From the NCBI GenBank assembly GCA_016927425.1, contig JAFGMR010000001.1, positions 1 to 60,523 of the forward strand: a stretch of 60,523 nucleotides of DNA, given 5' to 3'. Position 1 is the stretch's first letter, and the number at the start of each line of letters is the position of its first letter. Shown in pieces: positions 1 to 60,523 of the stretch. The position numbers were made by a program, and so were the translations under genes. The notes under the pieces were generated by a model, which saw only the letters and a program-made list of their open reading frames with translations, was not told where the DNA came from and searched no databases. This stretch comes from Methanotrichaceae archaeon (lineage in GTDB: Archaea > Halobacteriota > Methanosarcinia > Methanotrichales > Methanotrichaceae).

Positions 1-1
1 C

Positions 2-238
2 ACCATTGCAGGCCAGATCTGGACAAAATGGGAGCAGTATTCGTGTACGGCGGGGGCAACCAAGCACATTCAGAAGAGAAACTGCTATACTGTAAACTGG
101 TGCAGGGTGACCGGGCAGCTCGAGACGTCAAATCTGAGGACCGAGGTCCTTGACACCTGGATCGAGCCTGGAGACACCTATTGCACCCTGACTGGCAGAA
201 CTGTTATCAAGAAGGGAGAGAATCCACCAGACTGGTAG
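2..238 (+). CDS. Secreted Cys-containing protein, 3' part only (copy 1 of a tandem pair)
   Basis: The frame is open from the window edge to a TAG at 236-238, giving 79 codons including the stop, so only the C-terminal part is visible. It is a near copy of the mature part of the next gene: I count 11 differences over about 78 residues. Four Cys residues in this part are conserved between the copies. No family is recognised. The second copy begins with a clear signal peptide, so this one is probably exported too. The 118 bases that follow hold a T-rich stretch and the next promoter. Confidence 0.6.
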   Translation, partial: TIAGQIWTKWEQYSCTAGATKHIQKRNCYTVNWCRVTGQLETSNLRTEVLDTWIEPGDTYCTLTGRTVIKKGENPPDW

Positions 239-305
239 CCGGGTTGCGCCTCTCAATCCCCTTTTATTTTATCTTCTATTAATTTGCATCTCTTGTCTTT
301 GGCCG

Positions 306-315
306 TATATAATAT
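306..315 (+). promoter_or_regulatory. TATA box of the second tandem copy
   Basis: The sequence TATATAATAT lies about 42 bases before the ATG at 357. It is the only AT-rich box in the gap between the two tandem copies, which fits an archaeal TATA element. Assigned by inspection only. Confidence 0.4.
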
Positions 316-356
316 TCAAGATCCTCCTTAAATAGCATGCTATGTATTCCGAGGTG

Positions 357-787
357 ATGAATATTGGAATTAAGGTGAAAAGGGGGCGGATGGCCGCCTT
401 GGTCTTGATGAGCGGCCTCCTCTTGGCGGTGAGCGGCCTTGCTCAGACCTGAGAGCATGCGAGAAGAGCTATATCGAGTCCAAGATCCAAACGACCACTG
501 AGACTTATTGGGACCAGACTCAGATGTCCACCATTGCAGGCCAGATCTGGACAAAATGGGAACAGTATGTGTGCACGGCGGGGGCGACCAAGCACATTCA
601 GAAGAGAAACTGCTATGCTGTAAACTGGTGCAAGGTGACCGGGCAGCTCGCGACGTCAGATCTGAGGACCGAGGTTCTCGATACTTTGATCGAGCCAGGG
701 GACACATACTGCTCTGCGACTGGCAGGACTGTTTTCAAGAAGGGCGAGGAACCTCCGGCCTGGATAGAATGGTTGCCTTATCTCTAA
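357..787 (+). pseudogene. Secreted Cys-containing protein (copy 2), frameshifted after the signal peptide
   Basis: The ATG at 357 opens a typical signal peptide (Arg/Lys start, hydrophobic stretch rich in Leu/Val, then SGLAQ) and then meets a TGA after about 31 codons. The conserved mature protein continues in another frame (codons starting at positions such as 482 and 524) with the residues CEKSYIESKIQ, and runs to the TAA at 785-787. One extra base near 450-460 would explain the break. The mature part is about 86% identical to the gene copy at 2-238. It is either a real inactivating frameshift or a sequence error. An internal ATG at 524 could only yield a protein without signal peptide. Function unknown. 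Confidence 0.55.
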
Positions 788-867
788 TCCCGTTATCTTT
801 TATCAATAATCTTTTATCTGATCCATGCCCTATATCCATCTGCCCCCTTTGGGCAGGAGGATATTTG

Positions 868-2547
868 ATGACCGATAACGCTAGAGGGCTTCTAGCTTTG
901 GGCTTGTGCCTTGCGATGATGGTCGCAAATGCAGAGACCCTCACCGGCCATATCGGACCGGGTGTGAACCTCACGAAGAATCTGAGCGTGGGTCAGGTCG
1001 AGAACGCCGTCTTCATGCTCTACTGGAACGGTCCGGAGAGCAATCTTGACCTTACTCTGATCTCACCCACTCTGGAGAGGTTCGACCACGCGAAGGCCAT
1101 GGCGGATCCAGCAATCGAGTTCGCCGAGAATCCGGAGTTTGAATATTACGCCATCGACAACCCCCAGCCAGGGGTATGGATTGCGGAGATAAGGTCTGTC
1201 GCGACGGCTGGAGTGGACTATAACCTGGTCCTGGAGACCGAGGGGGCGAGCTCCCCCGGCTCCTCCACCCGGCCGGAGATCGGGCTTATCCAGCCTGGTG
1301 AAGACGAGATCAAGATCGAATTATCCTCTCCAAAGGTCGGCTACGGTTTAAATGATAGCATTAAGATAATTGCAAGGCTTGCTCAAGAGGGCGAGCCGCT
1401 TCTCGGAGCCCTTGTCAAAGCAAGAGTCTTTCGACCAGATGGCGAAGAGGATACGTTGTTGATGACCGACGACGGCATCAAGGAGGACGAACTTGCGAGG
1501 GATGGCAACTACACGGCGATATACGAGGCCCGAGTCGAGGGCTACTACTTCATCATGGCCCAGGCTTCGGGAGCGACGCTCGAAGGAGAGGGCTTTAGGG
1601 CCGACTCCAGAGGCGGCCTTACGGTTTCCGCAGGGATTGCGGCAGCGGAGATCGAAGGCGTCATGGGCGACCGGGCAGTTGACGTCGATGGCGACGGTCT
1701 CTTCGATCATCTGGACGTGGAGGTCTCCGTTGTCGTAAACGAGCCAGGGGAGTACAGCCTGCAGGGTTGGCTCTACGATTCGGTCGGAAGAGATCTGGGG
1801 TGGACGATCGACCACGGCTCCTTCCAGCCTGGCAATTACACCATGCGCCTCGACTTCGATGGCCGCGCGATACGTGAATCGGGAAGCGATGGCCCTTACA
1901 CCCTAGACAACATAAGCCTCACCGGAAAGAACTGGACGCCGCTGGAGGGGGAGCGGGCCTATGTCACCTCTCCTTACAGGGCAGATGAGTTCGTGAATGC
2001 CACCCCCACAACGACGACCTCGCCTGCGATAGAATCCCCCAACCAGATGGTCACGATCTCCGGGATCGGCGAGGGGGAGTTTGATGTGACCATCGCCACA
2101 TCGAAGACTCTCCCCGTCGCCGAGGGACGATACCGTTACGACCTGGGGGGAGTGATGATGCCTGACCGGCCTAACAACTTCACCGTCGTTGCAGACGGTG
2201 TCTTGAACCTGAATATCGGCTTGAAGAAGCTCCAGGGAGAGCGAACCCGCATCTGGGTCACGGAGACCATAGCGGCGGATGATGACGGAAGGGCAGTTGC
2301 ACAGAGCCCGTGGGTCTCCCCAGGCCTCTATGACGTCAGGATCTTCGGCGATGCAGCGCCTTCGGCCACCCAGGTGGTGCTCGATGTCTCCCTTCAAAAG
2401 CCCATACGGTCGAAGAACGGAAGCTTCCTGATGAGCTTCTCGACCGAGGGCCTGCCTCCGGGCCAGTACAACATAACAACGAGTGCAAGGAACGGGACCT
2501 TCTGCTTCGATCGCCTGGACCTCCTATCGCTGCCGGTGACCCCCTGA
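868..2547 (+). CDS. Large secreted surface protein with pre-peptidase-like beta domains
   Basis: The start is fixed by a strong Shine-Dalgarno (CAGGAGG, 854-860) seven bases before the ATG; the open frame extends further upstream but only over the preceding gene. The product is 559 residues. Residues 1-21 form a signal peptide ending in VANA. The next part (about 25-115) resembles PPC-type beta domains with a YYAIDNPQPGVW stretch. Around residue 265 an acidic DVDGDGLFDHLD motif looks like a calcium-binding dockerin-type loop, as found in 'choice-of-anchor X' proteins. No catalytic motif or C-terminal anchor was seen. It probably sits on the cell surface. It converges with the DUF389 gene, 37 bases away. 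Confidence 0.7.
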   Translation: MTDNARGLLALGLCLAMMVANAETLTGHIGPGVNLTKNLSVGQVENAVFMLYWNGPESNLDLTLISPTLERFDHAKAMADPAIEFAENPEFEYYAIDNPQPGVWIAEIRSVATAGVDYNLVLETEGASSPGSSTRPEIGLIQPGEDEIKIELSSPKVGYGLNDSIKIIARLAQEGEPLLGALVKARVFRPDGEEDTLLMTDDGIKEDELARDGNYTAIYEARVEGYYFIMAQASGATLEGEGFRADSRGGLTVSAGIAAAEIEGVMGDRAVDVDGDGLFDHLDVEVSVVVNEPGEYSLQGWLYDSVGRDLGWTIDHGSFQPGNYTMRLDFDGRAIRESGSDGPYTLDNISLTGKNWTPLEGERAYVTSPYRADEFVNATPTTTTSPAIESPNQMVTISGIGEGEFDVTIATSKTLPVAEGRYRYDLGGVMMPDRPNNFTVVADGVLNLNIGLKKLQGERTRIWVTETIAADDDGRAVAQSPWVSPGLYDVRIFGDAAPSATQVVLDVSLQKPIRSKNGSFLMSFSTEGLPPGQYNITTSARNGTFCFDRLDLLSLPVTP

Positions 2548-2584
2548 TCCGGCGCTCCATATCCCTAATCGTTCTCAAGCATCC

Positions 2585-3682
2585 TCATATGAACCCAGGA
2601 GAGGACCCATCTGAAGTCAGTATCTTCAGGACGATGAAGGCGAGCAGGAGGAGCCAGAGCATGAAGGCGACGAATATCGTAAGCCTCGCCCTCTTCGCCT
2701 CCCACCAGTTGCCAGGGAGTATCTCCTGGGCGAGGAATGTCGCAACGCCTGCCAGGTTTACGCATACCAGGTTCACCAGGAAGAGTTCCAGGGCACCAGA
2801 TGCCAACCCCAGCTGGCCTGAGCCGAGGAGAAGGCCGAACGTCACGAGCGGCGGCAGAAGGGCGACTGCCACCATCACGCCTATGAGGGTTGCGGAGAGT
2901 CCCGTTGTGAAGGCGAGCGATCCTGCGCATCCCGATGCTAGCGCTAATGCGACCTCGACGAGGCCCACCCTCGTCCGGGAGGCGATCTCGGGGATGGATG
3001 GATCCACGGCGAGGAAGTAGCCCAGGCCGGTGGAGAGTAGGACTGCGAGGATTATTCCCGCCAGGTTGGTGCGAAGGGCATCTCGGACGAGGGTCAGGTC
3101 CCCTAGCGTCGTTCCTAAGGCGAGGGCGACGTTCGGTCCGAGCAGGGGCGCGATCACCATTGCCCCTATGATCACAGCGACGTTGTCGTTTAGAATGCCG
3201 ATTGCGGCCACGATCGAGGAGAGGACGACCATTAAAAGGAATACATTGGTCAGCTTTGTGCTTCTCTCGATCTCAAAGCGTAGCTCCTCACGGCTCCTCC
3301 TCTCCCTGGGCTTGGTGACCTCCTCAACCTCTCCCACCCCTTCTCTCTCCTCCAGGTGGGGTTGGTTTTTGTGGTTAGAGCCAGGCCGGGGCACCGTGGC
3401 CTCGACTGGAAGGAGGCTTAGACGGAATCCCTCGACGTGAGAGAAGCGCTTCTCCAGAAGGTCCATCAGGCCCTCGGTCTCCTCCGTCGAAAGGATGGCC
3501 TTCAATAGGATGAAGTCCTGAGAGAAGCGCTTCTGCCACTTCCCCTCAACCGGTAACTCCCATACGCCCACTATGGGCTGTATCCAAATACCGATGACTT
3601 TTAGATGGTCGCTTCGGAGCAGCTCCTCGACCGCGAGCTGCTCTCGAGCCGGGATGACCATCTCAACTAGCCTAAGAGGCAT
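2585..3682 (-). CDS. DUF389 family membrane protein (TIGR00341-like)
   Basis: A 365-residue protein. The N-terminal third (about 1-135) is soluble and ends in a charged, Glu/Arg-rich linker. The rest is made of hydrophobic segments, including VIIGAMVIAPLLGPNVALALG near residues 165-186, the hallmark stretch of the DUF389/TIGR00341 family. Several further membrane segments follow and the C-terminus is short. The family is widespread in archaea and bacteria but has no firm function. Its length is normal. It is a single gene convergent with the surface protein and 24 bases downstream of the peroxiredoxin on the same strand, so the two could share a transcript. Confidence 0.8.
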   Translation of the reverse strand: MPLRLVEMVIPAREQLAVEELLRSDHLKVIGIWIQPIVGVWELPVEGKWQKRFSQDFILLKAILSTEETEGLMDLLEKRFSHVEGFRLSLLPVEATVPRPGSNHKNQPHLEEREGVGEVEEVTKPRERRSREELRFEIERSTKLTNVFLLMVVLSSIVAAIGILNDNVAVIIGAMVIAPLLGPNVALALGTTLGDLTLVRDALRTNLAGIILAVLLSTGLGYFLAVDPSIPEIASRTRVGLVEVALALASGCAGSLAFTTGLSATLIGVMVAVALLPPLVTFGLLLGSGQLGLASGALELFLVNLVCVNLAGVATFLAQEILPGNWWEAKRARLTIFVAFMLWLLLLAFIVLKILTSDGSSPGFI

Positions 3683-3706
3683 AATACGATCCCTGGAGAG
3701 GGATTT

Positions 3707-4375
3707 TCAGAGCGACTTGGGGCAGAACCACCAATCGAAGCACTTGCTGTCCTTCTTTCTCTCTCGGGCCGTCTTCTCGTCAGAGGCAGGCGGTATAATG
3801 ACGTTTCCTCCTATGAGCTCGTTATTGGGCCAGTTGGCAGGGGTTGCCACGCGGTTCTTGTCCGCTACCTGAAGGGCTTCGACCACTCGTAAGATCTCGT
3901 CCATGTTGCGGCCGACCTCCTGGGGATAGTAGAGGATCAGACGAACCGTCCCCTCGGGATCGACTACGAATACGGCCCGAACCGTGTTAGTCCCCTTTCC
4001 TGGATGGATCATGCCCAGGCGAGACCCCACAAGCCCCTGGTCGTCTGCGATGATGGGGAACTTAATATCGACCTTAAGGTTATCCCTGATCCACTCAGTC
4101 CACTTCAGGTGGGAGAACACCTGGTCGATCGAGAGGCCTATCAGATCGCAGTTGAGCTTCTCGAACTGCTCTCGCCTCTTCTCGAAGGCCACGAACTCCG
4201 TGGTGCAGACCGGGGTGAAGTCGCCAGGGTGGCTGAATAGGACGAACCATCTCCCGGAAAAGTCGTCCGGCAGCTTCATCATGCCATGGGTCGTCTTTAC
4301 CTCCATGCGGGGAAGCTTGTCACCGATCAGCGGAAAGCCCAGGGCTTCCTCATCGTATTCTACCATGCAAGACAT
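3707..4375 (-). CDS. Peroxiredoxin, archaeal Prx6-type with C-terminal Cys pair
   Basis: This 222-residue protein reduces peroxides using a catalytic Cys. The peroxidatic motif FTPVCTTE places that Cys at residue 57, and HPGDF before it is the usual active-site lead. The C-terminal arm carries two more Cys at 212 and 218, the arrangement known from archaeal Prx6-like enzymes such as that of Aeropyrum pernix, where the C-terminal Cys resolve the sulfenic acid. Length fits that group. It is cytoplasmic, with no signal peptide. The start ATG at 4375 follows an AT-rich leader in the gap of 95 bases to the divergent gene at 4471. Confidence 0.92.
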
Positions 4376-4470
4376 ATTCTAACCTCCAAGCCAGTATATA
4401 TTCTCGTCAAGCCTATTAAGGATTGCCTCCAACGATTAGGGCTATCTAATAAAGGCCCGCTGCAATTGCC

Positions 4471-4944
4471 ATGGTCAAGCTCGCAAGGGCAGGAGATGTC
4501 CTCGTCGCAGGCGGCGTGGAGGGGACGGCTGCAGCATTCCTTCCCAAGTCGAAGGGTTACCTTGGAGTCACAGCAGCTCACATATTCCGTCTGGCTCGAA
4601 CCGACGCTCTGAGGATTGGGGGACTCGATTGCAAGGTCTCCAGGCTGAGGAGGGAGTTCGACCTCGCCTACTTTCCAATTCCCCTAGCGGAGGCAACGGA
4701 ACTTAATTCACCCGAGTACGGCGAGGCCGCGATCCTCAGCAGATGGGGGACGAGGCGCTGTCGCATCTCCGATCTCGGCTGGAGCATATGCATCGTCGTC
4801 TTGGAGCCAAAGGACCTTCCAATATCTGGCGAGAGCGGGGCTCCTATCGTCCAGGAGGGCTGCGTCGTTGCGATGCTCTCATCCATCAACCTGAACACCT
4901 GCAAGGGAACTGCCATCTCCGCAGACCTGATCCGGATGGAGTAA
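4471..4944 (+). CDS. Minimal trypsin-like (chymotrypsin-fold) serine protease-like protein
   Basis: The 157-residue product has the three signatures of a chymotrypsin-type triad in the right order: GVTAAHIF (His37, like TAAHC), REFDLAYFPI (Asp64, like the DLA motif) and ISGESGAPIV (Ser122, like GDSGGP). That is far shorter than typical trypsin-like domains (about 200-220 residues). No signal peptide is seen, so it should be cytoplasmic. It could be an active mini-protease or a substrate-binding derivative. The triad is a motif-level reading; no close family is recognised. It is divergent from the peroxiredoxin and 31 bases upstream of an acidic coiled-coil protein on the same strand. Confidence 0.6.
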   Translation: MVKLARAGDVLVAGGVEGTAAAFLPKSKGYLGVTAAHIFRLARTDALRIGGLDCKVSRLRREFDLAYFPIPLAEATELNSPEYGEAAILSRWGTRRCRISDLGWSICIVVLEPKDLPISGESGAPIVQEGCVVAMLSSINLNTCKGTAISADLIRME

Positions 4945-4975
4945 GCCTCTGGACCCGCCATCTATATGAGCCTTG

Positions 4976-5275
4976 ATGGAGACGACCAAGGCCATGGCTT
5001 CAAAGAAAGAGGAGAAAATGGATGAGATCATCGACTGCCTTGAGGGGGTCATGGATCGCCTTGAGGATATCAGCGACGGGTTAGAGGAGCTCAACATGAC
5101 GCTGGGGACCATAGGCTTCATGCACCTAGCCGACAGGCTATCCGAGAATAGGCCGGAGCTTAAGGAGAAGATGGAGCCCTTGATGCAGACCTGGATCGAG
5201 GCGATGGAAGAGGGATCGCCCTTGCGCGAGGTAGACGAAGAGGAAGACGAAGAAGACGAGGAAGAAGAGGATTAA
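4976..5275 (+). CDS. Small acidic coiled-coil protein
   Basis: The product has 99 residues from the ATG at 4976; a TTG one codon upstream is the alternative. It is strongly predicted helical: heptad-like spacing of Ile/Leu/Met from about 15 to 45 (DEIIDCLEGVMDRLEDI), a short hydrophobic middle, and a C-terminal tail made almost only of Glu and Asp. There is one Cys near residue 22. No known domain is recognised. Base use and the preserved amphipathic pattern support a real gene. It lies 31 bases downstream of the protease-like gene and may be co-transcribed with it. Confidence 0.6.
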   Translation: METTKAMASKKEEKMDEIIDCLEGVMDRLEDISDGLEELNMTLGTIGFMHLADRLSENRPELKEKMEPLMQTWIEAMEEGSPLREVDEEEDEEDEEEED

Positions 5276-5753
5276 GGTGGCCTGAAAGGAGAGGGATTTT
5301 GCAGTACATGTCTCAACGCATCTGCTGCGTCTGATGGGACTTCCACCGATCTCGGCCGCCTCCGGACCCATCGGGCGGAACCTTGCGGCAGAGGCCGCAA
5401 GTTCATGCATCTATCCCGATCGACCTCGAACTCATGTTTGGATCCGCCAAGGGGTCGTCCCTGGGCTCCGGCAGAAGCTGTATGCCCTGGGGCTCATCAG
5501 CTCTCCTGGGGAATTGTCGTTGTGATTATGCATATGAGGATGCCAAAGCAAAAGGCGTCCGCATGTCCATGGGTCCACCAGCCGATACATCCAAGCCCTC
5601 TCCCGTGGCAAGAAGTATGGTCGATTGCCTTTGTCGATTACAGGCAGAGGATAATCGAACTTGCGGCTGAGCCAGTCCAGAAGGCCCTTCTCATGTAACC
5701 GTCGGATCCCGTTGAAGTTCCATGAGCTCTAGCCGCAAGGCCGCCTTTCCCCG
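5276..5753. other. 478-base stretch without an intact gene; possible minus-strand coding relic
   Basis: No intact gene is supported here. Reading the minus strand from about 5730 down to 5458 gives a protein-like run containing KGLLDWLSRKFDYPLP, then GNRPYFLPRERAWMYRLVD. It has an in-frame stop just upstream and no start codon. This looks like the relic of a gene, origin unknown. Plus-strand frames here are short and read as shadows. Confidence 0.25.
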
Positions 5754-5903
5754 TCATTGGCCCTTCAGGGATTCCTGATAAGCCTTCCAACCAGGGCACC
5801 ATCCCGTATGCCAGTGCCAGATGCGGGCGAGGATGGATCCCGGCCTCTTCTCAGCGTATCTCCTGAGGGGGCACCTCTCGCATTGATAGCTCTTCTCCGC
5901 CAT
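5754..5903 (-). CDS. Small Cys/Trp-rich conserved protein
   Basis: The 49-residue frame starts at the ATG at 5903; a longer upstream extension would overlap the Gly-rich end of the next gene and is unlikely. It contains CERCPLRRYAEK near the N-terminus, then IWHWHTGWCPGWKAYQ. Three Cys and two His in so short a chain suggest metal binding. The pattern CxxCP...WHTxWCPGWKAYQ looks conserved rather than random. Function unknown. It follows the DUF2207 gene on the same strand by 40 bases. Confidence 0.5.
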   Translation of the reverse strand: MAEKSYQCERCPLRRYAEKRPGSILARIWHWHTGWCPGWKAYQESLKGQ

Positions 5904-5943
5904 TATATTGGGATTGTATCCACAAGTATATAGATCTGATTCC

Positions 5944-7809
5944 TTATCTGGCGCCGCCGCCTCCACCGCCAAAGCCGCCGCCGCCACCGAATCCTCCTCC
6001 TCCCCCGCCTCCTCCGCCGAAGCTTCCTCCTCCCGGAAAGATTCCGCGATCGGAGGAGGAAGGGGGCTTTACCACGTGCGGAACGGAGAACTGGTGAATG
6101 GATGTAAACTGGACCTCCATGTCGCTGAAGGATGCAGCCTCAGGAAGCCGTATCTCAAGGCCTTTCATGGCCTCTGCGACGCTCTTTCCAACGCCCATGG
6201 CCGTCCCGTAGACGAGCCACTCCTTCCACATCGAGAGGTCCTCTGGCTTGTACCTCTCGATCATCGCCATGTCGGAGAGGAACTTCGCAAAGGCATCCCA
6301 CTCCAGCTTCTCTTTATAGAAGTCCTGCCTGTACTGTCCAAATAGCGTCTTGGGAGCCGCGACCGTTGGAATGGACTGGATCAGGAGCACGCATGAGGCG
6401 AGCAGGGCCGTATATAGGAAAGGATTGAGCCTGCCCATTTCGAGCATCATGAGGTATACGGCGACTACCAAAAGGAGGCATGCCCCGGTCACCGCCAAGG
6501 CCATCCGCCTTCCGCTCGATGCGAACTCGCGGGAGATCGAGGGATTTGGATTGGACATGATCTCATCGAGCTCCCTGTGGATCCTCTCGATCTCGGATCT
6601 CTGCGAATCCGATATTCCAGGGGAGAGATCGTACAGGTTCAAGACCCTCCTCTCCAGAACCCCGGAGTCGAAGACCCCATCTCTTGCATTCGACTCGATA
6701 AATCCCATCACCCGGCGCTCGTAGCTGTCATCGAGGCTTTTCTTCCCCTGGAGGATCCTGAGCCGAAGCCCCTCCCCATGCTCCGCCTCCAAAAAGCCCC
6801 TTCTTATCAGGTCGAGGATGGTTGCATAAAGGCCGTCTGAATCGTAGTCGAAGGGCTGGCCCTTGAAGGCCAGGTTGACGAGCCAGGGCTTTCTCTGCTC
6901 TGGGACAATTCCAAGCATCGACGGCACTGTGAAGCTTTTCTCCCGGCCGAATCTGTAGTAGATGCCGAAGAGAATTAAGGGGAAGATGAGAACCAGGAGC
7001 TGAAGGCCTTGGGCGAGAGCTGAGGATACGCCAAACCAATAGGAGTCATGGGCGGCAGCGGCAAGCGTTTTATCCATTACGCCGGGGACGTATCTCCTGT
7101 ATCCGTCAATCTCAGTGGAGTTACCCGAAAGGAGCATCTCGACCTCGATCGGGGAGTCCTCGCCGCTTACCCCCTCAAGGGTCCATACGTCGCCAACCTT
7201 TGTGGTCTCAAGCGGAGGATGGCTGAAGATCCGGGTTATCTTTCCTTGGGGGTCGTGTACAGCGATCGTCGCCCTGGCGTAAGGGAGATGCTCGCTTGCG
7301 AGGAGGAGGTTTACATGGCTGTTCTCCTCATCGTACTCGATTGGGGGATGGATCCGGAACCTGTAGCTTATGCTGTAGCGTCCCTTAAAAAAGCCCCTCT
7401 GCCTGTAGCATCCGGCCTCGTTTCTCATGGCCTTGGACTTGATCTCGCTTGCGATCGATCGGTCGGTGGCATCTAGCACCGTAATCCGGCCTTTGTAGTC
7501 ATCGACGTAGGCGACGGTTCTTAGCGGCGGTATGACCTCGACCGGCTCGATGTAGGCCTGGCCTGGATCGGAGAAATTGAGGGGGGCCTTCCAGGTCCGG
7601 TAGAGCATGGAATATCGGTAGGATTTGCTTATGTAATATGTGAAGGTCTCATCCAGGGTGCCGTTTGGGTAGAGGTCGGCGCGGTAGCTCTCAACTACTA
7701 CATCTCCCCCTGCACCAGGCTCCGCCAGGCTTTGAATGAACCAGAGCCCTGCAAGGCCAATTGCCAGCACCACTCCAAGCAGGAGGGCAAGCTGCCTCGT
7801 CTCTCTCAT
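5944..7809 (-). CDS. DUF2207 domain membrane protein with Gly-rich tail
   Basis: The product has 621 residues from the ATG at 7809; the open frame runs further upstream, but that part is low-complexity and lacks a ribosome site. Residues 4-22 form the first membrane segment. An extracytoplasmic beta-rich domain follows (VVVESYRADLYPNG, typical of DUF2207), then a second membrane segment near 280-300, a cytoplasmic region of about 200 residues, and two adjacent membrane segments near 455-500. The last 30 residues are nearly pure Gly/Phe, as is usual in this family. The role of the family is unknown. It probably acts at the cell envelope. Confidence 0.8.
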   Translation of the reverse strand: MRETRQLALLLGVVLAIGLAGLWFIQSLAEPGAGGDVVVESYRADLYPNGTLDETFTYYISKSYRYSMLYRTWKAPLNFSDPGQAYIEPVEVIPPLRTVAYVDDYKGRITVLDATDRSIASEIKSKAMRNEAGCYRQRGFFKGRYSISYRFRIHPPIEYDEENSHVNLLLASEHLPYARATIAVHDPQGKITRIFSHPPLETTKVGDVWTLEGVSGEDSPIEVEMLLSGNSTEIDGYRRYVPGVMDKTLAAAAHDSYWFGVSSALAQGLQLLVLIFPLILFGIYYRFGREKSFTVPSMLGIVPEQRKPWLVNLAFKGQPFDYDSDGLYATILDLIRRGFLEAEHGEGLRLRILQGKKSLDDSYERRVMGFIESNARDGVFDSGVLERRVLNLYDLSPGISDSQRSEIERIHRELDEIMSNPNPSISREFASSGRRMALAVTGACLLLVVAVYLMMLEMGRLNPFLYTALLASCVLLIQSIPTVAAPKTLFGQYRQDFYKEKLEWDAFAKFLSDMAMIERYKPEDLSMWKEWLVYGTAMGVGKSVAEAMKGLEIRLPEAASFSDMEVQFTSIHQFSVPHVVKPPSSSDRGIFPGGGSFGGGGGGGGGFGGGGGFGGGGGGAR

Positions 7810-7963
7810 AGCCGATTCCACTACGGAAAGGCTAGATGGCCTCCCTTCCGCAACTATGCATCTCTCAAAGATATTTCTTTCTGTACGGTCCCCATCGAGG
7901 CCGTCCGACTCCGCGCGATCGGTGGGGGGAGGGCCCGCCGTATGGCGAACGATTCGAGCTCTT

Positions 7964-8146
7964 TCATCTGATGAGGTAGGTCTTGCTGATTGCGGTGATG
8001 AAGAGGGCGATGGCAACTGAGCCGAGCAGCTGTTCCAGTATGACTAGGCGGGCGTGCTTCTCCGCCCTGTACTCGAAGGAGGGATTGAGAAAGGACGTCA
8101 GGCTAGAGGTAAACGTCGAGAGGCTGAAGAGGAAGGGATCGATCAT
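7964..8146 (-). CDS. Small membrane protein, second half of a split channel-like protein
   Basis: The 60-residue product starts MIDPFLFSLSTFTSSL and ends with one membrane segment (VAIALFITAISKTYL). The DPFLFSLSTFTS stretch aligns by eye with the pore-helix region of methanogen ion-channel-like proteins, but the GYG filter is absent. The start is supported by an AAAGGAG ribosome site just before the ATG at 8146, preceded by an in-frame TAA. The gene overlaps the 3' end of the upstream ORF by 44 bases in another frame. It is either a translationally coupled separate subunit or the product of an old frameshift. Confidence 0.5.
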   Translation of the reverse strand: MIDPFLFSLSTFTSSLTSFLNPSFEYRAEKHARLVILEQLLGSVAIALFITAISKTYLIR

Positions 8147-8501
8147 CGTGAGATCTCCTTTTCCTTAACGTCGTATGTATCTCAACCGCATTGGAATCTC
8201 CCAACTCCTCCATCGTCCTCTCTTCCTCCACGCGGATGTACTTCCTGATGCTTCCACCGTTGATGAAGAGAAGCCCGAAGAGGAGCACGAGTCCAAGCAT
8301 CCACCCAAGGGTTCTAAGCGGCCTTACTCCGGATCCATAGACTCCGCACTCGATTAGGTCCAGGTCGCCCTCGACGATCGCGCCATCGTATTCCAGCGGC
8401 TCGCCCCCCTCGGCCGCGGCGAGGATCTCGCTCGCGCTGACGCGATACCCTTCGGCATCAGCTCCGCCGGCAAAGCCCAAAAGAAGCAGGGCCGCAAGCA
8501 C
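8103..8501 (-). CDS. Signal-peptide membrane protein, first half of a split channel-like protein
   Basis: The start is a GTG at 8501 in a hydrophobic leader (LAALLLLGFAGGADA), giving 132 residues; no ATG is available upstream. After the leader comes SASEILAAAEGGEPLEYDG and AIVEGDLDL, a beginning I associate with pentapeptide-repeat or channel-like proteins of Methanothrix, here without the repeats. One membrane segment (TLGWMLGLVLLFGLLFI) follows, then a charged tail. The last 15 codons overlap the next gene in a different frame. Start codon and limits are less certain than the reading frame. Confidence 0.45.
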   Translation of the reverse strand: MLAALLLLGFAGGADAEGYRVSASEILAAAEGGEPLEYDGAIVEGDLDLIECGVYGSGVRPLRTLGWMLGLVLLFGLLFINGGSIRKYIRVEEERTMEELGDSNAVEIHTTLRKRRSHDDRSLPLQPLDVYL

Positions 8502-8618
8502 AATCGCAGATCCCTCTCTCGTCCGCCTTCCTCCTAGGAGCTGTCTTCGAAATGATCTATAATATCAGTTGGGTTTCCCGTCGGTTATTATGTGGATGAA
8601 CATATGTATTCCTATTTT

Positions 8619-8799
8619 AACCACGAATGAACGCGAATGAACGCCAATTACTTTATCGGATTCGTGTTCATTAGTGTTTATTAGTGGTTTTATATAATCA
8701 ACAACGAATGAACGCGAATGAATGCCAATTGCTTTATCGGATTCGTGTTCATTAGTGTTTATTAGTGGTTTTATATAAGTAACAACGAATGAACGCGAG
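8619..8799. repeat. 81-bp tandem repeat (two full units plus partial third)
   Basis: Units start at 8619, 8700 and 8781, a period of exactly 81 bases; the third unit breaks off after about 19 bases. Each unit begins with AACGAATGAACGCGAATGA and ends with ATTCGTGTTCATTAGTGTTT, an imperfect inverted pair, so a transcript could fold into a long hairpin. The CACGAATGAACACGAATG type of motif is a common dispersed intergenic repeat in archaea and bacteria. The whole gap of 8502-8942 has no gene. Confidence 0.85.
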
Positions 8800-8942
8800 C
8801 ACTCCTCCTAAAAAAAAACGTCCATTTGTGACACAAGTAATGTTATATTTAGCAATATCACCGAAGTTAAGGCGCATATAAGTTGATAATAAGTTCAATC
8901 AGAATGACGATCCCCCACAGTTCGGCGAAGGGCCAAAAGTCA

Positions 8943-10349
8943 TCACCTCATCCTCCCCCGCGCAAGCGAGGCTGCCGTCCCCGCTAGGCAGAGGAAGACG
9001 AACGCCGAAAAGAGCACCCTCATCGCCTCGAGGAATGCCCCCATGCTCTCTGGCCCGATCGCGACCCTTCCGACGATCGATGAGACCGTAACCATCACCA
9101 TTCCCATCGAGATCATCATCCCAATCGATCTCATCGTCCCGACCATACCACCCGCAAGGCCATAGTGGCGCTTCTCAACAGAGCTCATTATGGCGTTAGT
9201 GTTAGGAGACGAGAAGAGGGCAAACCCGAGCCCGAGGACGACGAGGGTGAGGACGATGTACCATAGCGCCGTCTCCGCCCCAAGGAAGGTCAGGAGGAGA
9301 AGGCCCAGCGCTGTTATCCCCATCCCGGCAGAAGCTACGAGCCGTGGCTCGATCCTGTCGGAGAGGGCTCCTGCGCTGCTCGAAAACGTCGTCTGGACGA
9401 TCGGCTGGGATACGAGCACGATTCCCGCCCAGTGGGGGTCGAGGCCCTTGACCGACTGCAGATAGATGCTGAGGAGGAAGGTGACTGCAAACGTTGCGCT
9501 GTAGTTGATGAGCGCTGCTAGGTTCGAGAGCGCAAAGACCCGATTCTCTCGAAAGAGGGCGACATCCAAAAGAGGGCTTTTCGTCCTCTCCTCCATCCGA
9601 AGGAAGATGAGTATCCCTGCGATTGAGGCGATGATGAGAGAGAGGCCTTCTCTGGCAGGCATTATCGAGAGGCCGTATATGAGGGCGCTCAAGGATGCTG
9701 CGTAGACGGCAAGGCCCGATAGGTCGATACCTTCGCCCCCGGCCTCGGTCCACTCGAGGTCGCGAAGCTCTTTCAGCACCAGTGCGATGACAGCGAGCCC
9801 AAGGGGCACGTTCACCAGAAATATGCTCCTCCATGTGAGATACTGGGTGAGGATTCCGCCTAGCACTGGTCCAAGGGATATCCCGAGGTATACGGCTGTC
9901 ACGTTTATCCCAAGCGCCCGGCCCCTCTCCCCCGGCGGAAAGACGGCTGTGAGGATGGCAACTCCCGTGCTGAAGATCATGGCGCTTCCAACCCCATGCA
10001 GGAATCGAAATGCGATGAGCATCTCAGGGCTTATGGCCACGGCAGAAAGGAGCGAGAACGCCGTAAATATCGAGATTCCGAGGAGAAAGATCCTCTTTCG
10101 GCCGTATATGTCCGCCATCCGGCCGAAGGGGAGCTGGAATATGGCGAGCGAGAGGAGATAGGCCGTTGCAACCCAGCTCAAGAGGACGGCGTCCATCGAG
10201 AACTCGCGGCCGATTGTCGGAAGGGCGATATTGATCGACGATCCCATGAATGCAGGAAGGAACGATGCCAGAGTGGAGATGAGGAGGATGCACCCCTTGC
10301 TCCCCTCAAACCCCCTGGGAATGCGGCAGAATCTGCCCTGCCCCGTCAT
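8943..10349 (-). CDS. MFS drug/proton exporter, DHA2 (EmrB/QacA-like) type
   Basis: The product has 468 residues from the ATG at 10349; the GTG at 10382 overlaps the TATA-like GGTATATAGG and is unlikely. The hydrophobicity pattern suggests 14 membrane segments, as expected for DHA2 exporters. Visible motifs are FLPAFMGSSINIALPTIG in helix 1, LPFGRMADIYGRKRIFL (motif A, between helices 2 and 3) and GPVLGGILTQYLTWRSIFLV (motif C). The substrate cannot be told from sequence. The gene stands alone, with a gap of 122 bases to the divergent PAC2 gene. Confidence 0.88.
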   Translation of the reverse strand: MTGQGRFCRIPRGFEGSKGCILLISTLASFLPAFMGSSINIALPTIGREFSMDAVLLSWVATAYLLSLAIFQLPFGRMADIYGRKRIFLLGISIFTAFSLLSAVAISPEMLIAFRFLHGVGSAMIFSTGVAILTAVFPPGERGRALGINVTAVYLGISLGPVLGGILTQYLTWRSIFLVNVPLGLAVIALVLKELRDLEWTEAGGEGIDLSGLAVYAASLSALIYGLSIMPAREGLSLIIASIAGILIFLRMEERTKSPLLDVALFRENRVFALSNLAALINYSATFAVTFLLSIYLQSVKGLDPHWAGIVLVSQPIVQTTFSSSAGALSDRIEPRLVASAGMGITALGLLLLTFLGAETALWYIVLTLVVLGLGFALFSSPNTNAIMSSVEKRHYGLAGGMVGTMRSIGMMISMGMVMVTVSSIVGRVAIGPESMGAFLEAMRVLFSAFVFLCLAGTAASLARGRMR

Positions 10350-10471
10350 GGGGCGATAAGGGAGAGATCCCCTATATACCACTGTTTATAGGCTCTTCTT
10401 TTCTCCCTTTATTCTCCCATCCCCTTTCGCCGGTAAAGACCGATGCTCTTATCTTAGATCAGTCCTTATTT

Positions 10472-11206
10472 ATGAACATGAATCACGATCCTGTCCAGGT
10501 GATCCTCGAACGAGAGCCGAGCTCCAGCTCGCCGCTCTTGGTCGAGGGTTTCCCGGGAATCGGCCTCGTGGGGAACATCGCAAGCCAGTATATGGTTCAT
10601 GAGCTGGAGATGACCTACATCGGAGCCATGAACTCCCGGTTCTTTCCCCCGCTTGCCGTGCTCCTCGGAGGCGTTGTGAACATGCCGGTTCGCATCTACG
10701 AGAAGGACGATCTGGTTGTGATAACCTCAGACATACCGATTCATCCCCTTGCCTGCTACGACGTGGGAAAAGAGGTCGTCAAATGGGCGAAGTCCATCAA
10801 AGCGAGGGAGGTGGTCTGCCTCGCCGGCATATATCTCATGACCGAGGAGCGCAGGATATTCGCGGCGGTATCCTCCGAGGAGATGCTCGAGAAGGTCAAG
10901 GGCGAGGCCGAGGTCTTCCAGCTGGGAACAATATCTGGGATATCCGGGTCGATCATGAACGAGTGTCGCGTAAACGAACTGCCTGCAGCATGCCTGCTCG
11001 GGGAGACGGTGAGCGAGAATCCAGATCCAAGGGCAGCTGCCGCAACCATCGACGTGCTGAACAAGATCTACGGGCTCAAAGTGAGCACGGAGAAGTTGTT
11101 GGATCGAGCAGAGGAGATAGAGCTCCAGATGCACCAGCTGTCTGAGCAGGTGAAGACCTCGGCTTCCGAGGATATGACGGGGAAGGAGTTCCCCATGTAC
11201 GGGTGA
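10472..11206 (+). CDS. PAC2 family protein (proteasome assembly chaperone homologue)
   Basis: This 244-residue protein matches the archaeal PAC2 family (PbaA/PbaB type): VEGFPGIGLVGNIASQY near residues 24-40 is the family signature, followed by VVITSDIPIHP and a C-terminal helix (ELQMHQLSEQV). Homologues form cage-like complexes, and relatives help assemble the 20S proteasome; in methanogens the exact client is unknown. It is cytoplasmic. A TATA-like TTATTTAT lies right at the start, so the mRNA may be nearly leaderless. The stop is five bases before the ATG of the DUF473 gene, implying an operon. Confidence 0.88.
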   Translation: MNMNHDPVQVILEREPSSSSPLLVEGFPGIGLVGNIASQYMVHELEMTYIGAMNSRFFPPLAVLLGGVVNMPVRIYEKDDLVVITSDIPIHPLACYDVGKEVVKWAKSIKAREVVCLAGIYLMTEERRIFAAVSSEEMLEKVKGEAEVFQLGTISGISGSIMNECRVNELPAACLLGETVSENPDPRAAAATIDVLNKIYGLKVSTEKLLDRAEEIELQMHQLSEQVKTSASEDMTGKEFPMYG

Positions 11207-11211
11207 TCCTT

Positions 11212-11601
11212 ATGGAGTGCATAACGCTTACAGGCATATCCAGGAGGGTGCTGAAAGACCTCATGGAGAACCGCATTAGGACGCTCGAGATCAGAAGCCC
11301 TCGGAACTTCTTCTCCCTTGAAGGCATATCCCCCGACGAGAGGGTATTTCTCACAGAGTCTAGCGCAACCGACGTCGTCCCGGGGATATCAGGCCTCCTC
11401 ACAGGCGTCGTAGGGGTACAGGTAGTCACCCATCGCATGATCCAGTCGGGGGAGTTCTACTACGAGGAGCTCGAATCGCAGGCCGCGAGGGTGCAGCTAC
11501 ATCTGCTGGGCATTGGAAGGGTGAGAAGCGTAAAGAGCAACGATATCGGACACCCCTTTGTCTTGGATGTGGATGAGGTTCGATACTGCAATGCCCGCTG
11601 A
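11212..11601 (+). CDS. DUF473 domain protein
   Basis: The 129-residue protein begins MECITLTGISRRVL, matching the usual DUF473 start (MKC.ALTGIS), so I prefer this ATG over the GTG at 11203 that overlaps the stop of the previous gene. DUF473 is a small archaeal family without known function. The chain has a beta-rich core (ERVFLTESSATDVVPG), then VRSVKSNDIGHPFVL near the end. Probably translated together with the PAC2 gene. Confidence 0.85.
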   Translation: MECITLTGISRRVLKDLMENRIRTLEIRSPRNFFSLEGISPDERVFLTESSATDVVPGISGLLTGVVGVQVVTHRMIQSGEFYYEELESQAARVQLHLLGIGRVRSVKSNDIGHPFVLDVDEVRYCNAR

Positions 11602-11715
11602 TCATCCGGCAGGCGAATCCCCCCCTTGCAACCCTTCAACATCCGATCCCCGAATCCTCGATACTCGATGAATGGCGAAAAGGGTAATACATCCCCGTGG
11701 GCAATTCGGCGGTCC

Positions 11716-13149
11716 ATGAGGATCCTTGCTGTTACTGGCAGGCTTGCGGAGGAGGATGTGAGAAGGTCGCTTGCAGGCATTGGGGCGGACGTCCTCGTCC
11801 TCGACCTCGACGTTGCAGCCTTCGTCACCCCCAAGATGCTCATTGAGGCCCGCCCCAAGGGCTTCGATCTCATATTGATCCCAGGCGCAGTGACCGCCGA
11901 CTTCAGCCGAGCGGAGGAGGAGCTGGGTTCCAAGATCAGGCTCGGCCCAAAGCACGCCGTCGATCTCGGGCAGGTCGTCGAGCATATGGACGAGGTGGAG
12001 CTCTCAAAGACGGTTCCGGCCTGCGTTCTTATGGCCGAGCGGATCGCATCCGAGGCGAAAGCGCTAATCGATCGCCTGGAGTCTTCGGCAGGAAGCGCCT
12101 TTTCCCTTCGGGGGGTGAAGATCGGCGGCTCCAGCCGGATGAAGGTGCTCGCAGAGATAGTCGACGCAACCCGCCTCGATGAATTGAGTCTCTCTTCCCG
12201 GATCGAGTACTACGAGTCCCAGGGGGCGGATATGATCGACCTTGGAATCCCGCTCGATGCCGGGGCTGGGGAGGTGGCAAGAGCAGTGGAGATCGCACGG
12301 GGGGCCACATCCCTTCCAGTAAGCGTCGACACCACCTCCTCGGAGCTGATCCTCGCAGGCGTCGAGGCCGGGGCTGAGATGGTGCTCAGCCTTGAAGGTC
12401 GAAACCTGCCGGTGGCAGGGCCCGTCCTCGCACGGGCAGGCATCCCCGCGGTCGTCATATCGGGCCATGGGACGCTCGAAGAGAACCTGGCAAGCGCCCT
12501 TTCCATGGGGATCGAGGTTATCGCAGATCCAGTCCTCGATCCGCCCCTCCAGGGGATGGCAAGCTCGCTATTGAGCTTCGAATGGTTCCGCAAGGCCTAT
12601 TCCGATATGCCGCTATTTTTCGGCGCAGGGAACGTAACCGAGCTCTTAGACGCCGACTCGACGGGTGCAAACGCCCTCCTCGCAGCCATCGGGGCGGAGC
12701 TAGGCGCAAGCATCCTCTTCACCCCTGAGTACAGCGATAAGGCCAGGGGAAGCGTCCGGGAGCTGAGGATAGCTTCAGAGATGATGGCGCTTGCCCAGGC
12801 GAGGAAGAGCCCTCCAAAGGACCTTGGCCTCGACCTGCTCATGGTGAAGGAGAAGCGTCGCCGACCCAGTTGCAGGGATCCAGGCCCATATGAGGTAGCC
12901 ACCCCCACCTATTCGTGGGAGAAGGATCCCGCGGGAAGCTTTGTAATCGGGATCGCCGATGGGCAGATAAGGATTCGCGGGCGAGGCCTTGCTCTTGCCG
13001 GCAAGAGCGCGAGGGATCTTCTCAACACGTTGATCGATAGGGGCTCGGTCACGCGTCTGGACCATGCAGGCTATCTCGGAAGGGAGCTTGCCAAAGCGGA
13101 GATCGCGCTCCAACAGGGAAGGAGCTACTGCCAGGATGACCGATTCTGA
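11716..13149 (+). CDS. Dihydropteroate synthase-like protein (TIGR00284 type)
   Basis: The product has 477 residues from the ATG at 11716; the open frame extends 30 codons upstream, but MRILAVTGRLAEEDVR is the typical start. The N-terminal part (about 1-140) is a Rossmann-like region. The middle (about 150-390) is a TIM barrel with MIDLGIPLDAGAGE and LPVSVDTTSSELI, the pterin-binding features of dihydropteroate synthases. The C-terminal part (DUF4346-like) has no assigned role. The family occurs in methanogens and is thought to relate to methanopterin synthesis, but the reaction is not established. Confidence 0.85.
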   Translation: MRILAVTGRLAEEDVRRSLAGIGADVLVLDLDVAAFVTPKMLIEARPKGFDLILIPGAVTADFSRAEEELGSKIRLGPKHAVDLGQVVEHMDEVELSKTVPACVLMAERIASEAKALIDRLESSAGSAFSLRGVKIGGSSRMKVLAEIVDATRLDELSLSSRIEYYESQGADMIDLGIPLDAGAGEVARAVEIARGATSLPVSVDTTSSELILAGVEAGAEMVLSLEGRNLPVAGPVLARAGIPAVVISGHGTLEENLASALSMGIEVIADPVLDPPLQGMASSLLSFEWFRKAYSDMPLFFGAGNVTELLDADSTGANALLAAIGAELGASILFTPEYSDKARGSVRELRIASEMMALAQARKSPPKDLGLDLLMVKEKRRRPSCRDPGPYEVATPTYSWEKDPAGSFVIGIADGQIRIRGRGLALAGKSARDLLNTLIDRGSVTRLDHAGYLGRELAKAEIALQQGRSYCQDDRF

Positions 13150-13154
13150 TAAGG

Positions 13155-13163
13155 GTTAAATAA
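13155..13163 (+). promoter_or_regulatory. TATA box, probably giving a leaderless transcript
   Basis: GTTAAATAA sits 23 bases before the ATG at 13186. In archaea transcription starts about 25 bases after the TATA box, so the mRNA would begin at or next to the start codon. Confidence 0.45.
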
Positions 13164-13185
13164 CAGGATCTCCACCGTTTTGGGG

Positions 13186-14052
13186 ATGAACCAGAAGGCA
13201 TTTGCGATCTTCATCGGCGCGATCATGATATTCTCCGCCTTTGCCGGCTTCATACTGCGTGGCGGCGACAGCCCGGCCGAGGCAGAGGCCGAGGCAGGGA
13301 CCGTTGGATCGATTGAGACGGCCAATTTAGCTGCCTTCGGTGTTCAGGGACAGTTGGTCGACTGGAGGTTCTCGAGCCTCGAGGACGTCTTGGATATATC
13401 TCCCCAGGAGACCTACTACGCCTATTGGATCAACCTCGATAGCTCTCCCTCCCTGACCGAGGCCGCACGGGAGACGCTTCCAGCAAGCGTTGGCCTCTTG
13501 GATGGGGAGACAATCTACCCGACTGAGGTTTTCCGCACGGCGCTCATCCTCTTCAATCGAAGCTATGCTGAGTTCCATTGGATGATGCCTTTCCGGGTCG
13601 GATACCAGGGCCTGATGATACCATACGGCAGCTTCCTGATAATGCCGGTGAGCTCCGAGTACTCTCTAGTGATGGGCAGGCCAACCATCTTCGGTCCCGA
13701 GGAGTCTTTGGAGAAGGTATTGGATGTGCTCAGCGGGTCGATGCCTGCCGATCAATTGACGCTTGCCTATGGCGAGTTCGCCGACCTGCAGGTGGCAGGA
13801 CAGGGATCCGCCGCAGGGGCACCGCTTGGCGGCGGCTACGATGAATTCTACCTGGGAGTGAGCCTGGACGGGAGCGACTACAGGATTGATGCCATGTATC
13901 TCGCCCCGCGCGATAGTCTCGAGAGACGATTGAGGGAGATTGCCTCCGGCCTCGGAATGGAGATGGTGAGCGGACCCGATATGATCACCCTGGAGGGCGT
14001 GGTTGGGGGAGATCGTCTGAAGGAGGCGCTTGCTCTCCTCAACGAACCCTAG
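13186..14052 (+). CDS. Secreted or lipid-free anchored protein of unknown function
   Basis: The product has 288 residues; the ATG at 13186 is preferred over a TTG two codons upstream. The N-terminus is a signal or anchor segment (FAIFIGAIMIFSAFAGFIL), followed by an Ala/Glu-rich linker. The rest is a mixed alpha/beta domain with VEVFRTALILFNRSY-like and YGSFLIMPVSSEYSLV stretches. No catalytic motif was seen and no family is recognised. It stands alone between the DHPS-like gene and the ribosomal cluster, and has its own TATA box. Confidence 0.65.
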   Translation: MNQKAFAIFIGAIMIFSAFAGFILRGGDSPAEAEAEAGTVGSIETANLAAFGVQGQLVDWRFSSLEDVLDISPQETYYAYWINLDSSPSLTEAARETLPASVGLLDGETIYPTEVFRTALILFNRSYAEFHWMMPFRVGYQGLMIPYGSFLIMPVSSEYSLVMGRPTIFGPEESLEKVLDVLSGSMPADQLTLAYGEFADLQVAGQGSAAGAPLGGGYDEFYLGVSLDGSDYRIDAMYLAPRDSLERRLREIASGLGMEMVSGPDMITLEGVVGGDRLKEALALLNEP

Positions 14053-14143
14053 CGCAACCTTTTTACATAGGGAGAGGCAGCCGTGCTAGAGTTCATTTCT
14101 GAGATGAATGATGATGGGCGCTGCCCTGAAGGAGAAAGAAATT

Positions 14144-14512
14144 ATGGCTAGAGCGATATATGTTAGGTATGATGTTCCCCCTGAGCTTGCCAACAAGTCT
14201 CTGGAGGCCCTGGAGCTGGCTCGGGATACCGGAAGGATCAAGAAGGGAACCAATGAGGCAACCAAGGCCATCGAGCGTGGAGTAGCGAGGTTGGTGCTGG
14301 TTGGAGAGGACGTCGAGCCCCCCGAGATAGTGGCCCACATTCCGCCGCTATGCGAGGAGAAGAACACCCCTTATATATATGTGAAGAAGCAGAGCGAGCT
14401 AGGTGCCGCCTCCGGGCTGGGAGTCAAGAGCGCCGCCGCCGCCATCTTGGAGCCGGGAAAGGCCAAGGAGATGGTGGAGGAGATAGTGCAGAAGCTCCAG
14501 GCCTTGAAGTAG
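14144..14512 (+). CDS. rpl7ae: Ribosomal protein L7Ae (50S; also box C/D RNP)
   Basis: The 122-residue protein starts [16 protein letters not shown], the standard archaeal start, with an AGGAG site before the ATG; longer frames upstream are not needed. The K-turn RNA-binding core is visible as [15 protein letters not shown] followed by [18 protein letters not shown]. In archaea L7Ae binds K-turns in 23S rRNA, box C/D and H/ACA guide RNAs and RNase P. It heads the cluster L7Ae-S28e-L24e-Ndk with gaps of 10 bases or less or overlaps, so the four are one operon. A TATA-like TTTTTACATA lies near 14059-14068. Confidence 0.97.
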
Positions 14513-14522
14513 GTGATGACTG

Positions 14523-14732
14523 ATGGAGGACAATGGAGTTCCCGCCGAGGTCATCGAGATCATCGGGGTCACCGGTATGCACGGTGAGGCCACCCAGATA
14601 AAGTGCCGCATTCTGGAAGGGTCCAACAAGGGTCGGATCATCACCAGAAACTGCATGGGGCCCATCCGCATGGGCGACGTGCTGATGCTGCTCGAGACTG
14701 CAAGAGAGGCCAAGAAGCTCACCAGTAGGTGA
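14523..14732 (+). CDS. rps28e: Ribosomal protein S28e
   Basis: The 69-residue protein matches S28e over its full length, including the OB-fold core [20 protein letters not shown] and the conserved [15 protein letters not shown]. It is part of the small ribosomal subunit near the mRNA exit channel. It lies ten bases after L7Ae and six before L24e. Confidence 0.97.
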
Positions 14733-14738
14733 TCCTCG

Positions 14739-14909
14739 ATGGAAGAGAGAAAGTGCACATTCTGCAACCGGAACATGACTCCCGGCACCGGAAAGATCTA
14801 TGCCAAGAAGGATGGGACGGTCTACTACTTCTGCTCCTCCAAGTGCGAGAAGAACGTCAAGCTTGGGAGGGTGACAAGGCGGACGGAGTGGGCTAGGAAG
14901 GTTAGATGA
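14739..14909 (+). CDS. rpl24e: Ribosomal protein L24e (zinc-binding)
   Basis: This short gene encodes 56 residues starting [18 protein letters not shown]. The zinc-ribbon Cys pairs are CTFC (residues 6 and 9) and CSSKC (residues 32 and 36), the full four-Cys set. The C-terminus [16 protein letters not shown] is typical. The gene sits between S28e and Ndk, and its last codons overlap the ndk start (ATGATG inside AGATGATGG). Confidence 0.96.
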
Positions 14910-15358
14910 TGGAGCGAACCTTCGTCATGATCAAGCCCGATGCCGTCCAGCGTGGCTTGGTGGGGGAGGTAATACGGCGCATCGAGATGAAAGGCTTCAA
15001 GATCGTTGCCATGAAGATGACCACGATCTCTGAAGAGCGGGCCAAGGAACATTATGCCGAGCACGAGGGGAAGAAGTTCTTCCGGGATCTAGTGGACTTC
15101 ATCATCTCGGGCCCCTCTGTTCAGATAGTAGTCGAGGGGCGCGATGTCATCGCGGCTATGCGCAAGATGAACGGAGCAACCAACCCGGCCGAGGCCGTCC
15201 CTGGGACCATCCGGGGAGACATGGGAATCGAGACGGGGAGAAATGTGGTTCACGGTTCGGACTCGTCAGCATCTGCAGAGAGGGAGATCGCGATTCACTT
15301 CATAGAATCCGAGCTGCAGGACTATCGGCGCATCGACGAGGCCTGGCTCTACGAGTAG
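14906..15358 (+). CDS. ndk: Nucleoside-diphosphate kinase
   Basis: The 150-residue enzyme transfers the gamma phosphate between nucleoside triphosphates and diphosphates through a phospho-His. The active-site motif NVVHGSDS places that His at residue 116, and [16 protein letters not shown] is the conserved beginning. Length is normal. Two consecutive ATG codons (14906 and 14909) can serve as start; both overlap the L24e stop, so translation is coupled. Co-location with L7Ae, S28e, L24e and aIF5B is the usual euryarchaeal arrangement. Confidence 0.96.
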
Positions 15359-15383
15359 GGGCGGATATACCGCCTCTAGGTAG

Positions 15384-15392
15384 TATTTATAT
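15384..15392 (+). promoter_or_regulatory. TATA box upstream of the aIF5B gene
   Basis: The sequence TATTTATAT lies about 50 bases before the ATG at 15442, suggesting that the initiation factor has its own promoter besides any read-through from ndk. Confidence 0.45.
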
Positions 15393-15441
15393 CCTTTAAG
15401 GCATATAGCCCTAGAGAGCGACCAATGGAAGGCGAAGGACC

Positions 15442-17250
15442 ATGCAGAAGGCGAAGAAGGGGAAGAAGGCTCGGGCCCCGGCGATATCAAACCTTAGAAC
15501 GCCCATCGTCTGCGTTATGGGCCATGTCGACCACGGCAAGACTAGCCTGCTCGACAAGATCCGGGGCACAACCATAGCCGACTATGAGGCTGGCGCCATA
15601 ACCCAGCACATAGGGGCAACGGAGATCCCCCTCAGCGTGATAAGGGAGTTCTGCGGGTCGTTCTTCAAGGGTGACTTCCAGGTGCCAGGCCTCCTTTTCA
15701 TAGATACCCCCGGCCATCATGCCTTTACATCGCTCAGAAGCAGGGGGGGATCTCTTGCCGATCTTGCAGTGCTGATCGTGGATATTAACGAGGGATTCCA
15801 ACCCCAGACAATTGAGTCGATCAACATCTTGAACCGATTCAAGACACCTTTCGTGGTTGCGGCAAACAAGATCGACCGAATCTCAGGATGGCGTCCAGTT
15901 GAGAATGCAACTCTGTCCAAGAGCCTGGAGGCTCAGAATGAGAGGGTCGCGGAGATGCTCGACACCAAGTTCTACGAGGTAGTCGGCCAGCTCTATAGCC
16001 ACGGCTTCGACTCCGACAGATACGATCGGGTGAGGGACTTTACCAAGAACATCGGCGTGATCCCGGTGAGCGCCATGACTGGGGAGGGCATCCCAGACCT
16101 CCTCTTGGTGCTGGTTGGCCTGGCTCAACGGTTCCTCAAGGAGAACCTCACGGTGAGGGCAAGCGGACCTGGGGTCGGAACCATTCTGGAGGTGAAGGAG
16201 GAGAGGGGCCTTGGGACCACCCTTGACGTCATCCTATACGAAGGCGAGTTCAAGGCAGGGGATACTGTAGTCGTCGGCACAACCTCTGAGCCGGTCTTCA
16301 CCAAGATCAGGGCGCTTCTCAAGCCGCGTCCCCTCGCGGAGATCAGGAGTGAGGAGAGGTTCATTCCGGTCAAACAGGTCGTCGCCGCATCGGGCGTAAA
16401 GGTATCGGCCCCCAACTTGGGCAACTCGCTTGCCGGCTCCACCATCCGCGTTGTGGGGCCGTATGAGGATCCTGAGGCCATAGCGAGGGAGATCAAATCG
16501 GAGCTCGAGGCGGTGAGAATCGATACGGAGAACGTGGGGGTGATTCTGAAGGCCGACACCATCGGATCTCTGGAGGGGCTCGTCGGAGAGCTCACAGCCA
16601 AGAGCATACCCATCCACGCAGCCGATGTGGGCCCAATAACAAGGCGGGATGTCATTCGGGCGGGTGCCATAAAGGATCCATTCCATTCAGCAATCCTCGG
16701 CTTCAACGTCGATATCCTTCCAGATGCCCTGGCCGAGGTTCAGAGGAGCGATGTTCCGGTCTTCCAGAGCGACGTTATCTATACGCTGATCGAGGCCTAC
16801 GAGGCCTGGGTGGATGAGAAGAAGATGCGCATAGAGCAGGAGAGGCTCGAGGCCATCATAAAGCCCGGTGCGATCAGGCTCCTTCCCGACTGCACATTCC
16901 ACCAGAGCAAACCTGCCATCGTCGGCGTGCAGGTGATCGCTGGAACCATTCGAACTCAGGAGTCCTTGATGAGAGAGGACGGCGCGCTCGTTGGAACTGT
17001 TAAGGGCATTCAAGAGAGGAACGAGAACATCGGCTCCGCTACTGGGGGACAAGAGGTGGCGATATCCATCGACGGCCCAACTGTCGGAAGGCAGATCCAC
17101 GAGGGGGATATCCTCTACGTCAACATCCCAGAGAAGCACGCCCGCATAATCGAGCAGGAGCTTAAGTCCAAGATGAGCGAGGGGGATCTGGAGATAATGG
17201 AGCTATTTCTGGAAATAAAACGGAAGAAGGACCCCTTCTGGGGAAGATAG
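15442..17250 (+). CDS. infB: Translation initiation factor aIF5B (IF2 homologue)
   Basis: The 602-residue GTPase promotes subunit joining during initiation. GTP-binding motifs are complete: GHVDHGKT (27-34), DTPGH (88-92) and NKID (142-145). Domain II follows (VGTILEVKEERGLGTT), then domain III and the C-terminal domain that contacts initiator tRNA (VGVQVIAGTIRTQ). The length is normal for archaea, without the eukaryotic N-terminal extension, and no intein is present. It ends at the TAG at 17248-17250. Confidence 0.97.
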   Translation: MQKAKKGKKARAPAISNLRTPIVCVMGHVDHGKTSLLDKIRGTTIADYEAGAITQHIGATEIPLSVIREFCGSFFKGDFQVPGLLFIDTPGHHAFTSLRSRGGSLADLAVLIVDINEGFQPQTIESINILNRFKTPFVVAANKIDRISGWRPVENATLSKSLEAQNERVAEMLDTKFYEVVGQLYSHGFDSDRYDRVRDFTKNIGVIPVSAMTGEGIPDLLLVLVGLAQRFLKENLTVRASGPGVGTILEVKEERGLGTTLDVILYEGEFKAGDTVVVGTTSEPVFTKIRALLKPRPLAEIRSEERFIPVKQVVAASGVKVSAPNLGNSLAGSTIRVVGPYEDPEAIAREIKSELEAVRIDTENVGVILKADTIGSLEGLVGELTAKSIPIHAADVGPITRRDVIRAGAIKDPFHSAILGFNVDILPDALAEVQRSDVPVFQSDVIYTLIEAYEAWVDEKKMRIEQERLEAIIKPGAIRLLPDCTFHQSKPAIVGVQVIAGTIRTQESLMREDGALVGTVKGIQERNENIGSATGGQEVAISIDGPTVGRQIHEGDILYVNIPEKHARIIEQELKSKMSEGDLEIMELFLEIKRKKDPFWGR

Positions 17251-17318
17251 GTCGCTTGACCTTCGTTCATTGGCGCAACTATGTCTCCACCTTTTCTGTG
17301 CCGCTGCTTGCTACTCCA

Positions 17319-17412
17319 CCAGACCTCTCACTCTTTTAGGCACATAGGGCCAATGCATATTTATTCTGCGTCTAAATAGGCACAAAGCCTATTTGCGATA
17401 ATCAGCATCATT
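17319..17412. repeat. Dispersed intergenic repeat A, copy 1
   Basis: This roughly 94-base stretch (beginning CCAGACCTCTCACTC, with GGCACATAGG and GCGATAATCAGCA further on) matches the reverse complement of 53821-53916 at about 70% by hand alignment with a 2-base gap. It contains an internal near-palindrome around AATAGGCACAAAGCCTATT. The whole gap 17251-17603 holds no gene, only repeat A followed by repeat B. Confidence 0.55.
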
Positions 17413-17457
17413 AGCTCCTTGGTCGTGGGTGTGGGCAATTGCAAGAACTCGCGAGAA

Positions 17458-17538
17458 TCGATAGCCAGCGATCAATTTTCGCCAATATCGTCGCAAGGTC
17501 GATCACTAGCGGTTTTCAGTAACTATCACACATGACCC
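17458..17538. repeat. Dispersed intergenic repeat B, copy 1 (81 bp)
   Basis: The reverse complement of this segment aligns without gaps to 30330-30410; I count about 9 mismatches in 81 bases. Shared cores include GTTACTGAAAACCGCTAG and TGGCGAAAATTGA. The two copies are in opposite orientation. There is no ORF in either copy, which suggests a small mobile or structural repeat. Confidence 0.7.
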
Positions 17539-17603
17539 GCTCCTTTTTGTCCTCACTTGTGCCGATTCAATTGGGAACCCAGGCATCCAATCCCCTGGGG
17601 GGG

Positions 17604-18050
17604 TTATGGGGTTGCCTCTCCCTTGCTCCTGACCACGGCGAAGACGCTTGGCGTAGCGGTTACGTTGTGGAATGTGCGAATGGGGCCGCTTGGATAGATA
17701 ACGATCAACTTCTTGACTTTCGACCCAAGCCTCATCGAGTCGAAGAGATAGTATCCGCTGTTGTACTTGCCAGCCCCGCTTGCCAGGAGGAGGGCGCTTT
17801 CCGGATTCACGCTAACAGCCCTAACATCGTCGTACTTGACGAACAGTTTCAGAAGATCTGGCTCGACGTGCTTGCATCCCAGCGCGAGAACGTATAGCTT
17901 TGCGAAGTAGTCGAGGGTGTAGTTCACCTGTAGAAGCACATCAGGCCCATCGAGGGACATGGTGAGCTCGTCTACCTCGAGGTATTCATCCCCGCCGACA
18001 AGTTGGGTCGAGGTGAGTAGAAGGGCTAGCAGGAGAATCGCCGGTCGCAT
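17604..18050 (-). CDS. Small secreted protein of unknown function
   Basis: The 148-residue product begins with a signal peptide (MRPAILLLALLLTSTQLVGG). The ATG at 18050 is preferred; a TTG at 18059 overlaps the stop of the preceding gene. The mature part is beta-rich (VDELTMSLDGPDVLLQVNYT) and ends near FHNVTATPSVFAVVRSKGE. One Cys is present. No domain is recognised. It is the second gene of a two-gene unit with the DUF2116 protein (5 bases apart). Confidence 0.65.
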   Translation of the reverse strand: MRPAILLLALLLTSTQLVGGDEYLEVDELTMSLDGPDVLLQVNYTLDYFAKLYVLALGCKHVEPDLLKLFVKYDDVRAVSVNPESALLLASGAGKYNSGYYLFDSMRLGSKVKKLIVIYPSGPIRTFHNVTATPSVFAVVRSKGEATP

Positions 18051-18055
18051 GCTGA

Positions 18056-18253
18056 TCAACCCTTTGGAGTGCCAGTAAAGAATGGCAGCACTATTATTAG
18101 AATTATGAGAATCATGAAGGCGACGAATAACATCTTCTGTCGCTTCTGCGCCGACTCATACTTCGATTGGCAGAGCTCATCGCAGAAAGAATCTTCGGGC
18201 TCCACGGCCCTTCCACAGACAATGCAGTGCTTGTGAGGGGCAACCTTGGTCAA
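18056..18253 (-). CDS. DUF2116-type zinc-ribbon membrane protein
   Basis: The chain has 65 residues if it starts at the TTG at 18253 (MTKVAPHKHCIVCGRAV), which is the usual DUF2116 beginning and has a GGTGA-like site upstream; a TTG at 18274 is the alternative. A zinc ribbon is formed by CIVC and CDELC, and one C-terminal membrane segment (MLFVAFMILIILIIVLPFF) follows. The family is archaeal and of unknown role. Confidence 0.72.
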   Translation of the reverse strand: MTKVAPHKHCIVCGRAVEPEDSFCDELCQSKYESAQKRQKMLFVAFMILIILIIVLPFFTGTPKG

Positions 18254-18489
18254 CCGAATCACCGATATCCCCAAGCTATCAGATAAAGTATATGAGTGTT
18301 TTGCACGATTCGACCACCTGTATGACCTGAGGGCAGAATGGGATCTTCGCCTTGATCCCCTGCCTCCAGGCCGCAGCCGCCCTTATCCCAACCCTTCGGG
18401 AATATTCGAGCCCGCGTTCAATATTATAATCTTGAACCCGATATATAATTTCGATGCAAGAGGTGCCATCGGATAATTTGTGGTGTTTA

Positions 18490-18506
18490 TATTTCCACTG
18501 GAAATA
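18490..18506. promoter_or_regulatory. Perfect 8-bp inverted repeat, possible operator
   Basis: TATTTCCA-C-TGGAAATA is a perfect palindrome with a single central base. It lies in the 326-base gap between the divergent DUF2116 and beta-helix genes, about 75 bases before the latter. A regulator-binding site is plausible but unproven. The rest of this gap (18254-18579) holds only AT-rich promoter-like sequence. Confidence 0.35.
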
Positions 18507-18579
18507 AAGGGGTGTAGAGGGCATGGGCTTCATCGCCCCTGGTTAATGGGCATCTGGATTAAGTATATGAAGTGGGCTG

Positions 18580-20397
18580 ATGAGTTGTGGTATCATGCTA
18601 AGATCGATGGCTATCATATGTCTGCTCTCGGCTTTCATCATACTGCCAGTCGATGGGGTCAGGACTCACATCGTGGACGACGACGACTTCGCCCAGTTCT
18701 CCACAATCGGTGAGGCAGTTACGGCAGCCAGCGACGGTGACACCATATTGGTCAAGCCGGGGACATACCAGGAGGAGGTCGTGCTGGAGAAGGCTCTCAC
18801 CATAATGGTACCCCCCGGTGAGAGTGAGCCCTCTCTACTGGATGGCAGTGGGCTGACCGTAGGAATAAAGGTGCTTGCAGACGGCTGCACAATCGAGGGC
18901 CTCACCATCTCCAACTATCAAGGTCCTGGGATATACCTCGCCTCGAACGGGAATACGGTGAGGAAGAACCAGTTCTACGACGATCTCCTGGGCATCTTCC
19001 TGAAGGAATCTAGCGAGAACGTCCTAGATCGAAACCAGGAATGGAGAAGCCAAGAGACCGGAATCGCCCTCTGGCAGGGCTCCAACGGGAATAGGATCAC
19101 GGGAAACGATGCCCGGGGATGTATCATTGGTATCCTCCTAAGCGATGTTGCCGATAACGTCGTGACCGACTCCCTCTCTCGCGGTTGCGTTTTAGGATTG
19201 AACTTAACCGGCTCGCAAGGAAACGAGATCTCAGGCTATCAGGTGCTGGATGGCTACATCGGAATGATGATCCTGGAGGCTGAAGGTAACTCATTCAATG
19301 GTTGCCAGATCATCAACAACACGGAGGGCCTGATCATCGCAGCGGGGAGCGCAACCTCTTTGATGAACAGCATCATCTCCGATATAGGCAGTGTTGCGAT
19401 CAGCATGACCGATTCAATAGGCTGCCAGATCTTAAATAACCGAATCGAGAGGTGCGAAGGCGGCTTCGATATCGGGTACTCCAGTGGGAACCGATTGGAG
19501 GGAAACAACCTCACCGATGTGACGTTCGGCTTGTACATTGACGGCCCAAGCGAGGAAAGCTTCGATAACGAGATTGGCCAATCCAACCAGATCGATGGGG
19601 TCCCGATCATCTACTCATACGGGGAGAGCGACCAGGTCGTCCGCGGGATCGAGGCCTCCCATATCACATTGGCCTACTGTCGCAACTGCACCGTGGAAGA
19701 GAACGTCATTACAAACGACCTGATAATGCTCTTCGGCTGCTCTGAGGGACGGATCGCCGGAAATATCATCGAATCTTGCATAGGCGGCATAAGGCTCCAG
19801 GACTCCTGGGACAACCTTCTTGCGGGGAACGCTGCAAAGGATAACTTTGGAACCGGCCTCTTCCTCAATAACTCCAGTTACAACCAGGTCGAGGAGAACA
19901 ACCTGAGCGAGAACGGAATAAACGGAATCGCCCTGATCTATAACTCCAACAACAATGCGATCGTATCCAACGTCATAGATGCCAATCGCGAGGCTGGAAT
20001 TCGTATGAACTACTCGGACGGCAACACGATCGAGGCCAACGATATCGGACAGAACCTCATGCGCGGCCTGTGGATGGAGGCTTCCGACGAGAACACCGTC
20101 ACCGAGAATACGATATCAAAGAGCCCAATGGGGGCTTACCTCTATAACTGCTCCAAGAACGAGATATTCCACAACAACTTCCTGGAGAACGCTGACCAGG
20201 CGATGGATCAGCTCGGCGAGAACTCCTGGGATATGGGCAACGTCACCGGGGGCAACTACTGGAGCGATCATAGCTGCAAGGGCGATCCCTGTCTTGGGCT
20301 GCCAAGGTTGATCAAGGGTCCTGCCATCGACGGCCATCCCTTCTCCACGATGGATGCCTGGGAGCAACCGAAAGCTTCTTCTGCAGGTCCAGAGTAG
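18580..20397 (+). CDS. Secreted right-handed beta-helix protein (NosD/CASH-type repeats)
   Basis: The 605-residue product starts with a signal peptide (SMAIICLLSAFIILPVDG). It then begins as a parallel beta-helix protein: FSTIGEAVTAASDGDTILV-KPGTYQE is the usual N-terminal cap. About twenty turns of the repeat N.I.GN.I..C..GI.L..S..N.I..N follow up to residue 560. The terminal part GNYWSDHSCKGDPC..G is the common C-terminal end of NosD-like periplasmic copper-binding/CASH domains. Such proteins bind or process surface carbohydrates in many methanogens; no catalytic residues can be assigned. Many N-x-S/T sites suggest glycosylation. Confidence 0.85.
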   Translation: MSCGIMLRSMAIICLLSAFIILPVDGVRTHIVDDDDFAQFSTIGEAVTAASDGDTILVKPGTYQEEVVLEKALTIMVPPGESEPSLLDGSGLTVGIKVLADGCTIEGLTISNYQGPGIYLASNGNTVRKNQFYDDLLGIFLKESSENVLDRNQEWRSQETGIALWQGSNGNRITGNDARGCIIGILLSDVADNVVTDSLSRGCVLGLNLTGSQGNEISGYQVLDGYIGMMILEAEGNSFNGCQIINNTEGLIIAAGSATSLMNSIISDIGSVAISMTDSIGCQILNNRIERCEGGFDIGYSSGNRLEGNNLTDVTFGLYIDGPSEESFDNEIGQSNQIDGVPIIYSYGESDQVVRGIEASHITLAYCRNCTVEENVITNDLIMLFGCSEGRIAGNIIESCIGGIRLQDSWDNLLAGNAAKDNFGTGLFLNNSSYNQVEENNLSENGINGIALIYNSNNNAIVSNVIDANREAGIRMNYSDGNTIEANDIGQNLMRGLWMEASDENTVTENTISKSPMGAYLYNCSKNEIFHNNFLENADQAMDQLGENSWDMGNVTGGNYWSDHSCKGDPCLGLPRLIKGPAIDGHPFSTMDAWEQPKASSAGPE

Positions 20398-20409
20398 AGA
20401 GAGGTCGAT

Positions 20410-20583
20410 ATGGCTAAGAGGAAGAGTGAAAGTCCAGGCCTGATGTCCTCAGCGGGTCTGATGAGGTATTTCGAGGCAGATGAGACGGCGATCAAGCTGA
20501 ATCCCCGCATGGTTGTGGGGGCCTGCGCTGCCTCAGGTGTGGCGATCCTCGGCCTTAACCTGTACTTTGGGCTCTGGCCTTAA
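20410..20583 (+). CDS. secG: Preprotein translocase subunit Sec61-beta
   Basis: The 57-residue protein has the archaeal Sec61-beta layout: a basic, Gly/Ser-rich start (MAKRKSESPGLMSSAGLMRY), FEADE, the conserved KLNPRMVV, and a single C-terminal membrane segment (GACAASGVAILGLNLYF). It belongs to the SecYE-beta channel in the cytoplasmic membrane. A GAGGT ribosome site precedes the ATG. It begins 12 bases after the beta-helix gene. Confidence 0.93.
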   Translation: MAKRKSESPGLMSSAGLMRYFEADETAIKLNPRMVVGACAASGVAILGLNLYFGLWP

Positions 20584-20631
20584 GGCCCGATACCGACGGA
20601 TCGCCTTATTTTTTAAAGTGGGGGGAAGCTC

Positions 20632-21498
20632 TCAGAGTGAGAGCCTCCTCTTAAGTTCGTCTACGATATGATCGAAGCTATCGGAGGCAGCGTCGCGTCC
20701 TCCGGAGAACGTCTCCCCGTGGTCTCCAAGGGATGCTATATTTGGATCGATGGGAAGGGATCCTAAAAAGGGCACTCCCATCTCCTTTGCGGCCCGCTCT
20801 CCACCACCCGATCCGAATATCTCTAGGACCTCTCCGCAGCCGGGGCAGACAAGGCCGCTCATGTTCTCTATCACCCCGAGCACAGGGACCTTAAGGCTCT
20901 TTGCCATATTGATCGCCTTCCTGGAGTCGAGGAGCGCGACATCCTGAGGCGTTGTTACGATCACCGCTCCGCTCAGCTCAGGAACCAGCTGGACGATTGA
21001 GAGGGGCTCGTCGCTCGTTCCCGGTGGAAGGTCAACGATCAGGAAGTCGAGCTCCCCCCACTCGACATCGCCGAGGAACTGCTTTATGGCAGCCATCTTG
21101 AGGGGGCCTCTCCATATAACAGCTGAGTCGGAGCTCTTGAGCAGAAGCCCCATTGAGATGACCTTGATCCCTTGGGCGTCGACCGGCAATATGCCATCGC
21201 GCCCTTCGACGAGGCCCCTCTCATCAATTCCGAGCAGCATTGGCACGCTAGGGCCGGTGATATCGGCATCGAGAAGCCCCACCCGAAATCCTTGATCCCT
21301 CAGCGCAGCCGCCAAGTTGACGGCGACGGTGCTCTTGCCAACCCCACCCTTACCGCTTGCAACGATGATCTTATATCCAATCTTGCCCATCCTCTTTGCG
21401 CTTTCCTCCTCGCCTGCGGGGCAACCCTCCCTCTCGGCGCAGGTTGAGCATTTTCGATCGCATTCCCTATCTTCTTTGCGAGATGTATCATAATTCAT
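20632..21498 (-). CDS. Mrp/Nbp35-family Fe-S cluster carrier ATPase
   Basis: The product has 288 residues; MNYDTSRKED at 21498 is taken as start. The deviant Walker A of the Mrp/MinD group is SGKGGVGKST (about 48-57), and GLLDADITGPSVP and LIVDLPPGTSDEP are family hallmarks. An N-terminal group of four Cys (residues 13, 17, 20 and 26) is of the Nbp35 type, and CPGCG near 220 is the C-terminal cluster-binding pair. It carries and transfers Fe-S clusters in the cytoplasm. Its start overlaps the end of the radical SAM gene by 11 bases, so the two are translated together. Confidence 0.92.
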   Translation of the reverse strand: MNYDTSRKEDRECDRKCSTCAEREGCPAGEEESAKRMGKIGYKIIVASGKGGVGKSTVAVNLAAALRDQGFRVGLLDADITGPSVPMLLGIDERGLVEGRDGILPVDAQGIKVISMGLLLKSSDSAVIWRGPLKMAAIKQFLGDVEWGELDFLIVDLPPGTSDEPLSIVQLVPELSGAVIVTTPQDVALLDSRKAINMAKSLKVPVLGVIENMSGLVCPGCGEVLEIFGSGGGERAAKEMGVPFLGSLPIDPNIASLGDHGETFSGGRDAASDSFDHIVDELKRRLSL

Positions 21499-22411
21499 TC
21501 GAAAAACCTCGGTTGTCTCCTCTGGGGGCCACAAAGTAAAGGCTGCCCTTCTGCATCCTTCTCCCCAGCAGCCCCTCCCCTTCCAGGATATTCAAATACT
21601 TCATGAGATCGTCGATCTTAAGTCCAAGGAGCTCTCCTATCTCGTCGACCTGGCGGGGCCTCGTATAGAGAAGCTCCAAGAGCTCCGCCTTCATCAATTC
21701 CGGGACCTGCCAGTCCCAATCCGGGATCACCTCTGCGCCTGGGAATATATCCAACATCTCCAGCATCTCCTCCCTGCTTAGGGGGAGGACGGGTTCTGAT
21801 GGGGGCCTGACCACGGTGTTAAGCTGTATTCGGTCCGGTCCGATCTCCTCTGCCGCCTTGGCGATCAAAGGAGCCTCCTCCTGGTTATAATCCTTGACCA
21901 GCATCACCTCCAACCACATCTCCCCATCGAACTCCTCCCTGAAGCGGCAAAGCCCATCGATCACATCGGCGATCCTTATGGTCGGAGAAGGGCAGTTGAT
22001 CTTCTGGAAGGTGGGCTCTGTGGCAGCATCCAGAGAAGGGAGGACCAGGTCAGCTGCGGCCACCTCCTCCCTTACGAGCGGATCGGTGAGCAGTGTGCTG
22101 TTGGTGATAACGGCAACCGGCTTCTCGGTCAGCTCATGGGCCCGACGGATGCATCTCCCGAGGCTTGCGGACAGGGTAGGTTCGCCCGATCCGGCAAAGG
22201 TGAGATGGTCGAACTCGTAACCGGAACAAGACGCGATCTCCCGCAATACCTTCTCCTCGGGAGCTAATATTCCCCTCTTGCAGGTGAGGGATGCGGTCCT
22301 GCCTATCTCGCAGTAGACGCAGTCCAGGTTGCAGGTCTTATGGGGAAGGAGGTCCACTCCGAGAGAGAGACCAAGCCTCCTTGAGAGCACAGGCCCGAAT
22401 ATATATTCCAT
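21488..22411 (-). CDS. Radical SAM protein (COG0731-type) with C-terminal helix-turn-helix
   Basis: The product has 307 residues from the ATG at 22411, which has a GAGG site; a TTG five codons upstream is the alternative. CNLDCVYC (Cys 27, 31, 34) binds the 4Fe-4S cluster that cleaves S-adenosylmethionine; TFAGSGEPTLS and ITNSTLL are conserved core strands. The last 75 residues resemble a winged helix (RPRQVDEIGELLGLKIDD). The substrate is unknown. Coupling with an Fe-S carrier gene downstream suggests the carrier supplies the cluster. Confidence 0.9.
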   Translation of the reverse strand: MEYIFGPVLSRRLGLSLGVDLLPHKTCNLDCVYCEIGRTASLTCKRGILAPEEKVLREIASCSGYEFDHLTFAGSGEPTLSASLGRCIRRAHELTEKPVAVITNSTLLTDPLVREEVAAADLVLPSLDAATEPTFQKINCPSPTIRIADVIDGLCRFREEFDGEMWLEVMLVKDYNQEEAPLIAKAAEEIGPDRIQLNTVVRPPSEPVLPLSREEMLEMLDIFPGAEVIPDWDWQVPELMKAELLELLYTRPRQVDEIGELLGLKIDDLMKYLNILEGEGLLGRRMQKGSLYFVAPRGDNRGFSNEL

Positions 22412-22524
22412 AGCCAACCTCGTCAATTAGAATTGGATGGTTGGAGGTCAAGGATCATCCTTATAGATATTGCCCCTTGGAGAAATGGAAAGGCTTATGG
22501 GAGCATAGGTCAGCTTCTCTCGAC

Positions 22525-23469
22525 ATGGAGAGCGTGGCAGAACTCGTTCTACGGCTTGCGAGAGAAGATTACTTCGAACAGCAGAAAGCGGCATGGGCCC
22601 TGGTGGAACGAGGATGCGAGGCTGTGGAGCTTCTTGCCGAGGCTCTGATTCATGGGGCCAATCCCCGGCAGAGGTACAAGGCCGCATGGGCGCTCGGGCG
22701 GATAGGCGACTCCAGGGCAGTGGATCCCCTATGCCGAACCATGCTCAACGATGACGACGAGGCGGTTCGCGAGTGGAGCGCAGCAGCCCTCGAGGAGCTT
22801 GGCGATCCCTCCGCCGTCCCCTCGCTCGTAGACGCCCTGAGGTTCGATCGTTCGCAGGATGTACGCCTGAGGGCTTCCCTAGCCCTTAGGGGGCTATCGG
22901 CAAAAGAGGCCTTAATTGAACTCCTTGCCGTCCCCGAATCATCGAGCAGAGGAATGGCGATCACCGCCCTTGCAAGGCTTGGGTGCAAAGAGGCGATGGA
23001 GATGGCAACCACCCTCCTCAATGATGAGGATCCAGAGGTGAGACGTCGTGCGGCAGCCTTCGTGGGAAGCGTTGCGACTCCTGAGGCGGCAGAGGTCCTA
23101 AGGCCGGCCTTGGTGGACGAGGACTTGACCGTCAGGGATGAGTGTCTCAAAGCGTTGGGCTGCATCAAAGGGGGGGTCGCCCTGGAGATGGCATGCGTTG
23201 CCCTCGGGGACGAGGATCCGCGCGTCAGGCTGACCGCCGTCCAGGTTCTGGGTGAGATCGGCCTTGCGATGGGTGTAGACGCCCTTGTGGCGATCCTCTC
23301 CGGCGATGACCACGACGAGATTCGAGCCTGGGCGGCCTGGAGCCTGGGTGAGATCGGAGATCGCAGAGCTGTGGAGCCTCTTCTCAAGGCCTCTCAAAGC
23401 GGGCCAAAGGCCGTACGAGAGAAGGCCCTGGCCTCTTTGAGGGAGGTCTTTGGCATGGATATCCGCTAA
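22525..23469 (+). CDS. HEAT-repeat protein
   Basis: The product has 314 residues from the ATG at 22525; an earlier ATG at 22441 would add 28 residues of doubtful value. It is made of about nine HEAT repeats of some 31 residues with motifs such as KAAWALGRIGDSRAVDPL, RAWAAWSLGEIGDRRAVEPL. These are PBS-lyase-type HEAT repeats, found in phycobilin lyase relatives and many archaeal scaffold proteins. It probably serves in protein-protein contact; no enzymatic motif. Cytoplasmic. Confidence 0.85.
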   Translation: MESVAELVLRLAREDYFEQQKAAWALVERGCEAVELLAEALIHGANPRQRYKAAWALGRIGDSRAVDPLCRTMLNDDDEAVREWSAAALEELGDPSAVPSLVDALRFDRSQDVRLRASLALRGLSAKEALIELLAVPESSSRGMAITALARLGCKEAMEMATTLLNDEDPEVRRRAAAFVGSVATPEAAEVLRPALVDEDLTVRDECLKALGCIKGGVALEMACVALGDEDPRVRLTAVQVLGEIGLAMGVDALVAILSGDDHDEIRAWAAWSLGEIGDRRAVEPLLKASQSGPKAVREKALASLREVFGMDIR

Positions 23470-23881
23470 GTCTCAGCCTTGATTTGATGGGGGTGCTGCG
23501 AGATCTTGGGGTGTCGAGGGATATTCCTTCAAATTTTTGACAAATTCAACATTGCTTTCGCTTATAATTGCTGTATATGTTACCTTCAATACAGTTACAT
23601 CTTATTGATGCCCGATCCTTGATCCGATCCAGGTGATTAATCATTCAATCCATATACATTATGCAGATGTGATCTCCTCTCCACTCCCGGGAGCATTTGA
23701 TTCCAGGAATCGGGAGCATTTGACCTGATTATTCGATCGAGAAGGTGCATTATCGGCATTATATGGGAACTCTATTTAATTAAATATTTTGTATATACTT
23801 CACAGTTTACGATTTATACATTAGTGTCCACCCCAAGCGTCTATTAATAATATACTGCATCAGTAGATCCTGTGAGAGTTC
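23470..23881. other. 412-base AT-rich gap without a gene
   Basis: No ORF is supported. The stretch CGGGAGCATTTGA occurs twice (near 23687 and 23712). The right end holds AT-rich sequence with several TATA-like boxes (TTTAATTAAATATTTTGTATA near 23775) that probably form the promoter of the DUF1699 gene. A long untranslated leader or a small RNA is possible but not shown. Confidence 0.3.
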
Positions 23882-24289
23882 ATGAGACTTAGGGTTGTGA
23901 GTTCCAAGAGCGAGATCAACTCGCTCAACCCGAGTGAGAGGATGGTACATCTGGCCTTCAGGGCCTCGAACGTGGACTTCTTAAACCTAATGCAAAAGTG
24001 TCCAAGGCTTAGGTTGGTCCAGGTTCCCCCATCTTATCGGAAGACCATGTCCAACGCCATCCAGGTATTCCTGGATATGCAGGGGATCGACCTGCTCGAA
24101 GGCGACGTCTGGGGTCACAGAAAGGATCTCGACGAGTACTTCACCGTGAACGAAAGCACTCTGAAGGAGATCCAGTTGATGGTTGAGGGCGGGGCAAACC
24201 TCGAGGATATGGCAGATCACCTCCAGAAGAAGGCGCGTTTGGGTCAAGATCTGATCAAGTATATCGCCAAGTCCAAGGCCCTCATCTGA
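23882..24289 (+). CDS. DUF1699 family protein
   Basis: The 135-residue protein begins MRLRVVSSKSEINSLNP and contains LLEGDVWGHRKDLDEY, both typical of DUF1699, a family that I know mainly from Methanosarcinales. The C-terminal part is helical (LEDMADHLQKKARLGQDLI). Function is unknown; no signal peptide. A long AT-rich upstream region suggests regulated expression. Confidence 0.85.
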   Translation: MRLRVVSSKSEINSLNPSERMVHLAFRASNVDFLNLMQKCPRLRLVQVPPSYRKTMSNAIQVFLDMQGIDLLEGDVWGHRKDLDEYFTVNESTLKEIQLMVEGGANLEDMADHLQKKARLGQDLIKYIAKSKALI

Positions 24290-24369
24290 TCCATCCTTCC
24301 CCCCCTTTTGGAGGGGAGCTTATCTCTTTTCAGTAAGGTTAATCTCATTCTCCTGCCAATGACCGGCTC

Positions 24370-25530
24370 ATGAAGGGAGACGTGCTGGTGGTGGGCTCCT
24401 CGCCTGCTGGTATCTCTGCCGCGAAGGCCGCGGCCAGGGCAGGGGCGAATACCATTCTCATCGATAGGGATCTAGGGAGGTTCAACCATCCGGCAAACAC
24501 CCTATTCGAGGGCATGGCCAGTCGAATGAATGATGTTGCGTATAAAAGCCATATTAGGCATCGCCTTAAGGGGATGAGGATCATCTCGCCCAGAGGAAGC
24601 AGCATATGCGTCGATGGAGAAGGCTACTTCCTCGATCGAGAAGGCCTCGACGGGCATATGCTTCGAGAGGCTCGCGAATCCGGGGTGACGCAACTGCGAT
24701 GCGAGGCAGTTGGCTCCCGCCTCGAGGGGGGGCTCAGATATCTCAATACAACGGATGGGGAGCTTGGGCCCGGACTCGTCATCGATGCATCCGGCGTGGA
24801 TGCAACAATTGCGCGAGGGGCCGGGCTCTCCCCCATGCGCCACCCAGAGGACATAGCCTGGGCATTCGAGGCCACAGTGGAATGGCCAGGCCTTGGGGAT
24901 GAGGAGTACTTCGAGTACTGGATAGGCAGCATCTCCCCTGGCTGGAAGGCCACGTTCTCCCCTGGCGGCGGCGATATTGCCACGCTGGGCGTCTTTGTGA
25001 GGGGATACGGCCGGCAGGTCCAGCCCTTCTTTCGCCGATATCTCCGCCACTTTCAGAGGTATAAAGCAGAACGCTATGGTGAGGTCGAATATCCAAAGGT
25101 GATCTCGGTCTCCATGGGAGGCGACCCCATTGCGACGCTTCCCGGAGAGATCGCGGGCAATGCCTTGATGGTGACAGGGGGCGCGGCAGGGCAAAGCGGC
25201 CTTGCTTACTCTATGAGGGCGGGGGAGATCTGCGGGTCACTGGCAGCCAAGGCGATCAAATCCGGGGACATTTCCATAGGATCCCTCAGGGCGTACGAGA
25301 AGAGGTGGTGGGCCGAGTTTGGAATGGAGTATCGCTTGGGGAGGGCCTCTCTGGAGACGCTTCGGTCGATGAGCGACGCCGAGATCGACCGCTTGATTCG
25401 AGGCCTCGCCGGAAGAAATCTGATGGCGGGCGGCGGCCAGCTCCGGAAGGCGATCTCTGCCGGCCTCAACGTTGCCTCGATCATGCCCAGCCTCCCCATC
25501 GGCCTTATTCGTCGGATGATGAATGGGTGA
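24370..25530 (+). CDS. Geranylgeranyl reductase-family flavoprotein
   Basis: The 386-residue FAD protein starts with a dinucleotide-binding fold, DVLVVGSSPAGISAAKAAARAG, and has a later FAD motif near ALMVTGGAAGQSGLAYSMRAG. YFEYWIGSISPGWKATFSPGG matches the geranylgeranyl reductase family, whose members saturate isoprenoid chains of archaeal lipids or menaquinone. There are several paralogues in methanogens, so the exact substrate is uncertain. Length is normal. The gene stands alone with a promoter-like region before it. Confidence 0.85.
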   Translation: MKGDVLVVGSSPAGISAAKAAARAGANTILIDRDLGRFNHPANTLFEGMASRMNDVAYKSHIRHRLKGMRIISPRGSSICVDGEGYFLDREGLDGHMLREARESGVTQLRCEAVGSRLEGGLRYLNTTDGELGPGLVIDASGVDATIARGAGLSPMRHPEDIAWAFEATVEWPGLGDEEYFEYWIGSISPGWKATFSPGGGDIATLGVFVRGYGRQVQPFFRRYLRHFQRYKAERYGEVEYPKVISVSMGGDPIATLPGEIAGNALMVTGGAAGQSGLAYSMRAGEICGSLAAKAIKSGDISIGSLRAYEKRWWAEFGMEYRLGRASLETLRSMSDAEIDRLIRGLAGRNLMAGGGQLRKAISAGLNVASIMPSLPIGLIRRMMNG

Positions 25531-25570
25531 TCCCCTCAAGGTTAAATAAAGGTGAGGGAATTCAGGGAAC

Positions 25571-26095
25571 ATGATCGAGCTATCCAGCGATCCCTATGTG
25601 CTCAAGCCAAGGGAGGCGCCCATCACCGAGGTGGACTTCAGGCTTCACCTTAACATAAACTGGTGTCGCGGCGTCCTCTTCAATGTGGTGGCTCAGAGGA
25701 ACGGCATGGCCATAGTGGAGTACGATGCCATACTCTGGAGCGACGACTCGGTTATGTTCGTCGAGTACAAGGACTCAAAAGCGGCATACAAAGGCCTGAG
25801 CACCAGGCGGACCCAGCAGATGGGAGGCTATGCAAAGAACATCGCTCGCGGCCTGGGCTATAGAAAGTATGCCTTTGTAGTGGTAGTCAAGGGCTTGGAG
25901 GAGGCCACGGCAAAGGGCGGATTTGAAGTCATTCCGTTGCACTTGCTTGGCAACTACCAGCCCAACTTCGCATCCACCATCACCGAGCTCGACTACATGG
26001 AGAAGATGGTGGCGAGGTTCGCTCGAGAGGGGCAGGACGATGTGGTCGCGGAGCTAGGGAAGCTGAAGTCGATAATTGAGATGGAGCTCTCTTGA
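25571..26095 (+). CDS. Hypothetical protein with possible PD-(D/E)XK nuclease-like core
   Basis: The 174-residue protein has no recognised family. The stretch VVEYDAILWSDDSVMFVEYKD reads Asp ... Glu-x-Lys, the order of a PD-(D/E)XK active site; an Arg-rich helix (STRRTQQMGGYAKNIARG) follows. This is only a motif match. TATA-like GTTAAATAAA (25541-25550) lies close to the ATG. The stop is 14 bases before the shikimate kinase start, so the two may form an operon. Confidence 0.5.
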   Translation: MIELSSDPYVLKPREAPITEVDFRLHLNINWCRGVLFNVVAQRNGMAIVEYDAILWSDDSVMFVEYKDSKAAYKGLSTRRTQQMGGYAKNIARGLGYRKYAFVVVVKGLEEATAKGGFEVIPLHLLGNYQPNFASTITELDYMEKMVARFAREGQDDVVAELGKLKSIIEMELS

Positions 26096-26108
26096 AGGGT
26101 GGGCAAGT

Positions 26109-26945
26109 TTGAGGGGAAGGGCAAGTGCTCTAGGGGGGGCGACGATCCTCAACGCCGTCGCCACCTGGAAAGGATCGGCAATGGGAATCGATCTTCGCAC
26201 CTGGGCCGAGGTGGAGCTCGAGGAAGGCGGCCGGGTGAAAGGCGATCTTCCTGGAGTGGATACGCGCCTGATCGAGAGATCGGCAGAGCTTGTCCTGGAG
26301 CACTTCGGCCAGGAGTGCGGTGGGGTTGTGCGCACCAGAAGCGAGATACCACTCGCGAGCGGTCTCAAGAGCAGCAGCGCTGCTGCCAATGCGACGGTGC
26401 TTGCCACGCTCGATGCATTGGGGGAGAGCATGGATCCCTTGGAGGCCACAAGGCTCGGGGTCGAGGCAGCCAGATGGGCAGGGGTCACCATCACCGGGGC
26501 CTTCGACGACGCCTGCGCTTCGATGCTAGGGGGGGTTGTGGTTACCGATAACCGTCGGATGGCCCTCTTGAAGAGGGAGACGATGGATGCCGAGGTGCTC
26601 TTGCTCGTCCCCCCCGAGAAGATCTTCTCAAGTGAGACCGACGTTCTCCGCTCGAGGCTCATCGCTCCGCTCGCCGACGTTGTTTATGACCTCGCAATGA
26701 ATGGCGATTACGGTCGGGCTATGACGCTGAACGGCCTGATCTACTGCAGTGCACTTGGGCGTTCCCCCGAGCCCATCCTCATCGCATTGGAGGCAGGGGC
26801 GAGGGGAGCGAGCCTTTCCGGCACCGGCCCATCCTACGCCGCTCTCCTGGATGGCGACTGCGATTATTTGGAGGGCGCATGGGGGGGACTGGGCGGAAGG
26901 GTGATAAGGACTCGTGTGAATAACCAGGGGGCAAACTCAGAGTAG
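26109..26945 (+). CDS. aroK: Shikimate kinase, archaeal GHMP type
   Basis: The 278-residue enzyme phosphorylates shikimate in the pathway to chorismate. I place the start at the TTG at 26109 because it gives MRGRASALGGATILNA, the typical archaeal beginning; an earlier TTG at 26076 overlaps the upstream gene. The ATP-binding loop of GHMP kinases is SEIPLASGLKSSSAAANA (about 80-97), and SLSGTGPSYAALL near the end is the third GHMP motif. Bacterial AroK is unrelated in fold. Chorismate mutase follows 10 bases later, a pathway-related cluster. Confidence 0.92.
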   Translation: MRGRASALGGATILNAVATWKGSAMGIDLRTWAEVELEEGGRVKGDLPGVDTRLIERSAELVLEHFGQECGGVVRTRSEIPLASGLKSSSAAANATVLATLDALGESMDPLEATRLGVEAARWAGVTITGAFDDACASMLGGVVVTDNRRMALLKRETMDAEVLLLVPPEKIFSSETDVLRSRLIAPLADVVYDLAMNGDYGRAMTLNGLIYCSALGRSPEPILIALEAGARGASLSGTGPSYAALLDGDCDYLEGAWGGLGGRVIRTRVNNQGANSE

Positions 26946-26955
26946 AGGGGTTTTT

Positions 26956-27264
26956 TTGGAGCTGGCAGATCATCGCAGGGAGGTCAAGGAGATCGACGAG
27001 TTGATCGTAGGCCTGATCGAGAAGCGGCTCTGCTTAGCAGGCCGCATCCTCGAGGCCAAGGTCTCTCAAAGCATGGCCATCTGTGACCCGGAGCAGGAGG
27101 AGAGGGTGTTGGATCGGGCGGTAAATCTTGCCATATACAGGGATATCGATCCAGGGGCGGTGAGGGAGATATTTAACATCCTCATAAGGATGAGCCGGGA
27201 GAGGCAGCAGGAGCTTTTGGGGGATCGCAAAGGGGATCAGGGTAATAGTCCATGCCAGATGTAG
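26956..27264 (+). CDS. Chorismate mutase, AroQ type
   Basis: The 102-residue all-helical enzyme converts chorismate to prephenate. The AroQ pattern is visible: R-x2-V-x2-ID in [20 protein letters not shown], then RILEAK and [11 protein letters not shown], and a C-terminal helix with [17 protein letters not shown]. The start is a TTG at 26956 with GAGGGG before it. It overlaps purE by 13 bases. Prephenate dehydratase lies at 54.2 kb. Confidence 0.9.
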
Positions 27265-27641
27265 CGGTTATTTCGGGATCCGAATCGGATCGAGGAATCG
27301 TAGAGAAGGTCCTGGCCAGGCTCGATGAGGCCGGGGTCAGCCATGAGCATAGGGTGCTCTCGGCCCACAGGAATCCAATCGAACTGGATAGGTATATTGA
27401 GCAAGCCGAGGTAAGGATATTCATCGCCATAGCTGGCCTTGCCGCCGCCCTCCCCGGGGTGATCGCGTCCAGGACGAAGCGGCCGGTCATCGGGGTCCCG
27501 GTTTCAGGCAAGCTCATGGGACTCGATGCCCTCCTCTCCATCGCGCAGATGCCGCCGGGAGTTCCAGTTGCCTGCGTGGGCATAGATGCAGGGGAAAACG
27601 CCGCACTATTGGCCTTGCGGATGCTAGAATGCGGAAGATAG
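27252..27641 (+). CDS. purE: N5-carboxyaminoimidazole ribonucleotide mutase (PurE class)
   Basis: The 129-residue protein catalyses the carboxyl shift in purine synthesis giving [19 protein letters not shown] holds the substrate-binding SGSxSD, followed by [10 protein letters not shown] with the catalytic His and by [13 protein letters not shown] and VIGVPVSG. It is slightly short compared with bacterial PurE (about 160 residues), as is common in archaea. Its start overlaps the chorismate mutase gene. Confidence 0.93.
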
Positions 27642-27642
27642 C

Positions 27643-27651
27643 TATTTATAC
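27643..27651 (+). promoter_or_regulatory. TATA box of the Usp gene
   Basis: TATTTATAC lies about 40 bases before the ATG at 27688, immediately after the purE stop, marking a new transcription unit. Confidence 0.45.
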
Positions 27652-27687
27652 CAAGTCATCGTGATAGACCTCCAAAGGTGGGATAGG

Positions 27688-28119
27688 ATGTACAAGCGGA
27701 TTTTGATCGCCACTGATGGCTCAGAGAAATCGAACTTTGCTGCCAAAGAGGGCATCGATCTGGCGAAGGCTCTGGGCGCGGATGTCGTCGCGCTCTATGT
27801 CCTGAACGAGATCGTTATTGCAAGCGCAGTCAGGCAGCTCGGCTCCGACAAGAAGGAGGTCGAGGCAAAGCTCAAGGCGGCCGGCGAGAAGGCTGTGGCC
27901 GAGGTAAAGAAGCTGGGCGAAGGGGCAGGGGTCGCTGTAGAGACCATGGTCAGGCAAGGCGCTCCGGCCAACGTGGTAATCGATGTTGCCAGCACCCAGA
28001 AGATAGAATGCATAGTCATGGGCAGCCATGGTGAGAGCGGCGTATCCAAGCTGCTCATTGGTAGCGTAGTGCAGAAAGTACTATACTGGGCCACTGTCCC
28101 AGTGCTCGTAGTGAGATGA
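27688..28119 (+). CDS. Universal stress protein (UspA family, ATP-binding type)
   Basis: The product has 143 residues starting MYKRILIATDGSEKS; the ATG at 27688 is preferred over an upstream GTG. The ATP-binding motif G-x2-G-x9-G(S/T) is present as GSHGESGVSKLLIGSVVQK near the end. Such proteins form dimers and bind ATP or AMP in stress responses or as partners of transporters. A 38-residue membrane protein follows four bases later, suggesting a membrane partner. Confidence 0.92.
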   Translation: MYKRILIATDGSEKSNFAAKEGIDLAKALGADVVALYVLNEIVIASAVRQLGSDKKEVEAKLKAAGEKAVAEVKKLGEGAGVAVETMVRQGAPANVVIDVASTQKIECIVMGSHGESGVSKLLIGSVVQKVLYWATVPVLVVR

Positions 28120-28123
28120 TATT

Positions 28124-28240
28124 ATGACCGGTGCTGAGTTCGTAGTTGCGGATTCGATGATCTTCGGCGCCTTTGCCGTTGTCTTCGTGGTGGGGACTGT
28201 CCTCGCCTATTTGGTGATCAGCCTCATCGGTGGGAGCTGA
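28124..28240 (+). CDS. Tiny single-span membrane protein next to the Usp gene
   Basis: This 38-residue frame begins four bases after the usp stop, with GAGATGA as possible ribosome site. Residues 11-36 form one long hydrophobic segment (SMIFGAFAVVFVVGTVLAYL, then VISLIGG), led by an acidic N-terminus. Close spacing and an ideal membrane span support a true gene. No family is recognised; it may anchor the stress protein at the membrane. Confidence 0.55.
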   Translation: MTGAEFVVADSMIFGAFAVVFVVGTVLAYLVISLIGGS

Positions 28241-28423
28241 GCGAAAGAGGGGGGGTACATCCGGCCTGGGCCCAGGGCTTGCTGGTCGGATCCTCTCTCA
28301 CCTAAGCTATTTTGAGGGCTATAGCCATCTTTTTGTAGATATTTTTGAGGTCTTTCCCCTCACTTTTGCAGGCATGACGAGGGGCGGCGGGGAAGACGAT
28401 GGATTTACGGGCGAAGGTAAAAC

Positions 28424-28432
28424 CCTATATAC
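28424..28432 (+). promoter_or_regulatory. TATA box of the CbiQ-CbiO operon
   Basis: CCTATATAC lies about 57 bases before the ATG at 28489. The 248-base gap before the ATG shows no other feature and no recognisable cobalamin riboswitch. Confidence 0.4.
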
Positions 28433-28488
28433 GGATGATGGCCATCTGCTGAGACGATGACCCCATATCGCATCTCTATGGAAGCCGT

Positions 28489-29430
28489 ATGATCCCCTCC
28501 TGGATGAAGGTCATGGACGAGGCGGTGGCTCTTCCCCCTTCCCGTCGGCTCAAGGGTAGCTCGGCCTTCGTCAAGAAGACCCTAGACGGGATACTGACCT
28601 TCTTTCAAGAGGCCATGATTAGCGAAGGATACGCGAAGAGGGATGGCCTGCTCCAAGGGCTCGACGCGAGAGCAAAGCTGATATCCATACTTGCCCTGGT
28701 CTTCGCTGTGAGCATCACCCGGGATCTCGCAGTCCTTGCCGTCGTCTATGGACTGATCCTACTTCTGGCATATATGAGCAGGATAGAGATCGCCTTCTTC
28801 ATCAAGCGCGTGTGGCTCTTCATCCCCCTATTCGCCGGCGTGATCGCAGTGCCCATCCTCTTCAACGTCTTCCTGCCTGGAGATCCATTGATTCATATCG
28901 CAAATCTCGGAGAGGGCGCAACCCTTGGACCCTTCCACCTGCCTGAGTCGATATACATCACCGTGCAGGGCGCAAAGACCACTACTATCTTCACACTGAG
29001 GGTGGCAACCGCCGTTTCTGCCGTGGTGCTCCTCTTCCTCACCACCCCCCAGGCCCTCCTCTTCAAGTCCTTGCGCTCGCTTGGTGTGCCAAAGGTCTAT
29101 GTGCTCACGACATCGATGGCCTATCGCTACATCTTCCTCTTCATGGAGATGATAAGGGACCTCCATATTGCAAAGAGGAGCCGAAGCATCAAAAGCCTTA
29201 GCGTCCTCGATGAGCAGAGATGGGTCGGCGGCCGAATAGGCTATATGCTCATCAAGTCCCTCGATTTGAGCGAGAAGGTCCACATGGCAATGGTCTCGCG
29301 CGGCTTCAACGGCGATGTCGTGATACTGCACGATTATCGTTTGAGGATGCGAGATTACATGGCAACAGCCGGCTTTCTCTCCCTCTCGTTGGCGTTGACC
29401 CTAATCTCGTTCGACTACATCAGGATCTGA
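28489..29430 (+). CDS. cbiQ: ECF transporter T component for cobalt/nickel (CbiQ/NikQ)
   Basis: The 313-residue membrane protein is the coupling (T) subunit of an energy-coupling-factor importer. After a soluble N-terminal stretch of about 60 residues come roughly five to six membrane segments. The cytoplasmic coupling helices carry the T-component signature in modified form: AKRSRSIKSLS near 236 and MVSRGFNGDVVI near 284 (the A-R-G type motifs that contact the ATPase). The ATPase gene follows 7 bases later. The metal-binding part (CbiM plus PDGLE protein) lies at 59-60 kb on the other strand. Confidence 0.9.
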   Translation: MIPSWMKVMDEAVALPPSRRLKGSSAFVKKTLDGILTFFQEAMISEGYAKRDGLLQGLDARAKLISILALVFAVSITRDLAVLAVVYGLILLLAYMSRIEIAFFIKRVWLFIPLFAGVIAVPILFNVFLPGDPLIHIANLGEGATLGPFHLPESIYITVQGAKTTTIFTLRVATAVSAVVLLFLTTPQALLFKSLRSLGVPKVYVLTTSMAYRYIFLFMEMIRDLHIAKRSRSIKSLSVLDEQRWVGGRIGYMLIKSLDLSEKVHMAMVSRGFNGDVVILHDYRLRMRDYMATAGFLSLSLALTLISFDYIRI

Positions 29431-29437
29431 TCTATCA

Positions 29438-30265
29438 ATGAGCACCATCTTCGAGCTTCACGACGTCTCCTACACCTACCTCGCCAGGTTCCCCGCACTC
29501 TCAGACATCAACCTAAAGATCGAAAGGGGAGAGCAGGTCTGCCTCATCGGGACGAACGGCTCTGGGAAGTCCACACTGCTATCGCTCCTCGATGCCCTGA
29601 TCTACCCGACATCCGGCAGCTTCCATGCATTCGGCCGGCTTGTGGAGGAAGAGGTCTTCGACTCGCTCTCCGATGATGCCTTCAGGGAGGAGTTTCGAAG
29701 GAAGGTTGCCTTTGTCTTCCAGAACTCCGACGTGCAGCTATTCTCATCGACCGTTCTCGAGGAGATCGCCTTTGGCCCCCTTCAGCTGGGGATGCGAGAG
29801 GAGGATGTTAGAGGAAGGTCTGAGGAGCTGATGGAGATGATGGGAATTGCCAAGCTATCCTCAAGGGCTCCGCACACCTTGAGCGGAGGCGAGAAGAAGA
29901 AGGTCTCAATCGCTTCAGCGCTTTCCACCAATCCGCAGGTCCTCCTTCTCGACGAGCCAACAGCCGGGCTAGACCCTCGAACCCAGCTCTGGCTGATAGA
30001 GCTGATCCAGGAGCTCGGAGATGCCGGAAAGACGATAATCGTTGCGACCCACGACCTCGAGACCGTTGAGCACATCAGCCAGAGGGCAATCGTTATGGGG
30101 GAGGATCACAGGATCAAGGCGGATCGCACGGCCTCAGAGGTCATCCAGGACCGCGACCTCCTTCTCTCGGCCAACCTCATTCATGAGCATGCCCATCGAC
30201 ACGGCCGCAGGCTGCATACCCACATCCATCCCCATCCGGGCCATCATCCGGAGAACGAGCATTGA
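29438..30265 (+). CDS. cbiO: ECF transporter ATPase for cobalt/nickel (CbiO/NikO) with His-rich tail
   Basis: The 275-residue ABC ATPase powers the ECF importer. Walker A is GTNGSGKST (38-46); the Q-loop region reads FVFQNSDVQLFSSTV, typical of ECF ATPases; the signature is LSGGEKKKVSIA; Walker B is LLLDEPTAGLD; the switch His is in VATHD. The last 25 residues contain about ten His (HEHAHRHGRRLHTHIHPHPG), which fits binding of nickel or cobalt. It is co-transcribed with cbiQ. Confidence 0.93.
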   Translation: MSTIFELHDVSYTYLARFPALSDINLKIERGEQVCLIGTNGSGKSTLLSLLDALIYPTSGSFHAFGRLVEEEVFDSLSDDAFREEFRRKVAFVFQNSDVQLFSSTVLEEIAFGPLQLGMREEDVRGRSEELMEMMGIAKLSSRAPHTLSGGEKKKVSIASALSTNPQVLLLDEPTAGLDPRTQLWLIELIQELGDAGKTIIVATHDLETVEHISQRAIVMGEDHRIKADRTASEVIQDRDLLLSANLIHEHAHRHGRRLHTHIHPHPGHHPENEH

Positions 30266-30329
30266 AGGCTTGGAGCCGAGGTGGCCTCCTTCCCGCCTCA
30301 CCTATTGGATGCCCCACGGCATGGAATCA

Positions 30330-30410
30330 GGGTCGTGTGTGAGAGTTACTGAAAACCGCTAGCGATCGACCTTGTGAGGATTCTGGCGAAAATTGACCGC
30401 AGGCTATCGA
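30330..30410. repeat. Dispersed intergenic repeat B, copy 2 (81 bp)
   Basis: This copy is in opposite orientation to 17458-17538, with about 9 mismatches in 81 bases and no gap. It lies just after the CbiO gene, in a 362-base gap (30266-30627). Directly after it comes CCTGACCTCCCA, the first 12 bases of repeat A as seen at 53916, so the two elements may belong together. The rest of the gap holds only short, doubtful frames. Confidence 0.7.
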
Positions 30411-30627
30411 CCTGACCTCCCATAGTTCTGGCCTGAGTTCCTCATTGATTCAAATGGAAAGGGCAATAGCATGGCCCGCAGCTTACTGCGAGGTGCGTCG
30501 CCGCCGTTTGACTTAGTTGACCGATCCTTTGAGGATCGCATGGCTAGCATGAGAGGATTTTGTAGAGCATTCGATTGTCTCTCCACAACTGCTATCTGGG
30601 CAGACGAGGTCTTTTACTGAGGTATTC

Positions 30628-30918
30628 ATGTTCAACAACTCATTATCTGTAAATACGGATTGGGATAAAATGAAGCTTGTAAATATCCGACACAATGTCA
30701 AGCTACAAGCTCGGCAATTATGGAAATACATTGAATCTCAGACAGATTTGAGGGGAATATCCGTGAGTCCCGGAATCATTTTTCCAAATCCCCCAAAGGA
30801 TCATGAAAGATTGAAGTTGATAGAGCCAATGTTCGAAGGCGAGTGGATTCAAGTCGTATGGGAAAATGAATCAATAGAGAAAGTAAGACAGAGGATAATG
30901 GATAAATCTAAATCTTAA
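30628..30918 (+). CDS. AT-rich short ORF, possible C-terminal piece of a NERD-like nuclease domain
   Basis: The 96-residue frame is AT-rich compared with its neighbours. The stretch LVNIRHNVKLQARQLWKYIE followed by VSPGIIFPNP resembles the second half of nuclease-related (NERD) domains, but the catalytic N-terminal half is missing. The same frame stays open without a start codon for about 25 more codons upstream to a TGA, so this may be the end of a decayed gene. It opens the defence island and converges with hsdR. Confidence 0.35.
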   Translation: MFNNSLSVNTDWDKMKLVNIRHNVKLQARQLWKYIESQTDLRGISVSPGIIFPNPPKDHERLKLIEPMFEGEWIQVVWENESIEKVRQRIMDKSKS

Positions 30919-30947
30919 ATGGACCTCCAATCAATTGAATAGCATGA

Positions 30948-33900
30948 TTAGCATGCCCACCCCTTGCATAGAAGCTCTGCCTGCTCTAGCACTGTCTGAG
31001 CTGCTGTCTCCTGTTTGTCCGGCGGGTAGCCGTACTTGCGCAGCCGCCGCCGAACTATGACCCGGAGCTTCGCCCTGGCCGACTCTTTTACGGCCCAATC
31101 GATGGTCGCATTCTTCCTGACGGCAACGACCAGCTCCTTGGCGATCTGCCTCAGCGTCTCATCTCCGAGCACATTCACCGCGCTGTCGTTGACCGCCAGG
31201 GCATCGTAGAAGGCAAGCTCTTCATCGGTCATGCCGAGATCAGCCCCCCGTCTATGGGCTTCTCTCATCTCCTTGGCAAGGTCAATGAGCTCTTCAATTA
31301 CCTGAGCGGCCTCGATCGAGCGGTTATGATACTTGTTGATCGACTGATCAAGCATCCGGGCAAATGACCTCGATTGAACGAGGTTTCTCTGGGATACTGC
31401 CTTGATCTCGTCGTTGAGCAGCTTCTTCAAGAGTTCGAGCGCCAGATTCCTATGAGGAAGCCCTCGCACCTCCTCCAGGAACTCCTCGGAGAGGATGGAG
31501 ATATCCGGCGTCTTGATTCCAGCCGCCTTGTAAATGTCGACGATCCCATCCGGCACGATTGCCCGGGATACGATCTGCCTGATGGCCGCATCCAGATCAT
31601 CCTTGGTCTTGCCGCTTGGAGATGTGGCCTTGGATAGGCCGGATCTGACCGCCTGATAGAAGGCGACCTTCTCGCGGATCTCCTGGGCCAAATCATTGGT
31701 TACCACTATGGCGTAGGCCTTGGATAGCTCGGCTACCGCCTGAAGATAGCGGTTCTTGCCGTCTTCGAGGGAGAGGATATGCTCCATCGCCTCGGCGATA
31801 GATGCCAGGCGCTCTTCGGGGGTGCCCTGAAGGAACCTGGAGCAGTCGAAGCCGTAAAACATCGCCTGTACGACCTCGTACTTCTCCAGCATGAGGGCCA
31901 AGACCTCTTCCTCGGGGATGCCCGTCTCACCCCGGTCTCCCTCGGTGTAATCGGCGAGCGCTCGCTTCAGGCTCTCGGCGATCCCCAGATAATCCACGAT
32001 CAGGCCGCCGGGCTTGTCCCTGAAGACGCGGTTTACGCGGGCGATTGCTTGCATCAGGCCGTGTCCCTGCATGAACTTGTCGATGTACATCGTGTGCAGG
32101 CATGGGGCATCGAAGCCGGTAAGCCACATATCCCTTACGATGACGAGCTTTAAAGGATCATTGGGGTCCTTGAACCGGTCGGCGAGGCCCTTTCTCCGCT
32201 TCTTGTTCCTGATGTGGGGCTGAAGGTTCTCCTTGTCCGAGGCCGAGCCTGTGATGACCACCTTGATTGAGCCTGCCTCGTCGTCGGAATCGTGCCATTC
32301 TGGCCGGAGCTTTATGATCTCATCGTACAGCTGGGCACAGATCCGCCGGCTCATGCAGACTATCATCCCCTTGCCGTCGATGGCTTCCAGCCGTTTCTCG
32401 AAGTGATCGACTATATCCCCGGCAATCAGGGATACGCGCCTGTCAGCACCGGCCACGGCCTCGAGCCTCGCCCATCTGCTCTTCAGGCGCTCCTTCATGT
32501 ACTCCTCCTCGCCCTCGGTGATCTCCTCGAAGCCGGGGTCGAGCTTGGGCCGCTCGGCTTCCGAGAGGTCGAGCTTGGCAAGCCTTGCCTCGTAGTAGAT
32601 GCGCACGGTTGCGCCATCCTCGACCGCCCGCTGTATGTCGTAGATATCGATGTAGTCGCCAAAGACCGCGGGAGTGCTCTTATCCGTCTTCTCTATGGGC
32701 GTCCCTGTAAAGCCTATGAAGGAGGCGTTCGGGAGGGCATCGCGGAGGTACTTTGCAAAGCCGTAAGCGATGTAGGCCCCTTCCTTTCTCTTGACGGTAT
32801 GCGCCTTGAAGCCGTACTGACTTCTGTGGGCCTCGTCTGCGATGAAGACGATGTTTCGCCGGTCGGACAAGAGTGGATACTTCTCCTTATCGTCCTCGGG
32901 CGAGAACTTCTGGATGGTTGTGAAGACCACGCCGCCCGATGCTACGGAAAGAAGGCTTTTCAGGTCCTCCCTGTCTCCTGCCTGGACCGGGGCCTGGCGG
33001 AGGAGGTCCTGGCAGGCGGCGAAGGTGTCGAAGAGCTGGTCGTCGAGGTCGTTTCTGTCGTTTAGGACTACAAGCGTCGGGTTCTGCATGGCAGGATGAT
33101 CGATGATCTTTCCCGCGTAAAAGGCCATGGAGAGGCTCTTTCCCGACCCTTGTGTATGCCAGATCACGCCAGCTTTCCTGTCGCCCTCCGGCCGGCAGGC
33201 TTCCACTGTGCACTCAACGGCCTTGTTTACGGCGTGGAACTGGTGGTAGGCTGCCATCTTCTTGGCTATCTTCTCGCCATCGGCCTCGAAGACGATGAAG
33301 TGCCTTATGAGATCCAGAAAGCGGCCCTTCTCAAATACGCCTTTTATGAGGACATCGAGCTCTGGCCTTCCCTTGGGCTCTATCCGGTCGCCTTCGATCG
33401 TCCTCCAGGGCATGAACCGGGACCAGTCGGAGGTCAGCGTGCCTGCCCTTGCCTCCAGGCCGTCGGAGATTGCGAGCATCTCGTTGTAGGCGAAGAGCGA
33501 CGGGATATCGTTCTTGTAGGTCTGTAGCTGCTGAAAAGCTGTCTGGATGGTTGCATCCTCATCTGCTGGATTCTTGAGCTCGATTACTGCAAGCGGCAAG
33601 CCGTTTATGAAGACGACGATATCGGGCCGCCTGTTCTGGCCCTCGATGACGGTGAACTGGTTGACCGCCAGAAACTCGTTATTCTCCGGGCGCTCGAAGT
33701 CGACAAGGCGGGCGTGGTCTCCTGCAATCGAGCCGTCCTTTCGCCTGTATTCGACGGCGATGCCGTCTATAAGCATCCTGTGGAAAGCGCGGTTGTTTGC
33801 GATAAGCGACGGGGACTCGGGGCGGGCGACCTTCCGGAAGGCCTCATCGAGCGCATCGGCAGGAATTGCGGGGTTGAGGCGCTGGAGGGCCTCATGGACC

Positions 33901-34070
33901 CGCCGGGAAAGGAGGACATCATGGAAGGAGGAGCGCTCGCTTGCTGGCTCGCCTGGGGCGATCTCTGGGCCGTAGATTGCGGCGTAGCCAAGGGATCCAA
34001 GCCAAGAGAGGGCGACGGATTCGACTTCGGATTCGGTGATGATCAAGGGTGATCTCTCCATTGAGTACAT
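30948..34070 (-). CDS. hsdR: Type I restriction enzyme, R subunit (HsdR)
   Basis: The 1040-residue motor and nuclease subunit cleaves DNA far from the recognition site. The N-terminal PD-(D/E)XK nuclease is seen at [20 protein letters not shown] (about 145-165). The SF2 helicase core follows: Walker [15 protein letters not shown]-like [10 protein letters not shown], and [11 protein letters not shown]. The C-terminal helical part binds the methylase core. Length is normal and the frame unbroken. The start may be the ATG at 34070 or 34061. It is the last gene of the minus-strand defence island; hsdS and hsdM lie 4 and 10 kb upstream. Confidence 0.95.
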
Positions 34071-34091
34071 AAGCTCCTGTGCTTCATGGGG

Positions 34092-34853
34092 TCAGGCAGT
34101 CAGCTCTCTTACTATCGATTCCCGCCTGCTCCAGGGCACAGGAGTTACCTCGTAGCTATGCAGTGCATCGAGGACGGGGGCCGGGACCTCCCGCTCGGAG
34201 TCGTTTAGAAGTGCATATGCCCTTGACTCCGGAGGGCGCACATCCTTGGTATCCAGCCAAGAGAAGGCCGCTATCTCGGCCTCGTCTCTGCTCGGGCGGT
34301 TGATTGCCTGGATAATCCTCTCCGGCTCTGCCTTCGATCTTGGAATCACGAAGTCGAAGAGGTGATCATAGCCGCTTTTGCCCGTGAACTTCACCCGTTC
34401 AATATAGCGCACCTCGTTATCATCCAACCAGGCGATCACGTCCTCATAAAAGAGGCTTGAGACCATGGGCGATGCCAGGTAGAAGAGGTCGTTTAGGGCA
34501 AGCATCGCCTGAAGGAGGTTATGTTTGCGATAGGGGAAGTCCTCTTGACCGGCCTTGACCTCCAGTGAATCGCCCACGAGCTTTACGCCGAATCCGTTCA
34601 ACGTCATCTGGAGGAGGGCCTTTCTCTTTGGGGAATCCAGCTTGCAGCCTGACATATGCAGGTCGTTTATGATGTAGCCGTCGTCTGTGAGGATGTAGCT
34701 TCCGTTCTTCTTCCTGGCGTAGATCTGCAGGTAATCGTTATGGCGGTCGAGATAGGGCGTCGTGATCTCCACCCATCCCTCTACCTGTCTGAGGGTCGTC
34801 TTTCTCTTGAGCCACTCCATGTACTGGCCCATCAGGCTCTCTATCTCGTCCAT
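34092..34853 (-). CDS. DUF1828/DUF1829 domain protein
   Basis: The 253-residue protein carries [19 protein letters not shown] and [19 protein letters not shown], the start of DUF1828, followed by a DUF1829-like C-terminal half. These domains are found beside restriction systems and prophage genes; function not established. It sits 21 bases upstream of hsdR on the same strand, so it is likely in the same transcript and may act with or regulate the restriction subunit. Confidence 0.8.
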
Positions 34854-34928
34854 CCTGTGATCCTCTTTTTGATGTTTGGAAGTTCAATTATATTGCAGTA
34901 TCTCATGAAGTCTCTCAGTCGTCCCACA

Positions 34929-35072
34929 TCAGCGGATCTGCGCGCGGCCTCTCCCTGTTTGGTAGGCGAAGTCAGCGCGGGCGATCTCGGGGCCTGTGAG
35001 TATTCGATAGCCCAAATCGCCAAACAGGCCGAAAGCGATCATCTTAACGTGGGATTCGTCTATATTCTCCAT
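34929..35072 (-). pseudogene. Relic of an hsdR gene, N-terminal 47 codons only
   Basis: The short frame from the ATG at 35072 reads ESHVKMIAFGLFGDLGYRILTGPEIARAD and then stops. It has the exact pattern of an HsdR N-terminus (E..V...A....LGY....GPEIA), as in the intact HsdR of this window ([17 protein letters not shown]..). I take it as the stump of a second, lost type I R subunit. It overlaps the end of the DUF4276 gene by 13 bases. It could still be translated as a small peptide. Confidence 0.45.
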
Positions 35073-35689
35073 TTAACCATCTCTTTCAGGCCATCTCTGA
35101 ATATTTGAAAGCTCTTCGAGCTATTTATGTCAGGTTCCATGTGGGATGTTATATTTTTTGCAGCCTCGGTTTTTCGCAAACCCCCTTGAAAGTAGCCGAC
35201 CCTCTTGAGTTCCCTCTCCAATGACTCCCAGGTGCCACCATTGATGGAATCGGGATCTCGATATTTTGATCTGCCTCCAAGCGTCTTGGGGATCTTTGGA
35301 TAGGCCTGATTGAGAGCCACGGGATCCCCGAAGAACCAGGCCTCAAGCTCCTCGACCGCAATTCTGTTCAGTACCTGAAATCGCGAATGGCTATATCGAC
35401 TGCCGGCCATCGTTCGAGTAATCAAACCTGCATCGCATGCAGCCCTTTCCATCTGCTCTTTTAGAGCCTTGCAGCTACAGCGGTCCTCATCGACCAGGAC
35501 CACAATGCGATAGTCATCGGGTAGCCATTTGGCGTAGCTTTTCATGAGCATTGGAAGCTTTGAGAGCAGATCGGATTTGCCCTGATGGGGGTGTATGTTA
35601 AAGGTCGCGCTGCTGCCGAGGATCTTTGGCACGAGATTCTGCAAGGCGGCCTCTGCAGATGGCTCTTCGACCAAGAAAACGATGTGCAT
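35060..35689 (-). CDS. DUF4276 family protein (TOPRIM-like partner of an AAA ATPase)
   Basis: The 209-residue protein starts MHIVFLVEEPSAEAALQNLVP, the first acidic motif of DUF4276, and has YRIVVLVDEDRCSCKALKEQ, the second acidic motif (D-x-D), as in TOPRIM-like folds; VEELEAWFFGDPVAL is also characteristic. DUF4276 genes are commonly paired with OLD-like ATPases in defence loci (AbiL-type and related to the ATPase/TOPRIM split of PARIS). Here it follows the ATPase gene by three bases. It is likely the effector nuclease of a two-gene anti-phage system. Confidence 0.85.
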   Translation of the reverse strand: MHIVFLVEEPSAEAALQNLVPKILGSSATFNIHPHQGKSDLLSKLPMLMKSYAKWLPDDYRIVVLVDEDRCSCKALKEQMERAACDAGLITRTMAGSRYSHSRFQVLNRIAVEELEAWFFGDPVALNQAYPKIPKTLGGRSKYRDPDSINGGTWESLERELKRVGYFQGGLRKTEAAKNITSHMEPDINSSKSFQIFRDGLKEMVKWRI

Positions 35690-35692
35690 TGA

Positions 35693-36937
35693 TCATCGCT
35701 CCGCTTGGAGGCCTGCAGTATCGCGTACCGGCGTTTGTTTTGGACCCCCGGACGAGGTCAATGGATCCCCCACCTCGAAATGCCCTTCCATCCAGAGGTA
35801 GCCAAGCTGCGCTCCCTCCTCCATGAACTGCTTTACTCCGCGCATATCTTCCGCCCGGACCGCTTTTGTGTATCCCTTTTCATCCCTGTAAAGCACCCGG
35901 AGTTCCTCTGGACGTAGCCCGTTTACGAAGAACGGTGAGTGGGTGGTGACCATGAGCTGCGTCCTTTCAGTTGCTGCCCTGCACTCCTCGGCAAGGCCGG
36001 AGAGAAGCCTTGGATGCAGCTGATTCTCAGGCTCCTCGATTCCGATCAGCTGGGGCGGCTGTGGATCGTATAGCAGTGTAAGATATGCCAGCATCTTGAG
36101 GGTGCCATCGGATGCGTACTTCGCGAGGATGGGCTTCTCGAAGGGGGCGTCTTTGATCTGGAGGAGAAGCCGTCCATCCGGCATGAACTCGGAATCCACC
36201 TTCTCCAACCTTGGAACGCGACTCGCCAGGGCGTTCAAGATATCGCTAAGGCGGTCCTCGTGCTGCTCTTTCAGGTATTGAATGACTGCTGCGAGATTGT
36301 CGCCAGTGGCAGACAGCCGCTCCTGAGGCCCGGCCTCGGAAAATCCCCTCGTGCTGTCCGCCGTAAGATATGAGAGGTACCATCCGGTTATGAACTGGCG
36401 AAGAGCGCTCACCCTCGGATTTTTAGCGAGCTGTCCAAGAGCATTTACGGCGAGCATATCCGCGGAGGCTAGAACCTCGGGGACTCTCTGGTCCGATTCG
36501 CTCGGCTTTTCTCCGGGTATCACATGCCCTTCGCCGTTCTTGAAATCGAGGAACTTGAAGGGCCTTTCCTCTCCCCATAGGAGCCATTCCTCGGCAACTA
36601 TCGGCCCTTCATCGATGGCTATGTGATATGTGATAACTGGCAGATCGCGTCTCTCACGATATTTGAGCTCGATCTCGATTGGGCCGCTAGAACCTCTGGT
36701 TCGAAGCTCTTTGAACCGGCCCCGCTTGTCGAGGGCCTTTCGAAGGCCGCCTGAGAAGCACTCGGAGAGGAAAGCAAAGACATCGAAGATGGTAGACTTA
36801 CCGCTGCCGTTTGGACCGAGGAAGACGGTTAGAGGGGTGATCTGCTTCAGCTCAAGGTTATGAAGGGCTCTGTAGTTCTTGATCTTCAGATATTCGATTC
36901 TCGGAACCGATTGCTTCGCGCGGTTTGCCTTGGTCAT
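35693..36937 (-). CDS. OLD-like AAA (AAA_21) ATPase
   Basis: The product has 414 residues; the ATG at 36937 has a GGTGAT ribosome site, so the upstream extension of 13 codons is not used. Features: [17 protein letters not shown] and [19 protein letters not shown] (Walker A) at the N-terminus, a helical insert, then the signature-like region, Walker [17 protein letters not shown], and the switch His in [15 protein letters not shown]. This is the ATPase type that senses infection in OLD, retron, Gabija and PARIS-like systems. Its partner DUF4276 is immediately downstream. Confidence 0.9.
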
Positions 36938-37157
36938 GATCTTATCACCGACTGAGGCTCCAGGGGATTTATACATGGATTACATGAAATGGGCTTGGGG
37001 GGGCTGCTGGGATGGATTGCGGCGGGCTCGATGGTGGCGATCTCTGGGTTGGGAATGGTAGGGGGGCAAGCTGGGAGGGGGAGGCGGATTCGACGAGGGA
37101 CTCTTTGGGGAATAATAGGGATTCTCCTAAAGATAAAATATATATCAATATTTATCT

Positions 37158-38345
37158 TCACAGTTTTTCCCCTATCCAATTTCCTTCCGTATCATAATTC
37201 AAACTGTAAGGCCAATCTGCAGCTTGCCATAGAGCATCAAATGAGGCACGAAGTGCATTGGGGATCTCATCATCAAAGGAGTCAATAACGGTTTCAGGCA
37301 AAATTAAAATATCATCATTTATTGAGGTTTTATATTTATAATAATCTCCTTTTCCAGCAGCCATCCTATAATCTTTTGCTCCTAAAATACTCAATAATAT
37401 GAATATAGGCGGCTCAAAACTCAAATCACGTTCAGTTTTCAAAGACCTCTTTACAGCCATGATTATTTCGTTTTCAAAGACTCCACTTGGAATAAATTTC
37501 TCACCATTACGTCCTGTTAATAACGAAGTATCTACTGATTCAATAGCACCGTTGCGAAATACTTGAACGTATGAATTTGATCGGTTGTAATTTAGAAAGC
37601 CATCTAAATTGTATCGATGATCCCAACCCATGGAATAAATTGGGGCTAATTCCTCGATCTTTTTTATAATATCTTCGGATCTTAGGTCAATTTGAAAAAG
37701 AGGAGTTATCGAAGACACGGGCAAGATATGCAATACAATCTTTGATGATGAATTAAGAGTTATGGGGGTCTCATCAGCAATAATTTTTGCAATTCTATTA
37801 TCTCGAAAACGTCTTATCTTTTCAGGGAATGTCTCTGAAAAAAGAAATGCTGATCGAATTTCCATTACATCAAGTGGGTATTTCCCAGTATTATTTCTTG
37901 AATAAAATCTAGACGTTGTTTTGAATGTTACCATGTGTGGTGGCATCCAACTCTTTGGGATGAAAATAATAATTATTGGTCCTTTTTTAAATCCGTATAT
38001 AGCCTGGATTCTAATCCCAACTATCCGTGGCTCTATGCAATTAGCAATTAAATTATCCATACGACGAATTTCTGCATCTATATTAATTTCGGTAAGTCCT
38101 TCTGCACTTTCTGGAATACCAGTTGTATTTCCAGCGGAATTTCTCTTTTCCGATATACCATATAGAATATAACCACCAGAAGCATTTGCAAATGATGAAA
38201 TATCTGCGAGAAACTCTTTCTTATCACGATCTTTTCCACCGGGCAACTGCTCTTTATATTCGAGAGTCCTGTTTTCGCTAATTCCATTCGAGATTAATTC
38301 TTCGATATCCTCTTTTGTAATTTGATCATATCGCTTGCTTATCAA
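37158..38345 (-). CDS. AlbA_2 (Schlafen-type) putative DNA-binding protein
   Basis: The 395-residue protein begins at a TTG (38345), which is supported by a perfect AGGAGGG seven bases upstream. The N-terminal domain has ENRTLEYKEQLPG and FLADISSFANASGGYILYGI, the core of the AlbA_2/Schlafen domain. The C-terminal 200 residues match nothing I recognise. It is strikingly AT-rich compared with the chromosome, indicating recent import, and the AT-rich block continues into the 3' half of hsdS. The stop of hsdS and this start are 15 bases apart. Confidence 0.8.
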   Translation of the reverse strand: MISKRYDQITKEDIEELISNGISENRTLEYKEQLPGGKDRDKKEFLADISSFANASGGYILYGISEKRNSAGNTTGIPESAEGLTEINIDAEIRRMDNLIANCIEPRIVGIRIQAIYGFKKGPIIIIFIPKSWMPPHMVTFKTTSRFYSRNNTGKYPLDVMEIRSAFLFSETFPEKIRRFRDNRIAKIIADETPITLNSSSKIVLHILPVSSITPLFQIDLRSEDIIKKIEELAPIYSMGWDHRYNLDGFLNYNRSNSYVQVFRNGAIESVDTSLLTGRNGEKFIPSGVFENEIIMAVKRSLKTERDLSFEPPIFILLSILGAKDYRMAAGKGDYYKYKTSINDDILILPETVIDSFDDEIPNALRASFDALWQAADWPYSLNYDTEGNWIGEKL

Positions 38346-38360
38346 GATGTAGCCCTCCTG

Positions 38361-39623
38361 TTATGAATATGTAAAATTTTTTAATTTAGCTTCTCCACAT
38401 AATAGCTTTGGTAGCAAAGAATCACGAACATCTGCAAGTACTCGAGATTCGTTCTCGTTATTCTCTATCATTTGGTCTAAGGGATAGGCTATTTTCTCGT
38501 ACATCTCAACAACTTCGGGTTGTGGTATTATGCAGGCTATATCTCTAAAATTCTTTTTGCTTATTGAGCCAAACACCGTCCCCTCTGCTTCGAATTGGGC
38601 AAAGATCTCATTTAAGGAAAGCATTGAATAAAAGGTAAATGAGCGACTCCCGCTTTTATGCCTAATCGCTGATAGGCCCCTCCCTATGCAACATTTTTCT
38701 AAAGCCATGTTAATATCACCTACGGGGGCACGAACGCTGACTAAAGCATCTCCGGGATTCGCTTTGCGAGTTGGAGCTGTACAATACATTCGAACAGAGG
38801 GATATCGATAACCAAAATCTGCTCGCCCCTGATAGAACACAATACCATCTCCAACCAAATTATATGTGTCGCCAGGGGGAGATTGTCCCATTTTCAGGTC
38901 ATATTCTTCAGCGATCGTTCCCACCCCCCACCCCCTCGGCACCACCCGCCCCTCCGTCTCCTCGAAGCCGTCGGGAAAGAGCGCCGCCGTCTCCGCATCC
39001 ATTCCCGCTGGCTCGCGCCCCTCGGCCTTGGCCCGCACGGGATCGAAGTCGACGAACCAGGACTTGAAGATGGCGCGGGCGATCGCCTCCAGGGTCTCGT
39101 TCATGCGGCGGTTGGCCTCGATCTTGTCGTCGAGGGCGCCTAGGATGCGGGCGATGGCGCGCTGTTCGGGGAGGGGGGGGAGAGTGAGCAAAACCTTTCG
39201 CAGTTCGCTTTGCTTGATTCCGAGAACCGTTGTGCCGCTTGACCTCGCACGAAGTTGATCCTGAACATCTTCAGACTGCATGAGATACTTCAAGAATCCG
39301 TTATCGAGAATGCTCGCCTTTGCGCGAAGGGCGATAAGCCGCTGAGCTAAAGCAAGTCGTCCCGCGCCTAGTTGTGCCACCTCACCAAGTGGGGCCTCGG
39401 TTGTGATGACAACGTCACCCGCTTTGGGAATACCGCGACGCATCCAGGGCTCATAATCTTCGAATGAGATGAACTCGTTTGGCGTCTCGATCCTTCCATC
39501 CTTTACTATCTTCGCTGTGATAAGAGGGATTCCGAAGGAGGTCTTCTTTGGAGTCTTGCCCCGATAGTCGATTAAAGCCTCCATGCAATCTTCGAGCGGT
39601 CGGACTGTCCATTCACCCGTCAT
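38361..39623 (-). CDS. hsdS: Type I restriction system specificity subunit (HsdS)
   Basis: The 420-residue protein determines the DNA site recognised by the methylase and nuclease. The first target-recognition domain ends in the conserved helix TLPPLPEQRAIARILGALDDKIEANRR (split here for brevity: LPPLPEQRAIARILGALD). The second begins near residue 230 (VPRGWGVGTIAEEYDLKMG) and ends with the usual helix near the C-terminus. The second domain is AT-rich, the first GC-rich, so the gene is a chimera with the junction near 38,900. It is separated from hsdM by about 4.7 kb of toxin genes. Confidence 0.93.
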   Translation of the reverse strand: MTGEWTVRPLEDCMEALIDYRGKTPKKTSFGIPLITAKIVKDGRIETPNEFISFEDYEPWMRRGIPKAGDVVITTEAPLGEVAQLGAGRLALAQRLIALRAKASILDNGFLKYLMQSEDVQDQLRARSSGTTVLGIKQSELRKVLLTLPPLPEQRAIARILGALDDKIEANRRMNETLEAIARAIFKSWFVDFDPVRAKAEGREPAGMDAETAALFPDGFEETEGRVVPRGWGVGTIAEEYDLKMGQSPPGDTYNLVGDGIVFYQGRADFGYRYPSVRMYCTAPTRKANPGDALVSVRAPVGDINMALEKCCIGRGLSAIRHKSGSRSFTFYSMLSLNEIFAQFEAEGTVFGSISKKNFRDIACIIPQPEVVEMYEKIAYPLDQMIENNENESRVLADVRDSLLPKLLCGEAKLKNFTYS

Positions 39624-39661
39624 TTCTTTGCCCCATCATCGAAAACAGACACTTCATCGTT

Positions 39662-40162
39662 TCAGCCCAACCTGACCCCCAACGCACGAATCATCTGGAA
39701 TGTGTCAACGTACTCAACACCGAACGCTTTGCATGCATTCGGGATCTTAATTTTCACCTTGGCATCGGAGCTGAACTGTTCATGGGTGACTACGACGTAC
39801 CCTTTGGCCAGCGCAAACGCTACCAGCCAACTGTCTGGCACGCTGGCAAACTCAGCCTTAGCCGCATCGGTGAATTGGGCCTGACCTTGAGACCAGACCA
39901 TGATCTTGCGATAGGCATCTGTTACTTCCTTGCCGTCTGTCGAGGCAAAGAACTTGTGAAAACTGCCGCTGGCCCACTCTGCCAGCTTATCCTTGCCCCT
40001 CTTGAGCTCATCTTCGATTAGGTCGATGCTCAACACCTGGCCGTTTTTGGCGTTCTCAATCAGCATTATCCAAAAGGTAGGCGCGATATCGAATGAGTAG
40101 TAGTGACGATACGCCTCGATGAAGATGTTGGCATCGAGGACGTAGATGCCAGAAGCGGTCAC
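39662..40162 (-). CDS. DUF4411 PIN-like toxin
   Basis: The 166-residue protein starts GTG at 40162, within the TGA overlap of the upstream gene. It begins IYVLDANIFIEAYRHYYSFD, with the first acidic residue of a PIN nuclease, and has SIDLIEDELKRGKDKLAEWA and VPDSWLVAFALAKGYVVVTHE, the other acidic positions. DUF4411 proteins are the toxin halves of pairs with HTH plus ImmA/IrrE proteins. The 4-base overlap with such a gene upstream fits exactly. Confidence 0.88.
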   Translation of the reverse strand: MTASGIYVLDANIFIEAYRHYYSFDIAPTFWIMLIENAKNGQVLSIDLIEDELKRGKDKLAEWASGSFHKFFASTDGKEVTDAYRKIMVWSQGQAQFTDAAKAEFASVPDSWLVAFALAKGYVVVTHEQFSSDAKVKIKIPNACKAFGVEYVDTFQMIRALGVRLG

Positions 40163-41310
40163 GGGCCCCCTCCGACGGCAAGCGACCGGGCGTATCTCTC
40201 AAAGGACTCGCCGTAAAGCCCCGTCAGCCTGTATGCATCGCGATAAAGAAGCCTGCCTTCCCTTGCGGCGCCTACCACGACCTCGGCAAAGCGGCGGCCG
40301 ATCCGGTTATTCTGGCTTGCGTAGAAGTTGCCGCCACGCTGGCCCTGGTCTTTTGATGCGCGCTCAACCTTTTGGTATTCCCTGTAGAAATTGAGGAACT
40401 CCCCTCTTGTGATCAGCCCCAAATCGACCGCCCGGCGAACGCAAACAAGTTCGCTCACCTTGAAATGGCGAGCCATTGCCTGATACCGATCCTGCTCCTC
40501 CTTTACAGTTGGCCAAAGTTCGAGCAGCTGATCTTTCGGTACCAGAAACTCGGCAGCCGCGCGGTTGCACGCAAGCTCGGCTATGTCATCGGCTGGCCGA
40601 AGCTCCAAGAGATCGAAGGCGGCGCTTCTGCCAAGCCAGATGTGCGCAAGCTCATGAGCCAGGGTGAACATCTGGGCGGCCTTCCCATCTCTCCCGTTGA
40701 CGAAGACAAGCGGCGCGTAATCATCCACAAGAACGAAGCCTCGAAACTCGGCAGGATCGAGCCTGCGATGGGTGTTGTTTCCAACAACGCCGTTGGTCAC
40801 AACGAGAACTCCTGCCCCCTCCATCCGGTCGCGCAGCTGCAAAAGCGCATCGGTCCAGGTGCGGTTTTCAGCAGCCCATCCCTCGGCAAGGCCAAGCGTC
40901 TGCCGCATCTTGACTGCGAGGCGCTCAGGCTCGACTGCCGGATCTGCTGAGCCGACGAAGCCTAGCGGCTCATGCCCATCTTCGATCAGATGCTCCCGCA
41001 TCCAGACCTGCCGCCGCTCCATCATCTGGACAGTCTCGAGGAGGTCGGGGCTTGGCCCGCTTGGGCGGTCATTGCCAAGCGTGCGGAAATGCGGGAAGGA
41101 AAGCCGCTCCTCCGGGGGCTCGGGCAGGAAGAGATAGCCAAGCGGCGTCGATGTCGCCTTCGCGAAAGCTTCGAGCTGACGCAATGTAGGCTGGCTTTTG
41201 CCGCTTTGCCACTCGGGAAGCTTCGGAAACCTCCGCTCAATGCTCGCCCTTCTAGCCGAGCGCTCCAGCGCCCAGCAAATAACCGGCCCGCTGATGGAGA
41301 TCCGGGTCAT
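40159..41310 (-). CDS. XRE-HTH plus ImmA/IrrE metallopeptidase (antitoxin)
   Basis: The 383-residue protein has an N-terminal helix-turn-helix region (LPEWQSGKSQPTLRQLEAF) and a zinc-protease domain with HELAHIWLGR (the HExxH motif, near residue 225) followed by ELACNRAAAEFLVP. ImmA/IrrE proteins cleave repressors or act as antitoxins. It overlaps the DUF4411 toxin by four bases, which makes a complete toxin-antitoxin module lying between hsdS and the MNT genes. Confidence 0.9.
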   Translation of the reverse strand: MTRISISGPVICWALERSARRASIERRFPKLPEWQSGKSQPTLRQLEAFAKATSTPLGYLFLPEPPEERLSFPHFRTLGNDRPSGPSPDLLETVQMMERRQVWMREHLIEDGHEPLGFVGSADPAVEPERLAVKMRQTLGLAEGWAAENRTWTDALLQLRDRMEGAGVLVVTNGVVGNNTHRRLDPAEFRGFVLVDDYAPLVFVNGRDGKAAQMFTLAHELAHIWLGRSAAFDLLELRPADDIAELACNRAAAEFLVPKDQLLELWPTVKEEQDRYQAMARHFKVSELVCVRRAVDLGLITRGEFLNFYREYQKVERASKDQGQRGGNFYASQNNRIGRRFAEVVVGAAREGRLLYRDAYRLTGLYGESFERYARSLAVGGGP

Positions 41311-41597
41311 GCTGTATCATCCTTCTTCTTGCAGGTACGGAGAAGGGGCGGCAGCATCATCTCTTTCAATTCTGCAAAGCGGTTTCTCAAGGTCATCATA
41401 TCACGATCGATATGCAAATACTATATGATCACCTATTATCAATCTTATGGCGGTTTGACTTCACATCCATTTCGATCCACGCGATAAGCACCTCCCAGCG
41501 TGAGCCGCTCTCGACTCAGGCTTGGATGTGGCACTTCCGCTGCTATGGATCATTGAGCTTTGTCATGATGCCTGCGTTGTGCCACCCGAGGGTATTT

Positions 41598-41673
41598 GTC
41601 CAGCAAGCTGCTGGACGATCTCTCCAGGCATGCCCGAGTCCTCCATGTATTTGTGCAGCATCCTGCTGCACAA
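41598..41673. repeat. Two matching hairpins with a compensating base change
   Basis: Hairpin 1 (41598-41616) is GTCCAGCA-AGC-TGCTGGAC; hairpin 2 (41651-41673) is TTGTGCAGCA-TCC-TGCTGCACAA. Both follow the same TATTTGT start. The third base differs (C versus G) and its partner changes to keep the pair, which suggests a selected stem. They lie in the 363-base gap before the antitoxin gene (41311-41673), which otherwise has no supported gene. Confidence 0.55.
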
Positions 41674-41808
41674 TTAGCTCCTAAGACATCCTGCTTTCAG
41701 TCCCAACAGGATTGCCCGAATCCCCTCTTTTCCGCCCCGACTGAAGCGCTCGATCTTCTGGATGCACTCCATGATGTAAGCGAGGTAGACGCGAGGGTCT
41801 TTGCTTAC
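41674..41808 (-). pseudogene. Truncated HepT relic after the first mntA
   Basis: Directly after the first mntA stop the minus strand reads SKDPRVYLAYIMECIQKIERFSR and then GGKEGIRAILLGLKAG before a TAA. The first 25 residues are the start of a HepT (DUF86, HEPN) toxin; the rest, including the RxxxxHxY catalytic motif, is gone. There is no start codon for the conserved first residues. Thus the first MNT-HepT pair has lost its toxin. Confidence 0.6.
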
Positions 41809-42095
41809 AGTGGCCGGGCCTCCTTCAGGACTCGCCTTCGAAGCAGACAATAGAGGCCCTGCTCGGTGACGACATCCACTTTTCGCCCGAGAAGGTCCTC
41901 AAGCTCCACCATCAGCCCTGCCTGATCCAGGAGGCTTCGACCCGGCTCAAGCTTTACCTGCAGGTCTATATCGCTATCTTCGCCCGCTTCATTCCGGGCG
42001 AGGGAGCCGAAGACGCGCACATTGCGCGCCCCGTGCCTGGCGGCAGCTTGCAAGATCTCCTCCCTGCGGAACTTCAATTGGCTATCCAGATCCAT
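41805..42095 (-). CDS. mntA: MntA-type nucleotidyltransferase antitoxin (copy 1)
   Basis: The 96-residue protein has the minimal nucleotidyltransferase motif VFGSLARNEAGEDSDIDLQV (G-S then D-x-D). MntA antitoxins add AMP to a Tyr of HepT and thereby silence it. It is closely similar to the second copy at 43994-44284, sharing [12 protein letters not shown] and EPGRSLLD. Its partner HepT is truncated. Its start overlaps the YgiT-type gene by 14 bases. Confidence 0.88.
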   Translation of the reverse strand: MDLDSQLKFRREEILQAAARHGARNVRVFGSLARNEAGEDSDIDLQVKLEPGRSLLDQAGLMVELEDLLGRKVDVVTEQGLYCLLRRRVLKEARPL

Positions 42096-42372
42096 GCCTT
42101 TTTTCCTTTATGCTCCGGCCCTTTCTGCCGCTCCAGGATTGTCCCTTAGGCCTCCACATACTGGCGGACCTCCACACCTGGCCTCCTGCTGCAATCATCC
42201 TCTCGCCGGACTTTAGCAGCTCTGAGCTGATCCGCCCGTCTACGTATGCCTCGCCGCAGTTATCGCATACCTCGGCCGGGACCCCGTTTGCAGCCACCGC
42301 AAAAGAGCCCCTCTCCAGGGCAATTGTGGTCGTTCCGGCTTTGGTTATCCTATGTCTGCAGATAGTAGTCAA
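42082..42372 (-). CDS. YgiT-type zinc-finger protein with a depleted first Cys pair
   Basis: About 96 residues from a TTG at 42372; a TTG at 42381 is also possible. KAGTTTIALERGS and VPAEVCDNCGEAYV are typical of YgiT/MqsA N-terminal zinc fingers. The second Cys pair (CDNC) is intact, but the first normally C-x2-C reads T-T-I-C, keeping one Cys only. The chain ends with a basic tail overlapping mntA copy 1. Such proteins are antitoxins or partners of small toxins; no DUF4258 toxin is next to it. Confidence 0.6.
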   Translation of the reverse strand: MTTICRHRITKAGTTTIALERGSFAVAANGVPAEVCDNCGEAYVDGRISSELLKSGERMIAAGGQVWRSASMWRPKGQSWSGRKGRSIKEKRHGSG

Positions 42373-42631
42373 GTTATACAAAATGTTTATATCACATCAA
42401 AAAATAAAAATATGTATCTCCACCTCGCCGCACCCGCAAGCTGGCTCACCACGGGCGCGGGCCCGGGCCCCTGATTCTGCCCGCATGCGCCAGGCTGTAA
42501 CGCGACCGGTCGTGCGAGCTAGCCTCATTCTACCATTTCCAGCAAGGCTCGCGCGATCTTGCAAGATATGGCATAGCGAATATCAAAAACGGAGAACGAG
42601 AGCGGGGCAATGCGTTGATTTGCTTAATAGC

Positions 42632-42883
42632 TCAGACAAGAGCATCAATTTCCGCATCTGTAAAGCCCAACTGACGCAGCACGAGTTTCATATATTTGGA
42701 GGAGAGTTCGCTCCTAGCCATTATCACGGGCGCCCGAAATACGATCCCATCTTTTTCTCGTTCGAAGATGGCATGACTGGTTCCGCTCTGCCGAACGAAT
42801 CTGGCATCGCCTCGATTAAGTAGCCTTACAAACTTCTGGCTCGACATGGGTGGTATCTTTTCAGACACTGGCAGAGACCTCAA
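42632..42883 (-). CDS. hicA: HicA-like mRNA interferase toxin
   Basis: The 83-residue chain contains LPVSEKIPPMSSQKFVRLL and RQSGTSHAIFERE, the latter with the catalytic His of the double-stranded RNA-binding fold of HicA. The start is a TTG at 42883 if the conserved LPV beginning is included, overlapping hicB by 23 bases; an ATG at 42847 would be shorter. The order is antitoxin first, then toxin. Confidence 0.8.
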   Translation of the reverse strand: MRSLPVSEKIPPMSSQKFVRLLNRGDARFVRQSGTSHAIFEREKDGIVFRAPVIMARSELSSKYMKLVLRQLGFTDAEIDALV

Positions 42884-43151
42884 AGGTTATGCTCTCTGAA
42901 TAAACCCAGTCGGACGAAGGCCTTACATATTCGACGTCGTCGATAAGAAATTCTCGAAGAATATCAAGGGAGACTGGCCTTATATCACTCAATAATCCTT
43001 CATCTTTCATATACGAGATGTACCCATCACAGGCTTCTTGAAGCATCCTCCTTGCCTCCTCTATGCTATCGCCCTGGCTAGATATATTGATCTCAAGACA
43101 AAGGGCTACATAATGATTTCCAGATTTCTTTATTATTCCAGTAAACGGCAT
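42861..43151 (-). CDS. hicB: HicB-like antitoxin
   Basis: The 96-residue protein begins MPFTGIIKKSGNHYVALCLE, has GDSIEEARRMLQEACDGYI, the usual HicB partial RNase-H-like fold, and a short C-terminal part without an evident DNA-binding domain. It overlaps the HicA gene downstream. Together they form a complete type II toxin-antitoxin pair. Confidence 0.85.
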   Translation of the reverse strand: MPFTGIIKKSGNHYVALCLEINISSQGDSIEEARRMLQEACDGYISYMKDEGLLSDIRPVSLDILREFLIDDVEYVRPSSDWVYSESITFEVSASV

Positions 43152-43553
43152 ACCTGCTCATCCTTCCGGTTTTCAGCAGATCACAATAGGTTTCGTAGAT
43201 GTATAAAACCTCGCTTAGCCTGGCCATCGCAGCATCATCTGCAATACTTGATGAAGAAGGCTGGTTGTGCATCCAAGTACAAGCTCATCGATATACGCCT
43301 TGGTCTGCCTACGTCCAGGGGAAGTGTAAATGGCGGGCAGAAACGTTGGGAACAGAGGTCTCCAGCTATGGCTGCGGGATTACTACCAGATCGCATATGG
43401 GGGGGCAGATGAGATCTTGACAAATGTCATAGTTCCTGTACGTAACAACACAATATGGACAGACCACTCAAAACTATTCGCAGACCGAAATCACGAAGCG
43501 GACACATCATTCTGGTGAAGCAGTGGATCGATATCTAAGGGATTACAACCGAG
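43152..43553. other. 402-base gap in the defence island without a supported gene
   Basis: Several short frames exist on both strands but none shows a recognisable domain or a ribosome site. A minus-strand frame near 43160-43270 (RLSEVLYIYETYCDLLKTG) reads protein-like and ends into the hicB start; it may be a decayed gene piece. The hicB promoter should lie in this gap. Confidence 0.2.
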
Positions 43554-43997
43554 TTAAGGTGTTGCGTGGAGGAATGGCCGTAGCGGATGGCCTTCTCTTG
43601 AAGATGTGGCATTGATGGCTTCGAGGGGCAAGGCAACCTCGATTAGACATAACTTACCTGCGAATATACCAATGTAGACGCGAGGATCTTTGCTCACAGT
43701 TAAGATAGGGAGGTCTCGTTCGATGACCTGCCACACCTCGTCAAGATCCACTCCGAAGTATTCGTGGACAAGAATATTGCGCATTGCCACGATCTGTGCC
43801 CATGGAACCTCTGGATATGCCTCGTGAAAGTCACGCCCAAGCCGCGCCGCAGCTTCGCCGATGATCTGTATATGATGCACCATCCAGACCTGAACTAATT
43901 CATCGATCTCTAAGGCATCCCTGCCGCGAGCTGCATACCTCTCGATGCGATCGATAGCATCCAGAATATCCATTAACCTCTCATACGGATCTCTCAC
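43554..43997 (-). CDS. hepT: HepT-type HEPN ribonuclease toxin with a fused extra tail
   Basis: The 147-residue frame starts at GTG 43997, which overlaps the mntA stop (GTGA). The HEPN core is present: [33 protein letters not shown] and the catalytic [11 protein letters not shown] (R-x4-H-x-Y). After VIERDLPIL, where HepT proteins normally nearly end, comes [12 protein letters not shown] and about 40 unrelated residues. SKDPRVY is the start of another HepT, as in the relic at 41674-41808: the two share a 27-base stretch with two mismatches. A recombination scar is likely. Confidence 0.85.
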
Positions 43998-44284
43998 AAA
44001 GGAACTGCCTCCCGTAAGACGCGCTCGCGGATGCGCGGTTTTATGCCGCGGTCGCTCACAACGTCGACCTTGCACCCGAGAAGCTCCTGCAACTCCAGCC
44101 AGAGCCCTGCATGATCAAGAAGGCTTCTCCCAGGCTCAAACTCCACCAGAAGATCGATATCGCTCTTTTCATCAGCCTCCCCTCGTGCAACTGAGCCGAA
44201 GACGCGCACATTGCGCGCTCCGTGCCTTGCGGCAATGCGCAAGATATCCTCCCTGCGAGACTTCAAGAGACCTTCGAGATCCAT
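43994..44284 (-). CDS. mntA: MntA-type nucleotidyltransferase antitoxin (copy 2)
   Basis: The 96-residue protein has [20 protein letters not shown], the complete nucleotidyltransferase active site. It should inactivate the following HepT by AMP transfer. It overlaps hepT by four bases. It lies 54 bases downstream of hsdM on the same strand, so the pair may be transcribed with the methylase gene. Confidence 0.9.
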
Positions 44285-44338
44285 AGCTTTGCTCTTCCCT
44301 CAACGACTTTGATATCCATAGACTTCGCCCTGAGATTA

Positions 44339-45925
<1,587 letters not shown>

Positions 45926-45944
45926 AGCCCTACACCTTGAGTTA

Positions 45945-45959
45945 GAATGCAATGCATTC
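45945..45959. promoter_or_regulatory. 7-bp inverted repeat directly upstream of hsdM
   Basis: GAATGCA-A-TGCATTC is a perfect palindrome with one central base, 20 bases before the hsdM start. A controller-type operator is possible. TATA-like sequences in this stretch are weak. Confidence 0.3.
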
Positions 45960-46462
45960 AGTGCCTATTCCTTAATAGCCTTTGTAGGCGTGCAGAAGGG
46001 ACTTGGTAGCCTATCGATCCTGCTGCAAAATAGCAGAAGTCCACCGAACAAGTGACTGAACAAGTGGAACGTCTTCTGGTCACGCTGATTAAGGATACCT
46101 ATTCAGCCTATGTACCCATGGTTCGTATGGACCTTTCGCGTCGCCCACCCGGAGCGGGTCTCCGCCTGCAACGGCGAGGCCCCGAGGGCGCCCTCGCCCC
46201 GAACCGCGATGGCGTGGCTGTTGTGAAGCCCGGCGGCGTGTCCTGCCCCCCCCCCTCCAAGGCCGCTTGCGATGGCGCCATGCGGCAATTCCCGCCGCCG
46301 CCAGCCGTGGATCGCGGCAGGCTATAGACGCGCCGCAGGCAATCCATGGAGGCGCCAGCGGGCAGCGGGGTGTGCTTCCCAGGCAGGCGGCGGGGATCGA
46401 TGGGGGAGGGCGGCTTGACTTCTCTCATTTTCATCTGCTCGGAGCGATTCCCTCCAGTCCCA
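45960..46462. other. 503-base gap without a supported gene
   Basis: The right half (46130-46400) is very GC-rich, with poly-C and palindromic runs. A plus-strand frame of 91 codons (46052-46327) is Pro/Arg-rich and reads like translated GC-rich noncoding DNA. I see no gene, repeat family or RNA here. It marks the edge between the defence island and the HxlR module. Confidence 0.25.
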
Positions 46463-46846
46463 TCACAGCACGCACTCGCTACAGTCCTTGCATTCGCACT
46501 CGATGTTAGTGATCTTCCACTTCAAAGCCCAGCGCTTTATATCCTTGATTATATCTACGATCTCCTGGCCGCTTTCCGTCAAGGCGTACTCGGTTCTGAC
46601 GGGAGATGAGCTCTCATCGACCCTCTTCTCGATCAGCCCTTCGCAATCGAGCTCCTTCAGCCTCGCAGAGAGGACCTTTGGTGTGATGCCGCCAAGGCAC
46701 CTTCCAAGCTCCGAGAAACGCCTTCTGTGCCCCTCCCCCTTGTACAGCTCCAAAAGGATCAAGAGTGTCCACTTCTTCGCTATGTACTTCACGGTCCTGT
46801 TGACGGTGCATCCTTCCTGCATGGTATCCTCGCAGAAACCCTCCAT
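46463..46846 (-). CDS. HxlR-type transcriptional regulator with C-terminal Cys cluster
   Basis: The product has 127 residues from the ATG at 46846. It is a winged-helix HxlR protein: GCTVNRTVKYIAKKWTLLIL, LGGITPKVLSARLKELDCEG and RTEYALTESGQ. Cys13 is at the position where redox-sensing HxlR members carry their sensor Cys. Unusually, the tail has four Cys (117, 119, 122, 125: CECKDCSEC), and Cys5 is also present, suggesting metal or Fe-S sensing. It is divergent from DUF166 and a siroheme-type reductase, which are its likely targets. Confidence 0.9.
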   Translation of the reverse strand: MEGFCEDTMQEGCTVNRTVKYIAKKWTLLILLELYKGEGHRRRFSELGRCLGGITPKVLSARLKELDCEGLIEKRVDESSSPVRTEYALTESGQEIVDIIKDIKRWALKWKITNIECECKDCSECVL

Positions 46847-46858
46847 TCTATATACGTT

Positions 46859-46875
46859 GGTATTAAAAGTATACC
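46859..46875. promoter_or_regulatory. Candidate HxlR operator/promoter
   Basis: GGTAT-TAAAAGT-ATACC is an inverted repeat in the 64-base gap between the divergent HxlR and DUF166 genes; TATATACG next to it may be the TATA box of hxlR. Autoregulation and control of the facing operon would fit. Confidence 0.4.
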
Positions 46876-46910
46876 ATGGGCGGCGGTGGACGTAGCCCAG
46901 GAGCAAAATT

Positions 46911-47717
46911 ATGAAGGTTGCGGTCCTCTACAACGGCGAGTTCGGGATCTCCCTCATCGGGAATCTGATCAACTTCTCGGGCTTTTGCATATCCTGCGGC
47001 GATGCTTGCACGCTGTGCAAGTCAGGCAAGTACAGCATGGCCGAGGACCTCGTCTCAATCATCGAGATGCCTGATCCAAAGACCCTCGACGACTTCATTG
47101 ACGACGTCGGCCCTTACATCCCGGCAGATATACCCAAGGCCGAGATCGCAATCGTCGTGGGCGTCCATCCCGACATAACCTTCGGCCTCCTTCCAGCCCT
47201 GTTGGAGAAGGGGTACAAAGGCATAATCGGAGGATCCGAGAATCCCGCGGATCTTCCCTTAGGAACGAGGCTTCAGCTCGAGGAGGAGGCTTCAAAGCTC
47301 GGAATGGAGGCTGCGTTTGCAAAGCCTTTCTGCGCCCTTCGGCCCGATCCCGAGAAGCCTAGCATAAAGGCCTTCATGGAGAAGGCCCGCTTCGGCGAGC
47401 CTGCAATCGAGATCCTTACGCAGAGGAGCCGGAAAGGGAAGAGGACGATCCTCGCCGCAAACGTGATCAGGAGCGCTCCCTGCGGATCGACCTGGTACGT
47501 CGCTAAGAGGATGGTGGGCCTTGAGACCGACCAAGAGGATCTGAGGGAGAGGATCTCAGAGGCACATCACGCATACCCCTGCACAGCAAGCATGGACCAG
47601 GACATCGAGCTCAAGGACACCATCCTTCACAAGGCTGGATACATCATACGCGAGGCTGTGGAGGACGCGATCTCCTGCGCAAGGGAGGTCGAGGCAGGGA
47701 ACTCCAGGGCGGATTAG
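46911..47717 (+). CDS. DUF166 family protein with N-terminal four-Cys cluster
   Basis: The 268-residue protein is archaeal DUF166: MKVAVLYNGEFGISLIGNLI, ISCGDACTLCKSGKYS, IPKAEIAIVVGVHPDI, and near the end VIRSAPCGSTWYVAKRM. Four Cys at 26, 29, 33 and 36 (C-x2-C-x3-C-x2-C), with further Cys at CGSTWY and YPCTAS, suggest Fe-S or zinc binding. Function unknown. It is followed 80 bases later by the reductase gene, on the same strand and probably under the same regulator. Confidence 0.82.
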   Translation: MKVAVLYNGEFGISLIGNLINFSGFCISCGDACTLCKSGKYSMAEDLVSIIEMPDPKTLDDFIDDVGPYIPADIPKAEIAIVVGVHPDITFGLLPALLEKGYKGIIGGSENPADLPLGTRLQLEEEASKLGMEAAFAKPFCALRPDPEKPSIKAFMEKARFGEPAIEILTQRSRKGKRTILAANVIRSAPCGSTWYVAKRMVGLETDQEDLRERISEAHHAYPCTASMDQDIELKDTILHKAGYIIREAVEDAISCAREVEAGNSRAD

Positions 47718-47797
47718 CCCTCTGGTTTGTGGATAAGGCATGCTCATATAAATCCTTTGAACATCATCATAACTAGAAAGAAGAGGAGCATGAGAAT

Positions 47798-48454
47798 ATG
47801 GTCAAAGACCTCATGGAAAAGGCGGCAATTCTCCAAAGGGACAAGGAGACCTATGCCATAGCACCCCATATAGCGGGCGGGATAATATCCCCGGCTGGAC
47901 TGAGGAGGATCGCCGAGGTGGCGGAGAAGTACAACGCTGCAGCCTTGAAGATAACCTCAGCCCAGAGGATAGCGATAGTAGGGCTTCTTCCCGAGGATCT
48001 GGACGGGGCCTGGGCAGACCTCGATATGAAGCCAGGCGCGGCAATAGGGCTATGCGTTAGAAGCGTCAAGATCTGCCCTGGAACGACCTTCTGCAAGAGG
48101 GGGTTGCAGGACTCGGTAGGCGTAGGCCTGAAGCTCGACGAGCTCTATCATGGGCTAGAGATGCCATCCAAGTTCAAGATCGGCGTCTCGGGCTGTCCGA
48201 ACTCCTGCGCCGAGCCCGCGGTCAAGGATCTTGGCCTCATGGGAACTGCCAAGGGCTGGACCGTCCTTGTGGGAGGAAACGCGGCCCGAAAGCCGAGGAT
48301 CGGCCAGAAGCTCGCCGAGGGCCTATCCGACGAGGAGGCCATGGCGCTCGTCGCAAAGGTGATCGGCTACTACAAGGTCAACGCCGAGAAGAAGCGACTC
48401 GGGGAGTTCATAGAGGATATCGGCTTCGAGGCGTTCAAGAAGGCCGTCCTCTAA
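47798..48454 (+). CDS. Small siroheme/4Fe-4S nitrite-sulfite reductase-like protein
   Basis: The 218-residue protein has one ferredoxin-like half domain (about 1-80) and one siroheme-Fe4S half domain. The cluster motif is C-x5-C (93, 99) plus C-x3-C (133, 137; GVSGCPNSCAEP), as in assimilatory and dissimilatory sulfite reductases. It is about half the size of classical enzymes, which have a duplicated architecture, so it matches the small Dsr-like proteins of methanogens. The substrate (sulfite, nitrite or something else) is not proven. A ribosome site GAGGAG-like sequence precedes the ATG. Confidence 0.85.
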   Translation: MVKDLMEKAAILQRDKETYAIAPHIAGGIISPAGLRRIAEVAEKYNAAALKITSAQRIAIVGLLPEDLDGAWADLDMKPGAAIGLCVRSVKICPGTTFCKRGLQDSVGVGLKLDELYHGLEMPSKFKIGVSGCPNSCAEPAVKDLGLMGTAKGWTVLVGGNAARKPRIGQKLAEGLSDEEAMALVAKVIGYYKVNAEKKRLGEFIEDIGFEAFKKAVL

Positions 48455-48566
48455 GAGGGGGATGAAGGGATCGTCCAAGGCGAGACCATCACCCGTTATA
48501 TCTCTTAAAAGTATTGAATTTAGAGTATATAATTTTCGAATAGAATACGACGATGGGGTAAGAAGA

Positions 48567-50288
48567 ATGGGAAAAGATAAGGGATCGGGGAGGATCGTGG
48601 CCGTTGCGATTATCTCTGCTCTGATGCTTTTAGCGATGCCTGTTTGGGCCAATTCCGGACTTCCGGGTGGCTATGCCAAGATTAAGGACTGGGATCAAGC
48701 ACATGAGGCGTTTAGTTTTTCATTTGGGGAGGTTAAAACAGATGATGGGGACTTCTTCATTGCAGCAGATCGAATTCACGTTTTCGATTCACCTGGAATA
48801 ATTGATATGGGGGATATACCTCTTGCAGATCTAAAAGAGGTGCCGGAATACGGATTCCAGGAAACTGCAATGCCAATTGAAGGACACTCCTACTTTATTA
48901 GATCACACGGAAAGTATGGAAAGATTCACATTGAAGACATATTCCGTCCTGAAGATTATGAATGGATTTCCGTTACTGAATATGAGATCGAGTGGGTCTA
49001 TCAGCCAGATGGATCGAGAAGCTTTGGAGCAAGCGATGCTCCTAGTGAACCAGCTCTCCTGGGGCAGACTGGGACCGAGGGAGAGGATGAATGTCCAGAG
49101 GATGCTCAAGAGGCGTATCAACAGTACATGACAGCTTACAACAAGCTCACCTCCTTGATGGCTGAAGGCAAAGGGGGTACGCCAGAAGGGCAGCAAGCAT
49201 ATCAAGAGTTCGCGAAGGCCAAGACCTGCTACGAGAGCAGGATCTCGGAAACAGAGCCACCATTTACAGCCACTTCAACGCCTCAGCAGACTGGCTGCGC
49301 TCAGTTCGAGGTTCCACCTGCGGGCGAATGGGCAAGCGAGTCATGGTTCAATACCAATATCAGAGTGACGTCAAGACAGACGATTTCCATTACAGCCTCG
49401 GGAAGGGTCCAACCAAGCACCAGCCGGGACTTATTTTGTGGACCCGACGGGACTTTCGCGGTTGACTATTGGCTAACTGGTTACTCATTCCGCCCCGAAT
49501 GGGGGCACGCTGCGCTGATCGCAAGAATCGGTGCATCAGGCACTCCGATCTTCATTGGCACCAGTACCACTTTCACCGCCCCTGCCGGGGGCGAGCTTTG
49601 GCTCGGCGTTAATGACATCGATACTGGGAATAATTTCGGCAAATTTGTCGCCCAAGTGTGTCTGGGACAATCCTATACATCAACTGATGGCGAGCAACAA
49701 CGGCTGTACCCTGTGGCTGATGGGGAAGTATATGCTTACTCGTACCGAAACTGGAACTGGGCAAACTCTGGCCTGTGCGAGACTATGGGCGCCGGCTGGC
49801 ACCCGACGGGTGGAGAGAAGCGCGCGTACTTGAGATTTGACCTGCCGGCCGGTCTTGATATCAGCCGCGCCCTTCTCAAGCTCTACCAGTACCACAGCGC
49901 AGGGCCGGTCCACAGCCTCGGCGTCTACAGAGTAACCAGTCCGTGGAATGAGGGCACCGACACATATCACTCGGGAGAAGTGGAAGAGACAGCAGCACCT
50001 GGCGAGCTGTGCTGGATGCAACAACCGTCTTTCGACCCCGTGCCTGTAGCGATATTCACTTCAGCAACTGCGACGCCGGCATACGTGGAAGTAGACATCA
50101 CGCCGCTCGTACAGCAGTGGCAAGGCGGAGTTCCCAACTATGGCCTGGTGGTCAAGACAGCCAATGAGCATCCAACAGCGAGCGATCCTGAGGCCAGGTC
50201 CGGGTTCTATACAAGAGAGCGTCCCGACCAGGCAAACCGCCCGGTACTGGAGCTATCGCTCGCGCCAGCAACGTCTGTGTCACGATAA
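48567..50288 (+). CDS. Secreted surface protein with C-terminal DNRLRE domain
   Basis: The product has 573 residues from the ATG at 48567 (MGKDKGSGRIVAVAIISALM). The N-terminus is a signal peptide. Residues about 25-180 form an unassigned domain, then a helical, Gln/Glu-rich segment (EDAQEAYQQYMTAYNKL). The C-terminal 200 residues are a DNRLRE domain, with AYLRFDLPAGLDISRALLKLY and VEVDITPLVQQWQGGVPNYG, as in methanogen disaggregatase-related surface proteins. An adhesive or wall-associated role is inferred. It faces the next large surface gene tail to tail. Confidence 0.8.
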   Translation: MGKDKGSGRIVAVAIISALMLLAMPVWANSGLPGGYAKIKDWDQAHEAFSFSFGEVKTDDGDFFIAADRIHVFDSPGIIDMGDIPLADLKEVPEYGFQETAMPIEGHSYFIRSHGKYGKIHIEDIFRPEDYEWISVTEYEIEWVYQPDGSRSFGASDAPSEPALLGQTGTEGEDECPEDAQEAYQQYMTAYNKLTSLMAEGKGGTPEGQQAYQEFAKAKTCYESRISETEPPFTATSTPQQTGCAQFEVPPAGEWASESWFNTNIRVTSRQTISITASGRVQPSTSRDLFCGPDGTFAVDYWLTGYSFRPEWGHAALIARIGASGTPIFIGTSTTFTAPAGGELWLGVNDIDTGNNFGKFVAQVCLGQSYTSTDGEQQRLYPVADGEVYAYSYRNWNWANSGLCETMGAGWHPTGGEKRAYLRFDLPAGLDISRALLKLYQYHSAGPVHSLGVYRVTSPWNEGTDTYHSGEVEETAAPGELCWMQQPSFDPVPVAIFTSATATPAYVEVDITPLVQQWQGGVPNYGLVVKTANEHPTASDPEARSGFYTRERPDQANRPVLELSLAPATSVSR

Positions 50289-50410
50289 GGGACGGAATTG
50301 TGAAGACGAATATATTCCGATGAGATAGAAACGGGACCTGCGATTGGAAAGGCATCTGGGAAACGGATTAGTGCGGGAAAAAGGACGGGCAAAAATGGAT
50401 GAAGACGTGG

Positions 50411-50447
50411 ATAAAATAAAAAAATCCACGCCATTTTTTTATTTTAT
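50411..50447. terminator. Perfect 15-bp AT inverted repeat, bidirectional terminator candidate
   Basis: ATAAAATAAAAAAAT (50411-50425), loop CCACGCC, then the exact reverse complement (50433-50447). It lies between two convergent genes ending at 50288 and 50484. Either strand carries a run of seven T, so it would serve transcription from both sides. Confidence 0.6.
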
Positions 50448-50483
50448 ACTAATCGTTGTGATCTCATTGTTGTACGTTGGATG

Positions 50484-53351
50484 TCATAGTGCACCAATAT
50501 TGCAGACTCGCACTCGACCACTCCATTCCAAATCGTCAACCTCTCCCTTGCCGATAGCATAGTTGGGGGAAGCATCAAAGGAGAAGATATAGCTTGAGTG
50601 GTAGCCGTGGTCAGGGGCAGTTACTATGAGTCGGTATATGTAGGGACCTATCAATCCGGATCCCAAATTGCCGGGGACTTCATCTGCCGCAAGCCTTGTT
50701 GCTAATTCTCTCGATGTGATCTCTTCTGTCTCAAACTGGGCTCTGTCGCCCCAGTTTGGCTCTGTAGTTTGCGGATTTAAATCATCTGGACAAGGACGCA
50801 ACGACATATGCCGCAATGGGGATTCGAAAGAGAGCCACAGATACATATAGGCCGTTCCGCCATACATATTATTGGTGTAGCCGAATACCTCGTTTGCGCC
50901 GGCGAAGACGGAGCTAAGATCAGTCCATGCACCTGTATTGAAGTAAATGCAGTTGACGACGTTTGCTGACGTTGACGTTGGTATTTCTTCCCAAGCAAGA
51001 CCTATGGGACTTGGACCGGGCGATCCAAAGGACATCAGCACCTTGCCGGTATTATCCAACTGATAGATCATATCATCCCCGGCATCGGCAATCCAGAGAT
51101 GAGCGCCGTCCCAGGCAAGCCCGCTCGAGCCCGGACCGGGCGCGGTGAAATGACTCAGGATGGAACCTGTTGTATCCAGCCGATAGATCTCATTGCATTG
51201 CTCTATAAATAATCCAATAGAGGCAGCCGTATAATCTCTCACATACCATAGAGAGGCACCATCCCAGGCCAGATCTCCTGAGTATGAATCGTCTTGCGGT
51301 GCTTCAAAGGACGCAATCACATTCCCTGACGTGTCCAGTTTGAATATCCTATTTCTAAAGCCCATTCCCCAACCATCGTCGGTACACCAGAGATAGGTAC
51401 CATCCCAAGCAAGGCCACCGCCGGCATACGTGGGATTGATGTATCCCGGGGCATTGATAAAGCCAATAACGGTACCATCCGTATCCAGCCTGTATATTTT
51501 GCCGTCTGCCTTATCCAGATTCCACAAGTGCATTCCGTCCCATGCAAGACCTGAAGGCACGCTCCCTGGAGAGTCAAACGATGCTAATACATTCCCCGAT
51601 CTGTCTAACTTGTATATTTTATCCGCAGTGAAGTCCGAGAGCCAGAGACTGCCTGTTGTCGACGGCTCCTGCAATGGTGTCAAGGTCGTCGACGGCTCCT
51701 GCAATGGTGTCAAGGTCGTCGACGGCTCTTGCAATGGTGTCAAGGTCGTCGACGGCTCTTGCGATGGTGTCGAGGTCGTCGAAGGCGTACTTGTCAACCA
51801 TGGTTTGTACTTAATGAAGTCGCTGACGTTGTCCCCCCTGCCTTCGGGATTGTACCAGCCTCCAGCCTCACGATCGTCGGAATCGTCCAGAGGACCAGAG
51901 ACATCGCCCCACCAATTATCGGTCATGTCAATAATGACATCGCTGTTCTCATTGGAGGCACCATAATCAATGTTATTCACAATGATGTTTCCTGAAATGG
52001 TGAGTGGCGATTTTACATTAAATGTCATACCGATGTTATTCTCTGTGAAGGTACAGCCCGTAATAGAGGGATGAGCATTTTCTTCTAAATATAATCCTGA
52101 GACATTGCTCCACCTGAAGAGAGAATCTGTTATGCGGGGCGCACCTCCATAAACCGAGATCATTCCAGGAAGGTAGCCGGGATTAGGATACGTGGACACC
52201 CACTCAGAACCACCATATTCAAAGACTGCATGCTGAATGATCGAATCAGAAGCCCTGGAATCAGCTTCAAAGACAACGCCGCCCCACTGACCCCCATTCT
52301 TCATATCAGGATCGACAGCGCTGGTAAACACGACAGGTTCATCGGCGGTGCCCAAGACCTTCAGCGCTGCATTTTTGCTCACTGAGATCTGATCATGAAA
52401 GATCCCTTCAGAGGCACCATGGCTGGTAACATGACCCTGAACCACCACCCCTGCATCAATGGTCAGAGTCACAGGGGTAGTCTCGTTGAATATCCTGATC
52501 CCTAAACAATTACCAAGATCATAAGGAGCAACTCTGCCATTATCCATGACACCTGGAACGTCCAGCGTGCCACTGTGGGTGATGGGCTGCTGACGATTAC
52601 GACCATACAAACCTATGTTGAAACCTATTACCTGGTCATTAGCAAAGGAGTTATTGGCAAGATGCGGAATACTGTCGTCCAACATAATGGCATATTCGCT
52701 GTTGTTCTCGAACCTACAATACTCAATGGTGGGCGTGGCACCGTCCTTTATGTATATCCCATTAGCATCTATAAATCGGAAATGTGTAGAGCTGATCCGA
52801 GGCGTTCCACCCTCGATCGATATTGCTGCATTGGTGAATCCTGAATATTCAATTATGGCATTCTGAATTACCGTCTCAGAAGCCCTCGAGTCTGCGGCAA
52901 TCACTATGCTAGACCAGTCACCAGCATTCCTCTCATCGCTGGCGCTGGTAAACACAACGGGATTAAGGGCACTTCCCAAGACCTTAAGGGCACCGTTCTT
53001 ACCCACAGTGATGCCACCGTGATGAGTTGGATTAATGCCCCATGGATCGCCCCTATAGCTTCGAGCTCTAACCTCCACGCCTGCTTCTATGGTCAGAGTA
53101 GCCGACCTGTCGTCATTATGGATTGTGATCGCCATGCCATCTAAAATGTAAGGGCTTCCCCCAAGCGTCCATCTGGTGTCTTCGGTAATGTCTCCATTCA
53201 CAACCGTGCCTTTCCCAGCAGCCGTAGCAGGCAGGGCATTCAGTGCCAACATCACAAAAACCGAGATGAGCATAATTACAGCTACGAAAGGGATCTTTGA
53301 AATCACTCTTGGTTTCTTGTCCACGTTATTGCGATTTATTCCTTTGGACAT
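50484..53351 (-). CDS. Large secreted beta-helix/beta-propeller surface protein
   Basis: The product has 955 residues from the ATG at 53351, which has an AAGGTGG ribosome site. A signal segment (IPFVAVIMLISVFVMLALNA) is followed by two right-handed beta-helix blocks (to about residue 500) with repeated NGALKVLGSALNPVVFTSA-type units. A Thr/Pro linker made of four near-identical 10-residue repeats comes next, then about five propeller blades of the pattern GLAWDGxxLWxxD...IYxLDxxGxVxxxF (NHL/Vgb-like). A C-terminal domain of some 150 residues is unassigned. It is likely cell-surface exposed; no catalytic residues seen. Confidence 0.8.
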   Translation of the reverse strand: MSKGINRNNVDKKPRVISKIPFVAVIMLISVFVMLALNALPATAAGKGTVVNGDITEDTRWTLGGSPYILDGMAITIHNDDRSATLTIEAGVEVRARSYRGDPWGINPTHHGGITVGKNGALKVLGSALNPVVFTSASDERNAGDWSSIVIAADSRASETVIQNAIIEYSGFTNAAISIEGGTPRISSTHFRFIDANGIYIKDGATPTIEYCRFENNSEYAIMLDDSIPHLANNSFANDQVIGFNIGLYGRNRQQPITHSGTLDVPGVMDNGRVAPYDLGNCLGIRIFNETTPVTLTIDAGVVVQGHVTSHGASEGIFHDQISVSKNAALKVLGTADEPVVFTSAVDPDMKNGGQWGGVVFEADSRASDSIIQHAVFEYGGSEWVSTYPNPGYLPGMISVYGGAPRITDSLFRWSNVSGLYLEENAHPSITGCTFTENNIGMTFNVKSPLTISGNIIVNNIDYGASNENSDVIIDMTDNWWGDVSGPLDDSDDREAGGWYNPEGRGDNVSDFIKYKPWLTSTPSTTSTPSQEPSTTLTPLQEPSTTLTPLQEPSTTLTPLQEPSTTGSLWLSDFTADKIYKLDRSGNVLASFDSPGSVPSGLAWDGMHLWNLDKADGKIYRLDTDGTVIGFINAPGYINPTYAGGGLAWDGTYLWCTDDGWGMGFRNRIFKLDTSGNVIASFEAPQDDSYSGDLAWDGASLWYVRDYTAASIGLFIEQCNEIYRLDTTGSILSHFTAPGPGSSGLAWDGAHLWIADAGDDMIYQLDNTGKVLMSFGSPGPSPIGLAWEEIPTSTSANVVNCIYFNTGAWTDLSSVFAGANEVFGYTNNMYGGTAYMYLWLSFESPLRHMSLRPCPDDLNPQTTEPNWGDRAQFETEEITSRELATRLAADEVPGNLGSGLIGPYIYRLIVTAPDHGYHSSYIFSFDASPNYAIGKGEVDDLEWSGRVRVCNIGAL
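51661..51780. repeat. Four 30-bp tandem repeats coding the Thr/Pro linker
   Basis: Units begin at 51661, 51691, 51721 and 51751 with GACGGCTCCTGCAATGG or close variants. The length is a multiple of three, so copy number can change without breaking the frame; each unit encodes ten residues of the type LTPLQEPSTT. The fourth unit has diverged most. Confidence 0.9.
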
Positions 53352-53688
53352 TTTTTCCACCTTCTCCCACAAAGTTCCGACCGTTGGCTAGCAATTATCG
53401 ACATATTGACGCAGAAAATATGCAATATGCCATGTTTTATAAATACTACTATCTCATTTTATCCTTGCATAATTGCTTTACATCAATCCTTAATATACCT
53501 TACGAGGATTTCGAAGTTCCGATCTGACACCTGTGTAGAAGGATGGATCGAAGACGCCGAGCAATCATGAAGGTCTCGTTTGATCAGCAGCTCAATATTT
53601 CCGAGGACAAAACAAGTACGCAAAACCACGTCACATAGGAGAAGGGATGTAGGGAGGTCTGGAGATATGGGGCATCAAGAAGGAATGC

Positions 53689-53707
53689 AGGGCCCCCATG
53701 GGGCCCT
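53689..53707. repeat. GC-rich hairpin AGGGCCCC-CAT-GGGGCCCT
   Basis: A perfect 8-base stem with a 3-base loop in the 800-base gap 53352-54173. Just beside it the minus strand reads VINGEHRFEGAVKQKYSERI and ERAAREVTF before a stop (about 53715-53805), a protein-like tail without a start, cut off by repeat A. It may be the terminator of a lost gene. Confidence 0.4.
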
Positions 53708-53820
53708 CAAAAGGTTACCTCTCTTGCGGCCCTCTCGATCCTCTCGGAGTACTTCTGCTTGACCGCGCCCTCAAACCTGTGTTCCCCATTGATTACACAC
53801 AAGTGGGGATAAATGGGCCG

Positions 53821-53916
53821 ATTGGTGCTGGTTATCGCTATTAGCCTATATGCCTAATTAGACACAACTGATCGCTATGCTCCGGTCCTATGTGCCTCAA
53901 TGAGTGGGAGGTCAGG
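53821..53916. repeat. Dispersed intergenic repeat A, copy 2
   Basis: The reverse complement matches 17319-17412 at about 70%, sharing GACCTC-CACTC, GGCACATAGG, GTCTAA-TAGGCA and GCGATAA-CAGCA. It lies in the gene-free gap 53352-54173. No terminal gene is carried. Confidence 0.5.
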
Positions 53917-54153
53917 CTCAAAGTCCCCGATGGCCTCAGGTCGTGAAAATGGAAAGTGACGTTTCTCAGATAAAGACGAAGGTAGACCCCTAGATCCGGC
54001 CTTTGGGACTACTCGCTATTCTCGAATGGAAGGAGATGCACGATGGACCGGGCTGAGAAATAAGCTATACGCTCAACAATGCGTACCCCACCATATCAGA
54101 TGCACTTTGCAGACCCCCATCATCCCCAGGCCGACAAGAACCTCGAAGAGATA

Positions 54154-54174
54154 AGGGGCGAATCCTTTGCCCCT
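54154..54174 (-). terminator. Hairpin at the pheA stop codon, possible terminator
   Basis: AGGGGC and GCCCCT frame a 9-base loop immediately at the 3' end of the prephenate dehydratase gene. The stem is short and only weakly followed by T on the minus strand, so the assignment is tentative. Confidence 0.25.
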
Positions 54175-54971
54175 CAGGCCCGGCGATATGATCCCAGCAC
54201 CTTGACCATCGACGATTCCCGGCGTACCTCGTCCAGAGCTGCCTTCACATGTGGGTCGTCCTTATGCCCCTCCAGATCGATGAAGAAGTAATAGTCCCCA
54301 AGCCCGAGCCTGCTCGGCCTCGACTCGATCCTAGTTAGGTTGATCTCCTTAAGCGCTCCAAGCATTGAGTATAGGGCGCCGGGGCGATCCCTCTCCAGAT
54401 GGACAACCAAGGATGTCTTGTCCCTTCCAGTTGGTGCCGGCCCATCTAGGCCCACAAAGGCGAAGCGTGTCATGTTATTTGGCGAGTCCTGGATGTCGCG
54501 TTCGATTACATTGAGGTTGTACCTAGTTGCAGCATCCTCGCCGGCGATTGCTGCCATCTCCTGGAACTCCTGGGCAAGCTTTGCCGCGTGGCTGGTCGAC
54601 CCCGTGCTCCTAAGCTCCGCTTTGGGATACTTCCTTCGCAGGTACTGCCTGCACTGGGCGAGGCCCTGCGGATGAGAGAGCACGATCTTGATCCCGGAAG
54701 GCTCTCCCTTTCCAAGGAGGCAGTGGCGAATGGGCTCGATTGCCTCCCCCACGATCTGCACCCGAGAGCTGATCAGAAGGTCCATGGAAGGCCCAACCCC
54801 GCCCTCCAGGCTGTTCTCCAGGGGGATGACACCAATCTCTGCATCCCCCCTCTCCACAGCGAGGACGATCTCCTCGAAGCCGGGAAGGTAGAGAGGCGAG
54901 CAGCCAGGATGGGACCTCCTCGCCGCCTTCTCCGAGTAGCTGCCCTCAGGCCCCAGAACGGCGATTTTCAA
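54174..54971 (-). CDS. pheA: Prephenate dehydratase
   Basis: The 265-residue enzyme converts prephenate to phenylpyruvate, the phenylalanine branch. MKIAVLGPEGSYSEKAA, VIPLENSLEGGVG and the catalytic NNMTRFAFVG are present in the N-terminal domain. The C-terminal ACT domain has LTRIESRPSRLGLGDYYFF, the allosteric phenylalanine-binding ESRP. It has no fused chorismate mutase; that enzyme is encoded at 26,956. It overlaps the HMG-CoA reductase gene by four bases, an unusual functional pairing. Confidence 0.95.
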   Translation of the reverse strand: MKIAVLGPEGSYSEKAARRSHPGCSPLYLPGFEEIVLAVERGDAEIGVIPLENSLEGGVGPSMDLLISSRVQIVGEAIEPIRHCLLGKGEPSGIKIVLSHPQGLAQCRQYLRRKYPKAELRSTGSTSHAAKLAQEFQEMAAIAGEDAATRYNLNVIERDIQDSPNNMTRFAFVGLDGPAPTGRDKTSLVVHLERDRPGALYSMLGALKEINLTRIESRPSRLGLGDYYFFIDLEGHKDDPHVKAALDEVRRESSMVKVLGSYRRA

Positions 54972-56221
54972 GATGCCTCTCTTTGGAGCTCCTCGGCTCG
55001 CTCCTGGCTGATCCTTCCCTCTGCGATCATCTTCTTTGCGATCGCATCTATCATATCCCCGCGAGCTCCGGCCTGGACCGCAAGGTTTCGGGCATGAAGG
55101 GACATATGCCCCCTTTGAATACCCTCGGTGGCCAGAGCCCTCAACGCTGCGAAGTTTTGCGAGAGGCCGACCGCGGCGATGATGCGGCTTAGATCGTCCG
55201 CCGTCGAGACGCCCAGGACCTTGACCACGGCCTTTGCCACTGGGTGCACCCTGGTTGCCCCCCCCACAAGCCCTACCGCTACGGGAAGCTCGATCGTTCC
55301 CACGAGATCGCCGTTGGATCCGATCTCATAGTGGGTGAGGGATCGATATTGCCCGTCCCTGCAGGCGTAGGCGTGAGCCCCTGCCTCGACCGCCCGGGTA
55401 TCGTTCCCCGTTGCCATTACGGCCGCTGTGATGCCGTTCATTATGCCCTTGTTGTGGGTTGCGGCCCTATACGGATCCACCTCGGCGAGGGCTGCCGCGG
55501 CGACTATTGCCTTTGCGACGTCCAGTCCCCCGATCTCCTCGGAGGGAAAGACCGCCCGGGCCCTTGCCAGGCGCAGATCTGCCAGGTTTGAGATTATGCG
55601 AAGGAAGACCTTGCCGCCTGTGATCTCCTCGATTCGAGGGGCCAGGGCCTCGGCCATGGTGTTGACGGCGTTTGCCCCCATTGCGTCGCGACAGTCCACT
55701 ATGAGATGGGCGACGACCATTGGTCCGACCCTGGAGTCAAAGATATGAACCTCGATTCCCAGGGCTCCGCCGCCGTACTTGACGAGCATCGGATCCTTCT
55801 CGTTTGCCATCGCCTTGAGCTCTTCTGCCCTCTCGAGGATCGCCATCTTCGCACCGAATGGATCGCTCAACCCGGTCACCTGGATCTGTGCCCGCATCAC
55901 AGGCCCAGTCGAGGACGTGGTGAATCCGCCCCCGCTTCTCGCCATCCTGGCTCCGTTGCTGGCCGCGGCGATGACCGATGGCTCCTCAGTGGCCATCGGG
56001 ACGACCACATCCCTGCCGTCGATGAGAAAGCCAGTCGCAACGCCAAGCGGCACCTGAAAGAGGCCGACAACGTTCTCGACCATCCTATCGGCCTCACCGA
56101 GCGAGAGGGCCGCACCTGCGAGCTCGGTTATCTCGGCTTTCAAGCCGGTCATCAGGGCGATTGCGTCGAGCCTCTCCTCGGGAGAGAGACGATAGAGTCC
56201 AGGGATTCGGGATGTCTTCAA
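54968..56221 (-). CDS. hmgA: Hydroxymethylglutaryl-CoA reductase, class II
   Basis: The 417-residue enzyme makes mevalonate for archaeal isoprenoid lipids. Its start MKTSRIPGLYRLSPEERLDA and the overall length are those of class II (bacterial/Archaeoglobus-type) reductases, not of the class I enzyme of many archaea. Catalytic residues are seen: Glu49 in VENVVG, Lys in THNKGIMNG, Asp in VDCRDAMGANAVN, and the C-terminal His in HMSLHARN. Cofactor preference (NADH or NADPH) is not told by sequence reading. Together with pheA it forms a two-gene operon divergent from the RFAP synthase gene, with a 76-base shared promoter region. Confidence 0.93.
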   Translation of the reverse strand: MKTSRIPGLYRLSPEERLDAIALMTGLKAEITELAGAALSLGEADRMVENVVGLFQVPLGVATGFLIDGRDVVVPMATEEPSVIAAASNGARMARSGGGFTTSSTGPVMRAQIQVTGLSDPFGAKMAILERAEELKAMANEKDPMLVKYGGGALGIEVHIFDSRVGPMVVAHLIVDCRDAMGANAVNTMAEALAPRIEEITGGKVFLRIISNLADLRLARARAVFPSEEIGGLDVAKAIVAAAALAEVDPYRAATHNKGIMNGITAAVMATGNDTRAVEAGAHAYACRDGQYRSLTHYEIGSNGDLVGTIELPVAVGLVGGATRVHPVAKAVVKVLGVSTADDLSRIIAAVGLSQNFAALRALATEGIQRGHMSLHARNLAVQAGARGDMIDAIAKKMIAEGRISQERAEELQREAS

Positions 56222-56297
56222 TCTTCACACCTCATCTGGCGAGAAGCTATTTCCCGGCAGGGGAAATACTTTATTCATTCGCGCGCAATTCGGGCTT

Positions 56298-57845
56298 ATG
56301 CCAGAGCCATCATCCCAGTCGTCAGAGCCCGAGATCTCGAAGCGAATAGCCGCCCTCGAGATGGCGCTCGGCCGTCTGAGCCCCGTTCAGAGGATGCTTC
56401 TTGGAACCGACGGATCGGTAACCGGACTTCTCGAGGTTATCACCGGAAACCCGGTCGAGGTGAAGACACTCCATCAATTGGTCGTCCCGGCAGATGGCGA
56501 TATGGCAGATGAGCTCCAGATCGATTTGGGCGATCCGGTAAACCACAGAATCGTTGCCCTGAAAGACTCCGTTAAAGGCGAGGTCCTCATCCACGCCGAG
56601 TCCTTCACACCCTTGAAGAGGCTCGAAGCGAGCTTCAAAGACGATCTGATGAGGGCCGATATTCCGATTGGTGCGATATTGAAGAGGCATCGGATCGAGT
56701 CTCGCAGGGATATAATGGATGCCGTATGCATCCCCGCCAATGATCGCTTCAGCGACGTATTTCCCGTATTTCCTAAGGAGATGATGCTCTCTCGGCGCTA
56801 CAAGATCATCCGAGGGGGATCGCCGCTCATATCGATTACAGAGACCTTTCCCCTCAACGAGTTCAGGGATAAGAGCCGAGTTATTGTAGAGACGCCTTCA
56901 CGCATTCACCTTACGCTGACCGATCTCAGCGGGGAATCCGGTCGCGTCGACGGCGGCATCGGCATCGCGCTTGACCATCCCAATGTCGTCCTGGAAGGAG
57001 AGGTCGCATCCGATCTCGCCGTGGATGGCGATCATGCGGAGAGGGTCGAGGCGGCCGCAAGGGCAGTTATGGATCGCTTCGGCCTTCCGCCTGCTCGCCT
57101 CACAGTTCGAAGCGCCTACAAAGTCCACGTCGGCCTCGGCGGTGGAACGCAGCTCGCAATGGCAGCTGGAAAGGCGCTCTGCGAGCTGTACGGACATCCG
57201 GCGAGTACGCGGGAGATCGCATCTGCGGTCGGTCGAGGGGGCACGAGCGGGATTGGGGCGGCCGCCTTCGAAGGGGGAGGCTTCATCGTCGACGGCGGCC
57301 ATACCTTCGGTCCCGCCGGCCAGAAGACGGACTTTCGCCCCTCATCTGCCTCGCATGGCGTGGACCCCCCTTCGGTGATCGCCCGCCATGAATTTCCCAG
57401 TCACTGGGAGATCGTCCTTGCCATTCCGAGCATTTCGAGGGGAGCTCACGGCCGAAAGGAGCTGGATATCTTCAAAGAGTACTGCCCGGTTCCCCTGGCC
57501 GACGTCCAGGAGCTCTGTCGCCAGATCCTGGTGTGCATGATGCCATCTCTAGTCGAGGAGGATCTCGACGCCTTCGGCGACGCCGTAAACCGCATCCAGG
57601 GTCTCGGATTCAAGAGGGTGGAGTTGATGCTCCAGCATCCCCTGATCCACGCGCTGATGGAGGCGATGGGAGAAGCCGGAGCAGCCTGTACCGGCCTCTC
57701 CTCCTTTGGGCCGACGGTCTACGCCATAGGCGACTCCGGAATGAGGAATATCGAGGCAGCTGCTAGGGAGTGCATGGAGCCTGTTGGCGGGGATCTGGTG
57801 CTTACGAGGTGCAGGAACTGGGGCGCCCGCGTGCGCACAACGTAG
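56298..57845 (+). CDS. Fusion: chorismate-lyase-like domain plus beta-RFAP synthase (methanopterin)
   Basis: The 515-residue protein has two parts. Residues about 15-180 resemble chorismate pyruvate-lyase/DUF98 (SPVQRMLLGTDGSVTGLLEV, then LSRRYKIIRGGSPLISITETFP), which would yield 4-hydroxybenzoate. From about 195 it is beta-ribofuranosyl(amino)benzene 5'-phosphate synthase, a GHMP-superfamily enzyme: VETPSRIHLTLTDLSGESGR, VHVGLGGGTQLAMAAGKAL and GRGGTSGIGAAAFEGGGFIV. That enzyme joins PRPP to the aromatic acid in methanopterin synthesis. The fusion would channel the aromatic precursor. The ATG at 56298 directly follows a TATA-containing region. Confidence 0.85.
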   Translation: MPEPSSQSSEPEISKRIAALEMALGRLSPVQRMLLGTDGSVTGLLEVITGNPVEVKTLHQLVVPADGDMADELQIDLGDPVNHRIVALKDSVKGEVLIHAESFTPLKRLEASFKDDLMRADIPIGAILKRHRIESRRDIMDAVCIPANDRFSDVFPVFPKEMMLSRRYKIIRGGSPLISITETFPLNEFRDKSRVIVETPSRIHLTLTDLSGESGRVDGGIGIALDHPNVVLEGEVASDLAVDGDHAERVEAAARAVMDRFGLPPARLTVRSAYKVHVGLGGGTQLAMAAGKALCELYGHPASTREIASAVGRGGTSGIGAAAFEGGGFIVDGGHTFGPAGQKTDFRPSSASHGVDPPSVIARHEFPSHWEIVLAIPSISRGAHGRKELDIFKEYCPVPLADVQELCRQILVCMMPSLVEEDLDAFGDAVNRIQGLGFKRVELMLQHPLIHALMEAMGEAGAACTGLSSFGPTVYAIGDSGMRNIEAAARECMEPVGGDLVLTRCRNWGARVRTT

Positions 57846-57887
57846 AACCCCTCCCTTTAAGATGGAGTGGCTCTAAAGGTCTGCCGC

Positions 57888-58943
57888 ATGAAAGAGATCG
57901 CATCATTGCTTGAGCGGCTCAGCAACGCTCATGGGATATCCGGAAGGGAGGGCTCGGTCCAGAAACTGGTCGAGGAGGAGATCGCTCCTCTCGTCGACGT
58001 GGTGAGGATCGACTCCCTGGGCAACCTGATCGGGATCAAGAGGGGAGAGGCCCCGTCAATCATGATTGCTGCCCATTCGGACGAGATAGGCCTCATGGCG
58101 AAGTACGTCGACGAGAAGGGGTTCGTCCGCTTCGTAAAGATCGGGGGCTGGTTCGATCAGACCCTGCTCAACCAGCGGGTGATACTGCATTCGAAGAAAG
58201 GCCCCGTTGTCGGCGTGATAGGATCGAAGCCCCCCCATGTCATGAAGGATGAGGACAAGAAGAAGCCAGTCGATGCGAAGGATATGTTCATCGACGTAGG
58301 CGGAAAGAGCGAGGCCGAGGTCGAGGAGATGGGCATAATCCCAGGAACCCCCATATCGATAGACCGAACCTTCTCCCCTCTTGGCGGGGATAGGGTCACC
58401 GGAAAGGCCTTCGACAATAGGGCCGGGCTTGTCTTGATGATCGAGGCGCTTCGCCGAACCAAGAGCACGTCTACCATCTACGCCGTCGGAACCGTGATGG
58501 AGGAGGTCGGGCTGAAAGGGGCAAAGACCAGCGCCTTTGGGCTCGAGCCCGACCTCGCCATCGCAACCGACGTAACCATCCCAGGCGACCATCCAGGCAT
58601 AGAGAAGAAGGACTCAGCGCTCGAGATGGGAAAGGGTCCGGTCATAACCGTGGCTGACGCCTCGGGCCGCGGGCTTATCGCTTCACAGGACGTCATTGAC
58701 TGGCTCGTCGAGACCGCGGAGGAGTTCAATATACCCTACCAGCTCGACGTCTCCGGCGGAGGGACTACGGACGCAACATCCATACAGCTTACGAGGGCGG
58801 GAGTAAAGGTCGGCCTGATCAGCATTGCAACGAGGTACATCCACTCACCAGTCGAGGTGCTGAGCCTCGAGGACCTCGACAAGAGCGCCGAGTTGATCGC
58901 ACGGGCGCTCGATACCGCGTCTCGCCACTTCAAGCCATCTTGA
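57888..58943 (+). CDS. M42-family metallo-aminopeptidase
   Basis: The product has 351 residues from the ATG at 57888 (MKEIASLLERLSNAHGISG). Metal ligands and catalytic residues are in MIAAHSDEIGLM, GKAFDNRAG, TVMEEVGLKGA, IATDVT and near the end ATRYIHSPVE. Such enzymes (FrvX/TET type) form tetrahedral 12-mers that trim peptides. Cytoplasmic. A single gene, probably expressed with the upstream synthase (42 bases apart). Confidence 0.93.
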   Translation: MKEIASLLERLSNAHGISGREGSVQKLVEEEIAPLVDVVRIDSLGNLIGIKRGEAPSIMIAAHSDEIGLMAKYVDEKGFVRFVKIGGWFDQTLLNQRVILHSKKGPVVGVIGSKPPHVMKDEDKKKPVDAKDMFIDVGGKSEAEVEEMGIIPGTPISIDRTFSPLGGDRVTGKAFDNRAGLVLMIEALRRTKSTSTIYAVGTVMEEVGLKGAKTSAFGLEPDLAIATDVTIPGDHPGIEKKDSALEMGKGPVITVADASGRGLIASQDVIDWLVETAEEFNIPYQLDVSGGGTTDATSIQLTRAGVKVGLISIATRYIHSPVEVLSLEDLDKSAELIARALDTASRHFKPS

Positions 58944-59066
58944 GAGGGTCGGCCAAGGGGAGAACATCCCCTCGGAAGGCTGGGGAATATCTCTCCCTCT
59001 CTCATTTCATCAAGCCACCCTCTGAGAATGGCCGATCTCGAAAAAAGGGGGCGAGGGGTATTCCCC

Positions 59067-59384
59067 TCAATCGTTCCGTGAAGCGATATGCTTTCCAACC
59101 ACGTATAAGAGCCCGCCGCAGATGACGACGCCGAGCAGGGCGGAGATGTAGTAGGCAAGCGCCGCTCCCTTGAACGACTCATCTCCTGGGAATGCGTAGT
59201 CGGGAATCGGGGCGCTCCATGTTGAGGATAGATCATCGAGCCCCTGAGGTATGAAGCCTATCTTCTCCTCGAGATCCTCGTTCCCCCACTCCCCGAAGGT
59301 CTCCCCCGTGGATAGAAGGCCTAGTGGCACGAGTATCATCAGTATCACAAGGCCGATGAACATATTTCTGATCGCCTTCTCCAT
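59067..59384 (-). CDS. PDGLE-domain subunit of cobalt/nickel ECF transporter (CbiN/NikN-like)
   Basis: The 105-residue membrane protein has an N-terminal span (MFIGLVILMILVPLGLL), an outside loop with DLEEKIGFIPQGLDD and ending in PDYAFPG, and a C-terminal span (AAYYISALLGVVICGG-like). This is the PDGLE/NikN layout that accompanies CbiM/NikM. Its start is one base after the CbiM stop. Confidence 0.85.
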   Translation of the reverse strand: MEKAIRNMFIGLVILMILVPLGLLSTGETFGEWGNEDLEEKIGFIPQGLDDLSSTWSAPIPDYAFPGDESFKGAALAYYISALLGVVICGGLLYVVGKHIASRND

Positions 59385-59385
59385 T

Positions 59386-60093
59386 TCATCGCCTCATATG
59401 CGTAGACGCCCTCTTCATTGCCCCCATCTTGAGCAATGTGGGGTCAGCCTTCTGGATGTATGCCAGAATCAATGCGGTAACTACAGCCTCAACGAAGCCG
59501 AAGAAGAGCAGATGCTCGCCGAGCATTGCAGTCATAGTCACTTCGAGCCCATAGGGCATGTAGAGGGGAGTTCCTGCTGCGTCGTGCTCGAGGATCGGCT
59601 GGATTCCGAACAAAAATCCAACGAAGGCTGCCGCGATGTTCAAGGAGATATATCCGGCAGCGGCAGCCGCCAGTATGCGGCGAGAGGATGTAACTTCCGA
59701 TCTTCCGCTGATGATCCTGTAGATGTAGTAGGCCGAAGTAGGTATTATGACCGACATGGAAAAGCAGTTTGCGGCAATTGCAGTCACTCCGCCATCACCG
59801 AACATAAGCGACTGGAGTATGAGCGCAACCGATATGGCAATGACGCCTGCCCAAGGTCCAAGCACTATTCCCACTATCGCTCCGCCAACGGCATGGCCTG
59901 AGCTCCCTCCGGGTATTGGCATGTTGAACATCATTATTACAAATGAGAACGCCGCGGCCAGCGCAAGCAGAGGCACCTGCCTGCTCCTCAGCTCCTTATT
60001 AAGCCGCATTCCCGCGTAGATCCAGATAGGGATCATTATTATCCACATGGCGATGTAGGTGGTCGGCCCGATGTAGCCGTCCGGTATATGCAT
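59386..60093 (-). CDS. cbiM: Metal-binding S component CbiM/NikM of cobalt/nickel ECF transporter
   Basis: The 235-residue membrane protein begins MHIPDGYIG, in which the amino group, His2 and a His loop coordinate the metal. Internal MPIPGGSSGHAVGGAIVGIVLGP carries the other conserved His. About six to seven membrane segments follow. Cobalt versus nickel cannot be told. The coupling and ATPase genes lie at 28.5-30.3 kb, so the transporter is split. A GGTGAT ribosome site precedes the start. Confidence 0.92.
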   Translation of the reverse strand: MHIPDGYIGPTTYIAMWIIMIPIWIYAGMRLNKELRSRQVPLLALAAAFSFVIMMFNMPIPGGSSGHAVGGAIVGIVLGPWAGVIAISVALILQSLMFGDGGVTAIAANCFSMSVIIPTSAYYIYRIISGRSEVTSSRRILAAAAAGYISLNIAAAFVGFLFGIQPILEHDAAGTPLYMPYGLEVTMTAMLGEHLLFFGFVEAVVTALILAYIQKADPTLLKMGAMKRASTHMRR

Positions 60094-60162
60094 AATATCA
60101 CCAATATCGGATTATCCTAGAAGTATATCAATGTATCTACTTTAACATTTATTCTTACAAAA

Positions 60163-60182
60163 TTAATGATTATTATCACTAA
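60163..60182. promoter_or_regulatory. Inverted repeat upstream of cbiM, candidate metal-regulator site
   Basis: TTAATGAT-TATT-ATCACTAA is an inverted repeat with seven of eight pairs matching, about 70-90 bases before the cbiM start. AT-rich promoter sequence (TTAAAGTAGATACATTGATA on the minus strand) lies between it and the gene. A NikR- or DtxR-like operator is a fair guess. The remaining region 60094-60339 has no gene. Confidence 0.35.
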
Positions 60183-60339
60183 AGCTGCCGGAATCTGTCC
60201 TGGCAGGCGTCGTGAGATATCTCGTAGGGTTGGCCGATGAGCGTTCTCTCCGCCATTGTAAATGGCGGCATAAATGTGTTCAAAAGTGGTGGCATGGAAT
60301 TGTCCAGCTGCCAATTCTGAAAGAGACGTTCATGGGGTT

Positions 60340-60522
60340 ATGCGGATGCTGGACCGAAGAAATATCGTTGGAATGAAATATATTAAGCTACAAAATCGGG
60401 ATCGTCAAAGAGTAATTTTGAGCCATATTCTCCGAGTGGGTCGTAAACTCAGAATAGGTTGGAATTTCTCTGGCATTGATGAAAGCGATAACTATTGTCA
60501 CCGAAGGAATCAATCGATCTAT
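60340..60522 (+). other. Open frame running off the window edge, unassigned
   Basis: The frame from ATG 60340 stays open for 61 codons up to the end. It is Arg/Ile-rich (GMKYIKLQNRDRQRVILSHI) with no recognised domain and no ribosome site. It may be the start of a gene or chance; the opposite strand is also open for part of it. Confidence 0.2.
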
Positions 60523-60523
60523 A

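Follow-up and report, generated by a model that had tools for sequence, protein, structure and literature searches.

The two parts of the protein described here are already known as enzymes, and 4-hydroxybenzoate has already been reported as a precursor of methanopterin in Methanocaldococcus jannaschii. According to White 2011, as cited in PMC3261824, this organism makes a 4-hydroxybenzoate-derived beta-RFH-P, which PurB converts to beta-RFA-P by way of an N-succinyl intermediate. The closest described relatives of one half are the beta-RFAP synthases (NF040726/TIGR00144), including MJ1427, AF2089 and MTH0830, all of them single-domain proteins where characterised. RFAP synthases accept p-aminobenzoate in vitro, and mutagenesis of MTH0830 showed an effect of R26 on the binding of p-aminobenzoate and a loss of activity in D19A (PMC6787355). 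ForT, the C-ribosyltransferase of formycin synthesis, is a PRPP enzyme of the same family that works in antibiotic synthesis and has no lyase domain. The other half belongs with the Rv2949c-like (type 2, DUF98) chorismate lyases, represented structurally by AF1396 (PDB 2nwi), and shares a fold superfamily with UbiC of E. coli (PF04345), whose reaction is predicted for this half as well.

Two domains in one open reading frame

In the window, the whole 60,523-nucleotide stretch of Methanotrichaceae DNA that was analysed, a single open reading frame with an ATG start and no internal stops encodes one intact protein in which a lyase-type domain is followed by a beta-RFAP synthase (Table 1). The protein is 61-68% identical to full-length relatives, and because the same two-domain match is found in 36 of the 37 genomes of the family, the fused gene is not an assembly joint. 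An earlier note made from the letters alone had described a fusion of these two domains at this position, and the Pfam, NCBIfam and PDB matches bear this out for both halves.

Table 1. Coordinates in the window of the fused gene, its domains, selected residues and adjoining genes
Feature	Position	Strand	Details
Fused gene, chorismate-lyase-like domain plus beta-RFAP (RFH-P) synthase	56298..57845	+	515 aa
N-terminal PF01947 (Rv2949c-like, DUF98) chorismate lyase domain	56376..56870	+	Residues 27-191; Pfam, 2nwi match, AlphaFold model
C-terminal beta-RFAP synthase domain (GHMP fold, PRPP-dependent)	56880..57836	+	Residues 195-513
Arg84 of lyase domain	56547..56549	+	Invariant; aligned to E. coli UbiC Arg76
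Glu182 of lyase domain	56841..56843	+	Invariant across 50 lyase domains; possible counterpart of UbiC Glu155, from which it is offset by one alignment column
Asp209...Arg216 of synthase half	56922..56945	+	Counterparts of MTH0830 D19/R26 (aromatic-acid binding)
HMG-CoA reductase, divergent upstream neighbour (context only)	54968..56221	-	PF00368
M42 aminopeptidase family gene, downstream neighbour (context only)	57867..58943	+	PF05343

The synthase half, the C-terminal 320 residues, matches the beta-RFAP synthase equivalog NF040726 at residues 196-511 with 385.3 bits against a cut-off of 328, and Pfam recognises both GHMP kinase-fold domains. Asp209 and Arg216 are spaced seven residues apart, as are D19 and R26 of MTH0830; the arginine is present in 36 of 36 fused proteins and the aspartate in 33, with glutamate in the other three. 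The glycine-rich PRPP loops GLGGGT and GRGGTSGIG are also present, and this half is thus what the earlier note had taken it for. In a sequence search of the PDB, ForT with bound PRPP (6yqq) matches the C-terminal part (E 3.5e-35). An AlphaFold2 model built from the alignment of the 36 fused proteins (mean pLDDT 89.7, pTM 0.85) was searched with Foldseek; ForT (6yqq, 8ap0 and 8aoz; E 1.4e-26 to 5.8e-25) is the best structural match of the synthase half, with TM-scores of 0.86-0.87 by target length, and AF1396 matches the lyase half with a TM-score of 0.94 and an rmsd of 1.6-1.7. Unlike the characterised single-domain synthases, the protein carries an added N-terminal domain almost without a linker, the final lyase strand ending at residue 185 of the model and the first synthase strand starting at 194.

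We consider it very probable that the fused protein is a bifunctional chorismate lyase and 4-hydroxybenzoate ribosyltransferase that covers the first two dedicated steps of the methanopterin aryl arm. The N-terminal domain would convert chorismate to 4-hydroxybenzoate and pyruvate, the synthase half would join 4-hydroxybenzoate with PRPP in the first committed step of methanopterin synthesis, and the hydroxyl would later be exchanged for an amine by separate enzymes; both activities and their order are predicted from homology. A lyase-synthase fusion is what the beta-RFH-P chemistry of M. jannaschii predicts, and it supports 4-hydroxybenzoate, and not p-aminobenzoate, as the acceptor outside Methanocaldococcus. 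It also serves as Rosetta-stone evidence linking the type-2 lyase of methanogens to methanopterin synthesis as its supplier, and offers a single gene for assaying the two predicted activities jointly.

Toward the end of the window (59067-60093, minus strand) lie two genes that, from their translations alone, resemble the cobalt transporter parts CbiN and CbiM.

Fold and conserved residues of the lyase half

PF01947 (Chorismate pyruvate-lyase Rv2949c-like) covers residues 35-186 with 97.1 bits (E 1.2e-27) against a Pfam cut-off of 22, and the NCBIfam model for cyanobacterial chorismate lyase, NF037993, gives a sub-threshold match to the fused protein (40 bits, E 3.3e-10). A sequence search of the PDB aligns AF1396 with residues 27-191 (E 2.8e-40). 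Over the N-terminal 165 residues the two are 46% identical in the fold search and share the same invariant residues; unlike AF1396, the domain here is joined to the predicted consumer of its product.

Two residues of UbiC, Arg76 and Glu155, we take to be in the active site of the E. coli enzyme. Neither Arg84 nor Glu182 of the present protein varies among 36 fused proteins or among 50 lyase domains that include separate copies as well as fused ones. The signature PIG...E.RR...R.Y is equally constant in both sets, and D38-G39-S40, P123, G125, E134, R136, R137, R166 and Y168 are likewise invariant across the lyase domains. Arg84 aligns with UbiC Arg76 in a profile comparison, which is a weak one (probability 9%), and again in a multiple alignment that includes distant members from Halorussus and Mesobacillus. 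In each of these two alignments Glu182 is displaced by one column from UbiC Glu155, an offset that a one-residue shift near the end of a strand would explain. The earlier note's proposal of an N-terminal chorismate-lyase-like domain is thus upheld by the family match, AF1396 and the conserved residues. It had named a missing active-site arginine or glutamate as evidence against lyase activity; the arginine is in place, and the glutamate is invariant but one column from its UbiC counterpart in the sequence alignments.

Modelled alone, the lyase domain reaches a pLDDT of 90.9, and its best fold match is again AF1396 (TM-score 0.94 by target length). The UTRA effector domains of GntR regulators, which have a chorismate-lyase-like fold, rank next, and UbiC is absent from the top 50 fold matches. 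The fold of the model by itself cannot tell a lyase from the related UTRA sensor domains, and the N-terminal domain could accordingly be read as a ligand sensor, controlling the synthase in response to bound chorismate or 4-hydroxybenzoate, with no catalysis of its own. We regard this as improbable. Pfam does give a UTRA match, but at 13.4 bits it lies far under the cut-off of 23.8, whereas PF01947 scores 97 bits, and the fused protein has no GntR DNA-binding domain. Furthermore, some 20 residues besides Arg84 and Glu182 show no variation whether the domain is fused or free-standing, and free-standing single-domain copies exist in many genomes. A sensor would also leave this genome with no other recognised source of 4-hydroxybenzoate: it holds one PF01947 gene, and, unlike the case in E. 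coli, which served as a detected positive control, a search of the whole genome for UbiC (PF04345) gave no match. Residue conservation and gene context therefore favour a lyase.

Distribution and history of the fusion

Public genomes show the fusion architecture plainly. Scanning genome contigs with the full-length single sequence gave no match, and an alignment-based scan then found 80 named loci; these best 80 are all fused, and belong to taxa that include Methanothrix/Methanosaeta, Methanoculleus, Methanoregula, Methanolinea, Methanogenium and Ca. Methanolliviera. Within the Methanotrichaceae, 36 of 37 genomes (the window's own counted) carry the fusion, nearly all as a single open frame; one copy is cut at a contig end (G006), another is split near the C terminus (G030), and G024 is the sole genome lacking it. 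In an even draw of the phylum, PF01947 is present in 157 of 295 genomes and the fusion in at least 54, counted as open frames with PF01947 that span no fewer than 500 residues; wherever one of these loci was read, the synthase followed the lyase. Methanosarcina acetivorans, too, has a PF01947 gene. No relatives of the lyase were found in viral contigs. The survey of methanogens that the earlier note called for finds fused genes beyond the family, and the note's phrase "this lineage" was too narrow, as the architecture extends from Methanotrichaceae to Methanomicrobiales and Ca. Methanolliviera. A literature search on the fusion or on methanogen chorismate lyases, mostly outside subscription journals, returned no paper describing the fusion, so a description elsewhere is possible.

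Other members of the phylum keep the two activities apart. They are two separate genes in class-mates from family f3, in Archaeoglobus and in others. Where the genes are unfused in family f5, 6 of 6 loci seen have both on one strand, with the synthase as the gene directly preceding the lyase, and in one further genome (G037) the two are divergent neighbours.

In trees of either domain, which are quick trees with limited internal support, the fused sequences group together and two changes of state are needed. The AU test does not reject a synthase tree in which all fused rows form a single clade (p 0.69), and without this constraint they share a clade with two unfused rows of genus g78 (96% SH-aLRT), whose genomes show no detectable lyase. 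A synthase tree that unites the window's family with its class-mates is rejected (p 5.5e-5). The trees fit a single fusion event, after which g78 may have lost the lyase half, combined with either differential loss and replacement or a transfer, in one direction or the other, between Methanotrichaceae and Methanomicrobiales. The fusion may bring a kinetic benefit, for instance by easing product inhibition or by the channelling that the earlier note suggested, in which 4-hydroxybenzoate would pass straight to the synthase. The fuller scenario, in which hand-over from lyase to synthase eases product inhibition and dedicates chorismate to methanopterin synthesis in two orders of methanogens sharing one fusion event that moved between lineages, we put forward only tentatively, as it is rather unlikely to hold in all its parts.

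Source of the aromatic acid

Across the phylum draw the synthase is found in 156 of 157 lyase-positive genomes versus 47 of 138 lyase-negative ones (Fisher p 2e-39, a value that ignores kinship), and the only lyase-positive genome without it is 78% complete. For this comparison a threshold of E 1e-90 defined the synthase class and gave 203 genomes, compared with 199 at the curated cut-off. Nothing informative came from the pterin-binding family PF00809. The near-constant company of lyase and synthase argues against the idea that the lyase product serves another compound, quinone or methanophenazine-like, and that the fusion merely couples expression. A distant PF01947 relative in Halorussus does adjoin a monooxygenase and a MenA/UbiA-type prenyltransferase gene, but lyase and synthase are paired by fusion or adjacency in several families, and fusion is the rule in Methanomicrobiales, a group that to our knowledge lacks methanophenazine. 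We therefore give this idea very little weight.

No genome among the 295 contains pabB over the curated cut-off, an absence that is suggestive, the cut-off being bacterial in origin. The present genome has a single TrpE/PabB-like gene, which falls below that cut-off, and haloarchaea, which use folate, mostly have three. It is hence most improbable that the lyase half is degenerate or of other activity and that the synthase takes p-aminobenzoate from elsewhere: p-aminobenzoate was the substrate used in characterising the synthase family (PMC6787355), but no PabB clears the cut-off and the strict conservation of the lyase residues speaks against a degenerate domain. The gene context, the co-occurrence of lyase and synthase, and the lack of UbiC and of any recognisable dedicated PabB all indicate that the acceptor is 4-hydroxybenzoate produced in situ. 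The preference for 4-hydroxybenzoate over p-aminobenzoate expressed in the earlier note agrees with this, although the precursor itself is not new, having been reported for M. jannaschii.

The PF01947 lyase is not universally needed, because 47 genomes of the draw have a canonical synthase and no detectable PF01947; these presumably obtain the aromatic acid otherwise. The genome comparison singles out methanogens without the lyase, or without both parts, in which another solution to this step is needed. A canonical synthase with neither PF01947 nor pabB over the cut-off is seen in our families f12 (G068, G086), f15, f19, f9, f26 and f30 and in parts of f7 and f8. Thirteen genomes, namely G109, G181, G142, G138, G146, G162, G234, G253, G283, G197, G243 and G297 (f14, f6, f25, f24, f17) together with G024 (f1), have neither the lyase domain nor a synthase over the NF040726 cut-off; they are essentially complete and have retained Mtd (PF01993), which is linked to H4MPT. 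Methanopterin synthesis in these genomes seems to lack its canonical committing enzyme, so one would expect either a substitute for it or a route of uptake.

Two further loci were observed in passing. The genome of the window encodes a second, divergent beta-RFAP-synthase-like GHMP protein (L003, G000:C1, 403-1491, plus strand) that scores 86-93 bits, below the cut-offs, and is 26% identical; similar weak GHMP matches occur in many relatives and in haloarchaea without methanopterin. On a plasmid of Halorussus caseinilyticus (L207, 2938-4784 and 4866-5822), the distant PF01947-type gene stands beside an FAD monooxygenase and the MenA/UbiA-type prenyltransferase, and this locus possibly makes a prenylated product derived from 4-hydroxybenzoate.
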